From an uncultured Kangiella sp. (GTDB lineage: Bacteria; Pseudomonadota; Gammaproteobacteria; Enterobacterales; Kangiellaceae), in contig CATNCP010000017.1 in the NCBI GenBank assembly GCA_950096615.1, positions 1 to 54,514 on the forward strand: a DNA stretch of 54,514 nucleotides, in the 5' to 3' direction. This document shows positions 1 to 54,514 of the stretch, in pieces (positions within the stretch are counted from its first letter, which is position 1; the number at the start of each line of letters is the position of its first letter). The notes under the pieces were generated by a model. The model saw only the letters and a list, made by a program, of their open reading frames with translations. It was not told where the DNA came from and made no database searches. A program made the position numbers and the translations under genes.

Positions 1-306
1 TTTAACCGAGGCTATTTAGGGCAGTATAACCCTGAGACTGAGAAGTTTACGGAGTGGTTATCGCCAAATGGGCATGACAGTCAACCTTATGGTACAGCGT
101 TGGATAGTGATGGTCGTATTTGGATTGGCGAAACAGGCCCTTATCCAAACTTAATGATGGGCTTTGATACAGAAGCCAAACAGTACATCAGTCAAACAAC
201 AGTCGAGAGCGGTGGCTCGGTTCGCCACATGTTCTATGATAGTGAAAAAGACGTTTTTTGGTTTGGTGTAGATACCGGATTTATTGTTCGAGGGAAGGTT
301 AAGTAA
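1..306 (+). CDS. Vgb-like beta-propeller protein, 3' part (streptogramin lyase family)
   Basis: The reading frame is open from the first base, so the gene begins outside the window; about 101 C-terminal residues are visible, ending at TAA 304-306. The residues contain propeller-blade motifs of the Vgb/SMP-30-like type: a Gly-Gln-Tyr-Asn-Pro-Glu-Thr blade start near the first base, DSDGRIWIGE at about 106-135, and a closing FWFGVDTGF strand. These 'DG.IW.GE' blades are typical of virginiamycin B lyase homologues and of general sugar/lactone-binding propellers. In marine bacteria most such proteins are not shown to be antibiotic lyases, so only the fold is claimed. The N-terminus and any signal peptide cannot be seen. 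Confidence 0.7.
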   Translation, partial: FNRGYLGQYNPETEKFTEWLSPNGHDSQPYGTALDSDGRIWIGETGPYPNLMMGFDTEAKQYISQTTVESGGSVRHMFYDSEKDVFWFGVDTGFIVRGKVK

Positions 307-330
307 GTCTGGAGTAGGAGTTTGAAGAAA

Positions 331-375
331 GGCATCCCGAACCTGGGAAAGACTGTAGTCTAAACGCGGGATGCC
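331..375. repeat. Nested inverted repeat (cruciform or bidirectional terminator-like)
   Basis: Perfect 9-bp arms ggcatcccg (331-339) and cgggatgcc (367-375) enclose a 27-base loop that contains its own small palindrome, gactgtagtc (351-360). It lies between the end of the Vgb-like gene and the end of the minus-strand small membrane protein gene, where a two-way terminator is expected. It lacks a clean T-tract on either side, so termination is inferred. Confidence 0.5.
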
Positions 376-382
376 GAAAACT

Positions 383-577
383 TTAACTGTTACTTTTTTC
401 TTTTCTAATCTGAGTTATTTCCTCAGCAGCTTTTGAAAGTTCCATTCTTTGTTTTTGTAGTTCTTCAAGTTGTTTTCCTTTAATATCAATTAGCTTAGAA
501 AGTGGTTTTTTGAATCGTGCAATCCACATGGTTAAATTAAGAATAGCCACTACAATCATCCAAGTTGCAAACGTCAT
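383..577 (-). CDS. Small single-pass membrane protein with coiled-coil tail
   Basis: A 64-residue protein of unknown function. Residues about 3-19 form one hydrophobic segment (FATWMIVVAILNLTMWI). A basic stretch follows (ARFKKPLSK), and then a charged, heptad-like helix rich in Glu, Lys, Gln and Leu to the C-terminus, likely cytoplasmic. The ATG at 577 is preceded by AAGGAG with about six bases of spacing. It overlaps the stop of the upstream HTH gene by four bases (ATGA), so the two are probably translationally coupled in one transcript. No family was recognised. Confidence 0.6.
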   Translation of the reverse strand: MTFATWMIVVAILNLTMWIARFKKPLSKLIDIKGKQLEELQKQRMELSKAAEEITQIRKEKSNS

Positions 578-771
578 GATTTCTCCTTCGTTTTATTAGG
601 TTCTATTTTCTTTGATTCCAACCAAGTATCAACATCTGCTCGATCGAATTTAATATTTTTTGCGCTTAATTTGATATACGGCGGACAGTCACCGCTGGCT
701 ATATATTTATAGATCGTCCTCTTGGAATCACCTAAATACAGCGCCAAATCTTCAATAGACATTAGTTGCAT
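574..771 (-). CDS. AlpA/excisionase-like helix-turn-helix protein
   Basis: A 65-residue DNA-binding protein of the MerR-like/AlpA (HTH_17) type. MSIEDLALYLGDSKRTIYKYI forms the helix-turn-helix, and IKFDRADVDTWL matches the usual 'F.R.DV..WL' end of the family. A basic tail follows. A GAGGTG ribosome site sits four bases before the ATG at 771. Such proteins act as excisionases, phage/satellite regulators or small repressors. Here no integrase is nearby, and the partner is a membrane protein, so local autoregulation is as likely as a mobile-element relic. Tandem repeats in its promoter (782-828) are possible operators. Confidence 0.75.
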   Translation of the reverse strand: MQLMSIEDLALYLGDSKRTIYKYIASGDCPPYIKLSAKNIKFDRADVDTWLESKKIEPNKTKEKS

Positions 772-781
772 AAGTCACCTC

Positions 782-828
782 AATGACGCGATTATATATA
801 AAATGACGCAATATGCAACAATATGCAC
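782..828 (-). promoter_or_regulatory. Paired direct repeats upstream of the HTH gene (candidate operator)
   Basis: Two kinds of direct repeat lie just upstream of the HTH gene. aatgacgc occurs at 782-789 and 802-809 (20-bp period, two helical turns). caatatgca occurs at 809-817 and 819-827 (10-bp period, one turn). Periods in phase with the helix suggest protein binding to one face of the DNA. Binding by the HTH protein is inference. Confidence 0.4.
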
Positions 829-906
829 AAAAAGGTGACTTGCTCTTAGAAACTATGTACTCTCGCCCTTCTTAATGGGATTTCTAGAGGTGAGAGGGAA
901 TGATGG

Positions 907-2193
907 CTACTCTGTTTTCTCTTTCCACCAGTCTTTAAGTTCGTACCACCAGTAGCTTAGTTGTGCAGCTGGTGGGCCAAAGGGGCCGCCATTCCAGGGT
1001 AAGCCCCACGGCTCGAATTTTTTGTAGAGGTCGTTTTCTTGTGTGATTGCGGCGGCAACTATTTCACCTGCAGCTGTGGTCGGCGCTACGCCGTGTCCGC
1101 CAAACCCTGTGTTGCACCAAACGTTCGGCGCGACCTCGCCAATTTGTGCCATCTGATGTCTGGCATAGGCCATCCAACCATGCCAGTCGTAATCGACTTT
1201 AACCCCTTCAAGCTGCGGAAACACTTTGAGCATGTCTCGCTTCAGCATGTGGTTTAAGTTTTTGGGCTTAGCTTTGCTGGCGTGAATGTGACCGCCCCAC
1301 AGTATTCGAGTGTCTCTTAGCGGACGGTAGTAATCAAAAGCAAAGCGGGTGTCATAGACTGCTGAATCTGTGTTGATCGCATCTGTTAGGCGATCGCCGA
1401 GCGGCTCTGTGGTCATGACGTAAGTGGCGATCGGTAAAATCGAGCTGGACACCGGTTTAAATAAATCACCAATGTAACCGCCACCGGCGACTACTACGTT
1501 TTTGGCTTTGATGGTGCCCTGCGAAGTTTTAATTTGTTTGGTGGCGCTTTGGTAATTGATATCCAGCACTTCACATTCTTGATGTATTTCTACGCCTTGC
1601 TTTTTTAGTTCTTTGGCGATTCCAAGTGCGTAGTTAAGCGGATGGAAGTGCATCGCGTTCGGCTCGTATAAAGCGCCGTGATACTGGTCGCTTTTTAACA
1701 TGCCGTTTAATTCATCCGGAGGAATATAGTCCCACTCAACGCCTATGGTGTCGCGCATAAAGTTTTGTTCATCGCGCAGAATGGATTGATCTTTAAACCA
1801 GTTAGCCCACAGCGCGCCTTTATCAACTAAGTCACAACTGATAGTGTATTGGACTACTCGACGTCGAATGAGGTTTACTGCCGCTTGAGTAAACTGATAA
1901 AGGATTTTTGTTTGCTCAAGACCGACCTGTTTTACCAGAGCTTTGGCGCCTAACGAATATCCCGCAAAAACTAGGCCGCCGTTGCGCCCGGAGCATCCGT
2001 AGCCGATGCCGTGTTTGTCCACGATGGCGATATTAGTATGACCACGCTCAACCAAACCTAAGGCTGTCATCAGCCCCGCATAACCGCCACCAACAATACA
2101 AGTCTCAACTTCTTGATTGTCGATAAACTCATCATTGGAGATTTCTTGATTTTTGGTCGCGGCGTAATAGGTGTCAGGATAACGAGCGCTCAT
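907..2193 (-). CDS. FAD-dependent amine oxidoreductase (DAO family, PuuB/OrdL-like)
   Basis: A 428-residue flavoenzyme. After a 30-residue lead it shows the FAD dinucleotide motif CIVGGGYAG (residues 32-40), then SGRNGGLVFAGY, the hallmark of the glycine/D-amino-acid oxidase branch that includes gamma-glutamylputrescine oxidoreductase. The C-terminal NTGFGGHGVAPTTAAGEIVA is the second FAD-contact motif. Enzymes of this group oxidise primary or secondary amines and pass electrons to oxygen or quinone; the exact amine cannot be read from sequence. It is transcribed away from the PrpD-like gene with about 176 bp between them. No glutamine-synthetase-like PuuA or PuuC/D partner is in the window, so a full putrescine pathway is not supported here. 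Confidence 0.85.
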   Translation of the reverse strand: MSARYPDTYYAATKNQEISNDEFIDNQEVETCIVGGGYAGLMTALGLVERGHTNIAIVDKHGIGYGCSGRNGGLVFAGYSLGAKALVKQVGLEQTKILYQFTQAAVNLIRRRVVQYTISCDLVDKGALWANWFKDQSILRDEQNFMRDTIGVEWDYIPPDELNGMLKSDQYHGALYEPNAMHFHPLNYALGIAKELKKQGVEIHQECEVLDINYQSATKQIKTSQGTIKAKNVVVAGGGYIGDLFKPVSSSILPIATYVMTTEPLGDRLTDAINTDSAVYDTRFAFDYYRPLRDTRILWGGHIHASKAKPKNLNHMLKRDMLKVFPQLEGVKVDYDWHGWMAYARHQMAQIGEVAPNVWCNTGFGGHGVAPTTAAGEIVAAAITQENDLYKKFEPWGLPWNGGPFGPPAAQLSYWWYELKDWWKEKTE

Positions 2194-2369
2194 GTCATGA
2201 TTCGTTGTTTATTTTATGAGCATCATTGTGTCTGATTTTTAAACAAAGGAAAAGTTTATTTCATCTTAGAAGCAGTGGGACTTTTTAAAACTTAACATTT
2301 GTCGCTTGAGATAGAGGCGGCGTCTGTTTAAGGTGAATGGATAGCATTCATTATGAGCAAGGAGTTGTT

Positions 2370-3815
2370 ATGTCCAACACAGTTGAGTCGAACGTACGCC
2401 CAGAACCTGATGCAGAGTTGGTCCGTATTGCAGAATATATCGCTGACTATACCGTGGAGAGCCATGAGGCAATGACCACTGCTCGCTATTGCCTGATGGA
2501 TACGCTTGGCTGTGGCTTATTAGCACTACGCTATCCCGAATGCACGAAGCATCTAGGGCCACTGGCGCCCGGGACAGTTGTTCCAAACGGTGCGCGAGTG
2601 CCGGGCACACAATTCGAGATGGATCCTGTTAAAGCGGCCTTTGATATTGGCTGCATGATTCGCTGGCTGGATTACAACGATACTTGGCTAGCGGCGGAGT
2701 GGGGGCATCCTTCGGATAACCTTGGTGGTATTTTAGCCATTGCTGATTTTTTAAGTCGTCAGTCCATCGCTGAGGGTTACGCGCCGCTGACAATGAAAGC
2801 TGTTTTAGAAGCCATGGTTAAAGCGCATGAGATTCAAGGTGTATTAGCGCTGGATAATAGTTTCAATCGAGTTGGTCTAGACCACGTGATTCTAGTCAAA
2901 GTCGCTTCCACAGCGGTAATAACGCATATGATGGGTGGTAATCGCAATGACATTATAGATGCTGTGTCTCAGGCTTTTGTCGATGGTCAGTCGCTTCGGA
3001 CTTATCGCCATACGCCAAACACAGGTTCAAGAAAGTCGTGGGCAGCAGGTGACGCGACCTCTCGTGCAGTACGCTTGGCGATGATGACGTTGACTGGCGA
3101 GATGGGGTATCCAAGCGCGTTAAGCGCTAAAACCTGGGGCTTTTATGACGTTTCGTTTAACGGTAAGCCGTTTAGTTTTCAGCGTGATTTTGGTTCTTAT
3201 GTAATGGAGAACATCTTGTTTAAGATTTCTTACCCAGCTGAGTTTCATGGACAAACCGCGGTCGAAGCGGCTATTGAGTTGCATGATAAGGTTGCTGATA
3301 AACTTGACGACATCGAACGAATCGAATTAACAACTCATGAATCCGCGATACGAATTATTTCTAAAGAAGGCGAGCTACACAATCCTGCTGATCGCGATCA
3401 TTGTATCCAGTATATGGTCGCTTGCGGTTTACTATTCGGCGAGTTGAATGCGGATCACTATGAAGAAGATGTGGCTCAAGATGAACGAATTGACGCTCTG
3501 CGCGAAAAGATGACGCTTCAAGAAAATAAAGAATGGTCAAAAGATTACCATGAACCTAGCAAGCGCAGTATTGCTAACGCTGTTCAAGTGTTCTTTAAAG
3601 ACGGAAGTTCCACTGACAAAATCACGGTTGAGTATCCATTGGGTCATAGACGGCGCCGAAAAGAGGGCATTCCTGTGTTAATCGAGAAGTTCAAAAGCAA
3701 CGTCTACACACGCTTCCCTAAAAGACACGGCGAAGAAATTATTGATTTATGTCTTGATGAAGATGCGTTAATGGATACTCCGGTTAATGAGTTTATGAAC
3801 TTACTGATTATTTAG
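2370..3815 (+). CDS. prpD: MmgE/PrpD family protein (2-methylcitrate dehydratase-like)
   Basis: A protein of 481 residues from the ATG at 2370, chosen because AAGGAG (2359-2364) sits five bases upstream; an earlier in-frame ATG at 2337 has no such site. The length matches E. coli PrpD (483). Recognisable blocks are [42 protein letters not shown], and the substrate-channel stretch [14 protein letters not shown] near residue 225. PrpD dehydrates 2-methylcitrate to 2-methyl-cis-aconitate in propionate catabolism. prpB, prpC and acnD are not beside it, so the gene stands alone or the cluster is split. The assignment to PrpD rather than another MmgE relative rests on overall length and the conserved blocks. 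Confidence 0.85.
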
Positions 3816-3895
3816 GCGTTAATTCTATCAATAGGGCTTCACCAAATATTGATACTACCTGTGTCATAGTGAGATTAGATAACAGGAGGAATTCA

Positions 3896-4528
3896 ATGAA
3901 TTTATCAGTTAGCGATATCCAGAAACTGGAACGCAAATACAGACTGAACTTAATTAATAGTATTACTGGAGTGAAGCCCGCTAACTTAATTGGCACGGCT
4001 AATGCAGAAGGGCAGAGCAATCTTGCTATTTTTAGCTCGGTTGTTCATCTGGGGAGCGATCCTGCGTTGATTGGTTTTATTACACGACCGACTGGTGAAG
4101 TGCCTCGCCATACTTATGAGAATATCCTTGATACCCTTTACTTTACGGTAAACCATGTTCCGGCGAGTCATATTGAAAATGCTCACTACACCTCAACCAA
4201 ATTTCCGGACGATGTTTCCGAATTTAAGAAGTGTGGTTTTACAGAAGAATACGTGGATGGTTTCATGGCTCCGTATGTTAAAGAAGCGACCACTAAATTT
4301 GGCGTTAAGTTTTATCAGCAGTTGCCGATTGAATTGAACGGCACACGATTAATGGTTGGTGAAATTCAAACGATTATTGTTCCAGACGATGCCGTTAATG
4401 ATAAAGGCTATTTAGATTTAGAAAGTCAGAGTAACGTTGGTATTGGTGGTTTAAATCAATATTATCGTTTATCAAAAGAAGGTGAGTTTCCTTACGCTAG
4501 GCTAGGAGAAGAACCTAGTTTCGAATAA
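3896..4528 (+). CDS. Flavin reductase-like domain protein (FMN-binding)
   Basis: A 210-residue protein from the ATG at 3896. The start was chosen for the strong AGGAGGA site at 3884-3890, five bases upstream. GVKPANLIGTANAEGQSNLAIFSSVVHLGSDPALIGFI fits the N-terminal half of the flavin-reductase-like fold (DIM6/NTAB), which binds FMN and typically supplies reduced flavin to a partner oxygenase or modifies small substrates. IENAHYTSTKFPDDVSEF corresponds to the usual 'A..S...P...dEF' segment. No oxygenase partner is adjacent. Its stop codon directly abuts the stop of the convergent SDR gene with no spacer. Confidence 0.75.
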   Translation: MNLSVSDIQKLERKYRLNLINSITGVKPANLIGTANAEGQSNLAIFSSVVHLGSDPALIGFITRPTGEVPRHTYENILDTLYFTVNHVPASHIENAHYTSTKFPDDVSEFKKCGFTEEYVDGFMAPYVKEATTKFGVKFYQQLPIELNGTRLMVGEIQTIIVPDDAVNDKGYLDLESQSNVGIGGLNQYYRLSKEGEFPYARLGEEPSFE

Positions 4529-5281
4529 CTACCACTGTATCAACGATCCGTCCCATGCATAAAACTTGCCGCTATCGTCCAACGTTACATTTTCAATCAC
4601 TGCCATCATTTTTTTGATGGCATATTCTGGCGTAAATAATTTCTCCGCAGGGACGTTGGCTTGAAAAGGTTCAGATAAATGAGTGTCAGTTGTTCCGGGG
4701 TGGATAGCAACTACCGCCGAATTTTTAAAGCGTCGGCTCGCTTCTATGGACAGAGTTTTGATGATTTGGTTTAAAGCGGCTTTACTGGCACGGTAACTAT
4801 ACCAACCACCTAAATAATTATCCCCAATGCTTCCTACTCGCGCTGAGAGAGACGCAAACACGCCGGTTGATTGACATTTTTTTGCGCCTTTATTCAGGTG
4901 TGACAAAAGGTGTTTAGCGATTAATGGTGTGATTAAGGCGTTAGCTTTTATGACCGCTTCAAAACTTTCAGCATTGAAGTCCTCAATCTTTTTTTCAGGG
5001 GCAATATGTGTCGAGTCGTCGTGCAATAAACCGCAGGCATTGATCATGAGTTGTACATTAAACTCGCGTCCAGCTAAATACTCCGAGAACAATTGCAGCT
5101 CGGTTTCTGAACTTGGATCTAGCTGCATAAGGTGTAGCTTACCCTTACCTTCTTTGTCGATGGTTTTAAAGCTTTGTGACTGGCGGGTGCAGGCAAAGAC
5201 GTGCTCGTACTGAGCAAGGCAGTATTCAACGAACTGGTGGCCAATTCCGCCGCTGGAACCGAAAATAATGGCTGTTTTCAT
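4529..5281 (-). CDS. Short-chain dehydrogenase/reductase (C-factor-like SDR)
   Basis: A 250-residue classical SDR. The Rossmann motif GSSGGIG is at residues 8-14, the catalytic Ser lies in the FASLSARVGS stretch (about 144-150), and YxxxK is Y163-K167 in YSYRASK. MINACGLLHD replaces the usual NNAG. The pattern with a short C-terminus and HPGTTDTHLSEPF is that of the CsgA/C-factor-like SDR subgroup, whose substrates are mostly unknown. The stop codon at 4529-4531 touches the convergent flavin-reductase gene. It is probably a cytoplasmic NAD(P)-dependent oxidoreductase. Confidence 0.85.
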   Translation of the reverse strand: MKTAIIFGSSGGIGHQFVEYCLAQYEHVFACTRQSQSFKTIDKEGKGKLHLMQLDPSSETELQLFSEYLAGREFNVQLMINACGLLHDDSTHIAPEKKIEDFNAESFEAVIKANALITPLIAKHLLSHLNKGAKKCQSTGVFASLSARVGSIGDNYLGGWYSYRASKAALNQIIKTLSIEASRRFKNSAVVAIHPGTTDTHLSEPFQANVPAEKLFTPEYAIKKMMAVIENVTLDDSGKFYAWDGSLIQW

Positions 5282-5406
5282 GGAGCCAGTATCTTCTGGC
5301 GGTTGTGAAGAGAAAGTGAAGGATTTTAAAACTTAGCCATTGAGCTTTGCTTTGCTTTTAATTTCAGTATGATAGTTCGCAATAGGTTAAACGTAAGGAA
5401 TCTGTT

Positions 5407-5991
5407 TTGTCTGAAAAACGCATGGGAATTACTGACGTTTTAGAGTCGGTTAAAGAGAATGCTGAGGGCGAGAAGGTTGAGCTGGGTGAAGTGGTTGAAC
5501 ACCTAGAAAACCGCGGTTTTGGCCCGATATTATTAGCGCCAGCTTTGGTCGCCTTACTTCCAACGGGTGCTATCCCAGGGATTCCTAGCGCCTGTGGCAT
5601 ACTGATCTTCTTAATCGCCATTCAAATGGCGTGGGGCAAAAAGCACCCTTGGCTGCCTAAAAGGCTTAAGTCGATTGGTTTTAGCCAAGAAAAACTTGGT
5701 ACCGTCATTGATAAGGCTACGCCATATACAAAGAAAGTTGACCGCTGGTTTAAGCCTAGGGTTTCTATTCTTTCAGAAGGTATAGTGAAGCGTGCCGTTG
5801 CGGTTTTATGTGCACTGGCTGGCTTGGTGATGATTCCGCTTGAACTAGTGCCTTTCGCCGTCATGTTGCCAGCTTTTGCGATCGTTTTAGCTGCTGTGGG
5901 TCTGAGTACTGAGGATGGAATTGTCATTTCTATCGCCAGCATAATTATGGTCAGTTCTTTTTATCTTCTGTATGTCAATTATATTCAGTAG
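5407..5991 (+). CDS. ExoD family membrane protein
   Basis: A 194-residue integral membrane protein of the ExoD family (exopolysaccharide synthesis, ExoD). The TTG at 5407 is used because TAAGGA (5394-5399) is seven bases upstream; the next ATG at 5422 would lose five residues. Family features are an N-terminal amphipathic region with L..V.E.LENRGFGPILLAPALVALLPTGAIPGIPS, then W..KKHPWLPKRLK, and three further hydrophobic segments near the C-terminus. ExoD affects exopolysaccharide production and alkaline tolerance in rhizobia; the biochemical role is unknown and no polysaccharide genes are nearby. The gene ends two bases before the convergent RluA-type gene. Confidence 0.85.
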   Translation: MSEKRMGITDVLESVKENAEGEKVELGEVVEHLENRGFGPILLAPALVALLPTGAIPGIPSACGILIFLIAIQMAWGKKHPWLPKRLKSIGFSQEKLGTVIDKATPYTKKVDRWFKPRVSILSEGIVKRAVAVLCALAGLVMIPLELVPFAVMLPAFAIVLAAVGLSTEDGIVISIASIIMVSSFYLLYVNYIQ

Positions 5992-5993
5992 CC

Positions 5994-6968
5994 TTAAGAA
6001 CACTTCAGAGTTAACGAGTGGAGCGAGTCAAATGTCCGCTCTTTTTTGTCCAGGGGATCGATGAACTGAAGAGTTTTCGCTAAAAGCTGCAAGGGGCTTT
6101 GGTAGTTATCCTCTTCTTTGGGTTGTAACTCTGGGTAAAATCGATCATTTAGAATTGGGTAGCCAATGTCCATCATATGTAACCGTAACTGGTGTGTACG
6201 GCCAGTGATGGGGCTTAGTTTAAATAAGCCGAGATCTTGATTCTGTTCTACACATTCAATTAGCGATTCAGCATATTGTCCTTGGGATGAATCGTTAGTG
6301 TTTTTAAAGCGAAATTTAGGTTCACCGCGAGCAACGTGATTTTTTATATGCCATGTTTTCCCAACGATTGACCGTGAATCAGGCACTTTTGCAATTGCCT
6401 GGTATGCTTTTTTTATTTTCTGCTCACTAAACAGTTGGTGGTATTCGCCACGTGTTTCTGGGTTGGTGGAAAACATGACTAAGCCAGCAGTGTCTCGATC
6501 CAAGCGGTGTACTGCTTGTAATTCTTTGATGCCCGTGCGTTTTATGAGACGTTCCTGTAAACATTCGTTAACGAACTGCCCTCCGGGCATGACTGGAAGA
6601 AAGTGTGGTTTGTGGGCGATCAGGAAGTGGTTATTATGCTCTACGATCGTTTCTTCGAAGGGAATTTGTGGCTCTTCAGCGACTTCTCGATAATAGCCTA
6701 GCGTTCTATTTGGCTGGTAAGGTGTTGCTTCATCGATTGCTCGATCGCTTTTTTCGCTGACACGGTCACTCTCACTCTCACTCTCACTGTTACTGCCGCT
6801 GTTACTATCACAGTGTGAGTCTCGCCAGAATACTTTGCCGCTCATCATTCGCTTTTTCCATACGTTTGAATCAATGTGAGGAAACTGCTCGGCTAAAAAC
6901 TCCAGAACGGTTCTGTGTTTGGTTGAGGAGGGCAGTGTGACAAAGGATGGGCGGTTTGCCTGTGACAT
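5994..6968 (-). CDS. RluA-family RNA pseudouridine synthase with Ser-rich insert
   Basis: A 324-residue protein if started at ATG 6968 (MSQANRP...). An upstream in-frame extension to 7133 is not used: it would overlap the divergent lipoprotein gene and adds a non-homologous lead. The catalytic motif HRLDR contains Asp157. FLIAHKPHFLPVMPGG and the C-terminal ITGRTHQLRLHM are standard RluA-family blocks, and the layout matches the short gammaproteobacterial branch with VLEFL..QFPHI at the front instead of an S4 domain. The enzyme isomerises uridine in rRNA or tRNA; the target site is unknown. Residues about 53-77 are an acidic Ser-rich insert coded by degenerate hexamer repeats. Confidence 0.88.
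   Translation of the reverse strand: MSQANRPSFVTLPSSTKHRTVLEFLAEQFPHIDSNVWKKRMMSGKVFWRDSHCDSNSGSNSESESESDRVSEKSDRAIDEATPYQPNRTLGYYREVAEEPQIPFEETIVEHNNHFLIAHKPHFLPVMPGGQFVNECLQERLIKRTGIKELQAVHRLDRDTAGLVMFSTNPETRGEYHQLFSEQKIKKAYQAIAKVPDSRSIVGKTWHIKNHVARGEPKFRFKNTNDSSQGQYAESLIECVEQNQDLGLFKLSPITGRTHQLRLHMMDIGYPILNDRFYPELQPKEEDNYQSPLQLLAKTLQFIDPLDKKERTFDSLHSLTLKCS
6767..6814. repeat. Hexanucleotide tandem repeat inside the pseudouridine synthase gene
   Basis: Three exact cactct hexamers (6767-6784) continue as five degenerate ones (cactgt, tactgc, cgctgt, tactat, cacagt) to 6814. On the coding strand they give alternating Ser-X dipeptides (Ser-Glu, Ser-Asn, Ser-Gly). Period six keeps the reading frame whatever the copy number. 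Confidence 0.85.
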
Positions 6969-7119
6969 TATGACATTTGTAGGTAAGTTTTGTGTTGATT
7001 GTAACACCTGTAACAACAATCTCGAATGATAGAGAAGATTGTTCGCACGATGCTTAAGAAGATTCCTATTTGTATCTTTTACGGGTATGATGATTTCTGG
7101 ATTACTACAGGAAGATATT

Positions 7120-7410
7120 ATGAAAAAAATCACTTATTTATTAATTGCTTGTGCAATGACTTTGCTTTTAACAGCATGTGGCGCGCCGACTATTGACGCT
7201 TCGAGCGAGAAGGCGATGCAAGAATCCATGGAAGAGATTACCAAGGACATGACTGAAGCTGAAAAAACTGAGTTTGGTATGGCTATCATGGCTGTTTCAA
7301 TGAAGGTTGCGATGTCAAACATGGGTAACCCTGAAAAAGCTGAAGAAGCAGTTCAAGACGCTTTAGACGGTAAAACTGCGGAAGAAGTTATTGAGATGAG
7401 CAAAGAGTAG
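7120..7410 (+). CDS. Small lipoprotein (DUF6694-like)
   Basis: A 96-residue predicted lipoprotein: MKKITYLLIACAMTLLLTAC ends in a lipobox with the acylated Cys at residue 20. The mature part is short, helical and acidic (SSEKAMQESMEEITKDMTEAEKTEF and NPEKAEEAVQDALDGKTAEEVIEMSKE), resembling the small DUF6694-type lipoproteins common in marine Gammaproteobacteria. The role is unknown. The ATG at 7120 is preceded by an AGGAAG site. A longer in-frame start at 7039 would destroy the signal peptide and is rejected. A strong terminator follows at 7440. Confidence 0.8.
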   Translation: MKKITYLLIACAMTLLLTACGAPTIDASSEKAMQESMEEITKDMTEAEKTEFGMAIMAVSMKVAMSNMGNPEKAEEAVQDALDGKTAEEVIEMSKE

Positions 7411-7439
7411 TCTTTTAACTCATTGTAATTTCAGGAAAA

Positions 7440-7461
7440 GCGCCTTCGGGCGCTTTTTTTT
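7440..7461 (+). terminator. Rho-independent terminator after the lipoprotein gene
   Basis: Stem gcgcc/ggcgc closed by a ttcg tetraloop (7440-7453), followed by eight T residues. Confidence 0.9.
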
Positions 7462-7519
7462 ATGCTTTTTTATTGTTGTAGGAGGACACTTTATTGCAAA
7501 TATGACTTGATTTGCAGAT

Positions 7520-7538
7520 GATAATTGTTATCATTCGC
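7520..7538 (+). promoter_or_regulatory. Fur-box-like site upstream of the TonB receptor gene
   Basis: GATAATTGTTATCATTCGC matches 14 of 19 positions of the classical Fur consensus GATAATGATAATCATTATC and lies 28 bases before the receptor start. Iron repression of the receptor/PepSY pair is inferred from this. Confidence 0.7.
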
Positions 7539-7565
7539 GCCATATTTCTAATTAAGGGCGAAATC

Positions 7566-9665
7566 ATGAAGTATTCGTTAATTTCAACAGCAGTAGTTGG
7601 GGCATTGGCGCTCTCTAGTCAAAGTGTTTTTGCAGATGAAAGTAAAGAAACAGAAACGATGGTGGTATCGGCAACTCGAGCACCATTACAGCAAAGCGCA
7701 GTTCCTGCTACTGTGACTATTATTGATGGCACAGAAATACGCCAACAACTGTCGGTAAGCAACTCACTGTCAGACATCTTGGGTAATTTACTGCCTTCTT
7801 ACAGCCCATCCAGACAGAAATTAACAAGTTCAGGCGAAACGCTTCGAGGTCGTACGCCTTTATATTTGATTGATGGCGTGCCACAGTCAAACCCTCTTAG
7901 AAATGGTTCGCGCTCAGGGAATACGATTGACCCGATGCTGATTGAGCGTGTGGAAGTGATTCATGGCGCCAGCGCTATTCAGGGCTTGGGCGCGAGTGGC
8001 GGTATTATTAATATCATCACTAAAACTGCTCGCAGTGGTACTGAGCATCAAGTGACGGCAGGGGTTTCTGCGCCAACGAGCGAAACATCGGAAGGCCTAT
8101 CTTATGATGCGGGTTATTTGGTATCCCACGGTGAGGGTCAATGGCAGTTTGTCGCTGGTGTTCATTTACGTGAAACAGGTATGTACGTTGATGGTAATGG
8201 AGAGTTAGTGGGCGTTGATACGACGCAAGGCGACACCATGGACTCAAGCAGCCAAGATATCTTTGGTAAGGTTATTTATCAGTTCAATAATGAACAACAG
8301 TTACAGTTAATGGTTAATCATTACGACCTTGCTACGAATGGCGATTATGTAACGGTTACGGGTGATCGTGCGAACGGTATTCCAGCGACTTCAGTGCGTG
8401 GCGATATTGAAGGTGATCCTGCGGAAAATGAAGTAACCACGGTTAGCTTAAACTTTAGCGATGCAGAATGGTTAGGCGCTGATCTGAAGTGGCAGCTATT
8501 CTCACAAGATTTCTCAGCACTGTATGGCGGTGGTCGTTTTGGAACCTTCCAAGATCCAGCTTTTGGCGCTGATCTTTATGATCAGTCGCGCAATGATTCA
8601 AACAAGCTAGGTTCGCGTATCACTCTGAACTGGTTAGAAGTTGCGGATACTAATGTTGATATTACTACCGGGTTAGACTTTTTACGTGATAGAACCTTCC
8701 AGGAGTTAGCCCAGACGGGTCGTAAGTGGGTGCCTGAAACAGATTTTGAGAACTGGGCGCCTTATTTACAGGCACGTTTAAATGAAGGCCCTTGGAGCTT
8801 CAGTGCTGGCTTGCGTTACGAATACGGTAAATTGATTGTTGATGACTTCACGACCTTAGCTTCTTACGGTAGTCAGGATGTTGAAGGTGGCGAGCCTTCG
8901 TTCAATGAATTATTGACCAACTTCGGCGTGGTCTATGAGTTTACTGATGAGTGGCGCGGTTTTATCAGTGTTTCAGAAGGGTTTAGCATGCCTGACGTGG
9001 GACGAGTTCTGCGTGGCATTGATCAACCAAACCTGTCGGTAGATACCTTCTTAAACCTACAGCCAGTATTGACTGAAAACAACGAAATCGGCGTCGAATA
9101 TTTAGGCCATGACTTAACATTGTCGGCCAGTTATTTCGAGTCTGATTCAGATTTAGGCGCACGTTTATCACCTAACGCTGATGGCATTTTTGAAGTTAAT
9201 CGTGAGAAGACAGAAATTAATGGCTTCGAATTATCAGCTGAATACGCGTTAACTCAAGACGCGAGTATCGGTGCCTTGTATGCCGATAATGATGGTGAGT
9301 TTGATAGTGATGATAACGGCCAAGTTGATACTAAGCTTGGTGGCCGCAATATTGCGCCTCGTCGCTTAAACCTCTTCTGGAACCACAGTTGGACCGGTAT
9401 GGTCGATAGTCGTCTGCAGTGGAACCATTTCTTTGACCGCGATATTTATTCTGGCGCAGAAGCCATTAATAACTTTAACGGCTATTCCAGGTTAGATTTC
9501 TCAGTGAGTATGTTAACCAACACAGTCGGTGAGTTTACGTTAGGCGTGGAAAACGTGTTAGACGAAGACTACTTCACTTACTATGCGCAAACTGCTGGTA
9601 ATGATGGACGCAACTTTAAAGGGCGAGGCCGTACCTTGCGCTTAAACTGGCGACATACATTCTAA
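7566..9665 (+). CDS. TonB-dependent outer-membrane receptor (probable ferric siderophore)
   Basis: A 699-residue receptor from the ATG at 7566, where a clear signal peptide begins and ends near SVFA. The upstream in-frame start at 7512 would place the Fur box inside the gene. The order is the TonB box ETMVVSATR, a plug domain (DGTEIRQQL..LSDIL, RGRTPLYLIDGVPQSN, IERVEVIHGASAIQGLGASGGIINIITK), and then a beta-barrel ending in an aromatic residue (LRLNWRHTF). Such receptors import ferric siderophores with TonB-ExbBD energy. The Fur-like box and the following PepSY-TM gene support an iron role. The ligand cannot be named from sequence. Confidence 0.9.
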   Translation: MKYSLISTAVVGALALSSQSVFADESKETETMVVSATRAPLQQSAVPATVTIIDGTEIRQQLSVSNSLSDILGNLLPSYSPSRQKLTSSGETLRGRTPLYLIDGVPQSNPLRNGSRSGNTIDPMLIERVEVIHGASAIQGLGASGGIINIITKTARSGTEHQVTAGVSAPTSETSEGLSYDAGYLVSHGEGQWQFVAGVHLRETGMYVDGNGELVGVDTTQGDTMDSSSQDIFGKVIYQFNNEQQLQLMVNHYDLATNGDYVTVTGDRANGIPATSVRGDIEGDPAENEVTTVSLNFSDAEWLGADLKWQLFSQDFSALYGGGRFGTFQDPAFGADLYDQSRNDSNKLGSRITLNWLEVADTNVDITTGLDFLRDRTFQELAQTGRKWVPETDFENWAPYLQARLNEGPWSFSAGLRYEYGKLIVDDFTTLASYGSQDVEGGEPSFNELLTNFGVVYEFTDEWRGFISVSEGFSMPDVGRVLRGIDQPNLSVDTFLNLQPVLTENNEIGVEYLGHDLTLSASYFESDSDLGARLSPNADGIFEVNREKTEINGFELSAEYALTQDASIGALYADNDGEFDSDDNGQVDTKLGGRNIAPRRLNLFWNHSWTGMVDSRLQWNHFFDRDIYSGAEAINNFNGYSRLDFSVSMLTNTVGEFTLGVENVLDEDYFTYYAQTAGNDGRNFKGRGRTLRLNWRHTF

Positions 9666-9700
9666 GCAATTAGCATTGTGGTAATACGTTAGGAGTATCA

Positions 9701-10810
9701 GTGAAAAAGTTTTCAATGATGATTCACAAATGGCTGGGCCTTGCGCTCAGCCTTTGGCTTTTATTGGTGACTATTACTGGTACTGTCCTCCTGTATAAAA
9801 ACGATTTATTAGTTCTTACCTATCCGCAGCTCGAACAATCTCAAAAGGCGACTCAGCAACAAGCTATCGATATTATGCAGTCTGGCGCAATGTCGGAAGA
9901 GTCGCGTTATGTGTTCGTGCCAACAGAGCTACACCCTTGGGTTGAAGCTATTGAAGCGTCGGGTGACCGCGCTTATTACTCAACAGAGGGAGAGCTTCTC
10001 GTCCAACGCTCTAAGTATGGCGACTGGATCAGCTGGTTCGTCGAGTTTCATCATCACTTACTATTGAATGACATTGGTGAAGAGTTGCAAGGGATTTTTG
10101 GCTTACTGACGCTACTGATATTTATCACTGGCTTAATTAAGTGGTGGCCAAAAGGGAAGTGGCAAAAGCGTGATCTAGGAGTAACTTTTTCTCGTCCTGG
10201 CAAAAAGCGCTGGGGGCAAACTTTGTGGCAGTCTCACCGAACCTTGGGTGTAGTTTTATTAGTACCCATGCTCATACTGGTCGTAACTGGTACGGCCATG
10301 ATTTACAGTCAGGCATTCAATCAAGCTCTCAACACGACTTTTCCACAGCACCACCGTGAGCCAGTTGATTATACGTCGATGATAGAAGAGCAAAACCAAG
10401 CTTCGAAAGATCTTCCCGCCGATTGGGCTACTCGATTACAGCAAGTATCTACTGTCCTGCCAGAGCTTCGACCTGTGATGGTCTACCTTAATAGCGATAA
10501 GTTGCGGATGAAGCAGCCTGAAGAGTGGCATCCGAACGGGCGTAGCTATGTCAGCTTTCATCCGAACACTAGCCAAATATCAGAAGTTACCAATTATCGT
10601 GATCAAACCTTAGGCACGAAAATCTCACAAACATTCTATGCATTACATATTGCTGAGGTGGGTGGCTTAACCTATTTCACGATCGCCGTTATTAGTGGTA
10701 TTGCCATGGTCTGGATAACCGTGAGTGGTTTTTGGTTTTGGTTTTGGTTGTGGTGCCGTAATAAGAAAAAGCACGCGAAAAATAAAGCTTCCCAGAAAGA
10801 GAAGAAATAA
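9701..10810 (+). CDS. PepSY-associated TM protein (siderophore-iron reductase-like)
   Basis: A 369-residue inner-membrane protein with GTG start 9701, AGGAG at 9691-9695, five bases upstream. The KWLGLALSLWLLLVTITGTVLLYKND opening is diagnostic of the PepSY-TM family. A WFVEFHHHLLLNDIGEELQGIFGLLTLLIFITGLIKWWP block with conserved His pairs follows, then HRTLGVVLLVPMLILVVTGTAM and a last TM segment near residues 325-350. These His-bearing segments probably bind heme, and relatives downstream of TonB receptors are thought to reduce ferric-siderophore iron. It sits 35 bp after the receptor gene, so the two are co-transcribed. The C-terminus is highly basic. Confidence 0.85.
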   Translation: MKKFSMMIHKWLGLALSLWLLLVTITGTVLLYKNDLLVLTYPQLEQSQKATQQQAIDIMQSGAMSEESRYVFVPTELHPWVEAIEASGDRAYYSTEGELLVQRSKYGDWISWFVEFHHHLLLNDIGEELQGIFGLLTLLIFITGLIKWWPKGKWQKRDLGVTFSRPGKKRWGQTLWQSHRTLGVVLLVPMLILVVTGTAMIYSQAFNQALNTTFPQHHREPVDYTSMIEEQNQASKDLPADWATRLQQVSTVLPELRPVMVYLNSDKLRMKQPEEWHPNGRSYVSFHPNTSQISEVTNYRDQTLGTKISQTFYALHIAEVGGLTYFTIAVISGIAMVWITVSGFWFWFWLWCRNKKKHAKNKASQKEKK

Positions 10811-11037
10811 GCCTCAGGCTATAGATTTTATGGCTTGGAGCGATTACCGAGTTTTATCAATTGAAAAGGATAAATCGATAAAACTAATCCTTCGAGTTGC
10901 TTCAATGCAGGAATGAATTACAAAGGTTGAACTGCAGCACGTTTCCATAAAAAAGTCATGCCTGCTTCGCTATCAAGAAGTGAATTCAAGTATGATAGCT
11001 GGCGTTTAGTCGAGTAATATCAATAGGACATTGAGAC

Positions 11038-11550
11038 ATGGTAAAAACAATAATTAATCAAGTTGAATCGAATAATGACATTTCACTTGTAGAAATGTTG
11101 GCAAGCAAAATTTGGCGCGAACACTACCTACCCATTATTGGCCGCGAGCAGGTCACTTATATGCTCGGAAAATTCCAAACCACCCCTGCGATTAAGCGAC
11201 AAATTCAAGACGGTGCTCATTATCATTTATTGTTTGAGCAAGACCATCCTGTTGGTTATTTTTGCTATCACTTTGAAGACAATGCATTATTTTTAAGCAA
11301 AATTTATGTCGCCAAAGAAGTTCGAGGGAAGGGTATTGGTAAGAAGGCTTTAAACTTTATCGCTGAACAAGCTGAATCTCAGTCGGCGAAAACCATACGT
11401 TTAACCGTCAATAAGTTTAACCTTGGAACTATCGCAGCCTATAAGCAGCTGGGTTTTGAAACCATTGACTCAGTAGTCAAAGATATTGGTGGCGGTTTCG
11501 TGATGGATGATTATGTGATGGAAAAGGTGGTTATGAAAAAAGCGGTTTAA
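11038..11550 (+). CDS. GNAT family N-acetyltransferase
   Basis: A 170-residue acetyltransferase. The acetyl-CoA loop VRGKGIGKKAL is at residues 95-105, preceded by the beta-4 strand LFLSKIYVAKE. TIRLTVNKFNLGTIAAYKQLGFETID is the usual N..A...Y.k.GF region. The substrate is unknown. It is a single gene: 227 bp of non-coding sequence lies upstream, and its own stop codon lies in the loop of the terminator hairpin (11536-11565). Confidence 0.88.
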   Translation: MVKTIINQVESNNDISLVEMLASKIWREHYLPIIGREQVTYMLGKFQTTPAIKRQIQDGAHYHLLFEQDHPVGYFCYHFEDNALFLSKIYVAKEVRGKGIGKKALNFIAEQAESQSAKTIRLTVNKFNLGTIAAYKQLGFETIDSVVKDIGGGFVMDDYVMEKVVMKKAV

Positions 11551-11565
11551 GAAAACCGCTTTTTT
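11536..11565. terminator. Bidirectional terminator overlapping the GNAT stop codon
   Basis: A 13-bp perfect stem, aaaaaagcggttt (11536-11548) and aaaccgctttttt (11553-11565), with a four-base loop. T-tracts exist on both strands, serving the GNAT gene (+) and gamma-glutamyltransferase (-). The last GNAT codons form the left arm. Confidence 0.9.
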
Positions 11566-11590
11566 AGAACTGGGATATTAGGCTGTAAAC

Positions 11591-13315
11591 CTAGTATCCT
11601 GCAGCTTGACCATCTTTACGAGATTCAGAAGCTCCACGATAAACGCCTTCTTCATGATCACGCATGATAGCCTGGTAACCACCAAAACCGCCGTTACCAC
11701 TCCTAACATCGTGTCCTTTCTGTTGCAGTTCTCGTAGCACTTGAGCGGAAACTCCTGATTCAATTTCCACATAGCCGCCATCGGTTAGGTACTTTTTCTG
11801 CGATTCTGTTGGCTCCGTTGAGCCCATGTGTTGCCAGCGAGTAGCGTCACCAGCTTCTTGCAAGTTCATGCCATAATCAACGATGTTAACTAAGATCTGA
11901 ACATGACCCTGTGGTTGCATTGCGCCGCCCATCACGCCGTAGCTCATGAAAGGTTTACCATCTTTGGTGATGAATGCAGGAATGATAGTGTGGAAAGGGC
12001 GTTTACCCGGCTCATAAGCATTGGCATGCTCTTTATCCATAGAGAAAAGCTGTCCTCGATCTTGGAAGACAAAGCCTAACCCTGGTACCACGACACCTGA
12101 GCCCATGCCGCGATAGTTACTTTGAATCAACGAGACCATATTACCGTCTTTATCTGCTGTGGTTAGATAAATAGTGTCGCCTTCCGTTAAGTTAGGGTTG
12201 CCAGCTTGGACGGTGCGAGCTGCTCGCTCTTTAATGAGCTTTGCGCGCTCTTTGCCATATTCTTCAGAAATTAAAGCTTCAATCGGCTGCTCTGAAAAGT
12301 CCATGTCGACATAAAACTTAGCGCGGTCTTCAAAGGCTAGTTTCTTAGCCTCGACCATAGCATGTATACTTTCAGTGCTGTTAAAGCCCATCTCAGCAAG
12401 GTCGAAGTTCTTTAAAACCTGCAACATTTGTAGCGCGGCGATACCTTGCCCATTCGGTGGTAATTCCCACAAAGTGTGACCTTTGTACTCGACGCCTAAA
12501 GGCTCAACCCAGTTAGAGTCGTGCTCAGCTAAATCTTCATAGCGTAAGTAACCACCGTTGGCTTTCATGAACTCATCAATCTTTTTCGCGATTTCGCCTT
12601 GGTAAAATGCATAGCGGCCGTTTTGGGCTAACAATTTATAAGTATTGGCTAGCTCAGGATTTTTAAACATTTGACCTTCACGAGGAGCCTCACCGTCGAT
12701 AGTGAATGTTTCTTTAAAACTACCTGGTTGTGGACTCAATCGAGGAACGCTAAGTTTCCAGTAATAAGCAATAAGCTCTGACACTGGGAAGCCGTTTTCA
12801 GCGTAATCGATTGCGGGCTGTAATATCTTGTCCATCGGCATCTGGCCAAACTTACTGTGAAGTTCGAACCAGCCATCGACGGCTCCAGGGACTGAAATCG
12901 GCAACATACCGTAAGGTGGCAAGTCTTCTCGACCAAGCTTGGTCAGTTCCTCTTGCAACTTGTCATAAGTCAGTGACTTAGGAGAGCGACCGGAGGCATT
13001 TAGGCCGTAAAGCCTTTGTGTTTTTTCGTGCCATAGGATGGCATACAAATCGCCGCCGATACCGCTACCAGTCGGCTCCATAAGGCCTAAAGCAGCGTTA
13101 GCGCCAATAGCTGCATCAATGGCATTACCGCCATTTTTCATGATGTCTAAGGCTACTTGTGTGGCTAATGGTTGGCTGGTGGCAGCCATGGCATGTGGTG
13201 CAATGACTTCTGAGCGTGTGGCGTGCATTTCACCAGTAACACGGTCCGCGGCTTGTGCCGATGCACCAAAAATCAGTGTGCTTAGTAGTGCAAACTTGAT
13301 ACTTTTTATGATCAT
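11591..13315 (-). CDS. ggt: Gamma-glutamyltransferase (periplasmic)
   Basis: A 574-residue Ntn hydrolase with a Sec signal peptide (IIKSIKFALLSTLIFGASAQA). GGNAIDAAIGANAALGLMEPTGSGIGGD is the family opening block. The autocleavage and catalytic Thr is about residue 381 in EGDTIYLTTADKDGN, which aligns with TTHYSVVDKDGN of E. coli GGT. PPNGQGIAALQML and GVMGGAMQPQGHVQ are the glycine-rich substrate loops. The enzyme cleaves gamma-glutamyl bonds of glutathione or transfers the glutamyl group. The segment TIYL instead of TTHY, and no lid-type NNQMDDFS (QDRGQLFS here), place it with the YwrD/lid-less type branch. It is monocistronic. Confidence 0.92.
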   Translation of the reverse strand: MIIKSIKFALLSTLIFGASAQAADRVTGEMHATRSEVIAPHAMAATSQPLATQVALDIMKNGGNAIDAAIGANAALGLMEPTGSGIGGDLYAILWHEKTQRLYGLNASGRSPKSLTYDKLQEELTKLGREDLPPYGMLPISVPGAVDGWFELHSKFGQMPMDKILQPAIDYAENGFPVSELIAYYWKLSVPRLSPQPGSFKETFTIDGEAPREGQMFKNPELANTYKLLAQNGRYAFYQGEIAKKIDEFMKANGGYLRYEDLAEHDSNWVEPLGVEYKGHTLWELPPNGQGIAALQMLQVLKNFDLAEMGFNSTESIHAMVEAKKLAFEDRAKFYVDMDFSEQPIEALISEEYGKERAKLIKERAARTVQAGNPNLTEGDTIYLTTADKDGNMVSLIQSNYRGMGSGVVVPGLGFVFQDRGQLFSMDKEHANAYEPGKRPFHTIIPAFITKDGKPFMSYGVMGGAMQPQGHVQILVNIVDYGMNLQEAGDATRWQHMGSTEPTESQKKYLTDGGYVEIESGVSAQVLRELQQKGHDVRSGNGGFGGYQAIMRDHEEGVYRGASESRKDGQAAGY

Positions 13316-13497
13316 TTATAATCCCCAAAAGGTGACGAGTGACTTGATAATAAACTGTGAGCTACCGAAGTTAAAGCTTTGTATGGCCCGGTGATTCAAT
13401 TTTGCATTAAAACAGTGAGAACGCTATCGCATACAGTGAAGCGACGCTAAATCATAATGATAGTGGTACAGAGCAAGGCAAAAGCAGGGACATACAC

Positions 13498-14658
13498 ATG
13501 TATTTCATCACTAACCGAGCCTACGATAATCATCTAACTGGACTGGATAAGCTGACGAAGCATCCAAACCCGAAAGGGCCTAATGAACTTTCTGCAGTAA
13601 AAATTACTGGTAACGAATCTACTGGTAACGAATCTACTGAAAACGAATCTACTGAAAACGAATCTACTGAAAACGAATCTACTGAAAACGAATTCTTAAA
13701 GATCGAGTTATTGGACGATCAGTTAAGTAAGGAAGAGGTTAGGCGTTACAAACAGGAGTTTAATCTGCCTATTGATGAAGACGAGCCTTTTTATGCGAGC
13801 TTAAAAGTTGCTTGTGAAGTATTTCGTGAAGCTAAGCTGAAAGGAAAGAGCGTGGTGTTATACGTCCATGGCTACAATAATGACGTTAAAGATATTTATG
13901 AGACTGCGTGTGAGATAGAGTATTTATATGACGTTATTGTGGTGCCATTCAGTTGGCCTGCTAATGGCGGGGGTGCCATGTCAGGTACCTTGTCCTATCT
14001 GGCTGATAAACGTGACGCGAGGGCATCTGATGATGCATTAAATCGTGTTATTGACATTGTCGGCCGTTACCACCGCTTGTTAGTACAGTCCACTTGGAAT
14101 CGTCTGGAGGTTGAGGCTTCCAATAAATACCCTGAAAATCCAACCAAGCAACGAGAATACTTGGCACTGTTGTTAGAGCGGTATTGTGATATATCGGTAA
14201 ACTTATTTTGTCACAGTATGGGTAATTATGTATTGAAGCATGCGCTAAAAAGCACTTTAGCTGAGTCTAGGCAGTTGGTTTTTGATAATATTCTGTTGGT
14301 GGCTGCTGATACCAATAACGAAAAACACGAAGAGTGGGTAGGCGAACTTCGTTGTCGCAAATCGCTCTATATCACCATTAACGCAGATGATTTCGCTTTG
14401 TCATGGTCGCGCCGCAAGCCTGGAGAAGAACAGAAGGCGAGGTTAGGGCATTACTTGCGTTCATTAAATGCGGAAAATGCTTTGTACATAGATTTCACCA
14501 ATAGCAAAGCAGTCAACCGTAGCCATTCCTATTTTGATGGTGATACGGTATCGAGAAATAAAACTGTGCGTCGCTTTTTTGAAAAAGCGTTCTCAGCTAA
14601 GAATCTACTGCCTTACTTGGAGTATCAGGTACATAACAATACCTATCACCCCAAGTAA
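13498..14658 (+). CDS. Alpha/beta hydrolase (DUF900-like) with repeat-coded linker
   Basis: A 386-residue cytoplasmic hydrolase. VVLYVHGYNND (H124) is the oxyanion-side strand and loop, and FCHSMGNYVL carries the nucleophile Ser240 in a G-x-S-like elbow. LLVAADTNN and the later His (RSHSYFDGD) are candidate acid and base. The layout is that of the DUF900 lipase-like family. Residues about 37-66 are a low-complexity Asn-Glu-Ser-Thr pentapeptide repeat coded by six 15-bp units, lying between a short N-terminal piece and the hydrolase core. The substrate is unknown. No signal peptide is seen. Confidence 0.8.
   Translation: MYFITNRAYDNHLTGLDKLTKHPNPKGPNELSAVKITGNESTGNESTENESTENESTENESTENEFLKIELLDDQLSKEEVRRYKQEFNLPIDEDEPFYASLKVACEVFREAKLKGKSVVLYVHGYNNDVKDIYETACEIEYLYDVIVVPFSWPANGGGAMSGTLSYLADKRDARASDDALNRVIDIVGRYHRLLVQSTWNRLEVEASNKYPENPTKQREYLALLLERYCDISVNLFCHSMGNYVLKHALKSTLAESRQLVFDNILLVAADTNNEKHEEWVGELRCRKSLYITINADDFALSWSRRKPGEEQKARLGHYLRSLNAENALYIDFTNSKAVNRSHSYFDGDTVSRNKTVRRFFEKAFSAKNLLPYLEYQVHNNTYHPK
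13606..13695 (+). repeat. 15-bp minisatellite, six units, in frame
   Basis: Units actggtaacgaatct (twice), then actgaaaacgaatct (three times), then a final unit ending in gaattc. Period 15 gives the pentapeptide repeat Thr-Gly/Glu-Asn-Glu-Ser. Near-identity of units shows recent expansion. Confidence 0.95.
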
Positions 14659-14688
14659 GAACTATGGTTGCAGTTGCTCTAGGGAATT

Positions 14689-15225
14689 CTAGTGCATTCG
14701 CTGCATAATTTTCATCGGAATCGTGGTTTCAGCATGATCGCTTAGCAGCTCTAAGTCTGGATGACGCGTGCTCATGATCTGCTTAATGTGTGAGTCTTCG
14801 GCCAATGTTAAATCAATTAACAGTAGATACTTGCCCTCATCAACCAAGTGATAAAACTCTTTTAAAGCATGGTTGCGTGATTGAAGACCGATAAATCCAC
14901 CAAACCAAACTCCAAAGGCGGTAAATAAAACCAGCGTGGCGAGAACGCCAAACCAGCCGTAATAACCTCCAAAAGCGTTGGTCGCATAGAAAATAATGGA
15001 CATCACAATGGCGCCCAGAAATCCTAAAATTGCACCTTTGCTGGCACCATTAAGGATATCGGTTTTATACCAATTATTGGCTGCATTGAGACCGCGGCGA
15101 AGAACTCGCCCTTGCTTTTTGGCGATGACATGTAGGTGATCGTCGGAGACACCAGAAACACGAAGATCCTCGTAGGTGCTCTCCAGTTCAGCTAAATGCT
15201 CAGCCTTGTAGAGTAAACGTGACAT
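14689..15225 (-). CDS. Two-TM membrane protein of unknown function
   Basis: A 178-residue protein. The start at 15225 is set by a textbook AAGGAGG (15231-15237 on the opposite strand), five bases upstream; the in-frame ATG at 15255 lacks one. The N-terminal 65 residues are soluble (YEDLRVSGVSDDHLHVIAKK). A Gly-rich hairpin of two TM segments follows (GAILGFLGAIVMSIIFYAT and GVLATLVLFTAFGVWFGGFIGLQ), then a soluble tail with LLLIDLTLAEDSHIKQIMSTRHPDL. This resembles DUF1269/general-stress-type membrane proteins, in which glycine-zipper hairpins sit between two ferredoxin-like halves. The role is not known. Confidence 0.75.
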   Translation of the reverse strand: MSRLLYKAEHLAELESTYEDLRVSGVSDDHLHVIAKKQGRVLRRGLNAANNWYKTDILNGASKGAILGFLGAIVMSIIFYATNAFGGYYGWFGVLATLVLFTAFGVWFGGFIGLQSRNHALKEFYHLVDEGKYLLLIDLTLAEDSHIKQIMSTRHPDLELLSDHAETTIPMKIMQRMH

Positions 15226-15578
15226 ACGAACCTCCTTTTTGTCATTTAGACTCATCCACTATAGCAAAGCGTCGGTCAAAAGTCTGTGAATTACATAGTG
15301 GAGAGAGACAGGGGCATGACATAGGAGCAAGACATAGCGGTGGGATACTGATCATTGTGGTCCTGTGAGCGCTCTTTGTGACGATGCTCATCGACGGTAA
15401 GCTCTCTATTGGCCTTGCAGTTTTCTATGTGAAAATCTTTATAACTTATTGATTATCATTATTTTTACCCAAAGTTACCCGTGTTTTTAGTAGTCGTTGC
15501 AGTGTTCGAAACGGTATAGTGCTGTTGAGAATTGATAATAATGGTTGAACAAAAAATTTGTAGGAGAACGAGATATTC
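15226..15578. other. Intergenic region between divergent genes
   Basis: These 353 bp hold the promoters of the divergent genes. The only clear motif is a Fur-box-like stretch at 15445-15463. A 22-codon ATG frame at 15383 has no ribosome site and is not called. No RNA gene was recognised. Confidence 0.5.
15445..15463 (+). promoter_or_regulatory. Second Fur-box-like site
   Basis: CTTATTGATTATCATTATT matches 14 of 19 positions of the Fur consensus, in the central GAT.ATCATTAT part most strongly. It lies 116 bases before the exported protein gene at 15579. AT-richness makes a chance match more likely than for the 7520 site. Confidence 0.4.
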
Positions 15579-16106
15579 ATGAAGTATTTAGTTGGAATTA
15601 TTCTGGGTAGCTTGCTGGCTTTGTCCGCTAGCGCTCATGAGTTGCCGAGCACCAGTCTTGACGCTAAGCAGTCTGTGGTTATAGCGACCTCTTTTTCGCT
15701 GAATAGCAGTCAAATTGAGTCGAGTTACAATAACTATGGTCAATTCTTTGACTACAACGCATGGCTTGACTATAAGCGCAGCGAGCAGGGCAAACCTCCT
15801 GTGAAAGGAGATACTTGTGGTGATCAGATGGTGACTGTGAAGACCTGCGGTCAGGTTGATCACTTTTATCAAGCCGCGATGGTTGGCACTTACACTTGTA
15901 ATGCCTATGCGTCATTGCATTCAGCCAGTTACCCTAACGGCTTAACCGCACGTTTTACTGCACCAAGCAGTTTTGTTGATAATTTAGAAGCCGCGGATGG
16001 GCATCACGATTATTATGATGTATCACAAGGTATTTCTTTCGATTGTGTTTACCCATCGAAAACAGTTCCTGCTGAGCCAGCCCCCGTCGAGCGCGCGACT
16101 CTTTAA
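15579..16106 (+). CDS. Exported protein with paired cysteines, function unknown
   Basis: A 175-residue protein with a Sec signal peptide (KYLVGIILGSLLALSASA, cleavage near AHE). The mature part is polar and contains four Cys, in DTCGDQMV, VKTCGQVD, TYTCNAYAS and FDCVYPS, suggesting two disulfides in the periplasm. No family was recognised. The start ATG at 15579 follows TAGGAG with suitable spacing. A Fur-like box upstream hints at iron control, without proof. The last residues are Pro-rich and probably disordered. Confidence 0.65.
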   Translation: MKYLVGIILGSLLALSASAHELPSTSLDAKQSVVIATSFSLNSSQIESSYNNYGQFFDYNAWLDYKRSEQGKPPVKGDTCGDQMVTVKTCGQVDHFYQAAMVGTYTCNAYASLHSASYPNGLTARFTAPSSFVDNLEAADGHHDYYDVSQGISFDCVYPSKTVPAEPAPVERATL

Positions 16107-16119
16107 GCAGATACAAGTG

Positions 16120-16178
16120 AAAGTTCTTGGCCTAAGTAGGTGCTTAGTTTAGTGAGGGCTATTTAGGTTAAGAACTTT
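16120..16178. repeat. Long inverted repeat between convergent genes
   Basis: Arms 16120-16135 and 16163-16178 pair over 16 bp in RNA of the plus strand (14 Watson-Crick pairs plus two G-U pairs). The loop holds a second small stem, ctaag (16132-16136) with cttag (16143-16147). It overlaps the stop of the TPR gene (16168). There is no T-tract, so it may be a weak terminator or an RNA-stability element. Confidence 0.55.
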
Positions 16179-17973
16179 GTGCTGTTGAACGTTCCTTTAT
16201 GAGTGCCATGATCCTATCGAGCTTATGCTCTAAGTGTTCTCTTTCCTGAGACTCGATGGAGCACTCGGCTAAGACGTAGTGGCTGGTCTTTACGACGTTT
16301 CGCCAGCGCGGATTTTGTGGGATCTTATTAATATCAATGTACTTATCAAGAGAGCGCGTTCTTAAGCGTCCATCATCAATCGATACTTTCCAAATCCCGC
16401 TTTTTTCAGCCAGTTCAATGCGATCAGTTTGAGTTGATTTTTCCCAAATGGCCAGTGTTTCTATTAATAACTCGACGAGAAGTTGCCTAAAGCTTTGTGG
16501 AGCACTATTTGAGTTAACTTCTGTATTATCATCGCCCGTAATTTCTTGCTCAGAGGCTAATAATAGTACCTTCTCTTTATGAGTTTTGATCGATTCAATT
16601 AAGCGCTGCTTTTCTTTAGCCTTACGATAAATAATAAAAGCAGCGGTAAAGGCGATGATGACTAATACCAACGAAATGATTAGTATGGTATTGGATAAGG
16701 ACTGAATTTTGTGACTCTTCTGCTGGTTACTGAGTTGTTCGGAAATTAATCGGCGTTGAACGCGTTCTTTTTCTATTTGTTCCTGGATGAACCTTATATC
16801 GCTTTGATACTGTGAAGCAAGGGTCTGCTCTTTATACTCGTAGGACTTCTGCAGGTAATCCAGCGCTAGTGTAAGATTTTTTTCTTTTACAGCAATGTTG
16901 TGCAGCAAGTAGTAAGACTGTTCTAAGACTGAAGTATCGTCGTTATTCTGCGACAGCGGTATTGATTGTTTTAGAAGGTGTCGTGACTCTTCAAAGTCAC
17001 CATTAAGATAGGCAATGCTAGCTTTTATGTAATCAATCTCACCAAGGTATTTGCTGTCGCCAGTTGCATAATGATCGGCTTCTTGGATAAATAGCTGAGC
17101 TTTGTCTGGCTGGTTTTGCTCAACATGTATTCGGGCTAAATTCTTTAAGGCACGAACTTTATCATTTTGCCCAAGTTTTCTAGCAAAAGTATCAATAACT
17201 CGGCGTGTGTAGTTTTCTCCTTGTTCGATATTTCCGCTAAGGCTGTAGGTAACAGCGAGGTCTTCATAGAGGTGAGAAATATTGGTAAATACACGCTGGT
17301 CAAAATTGTCTTTGTCGGTATAACTGAGGAATTGATCCAAGGCCTGTTGATAGTAGTTAATGGCTTGCGAGTATTTCTTGAGTTCTTTATTGAGCAGGCC
17401 TAAGTTATTAAGTGTGGTGCCAATGTAGTATTGATTACCAATGGTTTCTTTTAGTTTAAGACTTTCCTTGTAGTAGAGTAGGGAATCTTTGTAGTTTTTT
17501 TGTTTGTAATACACTAAGCCGAGATCATTGGAGCTTTTAGCCTGTAAGTTAATATCTTCTGCTAGCTGGGAGATGTCATAGGCTTTTTTTAGGTAATCTC
17601 TCGCTTCTGGGAAGAGGTTTTGATGGAGGTAATCCAAACCGATGGAGCGGTTCCACCGATAGCGGATAATCTGGTGCAAGGTGAAAGCCTCGCTTGCCTT
17701 CACTTGTTGCAATAAATGGCGACTTTGTTCTCGGTTTTCTTGCAGGGCAAACAGGTCGGCGAGTTCTAGCTTAATAAAGGTCGCTTCCTCACTTAGCCCA
17801 TGATTACTCGCTAGGGATAACTGGTGTTCACACTGCTCAATGGCTTCATGATTGGGGTTAGATGTTACTACGTCTTTACAATTGTCCAGGTAGATAGATT
17901 TGTTTTCTGCGATTAAGCTTAGGCAGAACAGAACTAATGGTAGTGTTATTAAAGTTTTGCTGTATGTGGACAT
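16168..17973 (-). CDS. TPR-repeat periplasmic sensor-like protein with one TM segment
   Basis: A 601-residue protein. A signal peptide (LITLPLVLFCLSLIAEN) is followed by a TPR superhelix; ARDYLKKAYDISQ, AKSSNDLGLVYYKQKNYKDSLLYYKESLKLKE and TTLNNLGLLNKELKKYSQAINYYQQALDQ are clear repeats. After a charged helix (ERVQRRLISEQLSNQQ) there is one TM segment (about 425-448, ILIISLVLVIIAFTAAFIIY), then a coiled coil. The cytoplasmic end is a roughly 100-residue domain with WEKSTQTDRIELAEKSGIWKVSIDDGRLRTRSLDKYI and NPRWRNVVKTSHYVL. I do not recognise that domain; its position is where a kinase, cyclase or DNA-binding output normally sits. The protein is probably a signal transducer without a catalytic domain. 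Confidence 0.75.
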   Translation of the reverse strand: MSTYSKTLITLPLVLFCLSLIAENKSIYLDNCKDVVTSNPNHEAIEQCEHQLSLASNHGLSEEATFIKLELADLFALQENREQSRHLLQQVKASEAFTLHQIIRYRWNRSIGLDYLHQNLFPEARDYLKKAYDISQLAEDINLQAKSSNDLGLVYYKQKNYKDSLLYYKESLKLKETIGNQYYIGTTLNNLGLLNKELKKYSQAINYYQQALDQFLSYTDKDNFDQRVFTNISHLYEDLAVTYSLSGNIEQGENYTRRVIDTFARKLGQNDKVRALKNLARIHVEQNQPDKAQLFIQEADHYATGDSKYLGEIDYIKASIAYLNGDFEESRHLLKQSIPLSQNNDDTSVLEQSYYLLHNIAVKEKNLTLALDYLQKSYEYKEQTLASQYQSDIRFIQEQIEKERVQRRLISEQLSNQQKSHKIQSLSNTILIISLVLVIIAFTAAFIIYRKAKEKQRLIESIKTHKEKVLLLASEQEITGDDNTEVNSNSAPQSFRQLLVELLIETLAIWEKSTQTDRIELAEKSGIWKVSIDDGRLRTRSLDKYIDINKIPQNPRWRNVVKTSHYVLAECSIESQEREHLEHKLDRIMALIKERSTAQSS

Positions 17974-18334
17974 ATTATATTGATATTTCTACATTATTTT
18001 TATGGAACCAGTGAAGCGTCATTGTTTACATCAGTAACTTCTAATCTTTTTTCTTGCTTGAAGTCTACACCAAAATCTATCGTTTGTACTGTTCCAGCCC
18101 TCTGATGTCAGTCAAAGTCACAGATTCTTACATTTGTATTTAAACTATATCTGCTAGTTGTGTATCTAAGGATAAATGGGATTTAGCCCTGCACCAACCG
18201 TTCACTATGCTTGGCAAAGGAGCTAATAGGGGAACCTAGAACGATAACTTAATATTGATAATTCTAATGTAGCTCCCCTCTAACATTAAAAGCTGAAAAT
18301 TAAAATTTACTTAATATGATGATGAGGTAGGGCT
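17974..18334. other. Intergenic region between divergent TPR and DUF4407 genes
   Basis: These 361 bp are AT-rich and hold the divergent promoters. The stretch ggagcta (about 18217-18223) is repeated inverted as tagctcc (about 18270-18276), too far apart for a firm hairpin call. No small ORF with a ribosome site and no recognisable RNA were found. Confidence 0.4.
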
Positions 18335-19750
18335 ATGACAGAAAAGAAAGACTCACGTTTTTTCAAGCTAATAAGTTTCCTTTCTCTTACTGACTCCGAA
18401 GTACTTAAGGAATGCGGTCGTTACGACAGAATGCTCGCCTACGCCATGGTCTTCCGCCAGTTGGTAACCTTTATTTTTACCTTTATGTTATTCGCGTACG
18501 GTGTGTCATTATTCTTAGGAACCACCGCTGCCATAATTACAGGGTTTATCTTTGCGTTAACCTTGTTTTTTCTCGATCAGGCAATTATTGGCTCTGATTG
18601 GGCGCTTCGAAATCCTTTCAAGAACGGTATTCCGCTACGCAGTCTGCTAGGACTGGTTCCAAGAATTATATATTCCCTGATTATTGCCATCGGCTTGGCC
18701 ACATTGGCTGAAATCAGTTTGCAGTCTAATGCTATTGATGAACAGATACAGCAAGAGTCAAACGTTAAGAATCGTGAGTATTTTTACAAGCTAGAGGCTC
18801 ATGAGCAAGAGCTGGATACGGCTATAAACGTCGAGCGAGGGCGGATTGAAGAGCTTCAGCAGCAGATTCAAACCCTGCGTAACCAGAATGCTGCTTATAA
18901 AGCTGCAAAAGAGTCTAACGACACACAGTCTGTGGAAAATACGTTAGACGTCAGACAAAACAACCTCGGTGAGTTGCAAAAGTCACAGCAAGTCCTGAAT
19001 GCCGAAATCGCAGGGATTAATGAGCGGCTAGCAAATGCTCGTAAAGAGTATGACTTTTGGTTTAATGAAGCATTGTTAGAGCGTACGGGGAAAGATGGTC
19101 GCGCACCGACAGAAGGGCCAAAATACCAGCGTGCTGTTGCTACTTATACGGATTTGGAGAAGCAAATTGGTATCTTAGAAGCGGCTTTGGTTGATACGCA
19201 GACTCGCCTAGATGAACTAAAGCCTCGTATTGAAGCGGCTACTAGCGAGCTGAATGATGTTCAGAGCCAGCGTAATCAGTTAGTGCTTAGCGAGACCAAC
19301 TTTGAGCAGAATGAACAAACGATTACCCGACTGGAAGATGAGCTATCTAGTGCTACGGTCGCTCTCAACCAGCAAATTGATCGTAAGCAAACAAAGATGG
19401 ACGAGTATCGCGTCAAGCTAGAAAATGATGGGCTTTTTTATGAAGTTAAGACAGGTATGTTACGCCGATATTTAGCGCTACAGAGTATTCACAACGATCC
19501 AGTGGTCGGTCAAGCTGCGATCATGTTCAGTTTATTACTCAAAATATTTTTCATCGCCATTGAGCTGATGCCAGTCATCATTAAGTTGTTTTTCAGCCCA
19601 TTTAGTTTTTACTCTCTAAGAATGTATCGCAAGATGCACATAGCTTTACTGGAGGAAGAAGGGCGATTGGAAGAGGCTAAGTTGCTGCATGCCAAATCAC
19701 GCAAGAAGCGAATGCAGGAAGCCGAGGATATGGAAACTGTCTCTATGTAG
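18335..19750 (+). CDS. DUF4407 membrane protein with long coiled coil
   Basis: A 471-residue protein of the DUF4407 family. Two N-terminal TM segments (about 35-60 and 64-85) and a third (about 105-128) are followed by about 250 residues of heptad-rich coiled coil (ERGRIEELQQQIQTLRNQNAAYKA, YTDLEKQIGILEAALVDTQTRLDELK). A fourth TM region (about 400-425, FSLLLKIFFIAIELMPVIIKLFF) and a charged tail close the protein. With an even number of TM segments the coiled coil is either wholly periplasmic or wholly cytoplasmic; LDQAIIGSDW between TM2 and TM3 is the family signature. The function is unknown. It is monocistronic with a terminator after it. Confidence 0.85.
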   Translation: MTEKKDSRFFKLISFLSLTDSEVLKECGRYDRMLAYAMVFRQLVTFIFTFMLFAYGVSLFLGTTAAIITGFIFALTLFFLDQAIIGSDWALRNPFKNGIPLRSLLGLVPRIIYSLIIAIGLATLAEISLQSNAIDEQIQQESNVKNREYFYKLEAHEQELDTAINVERGRIEELQQQIQTLRNQNAAYKAAKESNDTQSVENTLDVRQNNLGELQKSQQVLNAEIAGINERLANARKEYDFWFNEALLERTGKDGRAPTEGPKYQRAVATYTDLEKQIGILEAALVDTQTRLDELKPRIEAATSELNDVQSQRNQLVLSETNFEQNEQTITRLEDELSSATVALNQQIDRKQTKMDEYRVKLENDGLFYEVKTGMLRRYLALQSIHNDPVVGQAAIMFSLLLKIFFIAIELMPVIIKLFFSPFSFYSLRMYRKMHIALLEEEGRLEEAKLLHAKSRKKRMQEAEDMETVSM

Positions 19751-19773
19751 TGCCCTGCAAAACTGTCTGAACT

Positions 19774-19797
19774 AAAGGAGTCCTAGGGCTCCTTTTT
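19774..19797 (+). terminator. Terminator after the DUF4407 gene
   Basis: aaaggag (19774-19780) pairs with ctccttt (19789-19795), followed by further T residues. The loop tcctaggg is partly self-complementary. Confidence 0.75.
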
Positions 19798-19823
19798 CTT
19801 TGCTTGTTAATCGTTGGATGCTT

Positions 19824-19857
19824 GGATACTGGTCAAAGGAGGATACTGGTCATAGGG
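19824..19857 (+). repeat. 17-bp direct repeat, two units
   Basis: ggatactggtcaaagga (19824-19840) is followed directly by ggatactggtcataggg (19841-19857), with a partial third copy (aggatggg). It lies in the leader region of the MFS gene. Confidence 0.8.
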
Positions 19858-19975
19858 AGGATGGGAGTATTTGTTTCTTATTGAAAATTTCTATTAGTCT
19901 GCAATATATAAACTAATTGCTTTATATAAGTGGCGGTTCTACTATTCTATAAAAATACGACTCGGGATAGATGGA

Positions 19976-21238
19976 ATGACAAAACAAAAAGCAATGTGGG
20001 TTTTAACCAGCGTCATGTTGTTATCGGTATTGGGAACAGCCGGAATAGCTTTACCTTATCCTGTGTTAGCACCTTACTTTTTAGACTCGCCGCCCAATGA
20101 TTTAACTCACTTCATGGGGATTCACCCCAAGATATTGCTAGGGTTTTCCTTGGCTTTTTACCCACTTGGCTTGTTGATAGGGAATATCTTTGTTGGAGCG
20201 CTTTCAGACAGTTATGGCCGACGAAAAGTGCTGTTGATTACTCTATTTGGTAGCGCGGTGGGTTACTTATTAACGGCTATGGCAGTCGTCTATGAGTCGT
20301 TCATTGGCTTCACTATTGCCCGTTTACTGACTGGTGTATGCGAAGGCAATATGTCGATAGCCCGTGCCATCGCTGCCGAGCTGCATCCACACATAGAGCG
20401 TACCAAAGCTATCTCGATGTCCTATGCTGCGAATTATGCTGGTTGGTTAATCGGCCCTGTGATTGGTGGATTCTTGGTGATTTATGGCGTTTCGACGGTG
20501 TTTTTATTTGCTGCCGGAGGAATTGGCGTTGCTTTTGCTTTGGTCTTTTTCACCATTGAGCGTCGCCAGGAACGCAAGGACACCAGCACGATTCAATTTT
20601 GGAGTATTATCCGACGCAACAATTCTCTGACTTTGCTAAAGAATAAACAAATCCTGCCAATATTCTGGTTCTACTTTTTATACTCAATGGGCTTGAATGC
20701 CTTTTATGATTTTTACCCTGTGTGGTTTGTGGATTACCTAGACGCAGACAGTCAAACCATAGCATGGGCCACGGTAGCGCTTACAGCTTGTATGATTATT
20801 GTCAGTAGCTTCTGGGTTGATAAGCTCAATGCTCGATTTGGTGAAATCAAATTGATGGTGGTAGGAGGAAGCTTGTTGTGCCTGGCTTTTATTATTCAGC
20901 CCTTTATTGGCATGGATCGCGTGTTTCCGGTCTTTGCAATGATTGGAGTGTTTATTGCGGTAGCTAACGGCATGGTTCCAACTTACCTATCCAAATACTT
21001 CGGACATTTTGGGCAGGGTAAAGTCATGGGTTTGCAGACTTCTACTTTCTGTGTGACCAACGTTATTATTGCCAGCTTAGGTGGCCCACTGAGTATTCTC
21101 AGCTCACGCTGGGTGATCTTAACGGGTGCTGCCTTGGTGATGGTATCGGTGGTGGTTATGCTCATGACCCGCAAGCGCCAGCAAGAGATGATTGACCATT
21201 ATGATGCTGAAAGCTCTGTGGAGGTGGCTAATGTCTAA
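19976..21238 (+). CDS. MFS transporter (12 TM)
   Basis: A 420-residue major facilitator protein. The signature loop between TM2 and TM3 is GALSDSYGRRKVLL, and the TM4-5 region is RLLTGVCEGNMSIARAIAAE..ERTKAISMS with GWLIGPVIGG, as in drug and tetracycline-type exporters. Twelve hydrophobic segments can be counted. The substrate is unknown. Its 3' end overlaps the start of a Cys-rich transcriptional regulator by eight bases, so the regulator is translated from the same mRNA and probably controls the transporter. Confidence 0.9.
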   Translation: MTKQKAMWVLTSVMLLSVLGTAGIALPYPVLAPYFLDSPPNDLTHFMGIHPKILLGFSLAFYPLGLLIGNIFVGALSDSYGRRKVLLITLFGSAVGYLLTAMAVVYESFIGFTIARLLTGVCEGNMSIARAIAAELHPHIERTKAISMSYAANYAGWLIGPVIGGFLVIYGVSTVFLFAAGGIGVAFALVFFTIERRQERKDTSTIQFWSIIRRNNSLTLLKNKQILPIFWFYFLYSMGLNAFYDFYPVWFVDYLDADSQTIAWATVALTACMIIVSSFWVDKLNARFGEIKLMVVGGSLLCLAFIIQPFIGMDRVFPVFAMIGVFIAVANGMVPTYLSKYFGHFGQGKVMGLQTSTFCVTNVIIASLGGPLSILSSRWVILTGAALVMVSVVVMLMTRKRQQEMIDHYDAESSVEVANV

Positions 21239-21869
21239 ACCATCTAGCCGCAATAATAAGGAGCATATTCTTTATCTTTTAAAGACTCGAGGCGAGCTGA
21301 CCGCTACAGTTTTAGCCGAGCTACTAGGAACAACCATGATGGGAGCGCGTCAATTACTCCAAGACCTAGAGTCTAACTATCTGGTTACCTCCGAGAAACG
21401 AATACAAGGCCGCGGTAGGCCTAAACTATTCTGGTCATTGACTGATAAGGGGCACTCTCGCTTTCCTGATAGGCATTCGGATCTAACATTAAGCCTAATT
21501 TCTGGTGTCTCACAAGCATTAGGCCCAGAGGCCATGGAAAAGCTTATTGCTATTCGTGAAGAGCAGTCTTTAGAGCAATATTTACAACGGCTAGAAGGTC
21601 ATTCGAGTCTGCGTGGAAAAGTTTATGAGTTAGCTGCTATTCGAACGGAAGAGGGCTATATGGCTGATGTGGAAAAAGTGGATGATGGCTATTTACTGAT
21701 AGAAAACCATTGTCCTATCTGCGCTGCAGCCCAAGTCTGCCAAGGATTTTGTCGCTCAGAACTGAGTATTTTCCGGCAGTGCTTAAAGGCAAACGTGGAG
21801 CGCGTTGATTATTTGCTGGAGGGCGCGAGACGTTGTGCGTATAAGGTGCGCCCAGAGACATGTCAATAA
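21231..21869 (+). CDS. HTH regulator with C-terminal cysteine cluster (SufR-like, COG2345 type)
   Basis: A 212-residue protein from the ATG at 21231, set by GGAGG at 21220-21224. The N-terminal winged helix (KEHILYLLKTRGELTATVLAELL..GARQLLQDLE, wing GRGRPKLFW) is the DeoR/ArsR-like part. The C-terminal part carries HCPICAAAQVCQGFC (Cys 161, 164, 170, 174), then Cys184 and RRCAYKV (Cys202). This pattern matches the SufR group of regulators, in which such cysteines hold an Fe-S cluster. One classic SufR position (before 'VER') is Asn here, but extra cysteines are present. It probably senses Fe-S, redox or metal state and regulates the MFS gene it overlaps. Confidence 0.82.
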   Translation: MSKPSSRNNKEHILYLLKTRGELTATVLAELLGTTMMGARQLLQDLESNYLVTSEKRIQGRGRPKLFWSLTDKGHSRFPDRHSDLTLSLISGVSQALGPEAMEKLIAIREEQSLEQYLQRLEGHSSLRGKVYELAAIRTEEGYMADVEKVDDGYLLIENHCPICAAAQVCQGFCRSELSIFRQCLKANVERVDYLLEGARRCAYKVRPETCQ

Positions 21870-21999
21870 GCCTCTACCCCTGTTGAACTTTGTTACATTT
21901 TTGTGTTTTCTAATGTTGGCATATCCTTGCCTATTGGTTTTAGACCACGTATAAAAGATCAGTTGCACGTATTAATACAAGAACGACAGGTACTTTTAT

Positions 22000-24234
22000 A
22001 TGAAAAAATTAACACTTGGGGCAGCTATTGTGTCGGCTCTGTTGGCCGCAGGCTGTGGTGATGACTCAGCAAAAGCTGATGCTACTGAAACAAAAGCTGC
22101 GCAAACTGAAGCTGCAAACGCAAAAGCTACTACCAGTTCAGAGACTAACTCTGAGAAAGATATGGCTAGTGCTGATGATAATCCATTCTTTCAAGAGTGG
22201 GATACGCCTTACGGCATGCCACCTTTTGAGCAAATTAAAGACGAGCACTATGGTTCAGCTTTTGACAAAGCGCTAGAAGAAGCTCGTGCTGAAATTGAAG
22301 TTATTGCTAACAATTCTGAAGCCCCGACCTTCGAGAATACTATCGAAGCAATGGAGTATAGCGGTAAGCTACTGACTAAGGTTGCTAATGTATTTTTCAA
22401 CCTGACGTCGGCTAATACCAACCCAGAGTTACAAAAAATTCAAAAAGACGTTGGTCCGAAACTTTCTGCTTTCAGTGATGACATTAGCCTAAACCCAGAT
22501 CTATTCAAGCGCGTAGAAGCGGTTTATCAGCAGCGCGAAGAGCTTGGTCTGCGTGAAGACCAAATGCGTCTTTTAGAAGAGAACTACAAGTCATTTGTTC
22601 GTGGTGGAGCTAAGCTCAATGACGAAGAGAAACAACAACTTCGTGATTTAAATAAAGAAATGACTGAGCTTGCTTTATCCTTCTCAGAAAACGTCCTAGC
22701 CGAAACCAATGACTGGGAAATGGTGATTGATAACGAGGAAGACTTAGCGGGATTATCGCAAGGCCTTATCGACGCAGCGGCTGACACTGCTGAGAAGCGC
22801 GGCCATGAAGGTAAGTGGGTTTTCACCACTCATCGTCCGAGTAAAACGCCATTCTTGATGTACTCAGAAAAGCCTGAGTTGCGTGAGAAAATGTATTACG
22901 CCTACACTCATCGTGGCGATAATGACAATGCCAACGATAACAAGCAAAACGCGGCTAAATTAGCACAGCTTCGTGCTAAAAAAGCACAACTGCTGGGTTA
23001 TGACACGCATGCTGACTTTGTATTAGAAGAGCGTACGGCCAAAAATGCCGAGAACGTATACAACTTGTTGAATCAAGTATGGCCAGCGGCGCTAGAGCAA
23101 GCAAAAGCTGAGCGAGCCTTGATGCAAGAACAAATTGCTAAAGATGGCAAAGATTTCAAACTGAAAGCATCTGACTGGCGTTATTATGCGGAGAAAGTCC
23201 GTAATGAAAAGTATGCGCTTGATGAAGCTGCTGTAAAGCCATATTTCTCGCTAGAAAGCACTTTGCAGGGCGTCTTCTATACAGCGAATAGACTGTTTGG
23301 CATGAACTTCAAAGAGCGTTTCGATCTTCCGAAGTATCATGACGACGTGCGTACGTTTGAAGTTACTGATAATGATGGTGAGTTGATCGGTATTTATATC
23401 ACTGACCATTATGTACGTGATGGAAAGCGTGGCGGTGCTTGGATGAACTCTTACCGTAAGCAGTTTGTGACCGAAGACGGTGAATTCGTTAAACCTATCA
23501 TTGTTAACGTACTGAACTATCCGCGTCCTGTAGGCGATGAGCCAACGTTACTGACGTTTGATCAAGCGAATACCTTGTTCCATGAGTTTGGTCACGCCGC
23601 ACACGGTCTATTGTCAGACGGTATTTACCCATCACAAACAGGTACTTCGGTTCCTCGTGATTTTGTTGAGTTCCCATCTCAAGTTCTTGAGAACTGGATG
23701 CTAGAGCCTGAAGTGTTAGCCAAGTTTGCTAAGCACTACAAAACCGGTGAAGTGATTCCACAGGAGCTAATTAACAAAATCCAAGCGGCTTCTAAGTTTA
23801 ACCAGGGCTTTGCCACTACTGAGTATATGGCTGCGGCTTTATTAGATATGGCTTGGCACACACTTGATGGTAAAGACCTGAAAGACGCCGACGCTTTTGA
23901 GAAAGCTACTTTGGATGAGTTGGGGTTAATTCCTGAAATCGCCCCTCGTTATCGTTCAACTTACTTTAACCACATCTTCTCAAGCGCAAGCGGCGGTTAC
24001 TCTGCAGGCTACTACAGCTACATTTGGTCAGAGATCTTCGCTGCTGATGCTTATCAGGCTTTCCGTGAGAACGGTATCTTCGATAAAGAGACGGCCGATA
24101 AGTATGTGGAGTTCATTTTGTCGAAAGGGGGCACTCAAGATCCGCTGGAGTTGTACAAGAAATTCCGTGGTAAAGAAGCCGATCCTAAGTACTTAATGAT
24201 AAGCCGTGGTTTGATTGAGTCAGAAAAAGAGTAA
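22000..24234 (+). CDS. dcp: M3 family oligopeptidase lipoprotein (peptidyl-dipeptidase Dcp-like)
   Basis: A 744-residue zinc peptidase. The lipobox LLAAGC puts the lipid Cys near residue 19, followed by an Ala/Thr/Lys-rich linker (about 24-60) and the M3 domain starting at NPFFQEWDTPYGMPPFEQIKDEHY. The zinc site HEFGHAAHG begins at His528, with the third ligand Glu in VEFPSQVLENW. ASGGYSAGYYSYIWSE is the substrate loop. The family releases C-terminal dipeptides (Dcp) or degrades short peptides (OpdA). A lipid-anchored form suggests work in the periplasm on imported or wall-derived peptides. It is monocistronic with a terminator. Confidence 0.9.
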   Translation: MKKLTLGAAIVSALLAAGCGDDSAKADATETKAAQTEAANAKATTSSETNSEKDMASADDNPFFQEWDTPYGMPPFEQIKDEHYGSAFDKALEEARAEIEVIANNSEAPTFENTIEAMEYSGKLLTKVANVFFNLTSANTNPELQKIQKDVGPKLSAFSDDISLNPDLFKRVEAVYQQREELGLREDQMRLLEENYKSFVRGGAKLNDEEKQQLRDLNKEMTELALSFSENVLAETNDWEMVIDNEEDLAGLSQGLIDAAADTAEKRGHEGKWVFTTHRPSKTPFLMYSEKPELREKMYYAYTHRGDNDNANDNKQNAAKLAQLRAKKAQLLGYDTHADFVLEERTAKNAENVYNLLNQVWPAALEQAKAERALMQEQIAKDGKDFKLKASDWRYYAEKVRNEKYALDEAAVKPYFSLESTLQGVFYTANRLFGMNFKERFDLPKYHDDVRTFEVTDNDGELIGIYITDHYVRDGKRGGAWMNSYRKQFVTEDGEFVKPIIVNVLNYPRPVGDEPTLLTFDQANTLFHEFGHAAHGLLSDGIYPSQTGTSVPRDFVEFPSQVLENWMLEPEVLAKFAKHYKTGEVIPQELINKIQAASKFNQGFATTEYMAAALLDMAWHTLDGKDLKDADAFEKATLDELGLIPEIAPRYRSTYFNHIFSSASGGYSAGYYSYIWSEIFAADAYQAFRENGIFDKETADKYVEFILSKGGTQDPLELYKKFRGKEADPKYLMISRGLIESEKE

Positions 24235-24270
24235 GTAAAGTCTTTTTACAAGATTTTTAATACTTTTTAA

Positions 24271-24292
24271 GCCGCCTTCGGGCGGCTTTTTT
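24271..24292 (+). terminator. Terminator after the M3 peptidase gene
   Basis: gccgcc/ggcggc stem with ttcg loop (24271-24286) followed by six T residues. Confidence 0.92.
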
Positions 24293-24454
24293 GTATCCAT
24301 TTTTGCATTAGTTTTTCTTTGTAGCCCCTGTCATTATGCTTAAACCTAGTGATTTCGTGAACGGCTTCACTTTCAGAATCTTGATTTAATCTCAGATTTG
24401 CATTCTATTAGTTTTAGTTATCCGAAAGGTTAAAAAATATCCTATGAAAATGTC

Positions 24455-24483
24455 TTAAAACTGTCATACAAAGTGCTTATAAT
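24455..24483 (+). promoter_or_regulatory. Promoter of the 26-residue membrane protein gene
   Basis: A perfect TATAAT -10 box at 24478-24483 has a weak -35 (ttaaaa, 24455-24460, four of six matches) 17 bases upstream. It starts a leader of about 40 bases before the small gene. Confidence 0.55.
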
Positions 24484-24530
24484 TCGTCTCGTGGCAAACA
24501 CTTACGGTCTTAATCTTAAAGGAGATGGTT

Positions 24531-24611
24531 ATGAGCGAGCATATCGAGAGTGCATTAGTAGCTGTAATTGCTGTTGTAGTATTAGCAGCGCTAGTCATTA
24601 CGTTATTCTAG
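24531..24611 (+). CDS. 26-residue small membrane protein
   Basis: ATG 24531 to TAG 24609-24611 codes 26 residues: a short acidic N-terminus (MSEHIES) followed by an almost purely aliphatic helix of Ala, Leu, Val and Ile to the end (...VITLF). AAAGGAG at about 24518-24524 gives a strong ribosome site, a TATAAT promoter lies upstream and a strong terminator directly downstream, so this is a complete one-gene unit. It would be a single-pass inner-membrane peptide with the N-terminus probably cytoplasmic. No homologue is recognised. Possible roles by analogy with other small proteins are partner modulation of a membrane complex or toxin of a toxin-antitoxin pair; nothing here decides. Confidence 0.7.
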   Translation: MSEHIESALVAVIAVVVLAALVITLF

Positions 24612-24660
24612 TTTCTACCCCAAATTATCGTTTCATTAGGTATTTTACCCTAATACCTCG

Positions 24661-24699
24661 AAAACCCGAACGCCCCCCATCATAGCGTTCGGGTTTTTT
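24661..24699 (+). terminator. Terminator of the small membrane protein unit
   Basis: A 13-bp stem aaaacccgaacgc (24661-24673) with gcgttcgggtttt (24685-24697) and a continuing T-tract. It is A/T-flanked on both sides. Confidence 0.92.
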
Positions 24700-24700
24700 A

Positions 24701-24729
24701 TTGGCTTGTTTCACCCCCTTCGTTACAAT
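24701..24729 (+). promoter_or_regulatory. Promoter of the FemAB-like gene
   Basis: TTGGCT (24701-24706) and TACAAT (24724-24729) with 17-base spacing, immediately after the preceding terminator. It implies that translation begins downstream of about 24736. Confidence 0.6.
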
Positions 24730-24760
24730 CAAAATCACACCTTTTAAACACCCGTTCCTT

Positions 24761-25996
24761 TTGTCTGATCCGATAGTTCTAAAACCCGTGACATCAATTA
24801 GTGATATTGCTTCCAGCGATTGGAAGGAACTTCTTTTGAATTTACCGGAGGCGGGGCGAACCAATCCCTTTATCCAGTATGAATTCTTGAAGACTTTGGA
24901 AGATACCGGTTCTGTAAACCTAGAAACTGGATGGCAGCCATGTCATTTGGCTTTTTATCGTCACAGTAGCTCTCATAATAGTGATAGTGAAAATCATAGT
25001 GTGGAGGATAAGCAGGGAGAGACCGACGGAACATTAGTTGCAGTGTTACCCAGTTACATTAAAGCGCATTCTTATGGTGAGTATGTGTTTGATTGGGCTT
25101 GGGCGGATGCTTATCAGCGTCACGGCTTAGAATACTACCCAAAACTATTGACTGCGGTGCCCATGACTCCAATCACCGGTCCTAGGCTGATCACTTCGCT
25201 ACCGATAGAAGAGGCTACTGCTTTAATCAGCGCGAGTATTGAGTGGTTAGAACTTAACCAAATGAGCAGCTGGCATATTAATTTTCTTGATGAGTCCGTC
25301 GCCAGCGCGCTTAGCAATCAGCAATTACTGCCCAGACAAGATATCCAGTTTCACTGGACTAATAATGGCTATGCTGATTTTCAGCAGTTCTTATCAAGTC
25401 TGAAAGCCAAAAAGCGAAAGAATATTGTTCGCGAGCGTCGAGACTTTTTAGTAGAAAGCAGTCACGAGAAAGAGGGGGTGTGGTCTTTTGAGTGGCTGGA
25501 TGGCAATAGCGCAACGATTGATGACTGGCAATTATTTGACAAGATGTACCGCAATACTTTTGATAAGAAAGGTGGCTGGGCACAGTTGTCTCAAGATTTT
25601 TTTGTTTCCTGTGCTAAAGCAATGCCTGACCAGACCTTATTGTTGTTAGCTAAACGTCATGGTAAAGCGGTTGCAGGAGCTCTCTTTATGCGTTCTGAGA
25701 CTGCCTTGTACGGTCGCTACTGGGGTTGCTTTGAGGATGTTGAGTTCTTGCACTTTGAAACCTGTTATTACCAAGGTATTGAGTACGCCATTAAACATGG
25801 GCTGAAGTATTTTGAACCTGGGGCTCAAGGGGAACACAAGTTGCCGCGAGGGTTTATGCCTGTGTTTACACACTCGTTGCACTATGTCAGCCACCCACAA
25901 TTTCGCGACGCCATAGCGCATGCCATCCAACAGGAAGACACTTGGCTGGATATTCGTTACCAAGACTACCTTAAGCACTCGCCCTATAAAGAGTAA
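24761..25996 (+). CDS. FemAB-like acyltransferase (DUF482/COG3146, GNAT fold)
   Basis: A 411-residue protein if it starts at TTG 24761; GTG 24788 is an alternative. Neither has a visible ribosome site, and the longer frame to 24701 runs into the promoter. NPFIQYEFLKTLEDTGSV..ETGWQPCHL is the family opening. KAKKRKNIVRERR, MYRNTFDKKGG and ALYGRYWGCFEDVEFLHFETCYYQGIEYAIKHGLKYFEPGAQGEHKLPRGF are the conserved C-terminal blocks. Relatives are annotated as peptidoglycan-biosynthesis-like acyltransferases, but no reaction is firmly established. A Ser/His/Asn-rich loop (SSSHNSDSENHS) near residue 70 looks like a repeat-derived insert. Confidence 0.82.
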   Translation: MSDPIVLKPVTSISDIASSDWKELLLNLPEAGRTNPFIQYEFLKTLEDTGSVNLETGWQPCHLAFYRHSSSHNSDSENHSVEDKQGETDGTLVAVLPSYIKAHSYGEYVFDWAWADAYQRHGLEYYPKLLTAVPMTPITGPRLITSLPIEEATALISASIEWLELNQMSSWHINFLDESVASALSNQQLLPRQDIQFHWTNNGYADFQQFLSSLKAKKRKNIVRERRDFLVESSHEKEGVWSFEWLDGNSATIDDWQLFDKMYRNTFDKKGGWAQLSQDFFVSCAKAMPDQTLLLLAKRHGKAVAGALFMRSETALYGRYWGCFEDVEFLHFETCYYQGIEYAIKHGLKYFEPGAQGEHKLPRGFMPVFTHSLHYVSHPQFRDAIAHAIQQEDTWLDIRYQDYLKHSPYKE

Positions 25997-26102
25997 GCGT
26001 AAATTTTGCTAGGATTGCGCTGTTAGGGGGTATAGACTGTTTAATATCAGTATGTTAGCTAATGCTTTAACCTTACACTCAGGTCAAAAGAAGGAGTCAC
26101 GC

Positions 26103-26540
26103 ATGAAATATAAGTTAGACATCATTATCAACAAATCCGTTGATGAAGTGGTCGCGCTATTTGATAACCCGGATAACCTTAAAAAGTGGCAGCCGGAGTT
26201 GGTTTCGTTCGAGCACATCAGTGGAGAGGCAGGGCAACCGGGTGCTAAGTCAAATATTGAGTACTTGATGGGTAAGCGGAAGTGTGAAATGGTGGAAACC
26301 ATTGAGACTCGTAACTTACCTGAAGAGTTTACTGGCACCTATGAAACTAAAGGTGTTGTAAATCGTGTTGAAAATCGCTTTAAGCCTGTTGGCACGGACC
26401 AAACTCACTGGACGACGCACAACGAGTTCCAATTTACGAGCCTAAGCATGAAGCTTATGGGGTTTTTCATGAAAAAAGCTTTCCCCAAACAGACCATGCA
26501 ATACATGCAGCAATTCAAGAGCTTTGCTGAAAAAGAATAA
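26103..26540 (+). CDS. SRPBCC (START-like) family protein
   Basis: A 145-residue protein from ATG 26103 with AAGGAG at 26091-26096. The pattern DIIINKSVDEVVALFDNPDNLKKWQPELVSFEHISGE is the beta-helix-helix opening of polyketide-cyclase/START-like proteins, and the long C-terminal helix (AFPKQTMQYMQQFKSFAEKE) closes the hydrophobic pocket. The ligand is unknown. It is followed 30 bp later by the DUF502 gene and may be co-transcribed. Confidence 0.82.
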   Translation: MKYKLDIIINKSVDEVVALFDNPDNLKKWQPELVSFEHISGEAGQPGAKSNIEYLMGKRKCEMVETIETRNLPEEFTGTYETKGVVNRVENRFKPVGTDQTHWTTHNEFQFTSLSMKLMGFFMKKAFPKQTMQYMQQFKSFAEKE

Positions 26541-26570
26541 CCAAGATTAATTGTATAATACAAAGGGTTT

Positions 26571-27164
26571 ATGAAAACATTAAGTAAAATTTTTTTTCAG
26601 GGGTTGTTTGCCATCCTGCCAATCGTTTTAACCATTGCGATCATCGTATGGTTGATTTCAACGCTTGAGACTTACCTTAGTAAATTACTCCTGTTGGTGT
26701 TACCAGCAAGCTTGTACTGGCCTGGGCTAGGTTTGATATTGGGTATCGCTTTAATATTCGGTCTTGGGTTATTGATTAAGTTCTACTTAGGACAGCTTAT
26801 TATACGTGGCTTGAATAAGCTGATGGAACGTATTCCTGTGGTGAGTGCGGTGTATAGTGCCTTTAATGACATGGTGCGGTTCTTGTCGCCTTCTGAAAAA
26901 GAAGAGCTACAAAAAGCCGTATTGGTTGAGGTTCAAGAGGGCGCTGAGGTGATTGGGTTCGTGACCAGTGAAGATGTTGAACTCGGGGAGCGTTCTGAAT
27001 TAATTGCCGTGTATATCCCCATGAGTTATCAGATCGGTGGTTTTACGTTGTTCATGCCAAAGGACAAGGTCAAGGAGCTGGATATGGCTCCGAGTGAAGC
27101 GATGAAGAAAGTGTTAACGGCGTCGATGGGGAGCGAAAAGAAATTAACGCCGGATGAAGTCTGA
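26571..27164 (+). CDS. DUF502 family membrane protein
   Basis: A 197-residue protein. Two N-terminal TM segments (QGLFAILPIVLTIAIIVWLI and GLGLILGIALIFGLGLLIKFYLG) are followed by the family signature RIPVVSAVYSAFNDMVRF and a soluble beta-rich tail (VLVEVQEGAEVIGFVTSED.., AVYIPMSYQIGGFTLFMPKDKV). DUF502 proteins are widespread and uncharacterised. The stop at 27162-27164 is followed within eight bases by three 14-bp repeats and a strong terminator. Confidence 0.88.
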   Translation: MKTLSKIFFQGLFAILPIVLTIAIIVWLISTLETYLSKLLLLVLPASLYWPGLGLILGIALIFGLGLLIKFYLGQLIIRGLNKLMERIPVVSAVYSAFNDMVRFLSPSEKEELQKAVLVEVQEGAEVIGFVTSEDVELGERSELIAVYIPMSYQIGGFTLFMPKDKVKELDMAPSEAMKKVLTASMGSEKKLTPDEV

Positions 27165-27171
27165 CTGAGTT

Positions 27172-27213
27172 GGTAAGTGTAAGTCGGTAAGCGTAAGTCG
27201 ATACGCTTCAGTC
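27172..27213 (+). repeat. Three 14-bp tandem units just after the DUF502 gene
   Basis: ggtaagtgtaagtc (27172-27185), ggtaagcgtaagtc (27186-27199) and the diverged gatacgcttcagtc (27200-27213). They lie between the stop codon and the terminator. Confidence 0.85.
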
Positions 27214-27225
27214 GTTAAGTCATTG

Positions 27226-27260
27226 AAAGGCCTGTTGTGATTTGAGTACAACAGGCCTTT
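27226..27260 (+). terminator. Terminator after the DUF502 gene
   Basis: A perfect 13-bp stem, aaaggcctgttgt (27226-27238) with acaacaggccttt (27248-27260), and a nine-base loop. The T-tract is short (tttt), so it is symmetric rather than strongly directional. Confidence 0.8.
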
Positions 27261-27321
27261 TCTGTAGAATGCGCGCCTATCTGACCCCGTTCTGGGGTAA
27301 TTCACCTGCTCGGTATGAAAA

Positions 27322-28893
27322 ATGATTGATTTAATAGTGAATAAGACGGCTAGTCTGAAAAATGACTTACTGTCGGGTTTAACTGTTGCTCTGGCGTTGG
27401 TTCCAGAAGCAGTGGCGTTTGCTTTTGTTGCGAATGTGGATCCTTTAGTCGGCTTATATGCAGCCTTCATGGTGGGATTAATTACGTCTATATTTGGTGG
27501 GCGTCCGGGGATGATTTCAGGTGCAACGGGTGCCTTAGCTGTGGTGATGGTGGCTTTGGTGGCCGATCATGGAGTGGAATACCTTTTTGCCACGGTGGTG
27601 TTAATGGGTATCCTGCAAATGCTGGCAGGTTGGATGAAATTGGGTAAGTTGATTCGTATGGTGCCGCACCCTGTCATGCTTGGCTTTGTGAATGGTTTAG
27701 CCATTGTGATCTTCCTAGCTCAGTTAAAACAGTTTGGGGTCAAAGACGAGAATGCGCCGAGTTGGTTGGATGGTACTTTCCTAGAAGATAGTAGTATTGA
27801 CGTTGCTTGGTTACAAGGCACCGAGCTTTACTTGATGCTTGGCCTAGTTTTGCTAACCATGGTGATTATCTATTTAATGCCGAAGTTAACAAAAGCGATT
27901 CCAGCTTCGTTAGCAGCTATTTTAGTGGTGTCTGCACTGGTACTCGGCTTTGATATGCCGACTAAAACGGTGGGCGATATCGCTAGTATTGGTGGTGGCT
28001 TCCCTGAATTTCATATTCCTTCTGTTCCTCTAAATTTTGAGACTTTGCAGATTATTCTGCCTTATGCCGTCGTTTTAGCGGCGATTGGTTTGATTGAATC
28101 TCTTCTGACGCTGCGCCTTATTGATGAAATCACTGAGACTCGTGGTAAAGGCAATAAAGAGTGTTTTGCACAAGGTTTGGCAAATACCGCCACAGGCTTC
28201 TTCGGTGGTATGGGTGGTTGCGCCATGATCGGTCAGAGTTTAATTAACGTAAATTCTGGTGGTCGGGGACGTACGTCTGGTATCGCTGCTGCTTTATTTT
28301 TATTGGCCTTTATCTTATTTGCCTCACAATGGATTGAGCAGATCCCAGTGGCTGCTTTGATTGGTGTGATGTTTATTGTGGTGATTGGTACCTTCGAGTG
28401 GGCGAGCTTCCGAATTATGCGTAAGGTTCCGCGTCACGATGCTTTCGTACTGGTCGTTGTGTCGGTGGTGACGGTTGTGACGGATCTCGCGATGGCGGTA
28501 TTTGTCGGTGTGATTTTGTCAGCCCTAGTATTTGCTTGGACCAGCGCGAAGCGTGTTCGTGTTCGTCGTACTGAAAAGGATGGCAAGGCCTTCTATACTG
28601 TTCGCGGACCACTGTTCTTTGGCTCTACGACACATTTTGCTGAACAATTCTCGGCTCGCACGGATCTGGATGAAGTGTATATTGATTTCGAAGGTTCCCG
28701 TGTTTGGGATCACTCGGGTATTGAGGTGATCGATTCATTAGCCATGCGTTATGAAAAAGCTGGGAAGAAACTACATTTACTACACTTAAGCCCTGATTGT
28801 ATTAAGCTTCTGAAAAGAGCAGGTAACTTAGTTGAGAAAAACTCTGCTGAAGATCCTCGCTACTTTGTTGCTGATGATGAGCTTGGCGGCTAG
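27322..28893 (+). CDS. SulP family anion transporter with STAS domain
   Basis: A 523-residue protein. [39 protein letters not shown] is the SulP opening, [19 protein letters not shown] is the anion-site helix, and [37 protein letters not shown] is the second signature. About 11-14 TM helices are followed by a C-terminal STAS domain (about 425-515: [33 protein letters not shown]) with a DHSG phospho-loop-like motif. Substrates in the family are sulfate, bicarbonate or dicarboxylates. The gene is followed after six bases by the TTG/ATG region of srkA, suggesting one operon. Confidence 0.92.
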
Positions 28894-28917
28894 TTTAAAT
28901 TGGAGCTCGATAACGCG

Positions 28918-29904
28918 ATGACTAAAGATAACCCTTTCGAGGCTTTAACGCCCGACTTCATCCTTGATGCGGTCGAGTCGAGAGGGTTATATTCCGATGG
29001 TCGAGCGATTGCCCTCAATAGTTACGAAAATCGGGTTCTACAAATTGGTATTGAAGATTCGACTCCTGTAATCGCCAAGTTTTATCGTCCAAACCGCTGG
29101 ACCCAAGAACAAATTCTAGAAGAGCATCAGTTCTGTTTCGAACTGGTTGAGCAAGAGTTGCCAGTGGTGGCACCTATGGTGACAGCGGGCGAAAGCTTAT
29201 TTAAGTATGGTGATTATTATTGCGCTTTATTTGAGCGTAAGGGTGGGCATGCACCTGAGTTAGACAATCTCGATAACTTATTCACGCTGGGACGGTTCTT
29301 GGGGCGTATTCATAAGGTAGGGCAGGCAAAAGAGTACCTGCAGCGTCCTGCTTTGACCCCTCAGACTTATGGGCATGACAGTATCGACTATATCATTGAG
29401 CATGCTTTACCGAGTGAGGTAAGGATGCCTTATGAGTCCTTGGCTCGGGATTTAATGAAGCTGGTTGATGAGTTATGGCAAAAAGCAGGTCAACAGAAAT
29501 ATATTCGAGTTCATGGCGACTGCCATGTTGGTAATATTCTTTGGCGCGATGATAACCCCCATTTTGTTGATTTAGACGACTCTAGAATGGCTCCTGCGGT
29601 ACAAGATGTTTGGATGTTGTTGTCGGGCGAACGTGATCAGCAGCAGAAGCAGTTAATGGAGATACTTGAGGGTTATCAGGAGTTTTGTGACTTCAATGTT
29701 TCAGAGCTGCAGTTGATTGAGTGTCTGCGTACCTTGCGCATGATTTATCACAGCGCTTGGTTAGCTCGTCGATGGCACGATCCTGCGTTTAAATACGCTT
29801 TCCCGTACTTTGGATCAGTTCAATACTGGCAGGAACAAATTTTGGACTTACGTGTTCAATTTGCTGAATTACAGGAAGCTCCGGTCAGCTTGCCTCACTA
29901 TTAA
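28918..29904 (+). CDS. srkA: Stress response serine/threonine kinase SrkA (YihE)
   Basis: A 328-residue kinase of the APH/choline-kinase fold. The start at ATG 28918 gives an N-terminus like E. coli SrkA; a TTG 18 bases upstream is possible. LNSYENRVLQIGIED..VIAKFYRPNRWTQEQILEEHQFCFELVEQELPV is nearly superimposable on SrkA. The catalytic HGDCHVGNILW and metal-binding FVDLDDSRMAP are intact. The protein phosphorylates Ser/Thr and protects against stress-induced killing and MazF-type death in E. coli. It follows the SulP gene with a 24-bp gap. A 9-bp duplication spans the stop codon. Confidence 0.93.
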   Translation: MTKDNPFEALTPDFILDAVESRGLYSDGRAIALNSYENRVLQIGIEDSTPVIAKFYRPNRWTQEQILEEHQFCFELVEQELPVVAPMVTAGESLFKYGDYYCALFERKGGHAPELDNLDNLFTLGRFLGRIHKVGQAKEYLQRPALTPQTYGHDSIDYIIEHALPSEVRMPYESLARDLMKLVDELWQKAGQQKYIRVHGDCHVGNILWRDDNPHFVDLDDSRMAPAVQDVWMLLSGERDQQQKQLMEILEGYQEFCDFNVSELQLIECLRTLRMIYHSAWLARRWHDPAFKYAFPYFGSVQYWQEQILDLRVQFAELQEAPVSLPHY

Positions 29905-29915
29905 CGCTATTAACG
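29898..29915 (+). repeat. 9-bp tandem duplication spanning the srkA stop codon
   Basis: ctattaacg at 29898-29906 repeats at 29907-29915, so the TAA stop is followed by an in-frame copy of itself nine bases on. Confidence 0.8.
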
Positions 29916-30010
29916 TTAAGTGAGCAGTAGTTGTGACTTATTAATGACTAGGTGTCCGAATTCGTTACCCGTTTAGTGTAAATTCAGTTTTCTCATGCTA
30001 GTCTTAAAGC

Positions 30011-30550
30011 ATGAAAATTAAGCAGCTACATACTTTTACACAGCTCACCATACTTGCAACCGTAATATTGGTGCTAAGTAGCTGTGCCAGTACCCCTAGA
30101 AAAACTCAGCAAGCGGACAGCTCCCGTGATGGGGCTCAACAACTTCCTCCAAGTAAAAACTCTCAAGGCGATAAGGGACTTACCATTGCTCACATTGCCG
30201 AGTCTATGGTTGGGGTTGATTACCGCTATGGTGGTAACCATCCAGATGAAGGGTTTGATTGTAGTGGGCTCGTTTACTATTCCCATACCCAAGTTGGGGA
30301 GCAAGTACCTCGTGTTTCGTATGCGCAACTGGCTGCATCTTACGAAGTCGATAAAGAAGATCTCAAGCCTGGAGACTTGTTATTTTATCGCATCAACGGT
30401 AAGCCGTCTCATGTAGGCATTTATATTGGTCATGGCCAATTTGTCCACGCGCCTTCTAGTGGCAAAAAAGTTCGAGTTAGTTCGGTTGAAAATGTATACT
30501 TCAAGCCTCGTCTAATTAGGGCGGGACGTTTATACACCAACGACGATTAG
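30011..30550 (+). CDS. NlpC/P60 lipoprotein (peptidoglycan endopeptidase)
   Basis: A 179-residue predicted lipoprotein: lipobox VLSSC with Cys25, a polar linker to about residue 57, then the NlpC/P60 domain. The catalytic triad is visible as Cys84 (FDCSGLVYY), His134 (PSHVGIYI) and His146 (FVHAPSSG). These enzymes cleave D-Glu-meso-DAP bonds in wall peptides from the outer-membrane side, like Spr/MepS. It heads a compact group with the GIY-YIG and YgjP-like genes (gaps 4 and 9 bp). Confidence 0.92.
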   Translation: MKIKQLHTFTQLTILATVILVLSSCASTPRKTQQADSSRDGAQQLPPSKNSQGDKGLTIAHIAESMVGVDYRYGGNHPDEGFDCSGLVYYSHTQVGEQVPRVSYAQLAASYEVDKEDLKPGDLLFYRINGKPSHVGIYIGHGQFVHAPSSGKKVRVSSVENVYFKPRLIRAGRLYTNDD

Positions 30551-30554
30551 CTTT

Positions 30555-30860
30555 ATGACCGAAACTGCAAAAGAACATCAAGAATGGCATTTATATATCC
30601 TTCGCTGCAAAGATGGAACCCTGTACACAGGCATTACCAATGACCTCAATCGCCGTTTTGAAGAGCATCAAACCAACAGTCCGCGTTGTGCTAAATACCT
30701 TCGAGGGCGTCAGCCTCTAACCATGATCTACCACACTCAGTTTGATAATAAATCTCTCGCCTTAAAAGCTGAGTTGAAAGTTAAAAAGCTCACGGCCAGC
30801 CAGAAAAAGTTATTAGCCTCTGGACAGTTAGTTATCAATGAAATAGCTGACACTCATTAG
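30555..30860 (+). CDS. GIY-YIG nuclease-like protein (UPF0213/YhbQ type)
   Basis: A 101-residue single-domain protein. WHLYILRCKDGTLYTGITNDLNRRFEEHQ carries the GIY-YIG core (here LYI..LYTGI), the catalytic Arg (NRRF) and the His; CAKYLRGRQPL and the closing Glu (LKAELKVKKLT) complete the UPF0213 pattern. The biological target is unknown; YhbQ of E. coli is described as a DNA nuclease. It starts four bases after the NlpC gene stop. Confidence 0.9.
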   Translation: MTETAKEHQEWHLYILRCKDGTLYTGITNDLNRRFEEHQTNSPRCAKYLRGRQPLTMIYHTQFDNKSLALKAELKVKKLTASQKKLLASGQLVINEIADTH

Positions 30861-30869
30861 GACATTGAT

Positions 30870-31559
30870 GTGGAGCGGCAAGGTTTAAACGCATTTGATT
30901 ATGAAGTTGTGAGAAGTGATCGCAAAACTCTCTCAATAGAAGTTCATCACCAGAAAGTTAAAGTTCGAGCGCCTAAAAAAGCTCCCGACGACTGGATAGA
31001 AAGCTTTGTTTACCAGAAAGCAAAGTGGATTGCTCGTAAGCTTGTAGAGCAAGCAGAAAAGAATGAAAGTCGTATAAAACTACAGACAGGCGAAGAAGTT
31101 ACCTTTATGGGACAGCAGCGTGTCTTGGAAGTTACCCAAGGGGCAAACAAAATACAGCTTTCTGATAACGAGCTTGTGATCCGTACTAAAGAGCTGACTC
31201 ACGAATCAATGGCCAAACAGCTCGATCGTTGGCTATTAAATCAGGCAAAAGAGTTGCTGCCGCAAAAAGTCCAATCTTGGGCCGAAGTGATGGGGTTACA
31301 AAAGAAACTAACGGGTGTTCGATTTCGTAAAACCAAAACCCAATGGGGACATTGCACACGGCAGGGCATTGTCCAGCTGAATCAGCTGATCCTTTTAACG
31401 CCTATGTTTGTGATTGACTACCTCATTATCCACGAACTTAGTCACCTCAAGCACCTTAATCACTCAAAGCGTTTCTGGACCTTAGTAGAAAAGTACTGTC
31501 CCGACTATCAACAAGCCGAAGTATGGCTCAAGCAACACGGGCACAGTGTTTGGTATTAA
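30870..31559 (+). CDS. YgjP-like metallopeptidase (DUF45, M48-related)
   Basis: A 229-residue protein with GTG start at 30870. The zinc motif is HELSHLKHLNHSKRFW (HExxH plus the later His). VRFRKTKTQWGHCTRQGIVQLNQLILLTP is the conserved DUF45 block before it. Family members are predicted zinc peptidases, often beside restriction or DNA-related genes, but are widespread and unassigned. It is the third gene of the NlpC/GIY-YIG group. Confidence 0.88.
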   Translation: MERQGLNAFDYEVVRSDRKTLSIEVHHQKVKVRAPKKAPDDWIESFVYQKAKWIARKLVEQAEKNESRIKLQTGEEVTFMGQQRVLEVTQGANKIQLSDNELVIRTKELTHESMAKQLDRWLLNQAKELLPQKVQSWAEVMGLQKKLTGVRFRKTKTQWGHCTRQGIVQLNQLILLTPMFVIDYLIIHELSHLKHLNHSKRFWTLVEKYCPDYQQAEVWLKQHGHSVWY

Positions 31560-31588
31560 TCTGTAATAACACCGAGTAAAGGATCATC

Positions 31589-32005
31589 ATGGAAGATAAA
31601 AATACTTATAATCTAGGAAAAGCTCTTGTTATCGCTCCCTTAATCATTCCTGGATTAATGACAATATTACCATTACTTTTTGGCGGTGGTTTTAACCCTT
31701 TATGGATAACTATTATTCTGATTACAATGGTAACCTGTTATTTAGCGACTGTTATTGTAGGTTTGCCTTCATTTTACCTGCTTAACAGGTTTAATTGTTT
31801 AAATTTAATAACGCTAACCTTGTCTGGAATTGTACTGGGAATAGCCTTTTTCACAATAATATTTATCCCGTTTAATGGTCTTGATGATGTTTTGATACAG
31901 TTGTTATGGGGAGCTATTTTAGGGTTTGTAACATCGCTATCCTTTGGTCTTTTGGCTGGCGTGAAAGTGTTTAATAATGGGGTTGATCCCGAGAGAAAGT
32001 ATTAA
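31589..32005 (+). CDS. Four-TM membrane protein, unknown
   Basis: A 138-residue, very hydrophobic protein: four TM segments (about 11-31, 38-60, 74-94, 103-125) with short loops and a polar end (GVDPERKY). No family was recognised. The coding sequence is more AT-rich than its neighbours, as is the next gene. ATG 31589 follows AAAGGAT with suitable spacing. It forms a pair with the next gene, 10 bp downstream. Confidence 0.6.
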   Translation: MEDKNTYNLGKALVIAPLIIPGLMTILPLLFGGGFNPLWITIILITMVTCYLATVIVGLPSFYLLNRFNCLNLITLTLSGIVLGIAFFTIIFIPFNGLDDVLIQLLWGAILGFVTSLSFGLLAGVKVFNNGVDPERKY

Positions 32006-32015
32006 GTAGAAATTT

Positions 32016-32429
32016 ATGTCCGTAATAAGTTTGTATGTAAACGGAGCCGCTGCAATACGCAAAGGTTTGAGTCCTGTTACTCGAGGTATTATCGCTGTAT
32101 TAGCGGTGATAATTGCTATTGTTTGTGTCATATCTGCTCCTGGGGCAAAAGCGCAGTTAATTTTATATTTAATAGCAGCTTTCTGTATTCTTGTTTTCAT
32201 GACCTGTCTACTAAAAGGCAAAGCAAGGCAGTTTGTTGGTTGTTTTGTTGCTTTGTTTATCTTGGCGCTCGCTGCTTGGTATCCAATTATTGTGGCATTT
32301 GAGCTTCTTGAAGATAAAAAAGGGATAAATTTTCTGCCTTTAGTCTTTTCATATTTAATTGGGAAACCTAGTATTTTGTTCTTATTCGACGTTCAGTTCG
32401 GCCTTAAGAGTACAAAAAATAGGCAATAG
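32016..32429 (+). CDS. Three- to four-TM membrane protein, unknown
   Basis: A 137-residue protein with hydrophobic segments at about 22-41, 47-66, 72-94 and a weaker one at about 107-125, ending in a basic tail (GLKSTKNRQ). No family was recognised. Together with the preceding gene it makes an AT-rich two-gene unit between conserved housekeeping-type genes; this pair could be a recent arrival or simply fast-evolving. The ribosome site is weak. Confidence 0.5.
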   Translation: MSVISLYVNGAAAIRKGLSPVTRGIIAVLAVIIAIVCVISAPGAKAQLILYLIAAFCILVFMTCLLKGKARQFVGCFVALFILALAAWYPIIVAFELLEDKKGINFLPLVFSYLIGKPSILFLFDVQFGLKSTKNRQ

Positions 32430-32515
32430 CTCTACACATAGCTAATAAAAAACAGTACAATCTCGCCTGAAATTTGCACTGGATTTACGTTCCAGCTAGC
32501 TGAGGAAAGAGGAAA

Positions 32516-33538
32516 ATGACCGAAACTGCTTCAAATGCAGCGACAGCTCCTGTTGTTGTCTGCGCTTTATATAAATTTGTAACTCTCGAAAACTTCGAAG
32601 AAATCCGCCAACCCTTGCTTGATGTCATGCTTGATAATGACGTCAAAGGAACCCTGTTGCTCGCTAAAGAAGGTATCAACGGTACTATCGCAGGAGCGCG
32701 TGAAGGCATTGATAATGTCCTAACGTGGATCAAAAGTGACCAGCGCTTAGCTGAGCTGGATTACAAAGAGTCGTATGACGAGACGATGCCATTTTACCGT
32801 ACCAAGGTTAAGTTAAAGAAAGAAATCGTGACCATGGGCGTGGAGGGCATTGATCCAAAAGAAGTGGTCGGTACTTACGTTAAGCCTAAAGAGTGGAATG
32901 CATTAATTTCTGATCCAGAAGTTTTGCTAATCGATACTCGTAATGATTATGAAGTGGGTATCGGTACCTTTAAAGGTGCGGTAAACCCAAAAACGGAAAC
33001 GTTCCGCGAGTTCCCAGATTACGTCAAAGAAAATTTAGACCCAGAAAAACACAAGAAAGTTGCTATGTTCTGTACTGGCGGTATTCGTTGTGAGAAATCT
33101 ACGGCTTACTTGAAAGAACAAGGCTTTGAAAGTGTCTTCCACTTGGAAGGCGGTATTCTCAAGTATTTGGAAGAAGTCGATAAAGAAGATACTTTATGGG
33201 AAGGCGAGTGTTTTGTTTTCGACAACCGTGTTGCAGTCGATCATGATCTACAGAAAGGTCAATATGATCAATGTCACGCATGCCGCATGCCAATTACTGA
33301 AACTGAGATGCAACATGATAAATACGTTAAAGGTGTAAGCTGTCCTCACTGCTACGACAAGCAAACTCCAGAGCAACGTCAGCGTTACTTAGAGCGTGAG
33401 CGTCAAGTTCAGTTAGCGAAAGCTCGTGGGGAAAAGCATATCGGTTCAGAGGTAATTTCTTCAATTGCTATGCGTCGTCAGTGGAAGAAACGGGCAAAAG
33501 AGCAGCAGTCTGCTAAAACACAGATAGCGGATCAATAA
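32516..33538 (+). CDS. trhO: tRNA uridine(34) hydroxylase TrhO (YceA, rhodanese family)
   Basis: A 340-residue protein. The N-terminal acylphosphatase-like part ([26 protein letters not shown]) is followed by a rhodanese domain with the active Cys in [21 protein letters not shown] and then a Cys-rich C-terminal segment ([14 protein letters not shown]). TrhO makes 5-hydroxyuridine at tRNA position 34 in an oxygen-dependent way. GAGGAAAGAGG precedes the ATG at 32516. The arfB gene begins seven bases after its stop, so the two translation-quality genes are probably co-transcribed. Confidence 0.93.
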
Positions 33539-33545
33539 GTACTGC

Positions 33546-33962
33546 ATGTCTTTGTTTATAAGCAAGAACATTTCGCTTGGCGATTATGAAATTGATTTAC
33601 AGGCCATTCGCGCTCAAGGTGCGGGTGGTCAAAATGTCAATAAAGTCGCCTCAGCGATTCACCTTCGCTTTAATATTCCTAATTCATCATTACCAAAAGA
33701 TGTTAAGCAGCGACTGTTGAATAGTAATGATTCTCGGATTACGACGGACGGAGTACTAGTGATTAAAGCACAAAGTCATCGAACTCAGGAGCGTAACCGA
33801 GATGATGCTTTAAAGCGTTTGCGCTTGGCGGTGCAGCGTTGTTTGAAAGCACCCAAAAAACGTATCCCCACCAAGCCATCAAAAGCAGCTAAACGTCGTC
33901 GGCTCGATAATAAGAAGCAACAAAGTCAAAAAAAATCACTTCGCGGCAAAGTTGATTTATAA
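33546..33962 (+). CDS. arfB: Alternative ribosome-rescue factor ArfB (YaeJ)
   Basis: A 138-residue peptidyl-tRNA hydrolase. GAGGQNVNKVASAIHLRF has the GGQ catalytic tripeptide, and RTQERNRDDALKRL is conserved. The highly basic C-terminal tail (PKKRIPTKPSKAAKRRRLDNKKQQSQKK) enters the empty mRNA channel of stalled ribosomes. It releases nascent chains from non-stop complexes. Length and composition match E. coli ArfB (140). Confidence 0.95.
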   Translation: MSLFISKNISLGDYEIDLQAIRAQGAGGQNVNKVASAIHLRFNIPNSSLPKDVKQRLLNSNDSRITTDGVLVIKAQSHRTQERNRDDALKRLRLAVQRCLKAPKKRIPTKPSKAAKRRRLDNKKQQSQKKSLRGKVDL

Positions 33963-34125
33963 CAATCTTTTCCCCTTGCCTTAGGCGCGCTCAATTACTA
34001 ATTCAGTAGAACTTCTTTACATTTGTTTAAGACTATTTCCTTGCTTCTAGCGCTTCAGTCCTTATATTTAATAGTAAGTCTTTTAAATTTGTAGTCCTTA
34101 CTACAATACTTTTAAGGAGAGTCTC

Positions 34126-34305
34126 ATGGCAGAGTTAAAAAAGTCGAAAGATAAAGTAATCGCAGGTGTTTGTGGTGGCTTGGCGAAATGGCTAGGCTGG
34201 GATCTGACCCTAACACGAATTATTTATACATTATTAACTATTTGTACCGCCTTTGCTGGTGTTATCATTTACATCATTTTGTGGATAGTCATGCCGAACG
34301 AATAG
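34126..34305 (+). CDS. PspC-domain small membrane protein
   Basis: A 59-residue protein, too short for a length-filtered scan. The motif KVIAGVCGGLAKWLGWDLTLTRIIY is the PspC domain, and one TM helix (about 30-55) follows, ending in MPNE. AAGGAGA sits seven to eight bases before the ATG at 34126. PspC proteins respond to envelope stress, but stand-alone short forms are common and not tied to pspABC. The peroxiredoxin gene starts 30 bp after the stop. Confidence 0.88.
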   Translation: MAELKKSKDKVIAGVCGGLAKWLGWDLTLTRIIYTLLTICTAFAGVIIYIILWIVMPNE

Positions 34306-34335
34306 ATGTTTGGCCATAAAGGTATAGAGGAATAT

Positions 34336-34809
34336 ATGATTAAAGTTGGTGATAAGTTACCTAATGTCGCAGTTAAAGTTATGGGCAAGGAAGGGCCGGA
34401 AGATATTCAGTCTGACGCGCTTTTCGCTGGTAACAAGGTCGTTTTATTTGCAGTGCCAGGAGCCTTTACACCTACATGCTCAGCTGCACACTTGCCGGGT
34501 TTTGTAGTGAACTTCGATCAGTTCAAAGAGAAGGGTGTTGATACGGTCGCCTGTATGTCAGTCAACGATGCTTTTGTGATGGATGCTTGGAGTAAAGATC
34601 AAAATGCAGAAAACCTGTTGATGGTTGCCGATGGTAACGCCGACTTCTCAGAAGCTTTAGGTCTTGATGTTGACGCCACGGGATACGGCATGGGCGTGCG
34701 TTCCAAGCGTTTTGCACTGATTGCTGAGGATGGTGTTGTCACAGCCTTGGAAGTTGACGAAAAAGGCTTGGAGAAGAGTTCTGCAGAGAATATATTAAGT
34801 AAACTGTAG
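34336..34809 (+). CDS. Peroxiredoxin (Prx5-type, thiol peroxidase)
   Basis: A 157-residue protein from ATG 34336 (AGAGG five bases upstream); the in-frame ATG at 34306 lies directly on the preceding stop and adds ten non-homologous residues. The peroxidatic Cys48 is in VPGAFTPTCSAAHLPGF, and MSVNDAFVMDAW and RSKRFALIAEDGVV complete the Prx5 pattern. It reduces H2O2 and organic hydroperoxides with glutaredoxin or glutathione as usual donor. No second (resolving) Cys is clear, so it is probably 1-Cys type. Confidence 0.93.
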   Translation: MIKVGDKLPNVAVKVMGKEGPEDIQSDALFAGNKVVLFAVPGAFTPTCSAAHLPGFVVNFDQFKEKGVDTVACMSVNDAFVMDAWSKDQNAENLLMVADGNADFSEALGLDVDATGYGMGVRSKRFALIAEDGVVTALEVDEKGLEKSSAENILSKL

Positions 34810-34844
34810 TTGCCTCAATTTAGGGCAAAAAAGTATCAAGCCAC

Positions 34845-34872
34845 AAAAAAGCCGCCAGTTGGCGGCTTTTTT
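34845..34872. terminator. Bidirectional terminator between peroxiredoxin and mlaC
   Basis: A perfect 12-bp stem, aaaaaagccgcc (34845-34856) with ggcggctttttt (34861-34872), and an agtt loop. Both strands end in T-tracts. Confidence 0.93.
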
Positions 34873-34888
34873 AATGTTGGAATACAGT

Positions 34889-35542
34889 TTAAGACTGCTC
34901 TACTGTTTCGTCGCTAATTTCAGTAGCTTGTTTTGCTCGCTCGTTCTCAGTCTTAAGCTGCTTTAACGTTTCCTCAAGACCGATTTTGGAAATTTGCTCA
35001 CGATATTGATTCGCATAGCTCTTAGCCATACTGACACCTTCAATAATAACGTCTGTGACCAACCAGGTTTCGTCAGGTTGTACCTTCAAGCGGTAATCAA
35101 TAAGAATAGGCTCACCTTCATTAGGAACAATGGTAGAGCGCACGTTAGCTAAGTTTCCACTTTTTGAATACTGAGTATCATCGTATGAGATTGGTTGACC
35201 ATCATAGTTCGCAAGGCCTTTTGCGTAGCTATTCAAGAGAAGACCGATAAATTCATTAATGAACTGCTCACGCTGTTGCTCTGTCGCTTGCATCCAGTAA
35301 GTTTTACCCAAAATTCGCTTAGCCATGTACTCACTGTCGACTTCAGGCAGCAAGTAGTCGCGAATTAAGCTTTTGGCATATTCCGAGTCTTTTTTAATTT
35401 TTTCTTTATTGCTCAAAATTTCAGCGCTTATTTTCTTCGTCACTTCTTCAAGATGCAACTTCGGGTCTTCAAAAGCGTGGCTGATTAAGCTAAAAGATAA
35501 AAATGTTAAAGCAATCAAAGCTTTAGACATAAACTTGTTCAT
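34889..35542 (-). CDS. mlaC: MlaC-like periplasmic phospholipid-binding protein
   Basis: A 217-residue protein with a signal peptide (SKALIALTFLSFSLISHA). RDYLLPEVDSEYMAKRILGKTYWMQATEQQREQFINEFIGLLLNSYAKGLANYD is the MlaC/Ttg2D core, with ILIDYRLKV..TWLVTDVIIEGVSMAKSYANQY as the lipid-pocket half. MlaC ferries phospholipids between the outer-membrane MlaA complex and the inner-membrane MlaFEDB transporter. No mlaFEDB or mlaA is in the window, so this is a lone copy. The tail past residue 190 is charged and longer than in E. coli MlaC. Confidence 0.9.
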   Translation of the reverse strand: MNKFMSKALIALTFLSFSLISHAFEDPKLHLEEVTKKISAEILSNKEKIKKDSEYAKSLIRDYLLPEVDSEYMAKRILGKTYWMQATEQQREQFINEFIGLLLNSYAKGLANYDGQPISYDDTQYSKSGNLANVRSTIVPNEGEPILIDYRLKVQPDETWLVTDVIIEGVSMAKSYANQYREQISKIGLEETLKQLKTENERAKQATEISDETVEQS

Positions 35543-35726
35543 GTTTTCCCCTTAATAAAGGATTTGTTGTCGCGCAATAATATCGCGGTATTTTACCCTT
35601 GCTTTCAATCTTAAACAATCGACCTGAATCATTCCTTAACGTTAACCTTTATTTAAAATGCATAATTGCATTGCATGTAATGCGTATATGCATTAATTTA
35701 TAGGTATATGGTTGTAAAAGGTGTGT

Positions 35727-36623
35727 ATGGCTTTACCAATATGGAATAATAAATGGTTTCTTTTTGTGGCGTTAATCCTTATTACGCCTCATAGCTTATC
35801 CGCCCCAATTACACAAAACTATACCAACTCTACCCCAGCCAACGTCGATCCACGTCAAACCAGTCCTGTTGATAGATCAGTAAACGTTCCATCTGCCGAT
35901 TTCCCGAACGGTGTTACCGTTGATAATGTCATCATTTCAGTCGATTTTGACAAACGCGATCGAAACAATGGTGTGTGTTCGAACTACAATGGCGGCTTTG
36001 TATTCAATGATGAAATTTATTTTGAGCTGTCAAAGCCTTCTGAAAGTATTAGTACTGTCTTAGTTCCTTTTAATACCTACAGCGGTGGTGTACACCCTGC
36101 AGCAACGCCTGGTGGCTACATCTCTGTAGTTTTCGATGATGCGGCTGCGACCACCGTCGGTGGAGGAACGCCAGTGGCAGGGACCTTTGCTCCTGTGAAT
36201 CCTTTGAATGTTTTTGATGGTATAGACCCGAGCGGTATATGGACTTTAACCATGGCAGATAGCGCTGGGCAAGATCCTCTGTGTTTTTCCAGCTTCACCC
36301 TAACTTTAGAAGCATCGGCTCAGGTTGATATTTCTGTAACAAAAACCGATCTTTCCGCTAGCTATGTCCCTGGAAGCGACGCCAGTTACGTCATCACTGT
36401 GAGCAATGCAGGACCTGATGATGCTTTTAATCTAGCAGTAAACGATACGTTACCGGCTGGAGTGACTGCCGCGACTTGGAATTGCACTGGTTCAGGAGGT
36501 GGGGCTTGTAGTGTCTCTAACGGGGTAGGGGATATTAACGCCGTAAGCGTTGATATTCCTAGTGGTGGGGCCGTTCAGTTTACCGTCGATGTGACTTTTT
36601 CTACTGATCCTGCCGATTATTAA
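35727..36623 (+). CDS. Secreted protein: P-domain-like beta sandwich plus DUF11 domain
   Basis: A 298-residue exported protein from ATG 35727 (an upstream GTG at 35721 is less likely). A signal peptide (NNKWFLFVALILITPHSLSA) is followed by a P/Homo B-like beta-sandwich (about 25-195) with IDPSGIWTLTMADSAGQDPLCFSSFTLTL at its end. A DUF11 repeat follows (VDISVTKTDLSASYVPGSDASYVITVSNAGP..NDTLPAGV). It ends at ..FSTDPADY without the usual last strand of DUF11 (LSNTATV...). A second secreted protein at 38103 has the same end. A surface or adhesion role is inferred. Confidence 0.75.
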   Translation: MALPIWNNKWFLFVALILITPHSLSAPITQNYTNSTPANVDPRQTSPVDRSVNVPSADFPNGVTVDNVIISVDFDKRDRNNGVCSNYNGGFVFNDEIYFELSKPSESISTVLVPFNTYSGGVHPAATPGGYISVVFDDAAATTVGGGTPVAGTFAPVNPLNVFDGIDPSGIWTLTMADSAGQDPLCFSSFTLTLEASAQVDISVTKTDLSASYVPGSDASYVITVSNAGPDDAFNLAVNDTLPAGVTAATWNCTGSGGGACSVSNGVGDINAVSVDIPSGGAVQFTVDVTFSTDPADY

Positions 36624-36695
36624 TTTTAATCTAGCGGCTAATTTCAAATCCAGCGAGTAACTTTAAATGCAACGAGTAATATTAAATGCAACGAG
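36624..36695. repeat. Degenerate 18-20 bp tandem repeats running out of the tusE 3' end
   Basis: About four copies of a unit like ttaaatgcaacgagta: the last one (ttaaatgcaacgag, 36682-36695) is the tusE end (Arg-Cys-Ile-stop on the minus strand), and the others are diverged copies downstream of the stop, at about 36624, 36642 and 36662. They fill the whole gap to the convergent DUF11 gene. Confidence 0.75.
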
Positions 36696-37008
36696 CGGGT
36701 TTAGGTAAGCCAGCAATCTTGGTCGCTTGTTTAGCTGGACCGTCAGGGAATAGGATGTGCAGATAAATGCTATTGCCTTTTTCTTTTGACCATTCGTTGG
36801 CCAAGTATTTCACTAATGGGCGTATTGATGGGCTGGTATTAAATTCCTCGTAAAACTGCCTTACGTAGCGAATAACCTGCCAATGATCTTCTGTTAATTC
36901 AATGTCTTCTGACTTGCTAATAGCAATGGCGACATCTTCATTCCACAGGGATGAATCGGTTAAATAGCCTTGTTTATCTCTGGGCAGAGTGTCTAGATTT
37001 AGGCTCAT
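36682..37008 (-). CDS. tusE: Sulfur-relay protein TusE (DsrC family)
   Basis: A 108-residue protein from ATG 37008, which overlaps the tusB stop by four bases (ATGA). The C-terminal arm [17 protein letters not shown] has the single penultimate Cys of TusE; the second Cys that sulfur-oxidiser DsrC has ten residues upstream is absent. [44 protein letters not shown] is the family core. TusE takes sulfur from TusBCD and passes it to MnmA for 2-thiouridine at tRNA position 34. It is the last gene of the operon. Confidence 0.95.
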
Positions 37009-37262
37009 AACCACGACACTGACTTGTCACAATCAAGAGTGAGCTGTACAAAGCCTTGGTAGTCTTTGGTTTGCCACTCTGCGTTGTTGCTGAGTCCTCT
37101 GGCAATCAAGTCCTCTTCCAAAACAAAATAATTTGAACGAGGCTCTAACTGATCTGCTAGCAGCACCGCGTTTTCTATCAGTAATAAAGTATCTTCTTCC
37201 GTCATGGCAGAAGCACATTGCTTAAAGTGTTGAGGATTATTCAGGATATAAAGTGTTTTCAT
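37005..37262 (-). CDS. tusB: Sulfur-relay protein TusB (DsrH)
   Basis: An 85-residue protein. [35 protein letters not shown] is the DsrH start, with [12 protein letters not shown] in the middle. The third subunit of the TusBCD hexamer, it lacks the sulfur-carrying Cys of TusD. It starts nine bases after tusC ends and overlaps tusE. Confidence 0.93.
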
Positions 37263-37271
37263 GGAGCTCGC

Positions 37272-37631
37272 TTATAACATAAACACAAAATCAGAGCGGC
37301 TAATGATCTGATTGATATTACTTGATGGGCTAATGTCCGCAACGTTCAATAGCTGATCCGCAGACAAGCCTCTTTGGCTTAAATCTTCTTGATTGATGAG
37401 CACGGTTTCGATGCCATAAAGCTCCAGAGCTTTAAAGGTCGGGCTGTGATTTTTCATATTGAGAATGTCAGGTTGTTGATTCTCTAATAGTTGATAGACA
37501 CCATCGTCAATAAAAAGCGCACTGATGTTCATATCAAAGGCGGCCGCCATCAATGCTATGTCCAACAGCTCTCGACCTGATTGAGTACCGTATGGCGCTT
37601 TATTAAAGATTACCGCTAATGATTGACTCAT
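37272..37631 (-). CDS. tusC: Sulfur-relay protein TusC (DsrF)
   Basis: A 119-residue protein. LAVIFNKAPYGTQSGRELLDIALMAAAFDMNISALFIDDGVYQLLENQQP is the DsrF pattern. A structural subunit of TusBCD without a catalytic Cys. It lies five bases after tusD. Confidence 0.95.
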   Translation of the reverse strand: MSQSLAVIFNKAPYGTQSGRELLDIALMAAAFDMNISALFIDDGVYQLLENQQPDILNMKNHSPTFKALELYGIETVLINQEDLSQRGLSADQLLNVADISPSSNINQIISRSDFVFML

Positions 37632-37636
37632 AAGTA

Positions 37637-38029
37637 TTATCCAAACGTAACCAAGCGGTCACTTTCAAGCATAGCTTCAGTTAACTGGCCCAAACCACTT
37701 ATTTCAAACGCTGGGTCTAAATTGTCACCAGTAAGAGCATTACGCTCAGCTTCAGTGGCATTAGTGATGCCTCGTTTCATCGCAACGGTGACGCAGGCGG
37801 TTAACTCAAAATCATGTTGAATAGCCAGCTTGGCCCAAGTTTTAGTTAGGTTGTATTCATCTGATGGCGGACAGTTTATACGGCTGGCGACCAGCACACC
37901 GTCTGCGTAAAAGAATACCCGCTTCAACTCATGACCTTGATTTAACAGTGTTTTTGCGAATTGTATTGCGCTAAACTGACCTTGAGAAGAATGCGGATTA
38001 GCCGTGACTAATAACGAAAAAATTGCCAT
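37637..38029 (-). CDS. tusD: Sulfur-relay protein TusD (DsrE)
   Basis: A 130-residue protein. SLLVTANPHSSQGQFSAIQFAKTLLNQGHELKRVFFYADGV is the DsrE opening; the sulfur-accepting Cys is in FELTACVTVAMKRGI. TusD takes persulfide sulfur from TusA. It is the first gene of tusDCBE, transcribed away from the second DUF11 gene with 73 bp between them. Confidence 0.95.
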   Translation of the reverse strand: MAIFSLLVTANPHSSQGQFSAIQFAKTLLNQGHELKRVFFYADGVLVASRINCPPSDEYNLTKTWAKLAIQHDFELTACVTVAMKRGITNATEAERNALTGDNLDPAFEISGLGQLTEAMLESDRLVTFG

Positions 38030-38102
38030 ACTTGAGCTGTAACCATAATTTATGCTGAGTATTTTATAGTAAATAATAAAAAATTGTTAGTTTGGAGGAG
38101 GT

Positions 38103-39908
38103 ATGGGAGTGTTTAAAAAGGCATTGGTGTGCTTGGCGTTGCTGATTGTTACGCCACTCGTTAGCGCTGGTGCATTTTTTGAAACTGGGCGCTCACAAGT
38201 GAACACCACTGTAGATAATGGTGGCTGGATCACGGTCAACCTTCAGAAGTCTTATATCAACCCAGTGATTATTGCGGGTAGTATCAGCCACAATAATGAT
38301 AACTCCTTATCAGTCAGAGTTCGTAATGTAACAGGTTCAAGTTTCGAAGTAGGGATGCAGAGTCCTTGCCAAAGCTATAATCGGTTTGCTAATACCACAC
38401 CTCCCGCAGTTAACACCTGTCCTAGTTCACCTTGGGTTGGCGAAACTATTGAGTGGATGGTTGTGGAGCAGGGTACTTGGGTGTTCCCAGATGGCACTAA
38501 AATTGAAGCTTACCAGCATATAACTTCTACGGTTAGGAGTAGTTCTAGTGCTAGTCCTGGAACAGATATTAGCTTCAGTCATAATTATAGCTCTGCTCCA
38601 GCCGTACTACATACTGTAAATACTTTTAATGATAGCAACTGGATTACCTCTTCGGTTTGGGCGCCTAGCAGCACAAAAGCAAATCCGCCGAATGCTATGG
38701 GCTTTAGAGTAGCTTTAGAAGGGGCTGAGGCAACTACTAGTCATGGCAATGAGACGATAGGCTGGGTTGCGATAGAGCGGGGTACGGGAGCAAACTTAGG
38801 GAATAGCTATGCTGTAGGAAGAACTGGTGGGCTCGATGTGGATAGACATTCTGATGAGTGCCAAAACTTGGCTTATGGTACGACTTTCTCCGTAGTGCCT
38901 AATGTTATTTCTAAGCACAATACAATGGACGGTGGTAACGGAGGTTGGGTTAGACAGTGCGCATCAAGCAACTCTTCAAGTTTTAATGTGCACGTAGATG
39001 AAGACCAAGTAAGAGATGTTGAGCGAACAGGCATTCCTGAATACGTTTCTTGGTTTGCGTTTGAAAGCGGCAGCTTCGGTGCTCTTGAGTTCTTAAGTGC
39101 TACTAAAACAGTTACCGATGAAGACAGCGACGGTGTGGGTGGTCCTGGAGAGTTGCTAACTTATGCAGTTACAATAACTAATTTACAGGACGACTTTGCT
39201 CAAGTTGATAATGCCGCTTCGACCAACCCAGAGTTTACCGATGATTTAGACAGTAATGTAACCTTTGATTCAGTGGTGTCTGCGTCCAGTGGTAGTTTGA
39301 CTCATAATGCAGGCCTTAACCGTATGGAGTGGCAGGGCAGTGTCCCCGCTTCTGGAGCGGTGAGTTTACAGTATCGGGTTCGGGTCAATGAAGACATGAC
39401 GATCTGTAGCCTCAGTAATATTAGTAATCAAGGTCAGCTCAATATGGATCCTGTTGACGATTCAATTGAGGCTGGAGATATTGATAATCTTAATCAAATA
39501 ACAGAGCTAACCGATGACCCGAGTCGTGATGATGGGGTTGATAGCGATGGTGACACGCTTACTAATGATGATGATGCCACGGTGATTACTGCGGAATGTT
39601 TGTCGGATATCTCGGTAACAAAAAGTGATGCGACAGCTAATTATGCACCCGGCCAAAACTCAAGCTATACAATTGTCATTACCAATGCTGGCCCACATTC
39701 AGTGGTAGGAATTCAAGTAGCTGACACCTTACCTAGCGGACTATCGTTTAACGGTGCTGTGAATTGCAGTATTACTAATGGAAGCGGCAGCTGTGGTGCA
39801 CAATCGGTTTCAGGTCAAGATTACTCCCAGTCTATTACTCTTTCAAACGACAGTGAAGCTACTATCGTTATTCCTGTGAGTTATTCCGAAGATCCTACCG
39901 ATTATTAA
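38103..39908 (+). CDS. Secreted protein: lectin-like repeats plus DUF11 domains
   Basis: A 601-residue exported protein with a signal peptide (FKKALVCLALLIVTPLVSA). Residues about 22-340 hold three similar beta-rich units (FETGRSQVNTT..WITVNLQKSYINPVIIAGS; ISFSHNYSSAPAVLHTVNTFNDSNWITSSVW; FSVVPNVISKHNTMDGGNGGWVRQC), each ending near a W..IE.GT or WFAFESG strand, like H-type lectin repeats. A DUF11-like domain (about 343-460) and an acidic linker follow, with a last DUF11 repeat (about 500-601) that stops at ..YSEDPTDY. It resembles the 35727 protein at the C-terminus. A cell-surface or matrix role is inferred. Confidence 0.75.
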   Translation: MGVFKKALVCLALLIVTPLVSAGAFFETGRSQVNTTVDNGGWITVNLQKSYINPVIIAGSISHNNDNSLSVRVRNVTGSSFEVGMQSPCQSYNRFANTTPPAVNTCPSSPWVGETIEWMVVEQGTWVFPDGTKIEAYQHITSTVRSSSSASPGTDISFSHNYSSAPAVLHTVNTFNDSNWITSSVWAPSSTKANPPNAMGFRVALEGAEATTSHGNETIGWVAIERGTGANLGNSYAVGRTGGLDVDRHSDECQNLAYGTTFSVVPNVISKHNTMDGGNGGWVRQCASSNSSSFNVHVDEDQVRDVERTGIPEYVSWFAFESGSFGALEFLSATKTVTDEDSDGVGGPGELLTYAVTITNLQDDFAQVDNAASTNPEFTDDLDSNVTFDSVVSASSGSLTHNAGLNRMEWQGSVPASGAVSLQYRVRVNEDMTICSLSNISNQGQLNMDPVDDSIEAGDIDNLNQITELTDDPSRDDGVDSDGDTLTNDDDATVITAECLSDISVTKSDATANYAPGQNSSYTIVITNAGPHSVVGIQVADTLPSGLSFNGAVNCSITNGSGSCGAQSVSGQDYSQSITLSNDSEATIVIPVSYSEDPTDY

Positions 39909-39911
39909 AGT

Positions 39912-39937
39912 AAAAACGCCACAAAAGTGGCGTTTTT
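39912..39937. terminator. Bidirectional terminator after the second DUF11 gene
   Basis: An 11-bp stem, aaaaacgccac (39912-39922) with gtggcgttttt (39927-39937), and an aaaa loop. It sits between this gene and the convergent M49 peptidase. Confidence 0.92.
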
Positions 39938-39962
39938 GATTGAGTGCTTGCTGTCTCTTCAA

Positions 39963-41699
39963 TTACTTTAAACCAAGTACAGATTTGCCTTGTTTAAAAG
40001 TCACATCTACCGGTATTTGTTTCTCTTCCAGTAGCTCCAGATCAGCTGCTAATTGCTTGCTGATAACACCTTGGGTGTTTAGCAAGTGTTTTGAGCCTTC
40101 ATAATCACCGTTACCTTGAATGACCAATATTTTCTCAGAAAGCTTATTCATCGCTTGAGTCATTTTTTCAAAGTTAACGCTATACTGTCCTGTTGCTTCG
40201 TTGCGCTCAAAGGCACCGTTGTCCTTAAAGAAATTAAAGCGAACCATATTAGCTTTACCATGAGCACTGCTGGCGCCAAAGCGAACTGAGCGGAAGATGC
40301 CCGCTAAGAAAGTGACGTAATTATCCATTAACTCACCTTCTTTAATTTCGCCTTTTTCATAAAGCTTACTGATCATATAAAGCCCTAAAATATCAGCTTT
40401 GCCTTCTTCTAGCGCCGAAGCTGTTTCCTTTAGAGAGCTGCGGACAGTACCCTTATCATTAATTGTATTTTTAATGCCTAAACCATGCGCTACTTCATGA
40501 AACATGGTGTTAGCGAAGAAGGCATCAAAAGTAATATGCTGGCGCTGTTCTTCGGCAATAAGCTGCTCAGAAATAGGGACCAAGATTTTATCAAACTTAG
40601 CACGCATCGCGTTTTTCAATTGCAAACGTCGCGTGCCTTTCGCTAGCTGAACTTTTTCATCATTGGGAAGGTTAATTGCGATGGTTTTTGATCCAGCATT
40701 ACTATCGCCAGCGTAAAACACCACGTCATAAGCGTTCAGATCGCTGTCGGTACCAGGCATTTCTTGTTTATACTTTTGGTCGACAGGTAGGCCTTTCTGT
40801 AACTCCGGCAAGAAAGCCGCGAAACGTGATAAACGTTCACTCCATTCTAGGTCTTTGATTAAGACGTAAGTAGAGAAGGCGGCACGATAACCAAAAAGTT
40901 GATCTTCATACGTCTCGATAGGGCCGATAACCACCTCTATCGGGTTGTTTTTCATATCCATCCAAGCAAAGTCTGATGGTTGGTAGTTATCCGTGATCAG
41001 TGCATCAGCTCGAAGTTTTAAGTAATTTTTAAAACCTTCGTCTTCAGCCAACTCTGCGGCTTTACGTAGTAAGTCACTGGCCTTGGTTAACTCCTCTTTA
41101 TACTCAACGGAGTAAGGTACTAAAGTAAGGTTCCCTTTGTCGTCGCGCTTAACTAAAGAATAGAGTCCTTTTTTACCTGCTTGGTCCCAGTTTTCGAATT
41201 CAGTAACGGTCATATCATCTGGATAATACTCGGCGCCTTTGTTTTTAGCGTCATAGTCATCGATAAATGGTTTGTTATTATCCAAACGGTCCCAAGGGCC
41301 GTAGTTGATTTCTGCAAAGGTTTTTGCTTTCGGATTATCGATGCTGGAAAGTAACGTTTCTTTATCTCCAAAGGCTTGCTTCCAGAATAGGTTATCCATG
41401 ATCTTGCCGGCATCGATCAGCAAAGCGATCATTTCTTTCTGATTGTCAGAAAGGTGACTTAAGTCACTGGTTAGAGTGAAGGGTGCGTAGATATCAAAGC
41501 GAGAATAGTCTTGGCTTTTGATTGCTTCAGAATTGGTCTCTACTTTTTCTTCAGAACTTAATTCCTTTTCAGAAGCGCTAGCGGTGTTCTCGACTTGTGA
41601 AACTTTAGCGCTCTTATTAGAGTCATCCGAGCATGCGCCTAGTGCGATTAGCACGGATAAACTCAAAGCGCACAATTTGGTTGTAGCTTTCAATTTCAT
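39963..41699 (-). CDS. Peptidase M49 (dipeptidyl-peptidase III-like) lipoprotein
   Basis: A 578-residue zinc peptidase. The lipobox IALGAC gives a lipid Cys23; a Ser/Glu/Lys-rich linker follows to about residue 62. The zinc motifs are HEVAHG (His401-Glu402..His405) and EEGKAD (Glu431/432). The five-residue HExxH spacing differs from the HExxGH of eukaryotic DPP III, a known variant in bacterial M49. The C-terminal ...GSSKH-like loops and SSAHGKANM match M49. It probably removes N-terminal dipeptides in the periplasm. At least two other lipid-anchored peptidases (M3, NlpC) are in the window. Confidence 0.87.
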   Translation of the reverse strand: MKLKATTKLCALSLSVLIALGACSDDSNKSAKVSQVENTASASEKELSSEEKVETNSEAIKSQDYSRFDIYAPFTLTSDLSHLSDNQKEMIALLIDAGKIMDNLFWKQAFGDKETLLSSIDNPKAKTFAEINYGPWDRLDNNKPFIDDYDAKNKGAEYYPDDMTVTEFENWDQAGKKGLYSLVKRDDKGNLTLVPYSVEYKEELTKASDLLRKAAELAEDEGFKNYLKLRADALITDNYQPSDFAWMDMKNNPIEVVIGPIETYEDQLFGYRAAFSTYVLIKDLEWSERLSRFAAFLPELQKGLPVDQKYKQEMPGTDSDLNAYDVVFYAGDSNAGSKTIAINLPNDEKVQLAKGTRRLQLKNAMRAKFDKILVPISEQLIAEEQRQHITFDAFFANTMFHEVAHGLGIKNTINDKGTVRSSLKETASALEEGKADILGLYMISKLYEKGEIKEGELMDNYVTFLAGIFRSVRFGASSAHGKANMVRFNFFKDNGAFERNEATGQYSVNFEKMTQAMNKLSEKILVIQGNGDYEGSKHLLNTQGVISKQLAADLELLEEKQIPVDVTFKQGKSVLGLK

Positions 41700-41847
41700 G
41701 ATGATTAATTCCTGTAACTATTTAAACAGTATTATTGTTATGGTCTGAGTGTAGCACAGCACGCATAAGTGCTATTTGCTCTTACCCTCACTTTATAACG
41801 TTACCCTTTGTGTTCATAACGCGAATACTTATAACGCTATAAAGTGC

Positions 41848-42573
41848 TTAAAATCGGCTAAAGACGTATTTCTCGCGCTTAACCTGCTTAACACCGAACT
41901 CTTTCTCTTTGAGCATCTCGAATACTTCGTCCACCATGTTAGGGTTGCCACACAAGTAAGCCATGTCAGTTTCTGGGTTGGGTTCCAGCTCTTTGAGCTT
42001 GTGTTGTACATACCCGGCAACACAGCCAGGTTTTTCTTCGCGGCTCAGGCAAGGATGGAAGTGGACATGGTCGAGTAGCGCCACTGCTTTAAAGTCGTCT
42101 AGATAAAACATGTCCTGTAAAAATTGTGCACCGAACAGAATGTGAAACTCTGTATCTGGACGACTTTTTATTTGTTCAATCATAGAGCGGTAGGGGGCAA
42201 CGCCTGTACCAGTACCGATTAAAAATACACGTTTCGGCAACTCTTCTGTTAAGCATAGAAGTCCGAAAGGCCCTGTCATCTCCATTTCCATGCCTGGTTC
42301 TGCGTTAAAGAAGAGGTTGCTGGCTTTACCACCATCAACATAAGAAATAACAAACTCAATATAAGTCGAGTTGTCTCCGTTAGTTTCCATGTTGGCGATA
42401 GAGTAGCTCCGCTTGATCGGGCGATCATCTTCTGTGCCAAGCATGAAGGAGACAAATTGCCCAGGTTTATAGGTAATGGTCTCAGGTTCATCCAAACGAA
42501 AGACTAATTTTCGTACATTCGGTGTGATTTCTTCATTGCTTTCGAGATGGACTTGGAAGCTAGGGATTGGCAT
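41848..42573 (-). CDS. Ferredoxin/flavodoxin-NADP(+) reductase (Fpr-like)
   Basis: A 241-residue flavoprotein. FAD binding: RPIKRSYSIAN (R-x-Y-S/T motif). NADP binding: FLIGTGTGVAPYRSMIEQI, then HILFGAQFLQDMFYLDDF and MAYLCGNPNMVDEVFEMLKEKEF; it ends in an aromatic residue (VFSRF). It moves electrons between NADPH and ferredoxin or flavodoxin and often supports Fe-S or radical-SAM enzymes. Its length and 'ends aromatic' form fit the subclass near bacterial Fpr, but the exact acceptor is not known. It is a single gene on the minus strand. Confidence 0.88.
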   Translation of the reverse strand: MPIPSFQVHLESNEEITPNVRKLVFRLDEPETITYKPGQFVSFMLGTEDDRPIKRSYSIANMETNGDNSTYIEFVISYVDGGKASNLFFNAEPGMEMEMTGPFGLLCLTEELPKRVFLIGTGTGVAPYRSMIEQIKSRPDTEFHILFGAQFLQDMFYLDDFKAVALLDHVHFHPCLSREEKPGCVAGYVQHKLKELEPNPETDMAYLCGNPNMVDEVFEMLKEKEFGVKQVKREKYVFSRF

Positions 42574-42790
42574 GTTTGACCTTGTTCATTTCCAGAATTG
42601 GATTTTGCAACCTATTATATAAGACTAGTTGCAAATATCTAGGTACGGTTTTTCAAGGATTTAACAAAGTTTGACATTGATTCAGTTATGGTTCATTTCA
42701 CTTTTGTTTTACTAATATACAAGCTCCCCAGAGGCTATTTATCAAGGATTAAGGCAATTTGGGGCTGGTGAAGACGAATAGGAGATGAGA

Positions 42791-44083
42791 ATGTTAAAAG
42801 TAATCAGTAAATACAGCGTAATCGCCTCAGCAGTGTTGTTGAGCATTTCAGGCGTCGATGCCAGTCAAGAAGCACAGAATCAGTCTATCGGTGCAGAAAC
42901 CAGTGCAGCGGTAACAACAGCTATTGCAAAGCGAGCTAAGACCACAACCGTGGTTAATGACAATCTGACCACACAGGTTCAAAAAGGCACAGCGACCTCG
43001 GCGGTTCGCAGTAATGTGTATACCAGCCAAAAGTCGAGCAGTGACCTTAAGCAAGAGTTTAAAGCATTCCAGAGCCTAGACTTTAAGAATGTTAAGAATC
43101 AAACCCGAGCAGCGATGAAAAAACAGCGTGAGACAGGTAGTAAATTGCCGAAAACGTCTGGCAAAGCGCAGAAAAATGGTCAAAACCACCTCTATATACA
43201 TGATGCGGCAGTCTTGTTGTTTGATGATTTAGATGGTGACGGTAACTATAGTCAGCTGCGCGTTGATTTTGATGTGGATTCTCATTATGCGGAGCATTTT
43301 GATGTGTATGCAGAACTATTCATTCGTAGAGTTGGAGATGCTCAGTGGACTCATTACTACACTACTGATGTATTCGAAATTTACTATGATTACAGTTCTG
43401 ACGAGTACAGCGTTACGACGCGTTTGAATACGGGATTCCCGCCAGGTAATTATGAGGTACTTATTGATTTATTTGAGTATGGTTATTCAGGGCTTGTTGA
43501 TACATTGGGACCCTATGATGACTATGACTTAACTAACTTGCCGTTAGAAGATAAGACGTATGAGTCTACCGGCGTGACTAGCGATACATATGTAGATAAC
43601 GTCAAAACTGAAATTTTTACAGATGCTGATGATGACGGTTTTTATCGAGAGTTTACCCTAACGTTTGATGTAGACACCCAAAGCAATACTGACCGCGATG
43701 TCTATGTAAACTTATACCAACGTAATAATGGCGGCTCTTGGCAGTTTGAGACTGAGTCAGATGTCTTTACTGTTTACGGGTTCAGTTCGGAAGATGCTTT
43801 TGAAATTAGTGGTAATTGGCAGTCGGGTTACCCGGCAAATTACTATGATTTCAGGTTAGAAGTTATTGACGCGAATACAGGGGAGGTCTTGGATGACGTT
43901 TCACCTGAGTTTTCATCATTACTTCAGGTTCCTCTCGAAGACGCTAACAACGATACTCGAGAATCTAACCCGAATCCGCCAAGCTCAACAACTAGCTCTG
44001 AATCTGGGGGAGGTAGCACCGGACTCTTGACCTTGATATTGCTAGGTTTATTAGGGGCTTGGAGGCAAAAAATCAAGCGCTAA
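42791..44083 (+). CDS. Choice-of-anchor H family protein with GlyGly-CTERM
   Basis: A 430-residue exported protein from ATG 42791, six bases after AGGAG (42780-42784). After a signal peptide and a Thr/Lys-rich region, two similar beta domains occur: IHDAAVLLFDDLDGDGNYSQLRVDFDVDSHY.. and EIFTDADDDGFYREFTLTFDVDTQSNTDRDVYVNLYQRNNGG. The end is ESGGGSTGLLTLILLGLLGAWRQKIKR, the GlyGly-CTERM sorting signal (Gly-rich, TM helix, basic end). It is recognised by rhombosortase, which cleaves the tail for export by type II secretion. Both should be encoded elsewhere in the genome. Confidence 0.85.
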   Translation: MLKVISKYSVIASAVLLSISGVDASQEAQNQSIGAETSAAVTTAIAKRAKTTTVVNDNLTTQVQKGTATSAVRSNVYTSQKSSSDLKQEFKAFQSLDFKNVKNQTRAAMKKQRETGSKLPKTSGKAQKNGQNHLYIHDAAVLLFDDLDGDGNYSQLRVDFDVDSHYAEHFDVYAELFIRRVGDAQWTHYYTTDVFEIYYDYSSDEYSVTTRLNTGFPPGNYEVLIDLFEYGYSGLVDTLGPYDDYDLTNLPLEDKTYESTGVTSDTYVDNVKTEIFTDADDDGFYREFTLTFDVDTQSNTDRDVYVNLYQRNNGGSWQFETESDVFTVYGFSSEDAFEISGNWQSGYPANYYDFRLEVIDANTGEVLDDVSPEFSSLLQVPLEDANNDTRESNPNPPSSTTSSESGGGSTGLLTLILLGLLGAWRQKIKR

Positions 44084-44142
44084 CCCTACACAAACTGGTT
44101 GGATTAGTGTAATCTTGCTGATGCTTTTAAAGGGAGGGGACC

Positions 44143-44424
44143 ATGAGAGCATCAGCGAGACATATCTTAGTCACTGACGAAGATCTTTGTCAGGAAATTA
44201 AAAATAACATAGAGTCAGGCGTCGATTTTACTGAAATGGCGGAAAAACACTCGGTATGTCCGTCAGGGACTCGGGGCGGTGAACTCGGCATCTTTCGACG
44301 CGGGATGATGGTTAAAGAGTTCGATGAAGTTGTCTTTACTCGTTCATTAAAAATTATCCACGGCCCTATCAAAACTGCTTTTGGATTCCACCTCATAGAA
44401 ATCATGGACCGAGATGTCTCTTAG
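44143..44424 (+). CDS. Parvulin-type peptidyl-prolyl isomerase (PpiC-like)
   Basis: A 93-residue parvulin. ASARHILVTDEDLCQEI, FTEMAEKHSVCPSGTRGGELGIFRRGMMVKEFDEVVF and GPIKTAFGFHLIEIM are the three conserved blocks (active-site His, Cys and His). No signal peptide, so cytoplasmic. It catalyses cis-trans isomerisation of peptidyl-prolyl bonds. AGGGAGGGGACC precedes the ATG. Its last codons are the first unit of a 16-bp tandem repeat that continues past the stop. Confidence 0.93.
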   Translation: MRASARHILVTDEDLCQEIKNNIESGVDFTEMAEKHSVCPSGTRGGELGIFRRGMMVKEFDEVVFTRSLKIIHGPIKTAFGFHLIEIMDRDVS

Positions 44425-44477
44425 TAAGAATGTCTTCTAGGAAGAATGTTCTCTAGTAAGGATGTTGTTGGGTAAGT
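44414..44477 (+). repeat. Four 16-bp tandem units spanning the ppiC-like stop codon
   Basis: atgtctcttagtaaga (44414-44429), atgtcttctaggaaga (44430-44445), atgttctctagtaagg (44446-44461) and atgttgttgggtaagt (44462-44477). The first unit holds the natural TAG at 44422-44424. Later copies carry TAG again in the same place within the unit except the last. Confidence 0.9.
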
Positions 44478-44612
44478 GTGTTAACCTACATTGTCCTAAA
44501 CTTATGTGGGCATTTAATGCAAAATTGACTACAAACTTGGTTACAAGTTTCCCCATACAATAAGCATTCAAAACGATAAAATCGCTCCTTTGAAAAAAGA
44601 ATAATAGATATT

Positions 44613-46853
44613 ATGAAACAACTGCTGATGATACTTTTGTTGCTTGCCGTCATAGCGCAAGCCAAAGCTGCCACTGACGACGGAATGTCTGTCATTAGTA
44701 TTCCTAAAGTTGATGCTAAGATTACGGTCGATGGACGCTTGGACGAACCTTTCTGGCAGAAAGCGACAAAAGTCGAATACCGTTATGAAACGCAGCCGAG
44801 CAGAAATGTGGCGCCTAAAGTCAAAACCGTAGCGTATGTAGCAGAAAACGGTGACTCCTTACTGGTGGCTATCAAAGCTTATGACCCTAACCCTGAATTA
44901 ATACAAGCCTCTTACAAAAAGCGTGATCAAATTTTCGGTGAAGATACCGTTGGTTTTAAGGTCGATACATTCAACGATGAACGTAAAGCATACAACTTCT
45001 TTGTTAACCCTCTGGGCATTCAGAGCGACAGCATCGAAGACGATGTCTTGCTCAGAGAAGATTCATCGTGGGACGCGATTTGGTACAGTGCTGGCCATTT
45101 CGATGATGACGGTTATACGGTTGAAATTGAGCTGCCTTTCAAGATATTACGCTTCCCTAACACCTCGGGACAGAAAACCTGGGGCATTGACTTCATGCGC
45201 TTTTATCCAAGAGATGTCCAATATCGTTTAGCCTATTCGCCAAACGATCGAGATTTAAGCTGTGTGCTATGCCAAATCGCTAAAGCTGAAGGTCTAGATG
45301 ATATTGTTAGTGGTAATAACTTAGAAATTACACCCTATGTCTCCGCAGAGCAGGGTGAGTTTCGTTCACCTCCTACACAAACAAAGTGGCAAGGGGAGGG
45401 AGTGAACTATAATGCTGGTGCCGATTTGCGCTGGGGAGTAACTGATAACTCCGTCTTGAATGCCACGATCAATCCTGACTTTTCACAAGTTGAAACTGAT
45501 GCAGCACAGCTGGAAGTTAATAATAGATTTTCCTTATTTTTCTCTGAGAAACGCCCTTTCTTCCTCGATGGTGCTGAATACTTTAATACTCGATATAACT
45601 TGCTACATACTAGAAATATTGCCGATCCAGATTACGGTGTGAAGTATACGGGCAAAAACGGTGGCCATTCATACGGTGTCTTAGTGTCACGAGATCAAGC
45701 TACTAGCTTCATTATTCCCGGCGCTCAAAGCTCTTCCGTCTATACTCTTCTGGACAGCAATTTTGATGATGTCGAAAGTGATGTTGCAGCTGCCCGTTAT
45801 TCTATGGATGTGGGGGATAACTCCCAGGTTGGCTTCTTAGCAACCAACCGTTCGGCTGAAGGATATGAAAATACGGTCTTGTCGATAGATGGTAGTCAGA
45901 AGCTCTATGATGCTGGGACACTGCGTTATCAGGTAATGTATTCTGACTCTGATAATACAGATGATATGCAGCAACGGTTTGGGTTAGACCCGAATACAAC
46001 TGGGCGTGGTTTTGAACTGAACTACAGCCATCGTGATACCCATTGGAATTGGTACGCGACACATTCAGATTTTGATGATGACTTTAGAACAGATTTAGGT
46101 TTCTTGGGTGTGGTTGGCAACACAAAAGATGTGGTGGGATTAGGGTATCGCTGGTATGGCGAAGAGGGTGATTTTTTCCATGAGTATAAGGTTAGTGGCG
46201 AGTATAAAGAGCGGCATCTGACCTCTGGCCAAAAGTATGAGCAGCAAAGAGAAGTTGGCTTTCAGATGAGCGGAAACTACCGTTCCTTCTTTTATTTTGG
46301 CAGCGCTAACCGAGACACTTTGTATCAACAAATGTGGTTTGATGAAGAGTACTTTTGGATGGAAAGTAGTTTTCGCCCAGTAGGTAGTTTAAGACTGGGT
46401 TTGTACCTCGAAACCGCGGACACTATTGATTTTAGGCATGATAGGCCCGGGCACTCTGACACATACGAGCTTTATACGGAGTGGCAAGTAAACGATCATT
46501 GGAGTTTAGGTTTTGATGCGAGCCGTACTAATTTTGATGTGAATGATGAGTCGCTTTTTGAGGCCGTCATTAGTAATTTAAACACCAGCTATCACTTTGA
46601 TGATAAAAGTTATTTACGATTAATTGTTCGTTATAGTGATGTTGATTACAACACGGCGCTTTATTCTGATCCGACGCAAGTGGAAAAGGAAATAAAGGTT
46701 AGTCGCCAACTGTTATATGCCTATAAGTGGAACCCTAAGACTGCTTTCTACTTAGGTTATTCGGACAATGGCTTCGAAGATGATCGAGTGAATCAATTTG
46801 AAAAAACAGGAAGAACTTTATTCACTAAATTTAGTTATGCCTTCCAGCTTTAA
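44613..46853 (+). CDS. DUF5916/CBM9-like outer-membrane protein
   Basis: A 746-residue exported protein. A signal peptide (KQLLMILLLLAVIAQAKA) is followed by a CBM9-like sandwich (about 30-210; ITVDGRLDEPFWQKAT, and WDAIWYSAGHFDDDGYTVEIELPFKILRFP is the signature) and then a long beta-barrel-like C-terminal part with NPDFSQVETDAAQLEVNNRFSLFFSEKRPFFLDG. It ends in an amphipathic strand (TLFTKFSYAFQL). DUF5916 proteins are common in marine bacteria near carbohydrate or peptide use genes. The ligand is unknown. It is monocistronic with a terminator. Confidence 0.88.
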   Translation: MKQLLMILLLLAVIAQAKAATDDGMSVISIPKVDAKITVDGRLDEPFWQKATKVEYRYETQPSRNVAPKVKTVAYVAENGDSLLVAIKAYDPNPELIQASYKKRDQIFGEDTVGFKVDTFNDERKAYNFFVNPLGIQSDSIEDDVLLREDSSWDAIWYSAGHFDDDGYTVEIELPFKILRFPNTSGQKTWGIDFMRFYPRDVQYRLAYSPNDRDLSCVLCQIAKAEGLDDIVSGNNLEITPYVSAEQGEFRSPPTQTKWQGEGVNYNAGADLRWGVTDNSVLNATINPDFSQVETDAAQLEVNNRFSLFFSEKRPFFLDGAEYFNTRYNLLHTRNIADPDYGVKYTGKNGGHSYGVLVSRDQATSFIIPGAQSSSVYTLLDSNFDDVESDVAAARYSMDVGDNSQVGFLATNRSAEGYENTVLSIDGSQKLYDAGTLRYQVMYSDSDNTDDMQQRFGLDPNTTGRGFELNYSHRDTHWNWYATHSDFDDDFRTDLGFLGVVGNTKDVVGLGYRWYGEEGDFFHEYKVSGEYKERHLTSGQKYEQQREVGFQMSGNYRSFFYFGSANRDTLYQQMWFDEEYFWMESSFRPVGSLRLGLYLETADTIDFRHDRPGHSDTYELYTEWQVNDHWSLGFDASRTNFDVNDESLFEAVISNLNTSYHFDDKSYLRLIVRYSDVDYNTALYSDPTQVEKEIKVSRQLLYAYKWNPKTAFYLGYSDNGFEDDRVNQFEKTGRTLFTKFSYAFQL

Positions 46854-46867
46854 TAAAGTAAAAAAAA

Positions 46868-46889
46868 CGCGCCTCAGGCGCGCTTTTTT
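46868..46889. terminator. Terminator between the DUF5916 gene and the CitE-like gene
   Basis: cgcgcc (46868-46873) pairs with ggcgcg (46877-46882), with loop tca. An A-tract is on the left and a T-tract (46884-46889) on the right, so it works on both strands. Confidence 0.9.
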
Positions 46890-46909
46890 ATGACTATGTT
46901 ATCTAGTCT

Positions 46910-47902
46910 TTAGGAAAAGAAGCGCTTAGTCGCCTCATCAGGCAGTTCTAAACCTGTCACTTCTGCTCGCTGTAAAAGCTGCCAATAGTAACGATAAGTT
47001 GCGCGGTCATGCAGCTCACCATCATATTGGATAGGGCCCCAATGATTATCTTGGGCGGCAACTAGGATATTTGCTGCGTCATTAACTTCGGAATAATCCG
47101 GCTTCATAGCATCCACAATCGACTGGATCTGAATCGGATAAATACTCCACATGCGCAGGAAGCCGTATTCATTACGAGCCCGCTCAGCATCTTTGTACGT
47201 TTGGTACGGATTTTTCAGATCAAGCGTGACGTTATGAGACGGTACGACGCCGTTTGCTAAGGCAGCAGTAGCCATTTCAGACTTGGCTCTTGCAAGAAGA
47301 GGGTGATCAAACTGCCCGGGACTGCGCATACATGATGCAGGTATCGCGCCTTGATGATCACTGACAAAATCCATCATGCCAAAGTCTAGGACTTGAACCC
47401 AATCTACCGCCGCAATGTCCCATACTTCTTTTAACGCGCCATGGGTTTCAATCAATACATGAATTGGAATATCTCGATTGACACCGTGCTCTTGAGCTTT
47501 GGCCTTGATGTAGTCCACCATTTCTTGGATATGCGCTGCTCGGTGCGTTTTCGGTAGGGTAAAGTAAGCGATTCGGTCTCCAATAGCGGGCATTAAGATA
47601 TCGACATCGGCTTTCCAGTGGTCATGGGTATAGTCATGAATTCGCACACCAGCCATGTGATGCTTGTTGATATCACTGGACAGAACCCGAGCTATCATTT
47701 CAGCATGTTCTTTCTCCTTGCCAGCTTGAGCACCATCTTCGCAGTCACAGGTAATATCAAACACAGGGCCGAACTTTTCCTGTAATTCCAATGCTTTAGT
47801 GATGAGTTTTTCGCTACCAGCGAAGTGTTCACAAGTTGGTATTACGGGGAACTGTTTTTCGGCATTAAACAATGCTTCGTTTGGATGAACCATCGAATTC
47901 AC
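46910..47902 (-). CDS. CitE/HpcH-family lyase A (aldolase/citrate-lyase-like)
   Basis: A 330-residue protein. GTG start 47902 is favoured by an AGGAG six bases upstream. FDITCDCEDGAQAGKEKEHAEMIARVL is the N-terminal Asp/Glu metal-loop block, HVLIETHGALKEVWDIAAVDWVQVLDFGMMDFVSDHQGAIPAS carries the Mg ligands Glu and Asp, and RMWSIYPIQIQSIVDAM replaces the usual KWAIHPKQ block. It is the most diverged of the three lyases here. The family cleaves malyl-, citramalyl- or citryl-CoA esters. It is read divergently from the ligase operon with a dyad between. Confidence 0.85.
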   Translation of the reverse strand: MNSMVHPNEALFNAEKQFPVIPTCEHFAGSEKLITKALELQEKFGPVFDITCDCEDGAQAGKEKEHAEMIARVLSSDINKHHMAGVRIHDYTHDHWKADVDILMPAIGDRIAYFTLPKTHRAAHIQEMVDYIKAKAQEHGVNRDIPIHVLIETHGALKEVWDIAAVDWVQVLDFGMMDFVSDHQGAIPASCMRSPGQFDHPLLARAKSEMATAALANGVVPSHNVTLDLKNPYQTYKDAERARNEYGFLRMWSIYPIQIQSIVDAMKPDYSEVNDAANILVAAQDNHWGPIQYDGELHDRATYRYYWQLLQRAEVTGLELPDEATKRFFS

Positions 47903-47993
47903 TATTTTCTCCTCTTAAATCAATGATATAGCTAAAGCTAATTGTAAAACGCATTAGCCATCTTTTGCTTAATACTAACGATAGATTAGAAAA

Positions 47994-48026
47994 ATTCAAA
48001 CAATAATTTGAAATAAGCGTTTGAAT
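47994..48026. promoter_or_regulatory. TTCAAAC dyad between divergent lyase genes
   Basis: attcaaac (47994-48001) is mirrored by gtttgaat (48019-48026), and an inner tttgaa (48007-48012) adds a third half-site. It is a candidate operator shared by the divergent promoters of the CitE-like genes. Confidence 0.5.
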
Positions 48027-48066
48027 ATGGTTTATTTATGAACTACCACTGGTCGGATTAGTTGAA

Positions 48067-49188
48067 ATGATGCAAGAGCATTCCTTTTTAGAAAAAGTAG
48101 ATGAGCAAATGGTGTTAGGGGGGTATTGGCCTGGGATTCAGCTATATTACCCGCCAGTGAAGTATTCGCCAGCTGATGGTATCTACGAAACCATGGAGCA
48201 AGCTTCCAATCGAATGCGCAAGTATGCTCACAATACCAGCGCACATACATTACTGTTCGATTTAGAAGATGGATGTCGCCAAAAGGAGATGAGTCGAGAG
48301 CTACTGCGGAAAGAATTGCCGCTATTTGAGGAACGTCAATTTCAAATTGCTTTGCGTATCAACCCTTTTCGTACCGATGAGTACGAAGAAGATTTGAAGT
48401 TAATTAAAGAATGCGCAGAGTATATTGATGTCATCATTTTAGCAAAAGCCGGTGAAGTGTATGGCGCGGCTGAAATTAGAGATTTATCGGCCTGGCTGGT
48501 CGGCGTTAATCCTAAGATTGAGATTCAACCCATTATTGAGCATCCACGCTCGTTAAAAATCTCTCCTGAATTGATGCAGTACTCCACAGTTCGACACGTG
48601 GTTTTTGGTATTCATGATTTCTCGAAAGCCATGGCGATTCACTTAACGCCAGAAGGTTGGATTGACGAGCTAAAAACATACTTGAGAATGCTGCTGTTAG
48701 AAGCACGTATTGCCGGTAAAGGAGTGATAGGCGGGGTTGAAGTATTGATTAATAAAACGCCAATGCCTGAGTCCTATATTGAGCCAAACGATGTTAGGCG
48801 TTGGTTAGATTTACACGGAGAGCATGAATCACATGTAGTGCACCAACATGCGCTCGTAGAAGCGCAAATGGGCTTGACCGGTAAACAAGTTATTCATCCT
48901 TTCCATGTTCACCTGTGTAAGACTGCATTCACACCATCGCCACTGCAAATCAAACGCAATGTGCACATACTAGAGCAGGCGATTGAAGCTGATGCGTTAT
49001 TAGGTGGAGCGATTAAGTTTGAAGGTGAAATGCTAGATCCACCAATGTTTGGTAAGGCTTTACAAAGTTTATTGCGTGCTTATGCGTTGAAGTCACTCGG
49101 TGATAAAGACAAAGCATTTGCTATGGATGTTATTAAACGGTTGCCGGTTCATGTTATTCGAGAAAACTGGCCATACGGAATGATCTAA
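48067..49188 (+). CDS. CitE/HpcH-family lyase B
   Basis: A 373-residue protein, longer than classic CitE (about 290-320). HTLLFDLEDGCRQKEMSRELLRKEL is the metal-loop block, IQPIIEHPRSLKI holds the Glu ligand, and HVVFGIHDFSKAMAIHL the Asp ligand. TGKQVIHPFHVHLCKTAFTPS is the C-terminal IHP block, intact here. An N-terminal extension (about 1-45, LGGYWPGIQLYYPPVKYSPADG) and a C-terminal one (after about 310) are not part of the usual family. The gene's TAA overlaps the ATG of the ligase by one base (TAATG), so the two are translationally coupled. Confidence 0.87.
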   Translation: MMQEHSFLEKVDEQMVLGGYWPGIQLYYPPVKYSPADGIYETMEQASNRMRKYAHNTSAHTLLFDLEDGCRQKEMSRELLRKELPLFEERQFQIALRINPFRTDEYEEDLKLIKECAEYIDVIILAKAGEVYGAAEIRDLSAWLVGVNPKIEIQPIIEHPRSLKISPELMQYSTVRHVVFGIHDFSKAMAIHLTPEGWIDELKTYLRMLLLEARIAGKGVIGGVEVLINKTPMPESYIEPNDVRRWLDLHGEHESHVVHQHALVEAQMGLTGKQVIHPFHVHLCKTAFTPSPLQIKRNVHILEQAIEADALLGGAIKFEGEMLDPPMFGKALQSLLRAYALKSLGDKDKAFAMDVIKRLPVHVIRENWPYGMI

Positions 49189-50831
49189 TGAAGTATCAAT
49201 TCGATGACATATTACAACAGGATTCCGGTGGCGTTTGGAATTGGAACCTGCCCAAGCATTTTAATATTGCAGAAGCTTGTGTCGACCAACATACTGGTAC
49301 ATTTAAAGCGACACAAGCGGCGCTCATCATCGAGAATGAGACCTTGGGACAAAGCTCAGTTACCTATGACGAACTGTCCTGTTTAACGTCTCAATTTGCC
49401 AATGTATTAGCTGCTCATGGATTAGAGCACGGTGAGAGAATATTGATACGTTTGTCTAACTCTATCGAATATCCCGTATCATTCTTTGGTGCTATCAAAT
49501 TCGGAGCCGTAGCGGTTCCTACCTCAACGCTATTATCAGCCAGCGAAGTTGCGTATTTGGCAAAAGACTCTGGCGCAAAAGTGTTAGTAACTGAGAAGTC
49601 GATGTGGCCAGAGTTGTCTGGTGAACTTGATGATTCACAAGTGACTTTAGTTCTTCTTTGTGGTGAGGGCACGGTAGGTCAAAGCCACCAATTTACATTG
49701 ATTGATTTACACCAAGCGCTGGAGAAGCAGGACAATGCATTCGAGTGTCACCAGAGCGAAGTTAACGATCCTGCATACTTAGTTTATACCTCCGGTACAA
49801 CAGGTTATCCGAAAGGAGTACTTCATGCACAACGTGCTTTATTAGGACGTTTACCGGCCAGTAAGTTTTGGTTTGATCTCGACGACTCAACTACTGAGCG
49901 TATTATGCACTCAGGCAAGTTTAATTGGACCTATGTGTTAGGCTCAGCTCTGATGGACCCCTTGTTACATGGTCATACGGTTATTGCTTATGAAGGTAAA
50001 AATGACGCTCAGACCTGGCCAACGTTAATTAAAAAGCATGAATGCTCCATATTCATTGGAGTACCGACGATTTACCGTCAAATTGTGCAAAAAACGGATT
50101 ATGACGGTAGTGATTTGCCTTCGCTCAAGCACTGCATGAGTGCTGGTGAGCACCTTTCCGACGAGATGCAAAATATTTGGGAAGAGCGGTTCGGTAAACC
50201 TATCTATGAAGCGATCGGCATGTCTGAGGTGTCTTATTATATCTCTCAACATAAAGGTGTTGAGGTTTTACCCGGCGCTGCTGGCTTTGTACAGCCCGGG
50301 CATTATGTCGAGCTATTAGACTCTGAATATAAAGCTGTAGCCACGGGCGAAGAGGGCATGATCTGTATTCGTGAGGATGATCCCGGCTTGTTCCTGAGTT
50401 ATTGGAATTTAGCAGACGCCACATCAGAGGCGCGCCATGACGGTTGGTTCTTTACCGGTGATTATGCACGACAAGATGAAAACGGCTATATCTGGTTCCT
50501 AGGGCGAAAAGACGACATTATCAATACGTTTGGTTTTCGCGTTTCTCCGCATGAAGTGGAGCGCGTCATTAAGGCGCACGAAGCGGTCGCTGACTGCGTT
50601 GCTATTGGTGAAGAGGTCGGTTCGGATAAAACCTTAGTCTCGATTTGTGTTATCAGAGAGCCTACAGCCAATATTTCTGAAGATGAACTATTGGACTATG
50701 GTTTAGAAAAACTGGCTAAATATAAAGCGCCAAAAAAAGTCCATTTTATGGAAAGCTACCCCAGAACAAAGAACGGTAAAGTGTTGCGCAAACAACTGAT
50801 TCAAGACATTCAAAGTAAAGGTGTAAAGTAA
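49188..50831 (+). CDS. AMP-forming acyl-CoA synthetase
   Basis: A 547-residue adenylate-forming ligase. The phosphate loop is LVYTSGTTGYPKGVLHAQRAL (about 198-216), the Y.AIGMSEVS motif holds the adenine side, WFFTGDYARQDENGYIWFLGRKDDIINTFGFRVSPHEVE is the hinge and Asp-Gly block, and the catalytic Lys is in PRTKNGKVLRK. The acyl pocket cannot be read from sequence. It resembles medium-chain and acetyl-CoA-type synthetases. Position between two CitE-like genes suggests that it activates a carboxylic acid fed into the lyase route. It overlaps both neighbours by one base. Confidence 0.92.
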   Translation: MKYQFDDILQQDSGGVWNWNLPKHFNIAEACVDQHTGTFKATQAALIIENETLGQSSVTYDELSCLTSQFANVLAAHGLEHGERILIRLSNSIEYPVSFFGAIKFGAVAVPTSTLLSASEVAYLAKDSGAKVLVTEKSMWPELSGELDDSQVTLVLLCGEGTVGQSHQFTLIDLHQALEKQDNAFECHQSEVNDPAYLVYTSGTTGYPKGVLHAQRALLGRLPASKFWFDLDDSTTERIMHSGKFNWTYVLGSALMDPLLHGHTVIAYEGKNDAQTWPTLIKKHECSIFIGVPTIYRQIVQKTDYDGSDLPSLKHCMSAGEHLSDEMQNIWEERFGKPIYEAIGMSEVSYYISQHKGVEVLPGAAGFVQPGHYVELLDSEYKAVATGEEGMICIREDDPGLFLSYWNLADATSEARHDGWFFTGDYARQDENGYIWFLGRKDDIINTFGFRVSPHEVERVIKAHEAVADCVAIGEEVGSDKTLVSICVIREPTANISEDELLDYGLEKLAKYKAPKKVHFMESYPRTKNGKVLRKQLIQDIQSKGVK

Positions 50832-51736
50832 TGGAAACAACGATCAATTATCGTCCACGTCGCACGATGCTGTATGTGCCAACCCATGTTGAGCGTTATA
50901 TGGATAAAGCCCGGACATTGGATGCTGATAGCATTGTTTTCGATTTCCAAGAATCGGTCCCACCAGAGCAAAAAGAAGCTGCGCGTCAGCTATTGAGGGA
51001 GAAACTCTTACAGTCGTGTGATTACCAGTATTCGGAAATAGTTGTTCGCGTAAACCCTCTGGATAGTGAGTGGGGAGATGATGATTTAAAAGCAATCGCA
51101 GACTTAAGTATTGATGCAATCATGTTGCCTCGTATTGAGTCGGTTGAGCAGTTAAATAATGCCATCACCAGAATTGATGAGCTTCGCGGGGACACTGTTG
51201 ATATTATGATTAATATTGAAAGCCCTCTTGGTGTACTTCATTCTGAGAAAATTTGCGGCGCTAGTGACAGAGTTGTTGCGGTCGTTATGGGAACGACTGA
51301 TTTGTCGAATGAGCTAAAAATCAATCAAACGAAAGACAGGCTAGGTTTGCTAACCAGTCTGTCATTAGTGATTCTTGCTGCAAGGGCGCATAAGAAGTGC
51401 GTGATAGACGGGCCACACTTTGATTTAAAAAGTGTCGAAGCTTGTGAGTTCTCTTGTCGTCAAGCACGCGATTTGGGGTTTGATGGTAAGGCTGTGGTTC
51501 ATCCGATTCAATTGGCCTACACCAATGATGCTTTTACGCCGAAACAAATGGATATTGCTAGAGCTAAAGCCATTATTGAAGCGATTGAGCAGGCCAACAA
51601 AGAGGGTCGCAATGTTGCTGTGATTGATGGTAGGCTAATTGAACCTTCACTTCGTGAGTGGGCGGAGCGAGTGATAACTTTATATAATACCGTCAAAGCA
51701 ATAGGGCAGAATGAGCTATTAGGGGTGGTACGCTAG
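50831..51736 (+). CDS. CitE/HpcH-family lyase C (CoA ester lyase)
   Basis: A 301-residue lyase of the classic CitE/malyl-CoA lyase length. YRPRRTMLYVPTHVERYMDKARTLDADSIVFDFQESVPPEQKEAARQLL is the standard opening, IMINIESPLGVLHSEKI has the Glu ligand, VVAVVMGTTDLSNEL the Asp ligand, and GFDGKAVVHPIQLAYTNDAFTP the C-terminal block. VIDGPHFDLKS corresponds to the substrate-Asp region of citramalyl/malyl-CoA lyases. Expected product pairs are acetyl-CoA plus pyruvate (from citramalyl-CoA) or acetyl- or propionyl-CoA plus glyoxylate (from malyl-type esters). Start codon overlaps the ligase stop (TAATG). Confidence 0.92.
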   Translation: METTINYRPRRTMLYVPTHVERYMDKARTLDADSIVFDFQESVPPEQKEAARQLLREKLLQSCDYQYSEIVVRVNPLDSEWGDDDLKAIADLSIDAIMLPRIESVEQLNNAITRIDELRGDTVDIMINIESPLGVLHSEKICGASDRVVAVVMGTTDLSNELKINQTKDRLGLLTSLSLVILAARAHKKCVIDGPHFDLKSVEACEFSCRQARDLGFDGKAVVHPIQLAYTNDAFTPKQMDIARAKAIIEAIEQANKEGRNVAVIDGRLIEPSLREWAERVITLYNTVKAIGQNELLGVVR

Positions 51737-51756
51737 CCCAAGCTCTAGAGGATTCT

Positions 51757-52815
51757 ATGAATAAAGCATCAACCGGACACTTCTTTGAAGACTTTTCATT
51801 AGGGCAGGTTCTATACCATGCAGTCTCTCGCACGATCACTGAAGCTGATACGAGCCTCTATACCGCATTAACGGGAAGCCGCTTTAGCCTTTACTGCAAT
51901 AAAGAATTTGCACAGCAGTTGGGTTATGCGAAGCTACCTGTTGATAATTTGTTGCTATTTCAAATTGCCTTTGGCAAAACCGTTGACGACATTTCTCTAA
52001 ACGCCGTTGCAAATCTAGGCTATGCTGAGGTCGAATTTTTAGAGCCAGTTTTTGTTGGTGACACTATTAGTGTAGCGTCTGAAGTTATTGGCTTAAAAGA
52101 GAATTCAAATGGTAAAACCGGTATCGTTTATGTCCACTCAAAAGCTGTTAATCAGCAAGGTTTTCAAGTGCTCAGCTGGAAGCGCTGGGTCATGGTCCAT
52201 AAGCGTCAAGAAGGCATGCAAAACACTTTTGCTGTTCAGCCCCAGTTAGCGAATAAAGTCTCTTTCGAAAGCTTAGCCGCTCCTCAGTCGTTTAACCCAG
52301 CAGCTTATGACTCTAAGCTCAGTGGTGAAAGCTTTAAACTTAATGATTATGAAGTCGGCGAGTGGATCGACCATATTGATGGCTTAACCATCGACCATAG
52401 TGAACATACTATGGCAACCAAGCTTTATCAAAACAACGCCAAGGTTCACTTCAATCAACATCACATGTCATCATCTAAGCATCAAAAACGTTTGGTTTAT
52501 GGTGGCCATGTCATTTCTTTATGCCGCACTATTTCTCACAATGGCTTAGCCAATGCTCAATGGTTAGCAGCAATCAATGGTGGTGCGCACCTGAATCCAA
52601 GCTTTGCTGGGGATACTATTTATGCAGCGACACAGGTGTTAGAAACTCAGGAGCTAGGTTCCGGACTGGGTGCCATGCGTTTGCGAACGTTAGGTTATAA
52701 GAATTGTTTATGGCAGGAGTTAAAGCCCCAGTTTGAAAGAGCTGTGAAGGATAAAGCACAGCTCCCATCAGACTTTGTACTCGACTTGGACTATACCGTA
52801 CTTATCCCGTCATAA
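51757..52815 (+). CDS. Double-hotdog MaoC hydratase (mesaconyl/itaconyl-CoA hydratase-like)
   Basis: A 352-residue protein with two hotdog halves: residues about 8-150 (FFEDFSLGQVLYHAVSRTITEADTSLYTALTGSRFSLYCNKEFAQQLGY) and about 195-350 (LNDYEVGEWIDHIDGLTIDHSEHTMATKLYQNNAKVHFN). VHFNQHH and RLVYGGHVISLCRT are the hydratase-like His and Gly regions of the second half. The length and layout are those of mesaconyl-CoA hydratases, which interconvert 2-methylfumaryl-CoA and beta-methylmalyl-CoA. Last gene of the ligase/lyase operon, 20 bp after lyase C. Itaconyl-CoA or another unsaturated acyl-CoA is also possible. Confidence 0.87.
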   Translation: MNKASTGHFFEDFSLGQVLYHAVSRTITEADTSLYTALTGSRFSLYCNKEFAQQLGYAKLPVDNLLLFQIAFGKTVDDISLNAVANLGYAEVEFLEPVFVGDTISVASEVIGLKENSNGKTGIVYVHSKAVNQQGFQVLSWKRWVMVHKRQEGMQNTFAVQPQLANKVSFESLAAPQSFNPAAYDSKLSGESFKLNDYEVGEWIDHIDGLTIDHSEHTMATKLYQNNAKVHFNQHHMSSSKHQKRLVYGGHVISLCRTISHNGLANAQWLAAINGGAHLNPSFAGDTIYAATQVLETQELGSGLGAMRLRTLGYKNCLWQELKPQFERAVKDKAQLPSDFVLDLDYTVLIPS

Positions 52816-52941
52816 CGCTACATGAAACATTTCTAAGGGAAGAGTTACCCAGAAGAAGCCTTCCGGGCATTATTCTTTGCGTTATAGCAGTGGTTTATCA
52901 GTTACTAAGAGAAGAGGGCTCAGAGGAGCACTTAACGAAAA

Positions 52942-54387
52942 CTAGATAACCTCACCAGCGCGTACAATTTTCATCGCATTGGTACCACCTAAAGTCCCCA
53001 TGGAGTCACCTTTGGTGATAATAACCAGATCGCCATGCTGTACGTGCCCATGGTTGACTAATTCATCTACGGCTAAGCGGTTCACGTCATGACGCGCCAA
53101 TACGGTTGGGTCGAACTCTAAAGCTTCAACACCACGATATAAAGACACTTTACGTAAAGTTTCATTGCTGCGACTGAGAGCAAAAATAGGAATGCCTGAA
53201 CGGATACGGGATAACCATAGGGCAGTGGAGCCTGATTCAGTTAATGCGACGATGGCTTTTACGCCTTTCAAATGGTTGGCGCTATACATGGCTGCCATCG
53301 CGATAGTCTCATCGATACGTTCAAACTCGATATCAATTCGATGATTAGAGGTTTTAGCGAGGGACTGGTTTTCAGCACCTTGGCAAACATTTGCCATGGC
53401 ATCAACAGTGCGAGCAGGGTTATCACCAGTCGCAGTTTCAGCGCTTAACATGACGGCATCAGTGCCATCTAAGATAGCATTGGCAACATCAAATACTTCA
53501 GCACGCGTTGGGATAGGGTTGTGAATCATACTTTCCATCATCTGAGTTGCTGTGATAACAACACGATTTAGGGCACGCGCACGATCGATGATACGCTTCT
53601 GGACACCGATTAACTGAGCATCACCAATTTCAACACCTAAGTCGCCACGTGCGACCATAACAGCATCAGAAGCTAGGATGATTTCGTCCAAAATGGTTTC
53701 GTCATTGACTGTTTCTGCACGCTCGATTTTTGCTACTAACGCTGAGTTACCGCCAGCCTCTTGCAGTAGCTGACGAGCTTCCTCAATGTCGGCAGCACTG
53801 CGAGGGAATGATACGGCTAAGTAATCCACATCCATGCTTACTGCGGTTTTAATGTCTTCTTTGTCTTTCTCTGTCAGAGCGGGAGCAGATAAGCCGCCGC
53901 CAAGAAGGTTGATACCTTTATTATTGCTTAGCACGCCACCAACAATGACTTTGCATACAATAGTAGTCGACGTGGTTTCAGTGACTTGAAGTTGAATTCG
54001 ACCATCGTCTAACATCAAATGATTGCCTGCTTTAACATCGTTTGGCAGATCTTTGTAGTCAATGCCGACGGAGTCTTCTGTGCCGTCATTTCTGTCAAGC
54101 TCAGCATCCAGCGTAAACTGATGGCCTGCTGTTAACATGACTTTGTCAGACTTGAACTTAGCTATTCGGATTTTTGGCCCTTGCAAATCGCCGAGCACGC
54201 CAATGTACTTGTCCATTTCTTTGGCAATCTTACGGATCTTCTTTGCTCGCTTAATATGGTCTTCCGCTTCTCCGTGGGAAAAGTTCAGCCGAAAGACGTT
54301 AGCGCCAGCTTCAATCAAAGAGCGTATCGCTTCTTCAGTATCGGTAGCAGGCCCCAGTGTGGCGACAATTTTGGTTCTCTTTAGCAT
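52942..54387 (-). CDS. pyk: Pyruvate kinase
   Basis: A 481-residue enzyme from ATG 54387 (a GTG at 54396 is also in frame). [43 protein letters not shown] is the standard start. Substrate and metal residues are in [38 protein letters not shown], and [38 protein letters not shown] is the conserved effector-proximal block. It makes pyruvate and ATP from phosphoenolpyruvate. A terminator from the gene upstream sits about 105 bp before its start. Confidence 0.97.
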
Positions 54388-54491
54388 ACAATTCACTTCT
54401 TAAAGACTTAAGAATAGTGTAAAGATATCGACAATGAATACAACTACATTTTGATGAAATCGTTACCAAAATTAACAGTGGTTGAGGCAAT

Positions 54492-54514
54492 AAAAAAGGG
54501 GCCGAAGCCCCTTT
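54492..54514 (-). terminator. Terminator of the minus-strand gene beyond the window edge
   Basis: On the minus strand ggggc-ttcg-gcccc plus flanking A/T pairs (54495-54514) is followed by six T residues (54492-54497). The upstream gene itself is outside the window. Confidence 0.8.

Follow-up and report, generated by a model that had tools for sequence, protein, structure and literature searches.

A five-gene block of Kangiella as the possible core of a citramalate-type replacement for the glyoxylate shunt

The window analyzed here, meaning the whole stretch of 54,514 nt, comes from an uncultured Kangiella sp. of the Kangiellaceae (assembly GCA_950096615.1, contig CATNCP010000017.1, positions 1-54,514 of the forward strand). 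The initial annotation had claimed five adjoining genes, and all five reading frames were found. Lyase A (46910-47902, minus strand) is CitE-like and belongs to the 3qqw/3r4i family; on the plus strand follow lyase B (48067-49188), from a distinct CitE-like family, an AMP-forming acyl-CoA ligase with an AMP-binding domain (49188-50831), the CitE-like protein C (50831-51736) and a double-hotdog hydratase (51757-52815). The one-base overlaps reported between B and the ligase and between the ligase and C were confirmed (TAATG at the junctions), as was the divergence of one CitE-like gene, A, from the other two, and C is separated from the hydratase by 20 bases. Such overlaps are not universal, B and the ligase being one base apart in locus L005. 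A profile search of the window's genome found PF03328 matches in A, B and C only. The window also holds prpD, for 2-methylcitrate dehydratase (2337-3815, plus strand; TIGR02330, 844.6 bits against a cut-off of 458), which lies 44 kb from the block.

Residue conservation was counted over 31 aligned rows for A, 30 for B and 34 for C, the window included and matches covering less than 85% of the query length left out. All six catalytic positions are intact in every row of both A and B. A is proposed to be a (beta-methyl)malyl-CoA lyase and B an (S)-citramalyl-CoA lyase or citramalate synthase, the substrate of B being suggested by gene position and distant homology. For B, 22 other rows are 65-99% identical, and its predicted structure, of low confidence (mean pLDDT 64.5), supports a CitE-like fold only, with malyl-CoA lyases and CLYBL as the nearest structures. 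The curated RipB and RipC models scored at best 130.4 of 340 and 133.3 of 375 bits on the block proteins. Among seven plasmid regions, taken from 15 plasmid records with A at an identity of at least 50%, a hydratase homologue directly precedes A in three; in the other four A occurs without the hydratase, which we count against the reading preferred below. A hydratase-A pair also lies beside CoA-transferase, PrpD-family and acyl-CoA dehydrogenase genes in C. oxalaticus (L065).

In C, the catalytic aspartate is replaced by a glutamate (Glu271) in all 34 rows. According to the portion of PMC3832036 available to us, this change at the catalytic Asp of the lid marks malyl-CoA thioesterases, and R. 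sphaeroides has a malyl-CoA lyase with a paralogous malyl-CoA thioesterase, a pair that A and C resemble in type. Because the substitution is typical of such thioesterases, C is probably not a lyase. The proposal of three CitE-like lyases in a combination unlike any described pathway therefore holds for the number of CitE-like proteins but not for the number of lyases, given the thioesterase-type Glu and altered metal-site residues of C, and the R. sphaeroides pair makes it less novel. The first residue of the Glu-Asp pair of C is Glu in only 4 of the 34 rows, the metal Glu is retained in 30 and the metal Asp in 32; the window's own C has Gln-Glu in place of Glu-Asp, with both metal residues present. 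Loss of the metal-binding Glu from C in four loci (L006, L023, L024 and L028) also counts against our preferred reading. C thus shares the Glu-for-Asp exchange in the lid with the malyl-CoA thioesterase (Mcl2) group but differs from it at the Mg2+-site residues, and since these conserved residues are altered we did not file C as an Mcl2 member.

The gene after C, described from the start as a MaoC hydratase, indeed matches MC_hydratase (PF19315; 71.2 bits, cut-off 26.5), MaoC and FAS1_DH. Its product is ∼50% identical to PDB 4e3e, the nearest solved hydratase, which we take to come from Chloroflexus, and also matches 8hgn, named beta-methylmalyl-CoA dehydratase; these similarities back the suggested C5-dicarboxyl-CoA chemistry. 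As far as homology can tell, the enzyme belongs with the mesaconyl-CoA hydratases, and we propose it as a mesaconyl-C1-CoA hydratase. The ligase is proposed to act on mesaconate or citramalate, and its predicted structure backs an acyl-CoA synthetase fold only. A role as propionate ligase is unlikely because the prp cluster of L081 has a separate frame that passes the PrpE cut-off and L082 has a similar one, and because the block ligase carries Gly344 in 22 of 22 rows where these PrpE-like frames have Trp, presumably a meaningful position for a propionate ligase. The Kangiella block has this AMP-forming enzyme where a CoA-transferase gene might be expected from related pathways.

The complete five-gene set is present in 29 of the 35 loci found via the hydratase, so that its grouping is not a matter of chance. 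The initial annotation had spoken of a four-gene block, but in the gene-neighborhood check B, ligase, C and hydratase never occurred without A among the 35 hydratase loci, nor did A, C and hydratase occur without B and the ligase. In all 29 complete loci the ligase adjoins B, and in 28 C adjoins the hydratase, a frame intervening in L015; the C-hydratase pair also appears in four alphaproteobacterial loci (L018, L020, L021 and L035). The adjacency of ligase and B also fits a ligase that feeds B, and we scored it against our preferred reading. Two gene orders were seen, one in Kangiella/Pleionea and the other in Gallionellaceae/Nitrosomonadales, and the bearers include both marine Kangiella and iron-oxidizing bacteria. 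Across 398 genomes sampled evenly from the phylum, B was found in the window's own genome only. An acyl-CoA thioesterase gene adjoins A in L016, L017 and L019. Saturation of dS in 17 of 19 comparisons meant that no dN/dS ratio was used.

On a single contig of a Methylophilales genome (G458 C66, L034 and L088), maeB-sdhCDAB-B-ligase-fumI, with ligase and fumI overlapping by ATGA, diverges from C-hydratase-A-prpB-prpC-prpD, bringing the block together with class I fumarase, prpBCD, succinate dehydrogenase and malic enzyme. A polyketide or lipid neighborhood, which the initial annotation had named as evidence against its proposal, was not seen among the typed frames, which are part of the neighbors. 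The context (prpBCD, succinate dehydrogenase, malic enzyme, class I fumarase and no glyoxylate shunt) points to central metabolism rather than to a catabolic island.

The divergent gap between A and B contains a palindromic element (47995-48025), a candidate operator by its conservation across block loci, which reads TTCAAAC-N4-RTTTGAA with an overlapping second copy. It is present in the A/B gap of all 17 gammaproteobacterial block loci, and 26 of its 27 matches in 315,252 bases fall in that gap (∼1.8 expected), the matches not being independent because the loci are related. Within the window alone, allowing two mismatches, seven matches were found against 3.96 expected, a number reached by 13 of 100 shuffles and so not unusual. 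The element resembles what we take to be the PsrA site. In the accounts of PsrA available to us, it regulates fatty-acid degradation and, in Shewanella, aceBA. The conserved palindrome and this role of PsrA were counted in favor of the preferred reading. We dropped a FadR-like interpretation of the stretch immediately ahead of B because the literature at hand offered no usable consensus.

We searched 61 genomes, the window's own and 60 relatives, for B, malate synthase and isocitrate lyase. Strong B matches occur in 35, and full-length isocitrate lyase is found in none of these versus 15 of the 26 genomes without B, malate synthase in one versus 16, an anticorrelation that is confounded by ancestry, as 33 of the 35 B genomes belong to one family. 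By profile search, the window's genome has no malate synthase and its isocitrate lyase match is PrpB-sized only. The isocitrate lyase-superfamily proteins of 14 further block-bearing genomes are likewise PrpB-sized, with a second one, of 359 aa, in one genome; G450, G451 and G452 match G030, G024 and G027 at the same coordinates and were taken to be those genomes, which is why we count 14 and not 17 new block bearers. One Kangiella genome (G015) has neither B nor isocitrate lyase nor malate synthase, so the genus can do without such a route, a point against our preferred reading.

PrpD, methylmalonyl-CoA mutase (MCM), methylaspartate ammonia-lyase, fumarase and crotonyl-CoA carboxylase/reductase (Ccr) were sought in 21 chosen genomes. 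Ccr exceeded its cut-off in one, an alphaproteobacterium (G453) that has no full block, and the MCM family (PF01642) was found in none of four Kangiella genomes, the window's included. Methylaspartate ammonia-lyase reached 21.1 bits in the window's genome (cut-off 27); seven of the 21 genomes pass (26.3-29.7 bits, two with neighboring pieces added), five of them with B, and we read these matches, which cover part of the profile in frames of 368-441 aa, as enolase-superfamily cross-matches. By the Ccr, MCM and ammonia-lyase searches, then, the ethylmalonyl-CoA and methylaspartate sources of mesaconyl-CoA were not found in the window's genome. Among 16 B-bearing genomes, five (G023, G035 and G450-G452) match the MCM family with frames of ∼1,130 aa, which may give propionyl-CoA a different route in these bacteria; PF03972 (PrpD) gave no match in six and only a weak one in G450. 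Both results weigh against the reading preferred below. Some block bearers thus have a mutase-type gene instead of, or besides, the methylcitrate route. One end of contig C23 of the window's genome carries prpB, a fragment of prpC and class I fumarase. In Kangiella G007 the order is fumI-prpB-prpC-acnD-prpF, with all four prp/acn genes scoring above curated cut-offs, which speaks for the preferred reading; fumI-prpB-prpC also occurs without B (G015 and G029), which speaks against it. Class I fumarase, a mesaconase family, does not discriminate, since all 21 genomes match PF05681 whether they have B or not (both halves above cut-off in the window's genome; the G457 match is just a 332-aa frame with 30% identity to its Kangiella counterpart).

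Tentatively, and at somewhat less than an even chance, we read the block as the core of a citramalate-cycle-like anaplerotic route that would replace the glyoxylate shunt; an AMP-forming ligase would take the place of a CoA-transferase, and the methylcitrate cycle would deal with propionyl-CoA in Kangiella. B would join acetyl-CoA and pyruvate to (S)-citramalyl-CoA or citramalate, the class I fumarase, whose gene is present and whose activity is suggested by its family, would convert (S)-citramalate to mesaconate, and the ligase would activate mesaconate at C1 with ATP. The hydratase, with support from its family, would yield beta-methylmalyl-CoA, which A, judged by superfamily and context, would split into propionyl-CoA and glyoxylate. 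A may also join glyoxylate to a second acetyl-CoA, with C, by its signature, hydrolyzing malyl-CoA to malate in place of malate synthase. In Kangiella, where the genes were found, methylcitrate enzymes would turn propionyl-CoA and oxaloacetate into succinate and regenerate pyruvate. Leaving aside the malate-forming step, the net conversion would be acetyl-CoA plus oxaloacetate to glyoxylate plus succinate, equal to that of citrate synthase, aconitase and isocitrate lyase. The direction of flow is one we infer. Further points count against the scheme: it assigns no enzyme to citramalyl-CoA hydrolysis, and the Gallionellaceae, as autotrophs, would hardly seem to require a route for assimilating acetyl-CoA. 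The more far-reaching version, a full citramalate-type bypass with free citramalate and mesaconate and a new mesaconate-CoA ligase, in which "propionate" and "C5" modules would jointly do the work of the glyoxylate shunt in Kangiella and iron-oxidizing Nitrosomonadales, is possible but doubtful.

The flow might instead be reversed, A and the hydratase joining propionyl-CoA and glyoxylate into mesaconyl-CoA, C releasing mesaconate, fumarase forming (S)-citramalate, the ligase making citramalyl-CoA and B cleaving it to acetyl-CoA and pyruvate. Such a route would correspond to the loop by which the 3-hydroxypropionate bi-cycle assimilates glyoxylate, but driven by ATP. Every enzyme would then be used once and both irreversible steps would pull that way; the pairing of ligase with B and of C with hydratase, and the presumed Chloroflexus origin of 4e3e, speak for it, and the metal-site residues gone from C would be unneeded for a substrate without a hydroxyacid. 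However, propionyl-CoA supply would have to match glyoxylate while methylcitrate genes compete for it, and the absence of isocitrate lyase is not explained by this flow itself. We think it unlikely.

Catabolism of an externally supplied C5 dicarboxylate (mesaconate, citramalate, itaconate or methylsuccinate), the idea of the initial annotation, with activation by the ligase and cleavage to propionyl-CoA plus glyoxylate, to acetyl-CoA plus pyruvate, or to both, is possible but strikes us as rather unlikely. The setting of the C. oxalaticus hydratase-A pair does resemble the methylsuccinate cluster in the available part of PMC12290011, but the block is conserved in Gallionellaceae and tied to an absent glyoxylate shunt, the RipB/RipC scores fall far below cut-off, and besides a GntR regulator no further family, transporters aside, is common to most of the listed loci. 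That only the lower half operates, from mesaconyl-CoA of an unrecognized source to glyoxylate, propionyl-CoA and malate, with B and the ligase unrelated to citramalate, is the least probable. It gains from the positional and distant-homology basis of the B and ligase assignments and from the low-confidence model of B, yet B and the ligase are present wherever A, C and the hydratase occur together among the 35 hydratase loci, and the searches of the window's genome showed no other mesaconyl-CoA source.

Of the known systems, the preferred shunt-replacement reading is closest to the citramalate cycle, which, in the parts of the sources at hand, was proposed for Rhodospirillum rubrum in 1997 and is not explicit in KEGG (PMC8307300), and is still to be proven (PMC4682846). 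Both would lead from acetyl-CoA and pyruvate through citramalate, mesaconate, mesaconyl-CoA and beta-methylmalyl-CoA to propionyl-CoA and glyoxylate, but the cycle has a mesaconate CoA-transferase and passes propionyl-CoA through methylmalonyl-CoA, whereas the block has an AMP-forming ligase, Kangiella has methylcitrate genes, and for the block a gene set can be named. The lower half of the ethylmalonyl-CoA pathway has the same three reaction types (mesaconyl-CoA hydratase, malyl-CoA lyase and malyl-CoA thioesterase); the window's genome differs in having no Ccr above cut-off and no MCM-family mutase, and the block in drawing A from another CitE-like family and in the altered metal-site residues of C. 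The methylaspartate cycle of haloarchaea shares mesaconate activation, hydration, cleavage and an apparent malate synthase, but uses a CoA-transferase and a methylaspartate ammonia-lyase, which is not above cut-off in the window's genome; its hydratase is a separate lineage in the part of PMC5592240 available. The glyoxylate loop of the 3-hydroxypropionate bi-cycle likewise links propionyl-CoA and glyoxylate to acetyl-CoA and pyruvate via mesaconyl-CoA; the Kangiella block has no CoA-transferase gene, and free mesaconate/citramalate and ATP are proposed for it instead. Itaconate degradation (ripABC) shares CoA activation, a hotdog hydratase and a CitE-like lyase, with a CoA-transferase in place of the ligase.

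If true, our preferred reading would extend the known enzymes by a ligase for C5 dicarboxylates and, with B, by a distinct CitE-like family, and the gene set would open the citramalate cycle to direct tests in cultured bacteria whose genomes are small. The published view, as given in the available text of PMC6000758, that Kangiella, having neither isocitrate lyase nor malate synthase, is inert in gluconeogenesis would then need revision as well.

The five frames of the block lie where the initial annotation placed them, with A on the reverse strand (46910-47902) and B (48067-49188), the ligase (49188-50831), C (50831-51736) and the hydratase (51757-52815) on the forward strand, and one-base overlaps do join the ligase to B and to C. 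In a Pfam search of the window A, B and C matched HpcH/HpaI (PF03328), the ligase AMP-binding, and the double hotdog MC_hydratase, MaoC and FAS1_DH; a genome-wide profile search of the 2.57-Mb genome to which the window belongs (G000, contig C17) found PF03328 in A, B and C only. A neighborhood search across Gammaproteobacteria had been proposed, and the block does recur, all five genes being together in 29 of the 35 loci obtained with the hydratase as query, although it extends beyond that class. Sixteen of the complete loci (Kangiella, Pleionea, and other Gammaproteobacteria) have A on the reverse strand against B-ligase-C-hydratase, and the remaining 13 (Gallionellaceae, other Nitrosomonadales, and one Methylophilales genome) have ligase-B against C-hydratase-A, B and C being separated by a common gene (cluster cl5; all three of its typed members are GntR/UTRA). 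Contig ends cut the block in loci L029 and L036, and four alphaproteobacterial loci, one of them a 3.6-kb contig (L035), hold C and the hydratase only. The block is conserved and real.

Several neighbors were also recorded. A pyruvate kinase comes after the block in the window (52942-54396, reverse strand) and likewise in 11 of 12 loci (L004-L014 and L037; L009 ends earlier); in Pleionea (L083) a pyruvate kinase borders a prpBCD-fumarase operon instead. Just upstream of A, here and in Kangiella loci, is a DUF5916 protein (44613-46853, forward) with no obvious link to the block, and a choice-of-anchor H family protein (42785-44083, forward) matches NF038116 in two stretches and has no Pfam match. 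In three Nitrosomonadales-type loci a frame of malic enzyme-phosphotransacetylase type (756-762 aa) adjoins the ligase (L024, 1039-3312; L025, 147-2414; L028, 279-2564), typed in L024 only.

The gap between A and B carries a palindrome, TTCAAAC-N4-RTTTGAA or a near form, in all 17 gammaproteobacterial block loci. Across 315,252 bases there are 27 matches (at least 12 of 14 letters), of which 26 fall in this gap, against ∼1.8 expected from block-wise shuffles; this shows conservation and not 26 independent events because the loci are related. With two mismatches allowed, the window alone holds seven matches against 3.96 expected, a number reached by 13 of 100 shuffles and thus not unusual. Sixteen fumarase/prp loci gave a single match. 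It lies in L084, is perfect, and falls within a small predicted frame, 131 bases ahead of a fumarase-prp operon. The 13 Nitrosomonadales-type loci likewise gave one, in a frame of L027 that lies apart from the block. We take the palindrome of the A/B gap to have the shape of a candidate PsrA site. Fatty-acid degradation is under PsrA control, as are aceBA, sdh, and gltA in Shewanella (PMC3223726, PMC5343134).

The assignment of the hydratase to the mesaconyl-CoA type holds, with ∼50% identity to PDB 4e3e and a match to 8hgn, a β-methylmalyl-CoA dehydratase by name. Protein A groups with 3qqw (E 1e-143) and 3r4i (E 1e-110), both listed merely as citrate lyases, and the six catalytic positions are kept in 31 of 31 rows of A and 30 of 30 of B. 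B is highly conserved, with 65-99% identity to that of the window in 22 other rows, and is rare, occurring among 398 genomes of the phylum in the window's own only. A hydratase homologue (46-49%) directly precedes A in three of seven fetched plasmid regions (Sphingobium, C. metallidurans, and C. oxalaticus) and in none of the other four. In a Burkholderia cenocepacia record (L064) the A homologue (8001-8963) lies close to frames matching succinate dehydrogenase and PrpD, to an AcnD-like frame, and to a GntR that shares 56% identity with its Methylophilales counterpart, and no hydratase match was found in the region; this setting appears to be one of central metabolism, yet it is a warning on the exact role of A. 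In L016 (1894-2781), L017 (1948-2805), and L019 (2005-2862), A has as a neighbor an acyl-CoA thioesterase (PF02551) that could hydrolyze one of the CoA esters of the pathway or have no connection with it. The nearest solved relatives of the ligase are medium-chain, anthranilate, and benzoate ligases, and it fell under the cut-off of every one of the 25 NCBIfam models listed, out of 107.

The initial annotation had counted three lyases, and it is C that departs from this description. In the CitE superfamily, as described in PMC3832036, the lid aspartate is conserved except in the Rhodobacter sphaeroides malyl-CoA thioesterase group, which has glutamate, and a Glu-Asp pair and the metal residues are called absolutely conserved. 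C has the thioesterase-type glutamate at the lid position in 34 of 34 rows. At the leading position of the pair, 17 rows carry Gln, 13 carry Gly, and only four, all alphaproteobacterial, carry Glu. Ala replaces the metal Glu in L006, L023, L024, and L028, and the metal Asp is also changed in L023 and in L006 (C at 7046-7948). Because of the lid glutamate and these departures, C would at best be thioesterase-like, and loss of function may be under way in some genomes; in these four loci it is possibly a pseudoenzyme in an otherwise intact block.

Among 61 genomes (the window's own and 60 relatives), 35 have B and one more a weak match. Full-length isocitrate lyase (frames of at least 390 aa matching both sides of the profile) was found in 15, none of the 35 with B versus 15 of the 26 without, and malate synthase (PF01274) in 17, one with B versus 16 without, an anticorrelation confounded by kinship in that 33 of the 35 belong to one family. 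That family also includes four B-less genomes; malate synthase occurs in two of them, accompanied by isocitrate lyase in one, and Kangiella genome G015 lacks B and both shunt enzymes. Kangiella is described as devoid of both shunt enzymes in PMC6000758. The remaining isocitrate lyase superfamily protein is PrpB-sized in 34 of the 35 B genomes, the exception being 55% complete; in regions from G000, G007, G014, G023, G035, G049, and others these are PrpB matches adjoining PrpC and class I fumarase, that of G007 passing the prpB cut-off. The block is present in 17 of 18 genomes reached through the loci, counted as 14 new ones since G450-G452 seem to be the same genomes as G030, G024, and G027. 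These 14 have PrpB-sized proteins only, save an extra 359-aa frame in G449, and malate synthase was not found in six of seven tested, G457 having two pieces at contig ends.

The window carries prpD (2337-3815). No methylmalonyl-CoA mutase-family match was found in four Kangiella tested, nor any crotonyl-CoA carboxylase/reductase, or methylaspartate ammonia-lyase over cut-off, in the window's genome. The gene set for closure by the methylcitrate cycle can be shown in Kangiella and in some Nitrosomonadales but not in all bearers of B, because among 16 B genomes mutase-family matches (∼1,130-aa frames) occur in five (G023, G035, G450, G451, and G452) and PF03972 is missing from six (G023, G035, G449, G451, G454, and G459) and weak in G450; G449, which was examined for AcnD, has an AcnD-like frame. 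Class I fumarase is present in 21 of 21 genomes, with B or not, and adjoins prpB-prpC also in B-less G015 and G029. On contig C66 of a Methylophilales MAG (G458; L034 and L088), maeB, sdhCDAB, B, the ligase, and class I fumarase follow on one strand, the last two overlapping at ATGA, and C, the hydratase, A, prpB, prpC, and prpD lie on the divergent strand, the prp genes over curated cut-offs. C66 carries every proposed enzyme except oxaloacetate handling; being a single MAG contig, it demonstrates that such linkage can occur, not that it is usual.

PMC8307300 describes the citramalate cycle as a proposal that KEGG does not show explicitly, and PMC4682846, whose tested class I fumarases hydrate mesaconate, as still to be proven. 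In a search mostly of papers open without subscription, mesaconyl-CoA hydratase and methylisocitrate lyase were co-mentioned only in two Paracoccus papers, one on Arcobacter, and the review PMC8307300; seven papers mentioned both Kangiella and glyoxylate, and none linked Kangiella to malyl-CoA or combined three of Gallionella, Sideroxydans, glyoxylate, and methylcitrate, although a description elsewhere is possible. In the route we propose, acetyl-CoA and pyruvate would enter via B, and fumarase and the ligase would act next; propionyl-CoA and glyoxylate would then be released by the hydratase and A, and A with C would form malate from glyoxylate and acetyl-CoA. The substrates of B, the substrate of the ligase, and citramalyl-CoA hydrolysis are its weak steps. 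Run in reverse, the same enzymes would consume propionyl-CoA and glyoxylate, and the order of the genes is compatible with either direction; we consider the reverse less likely and prefer the anaplerotic direction because the shunt is missing, C bears the thioesterase signature, and the L034 operon runs from A into prpBCD. The block may tentatively be read as an anaplerotic citramalate-type route in which, in Kangiella, the methylcitrate cycle would yield succinate and return pyruvate, the total being that of the glyoxylate shunt.
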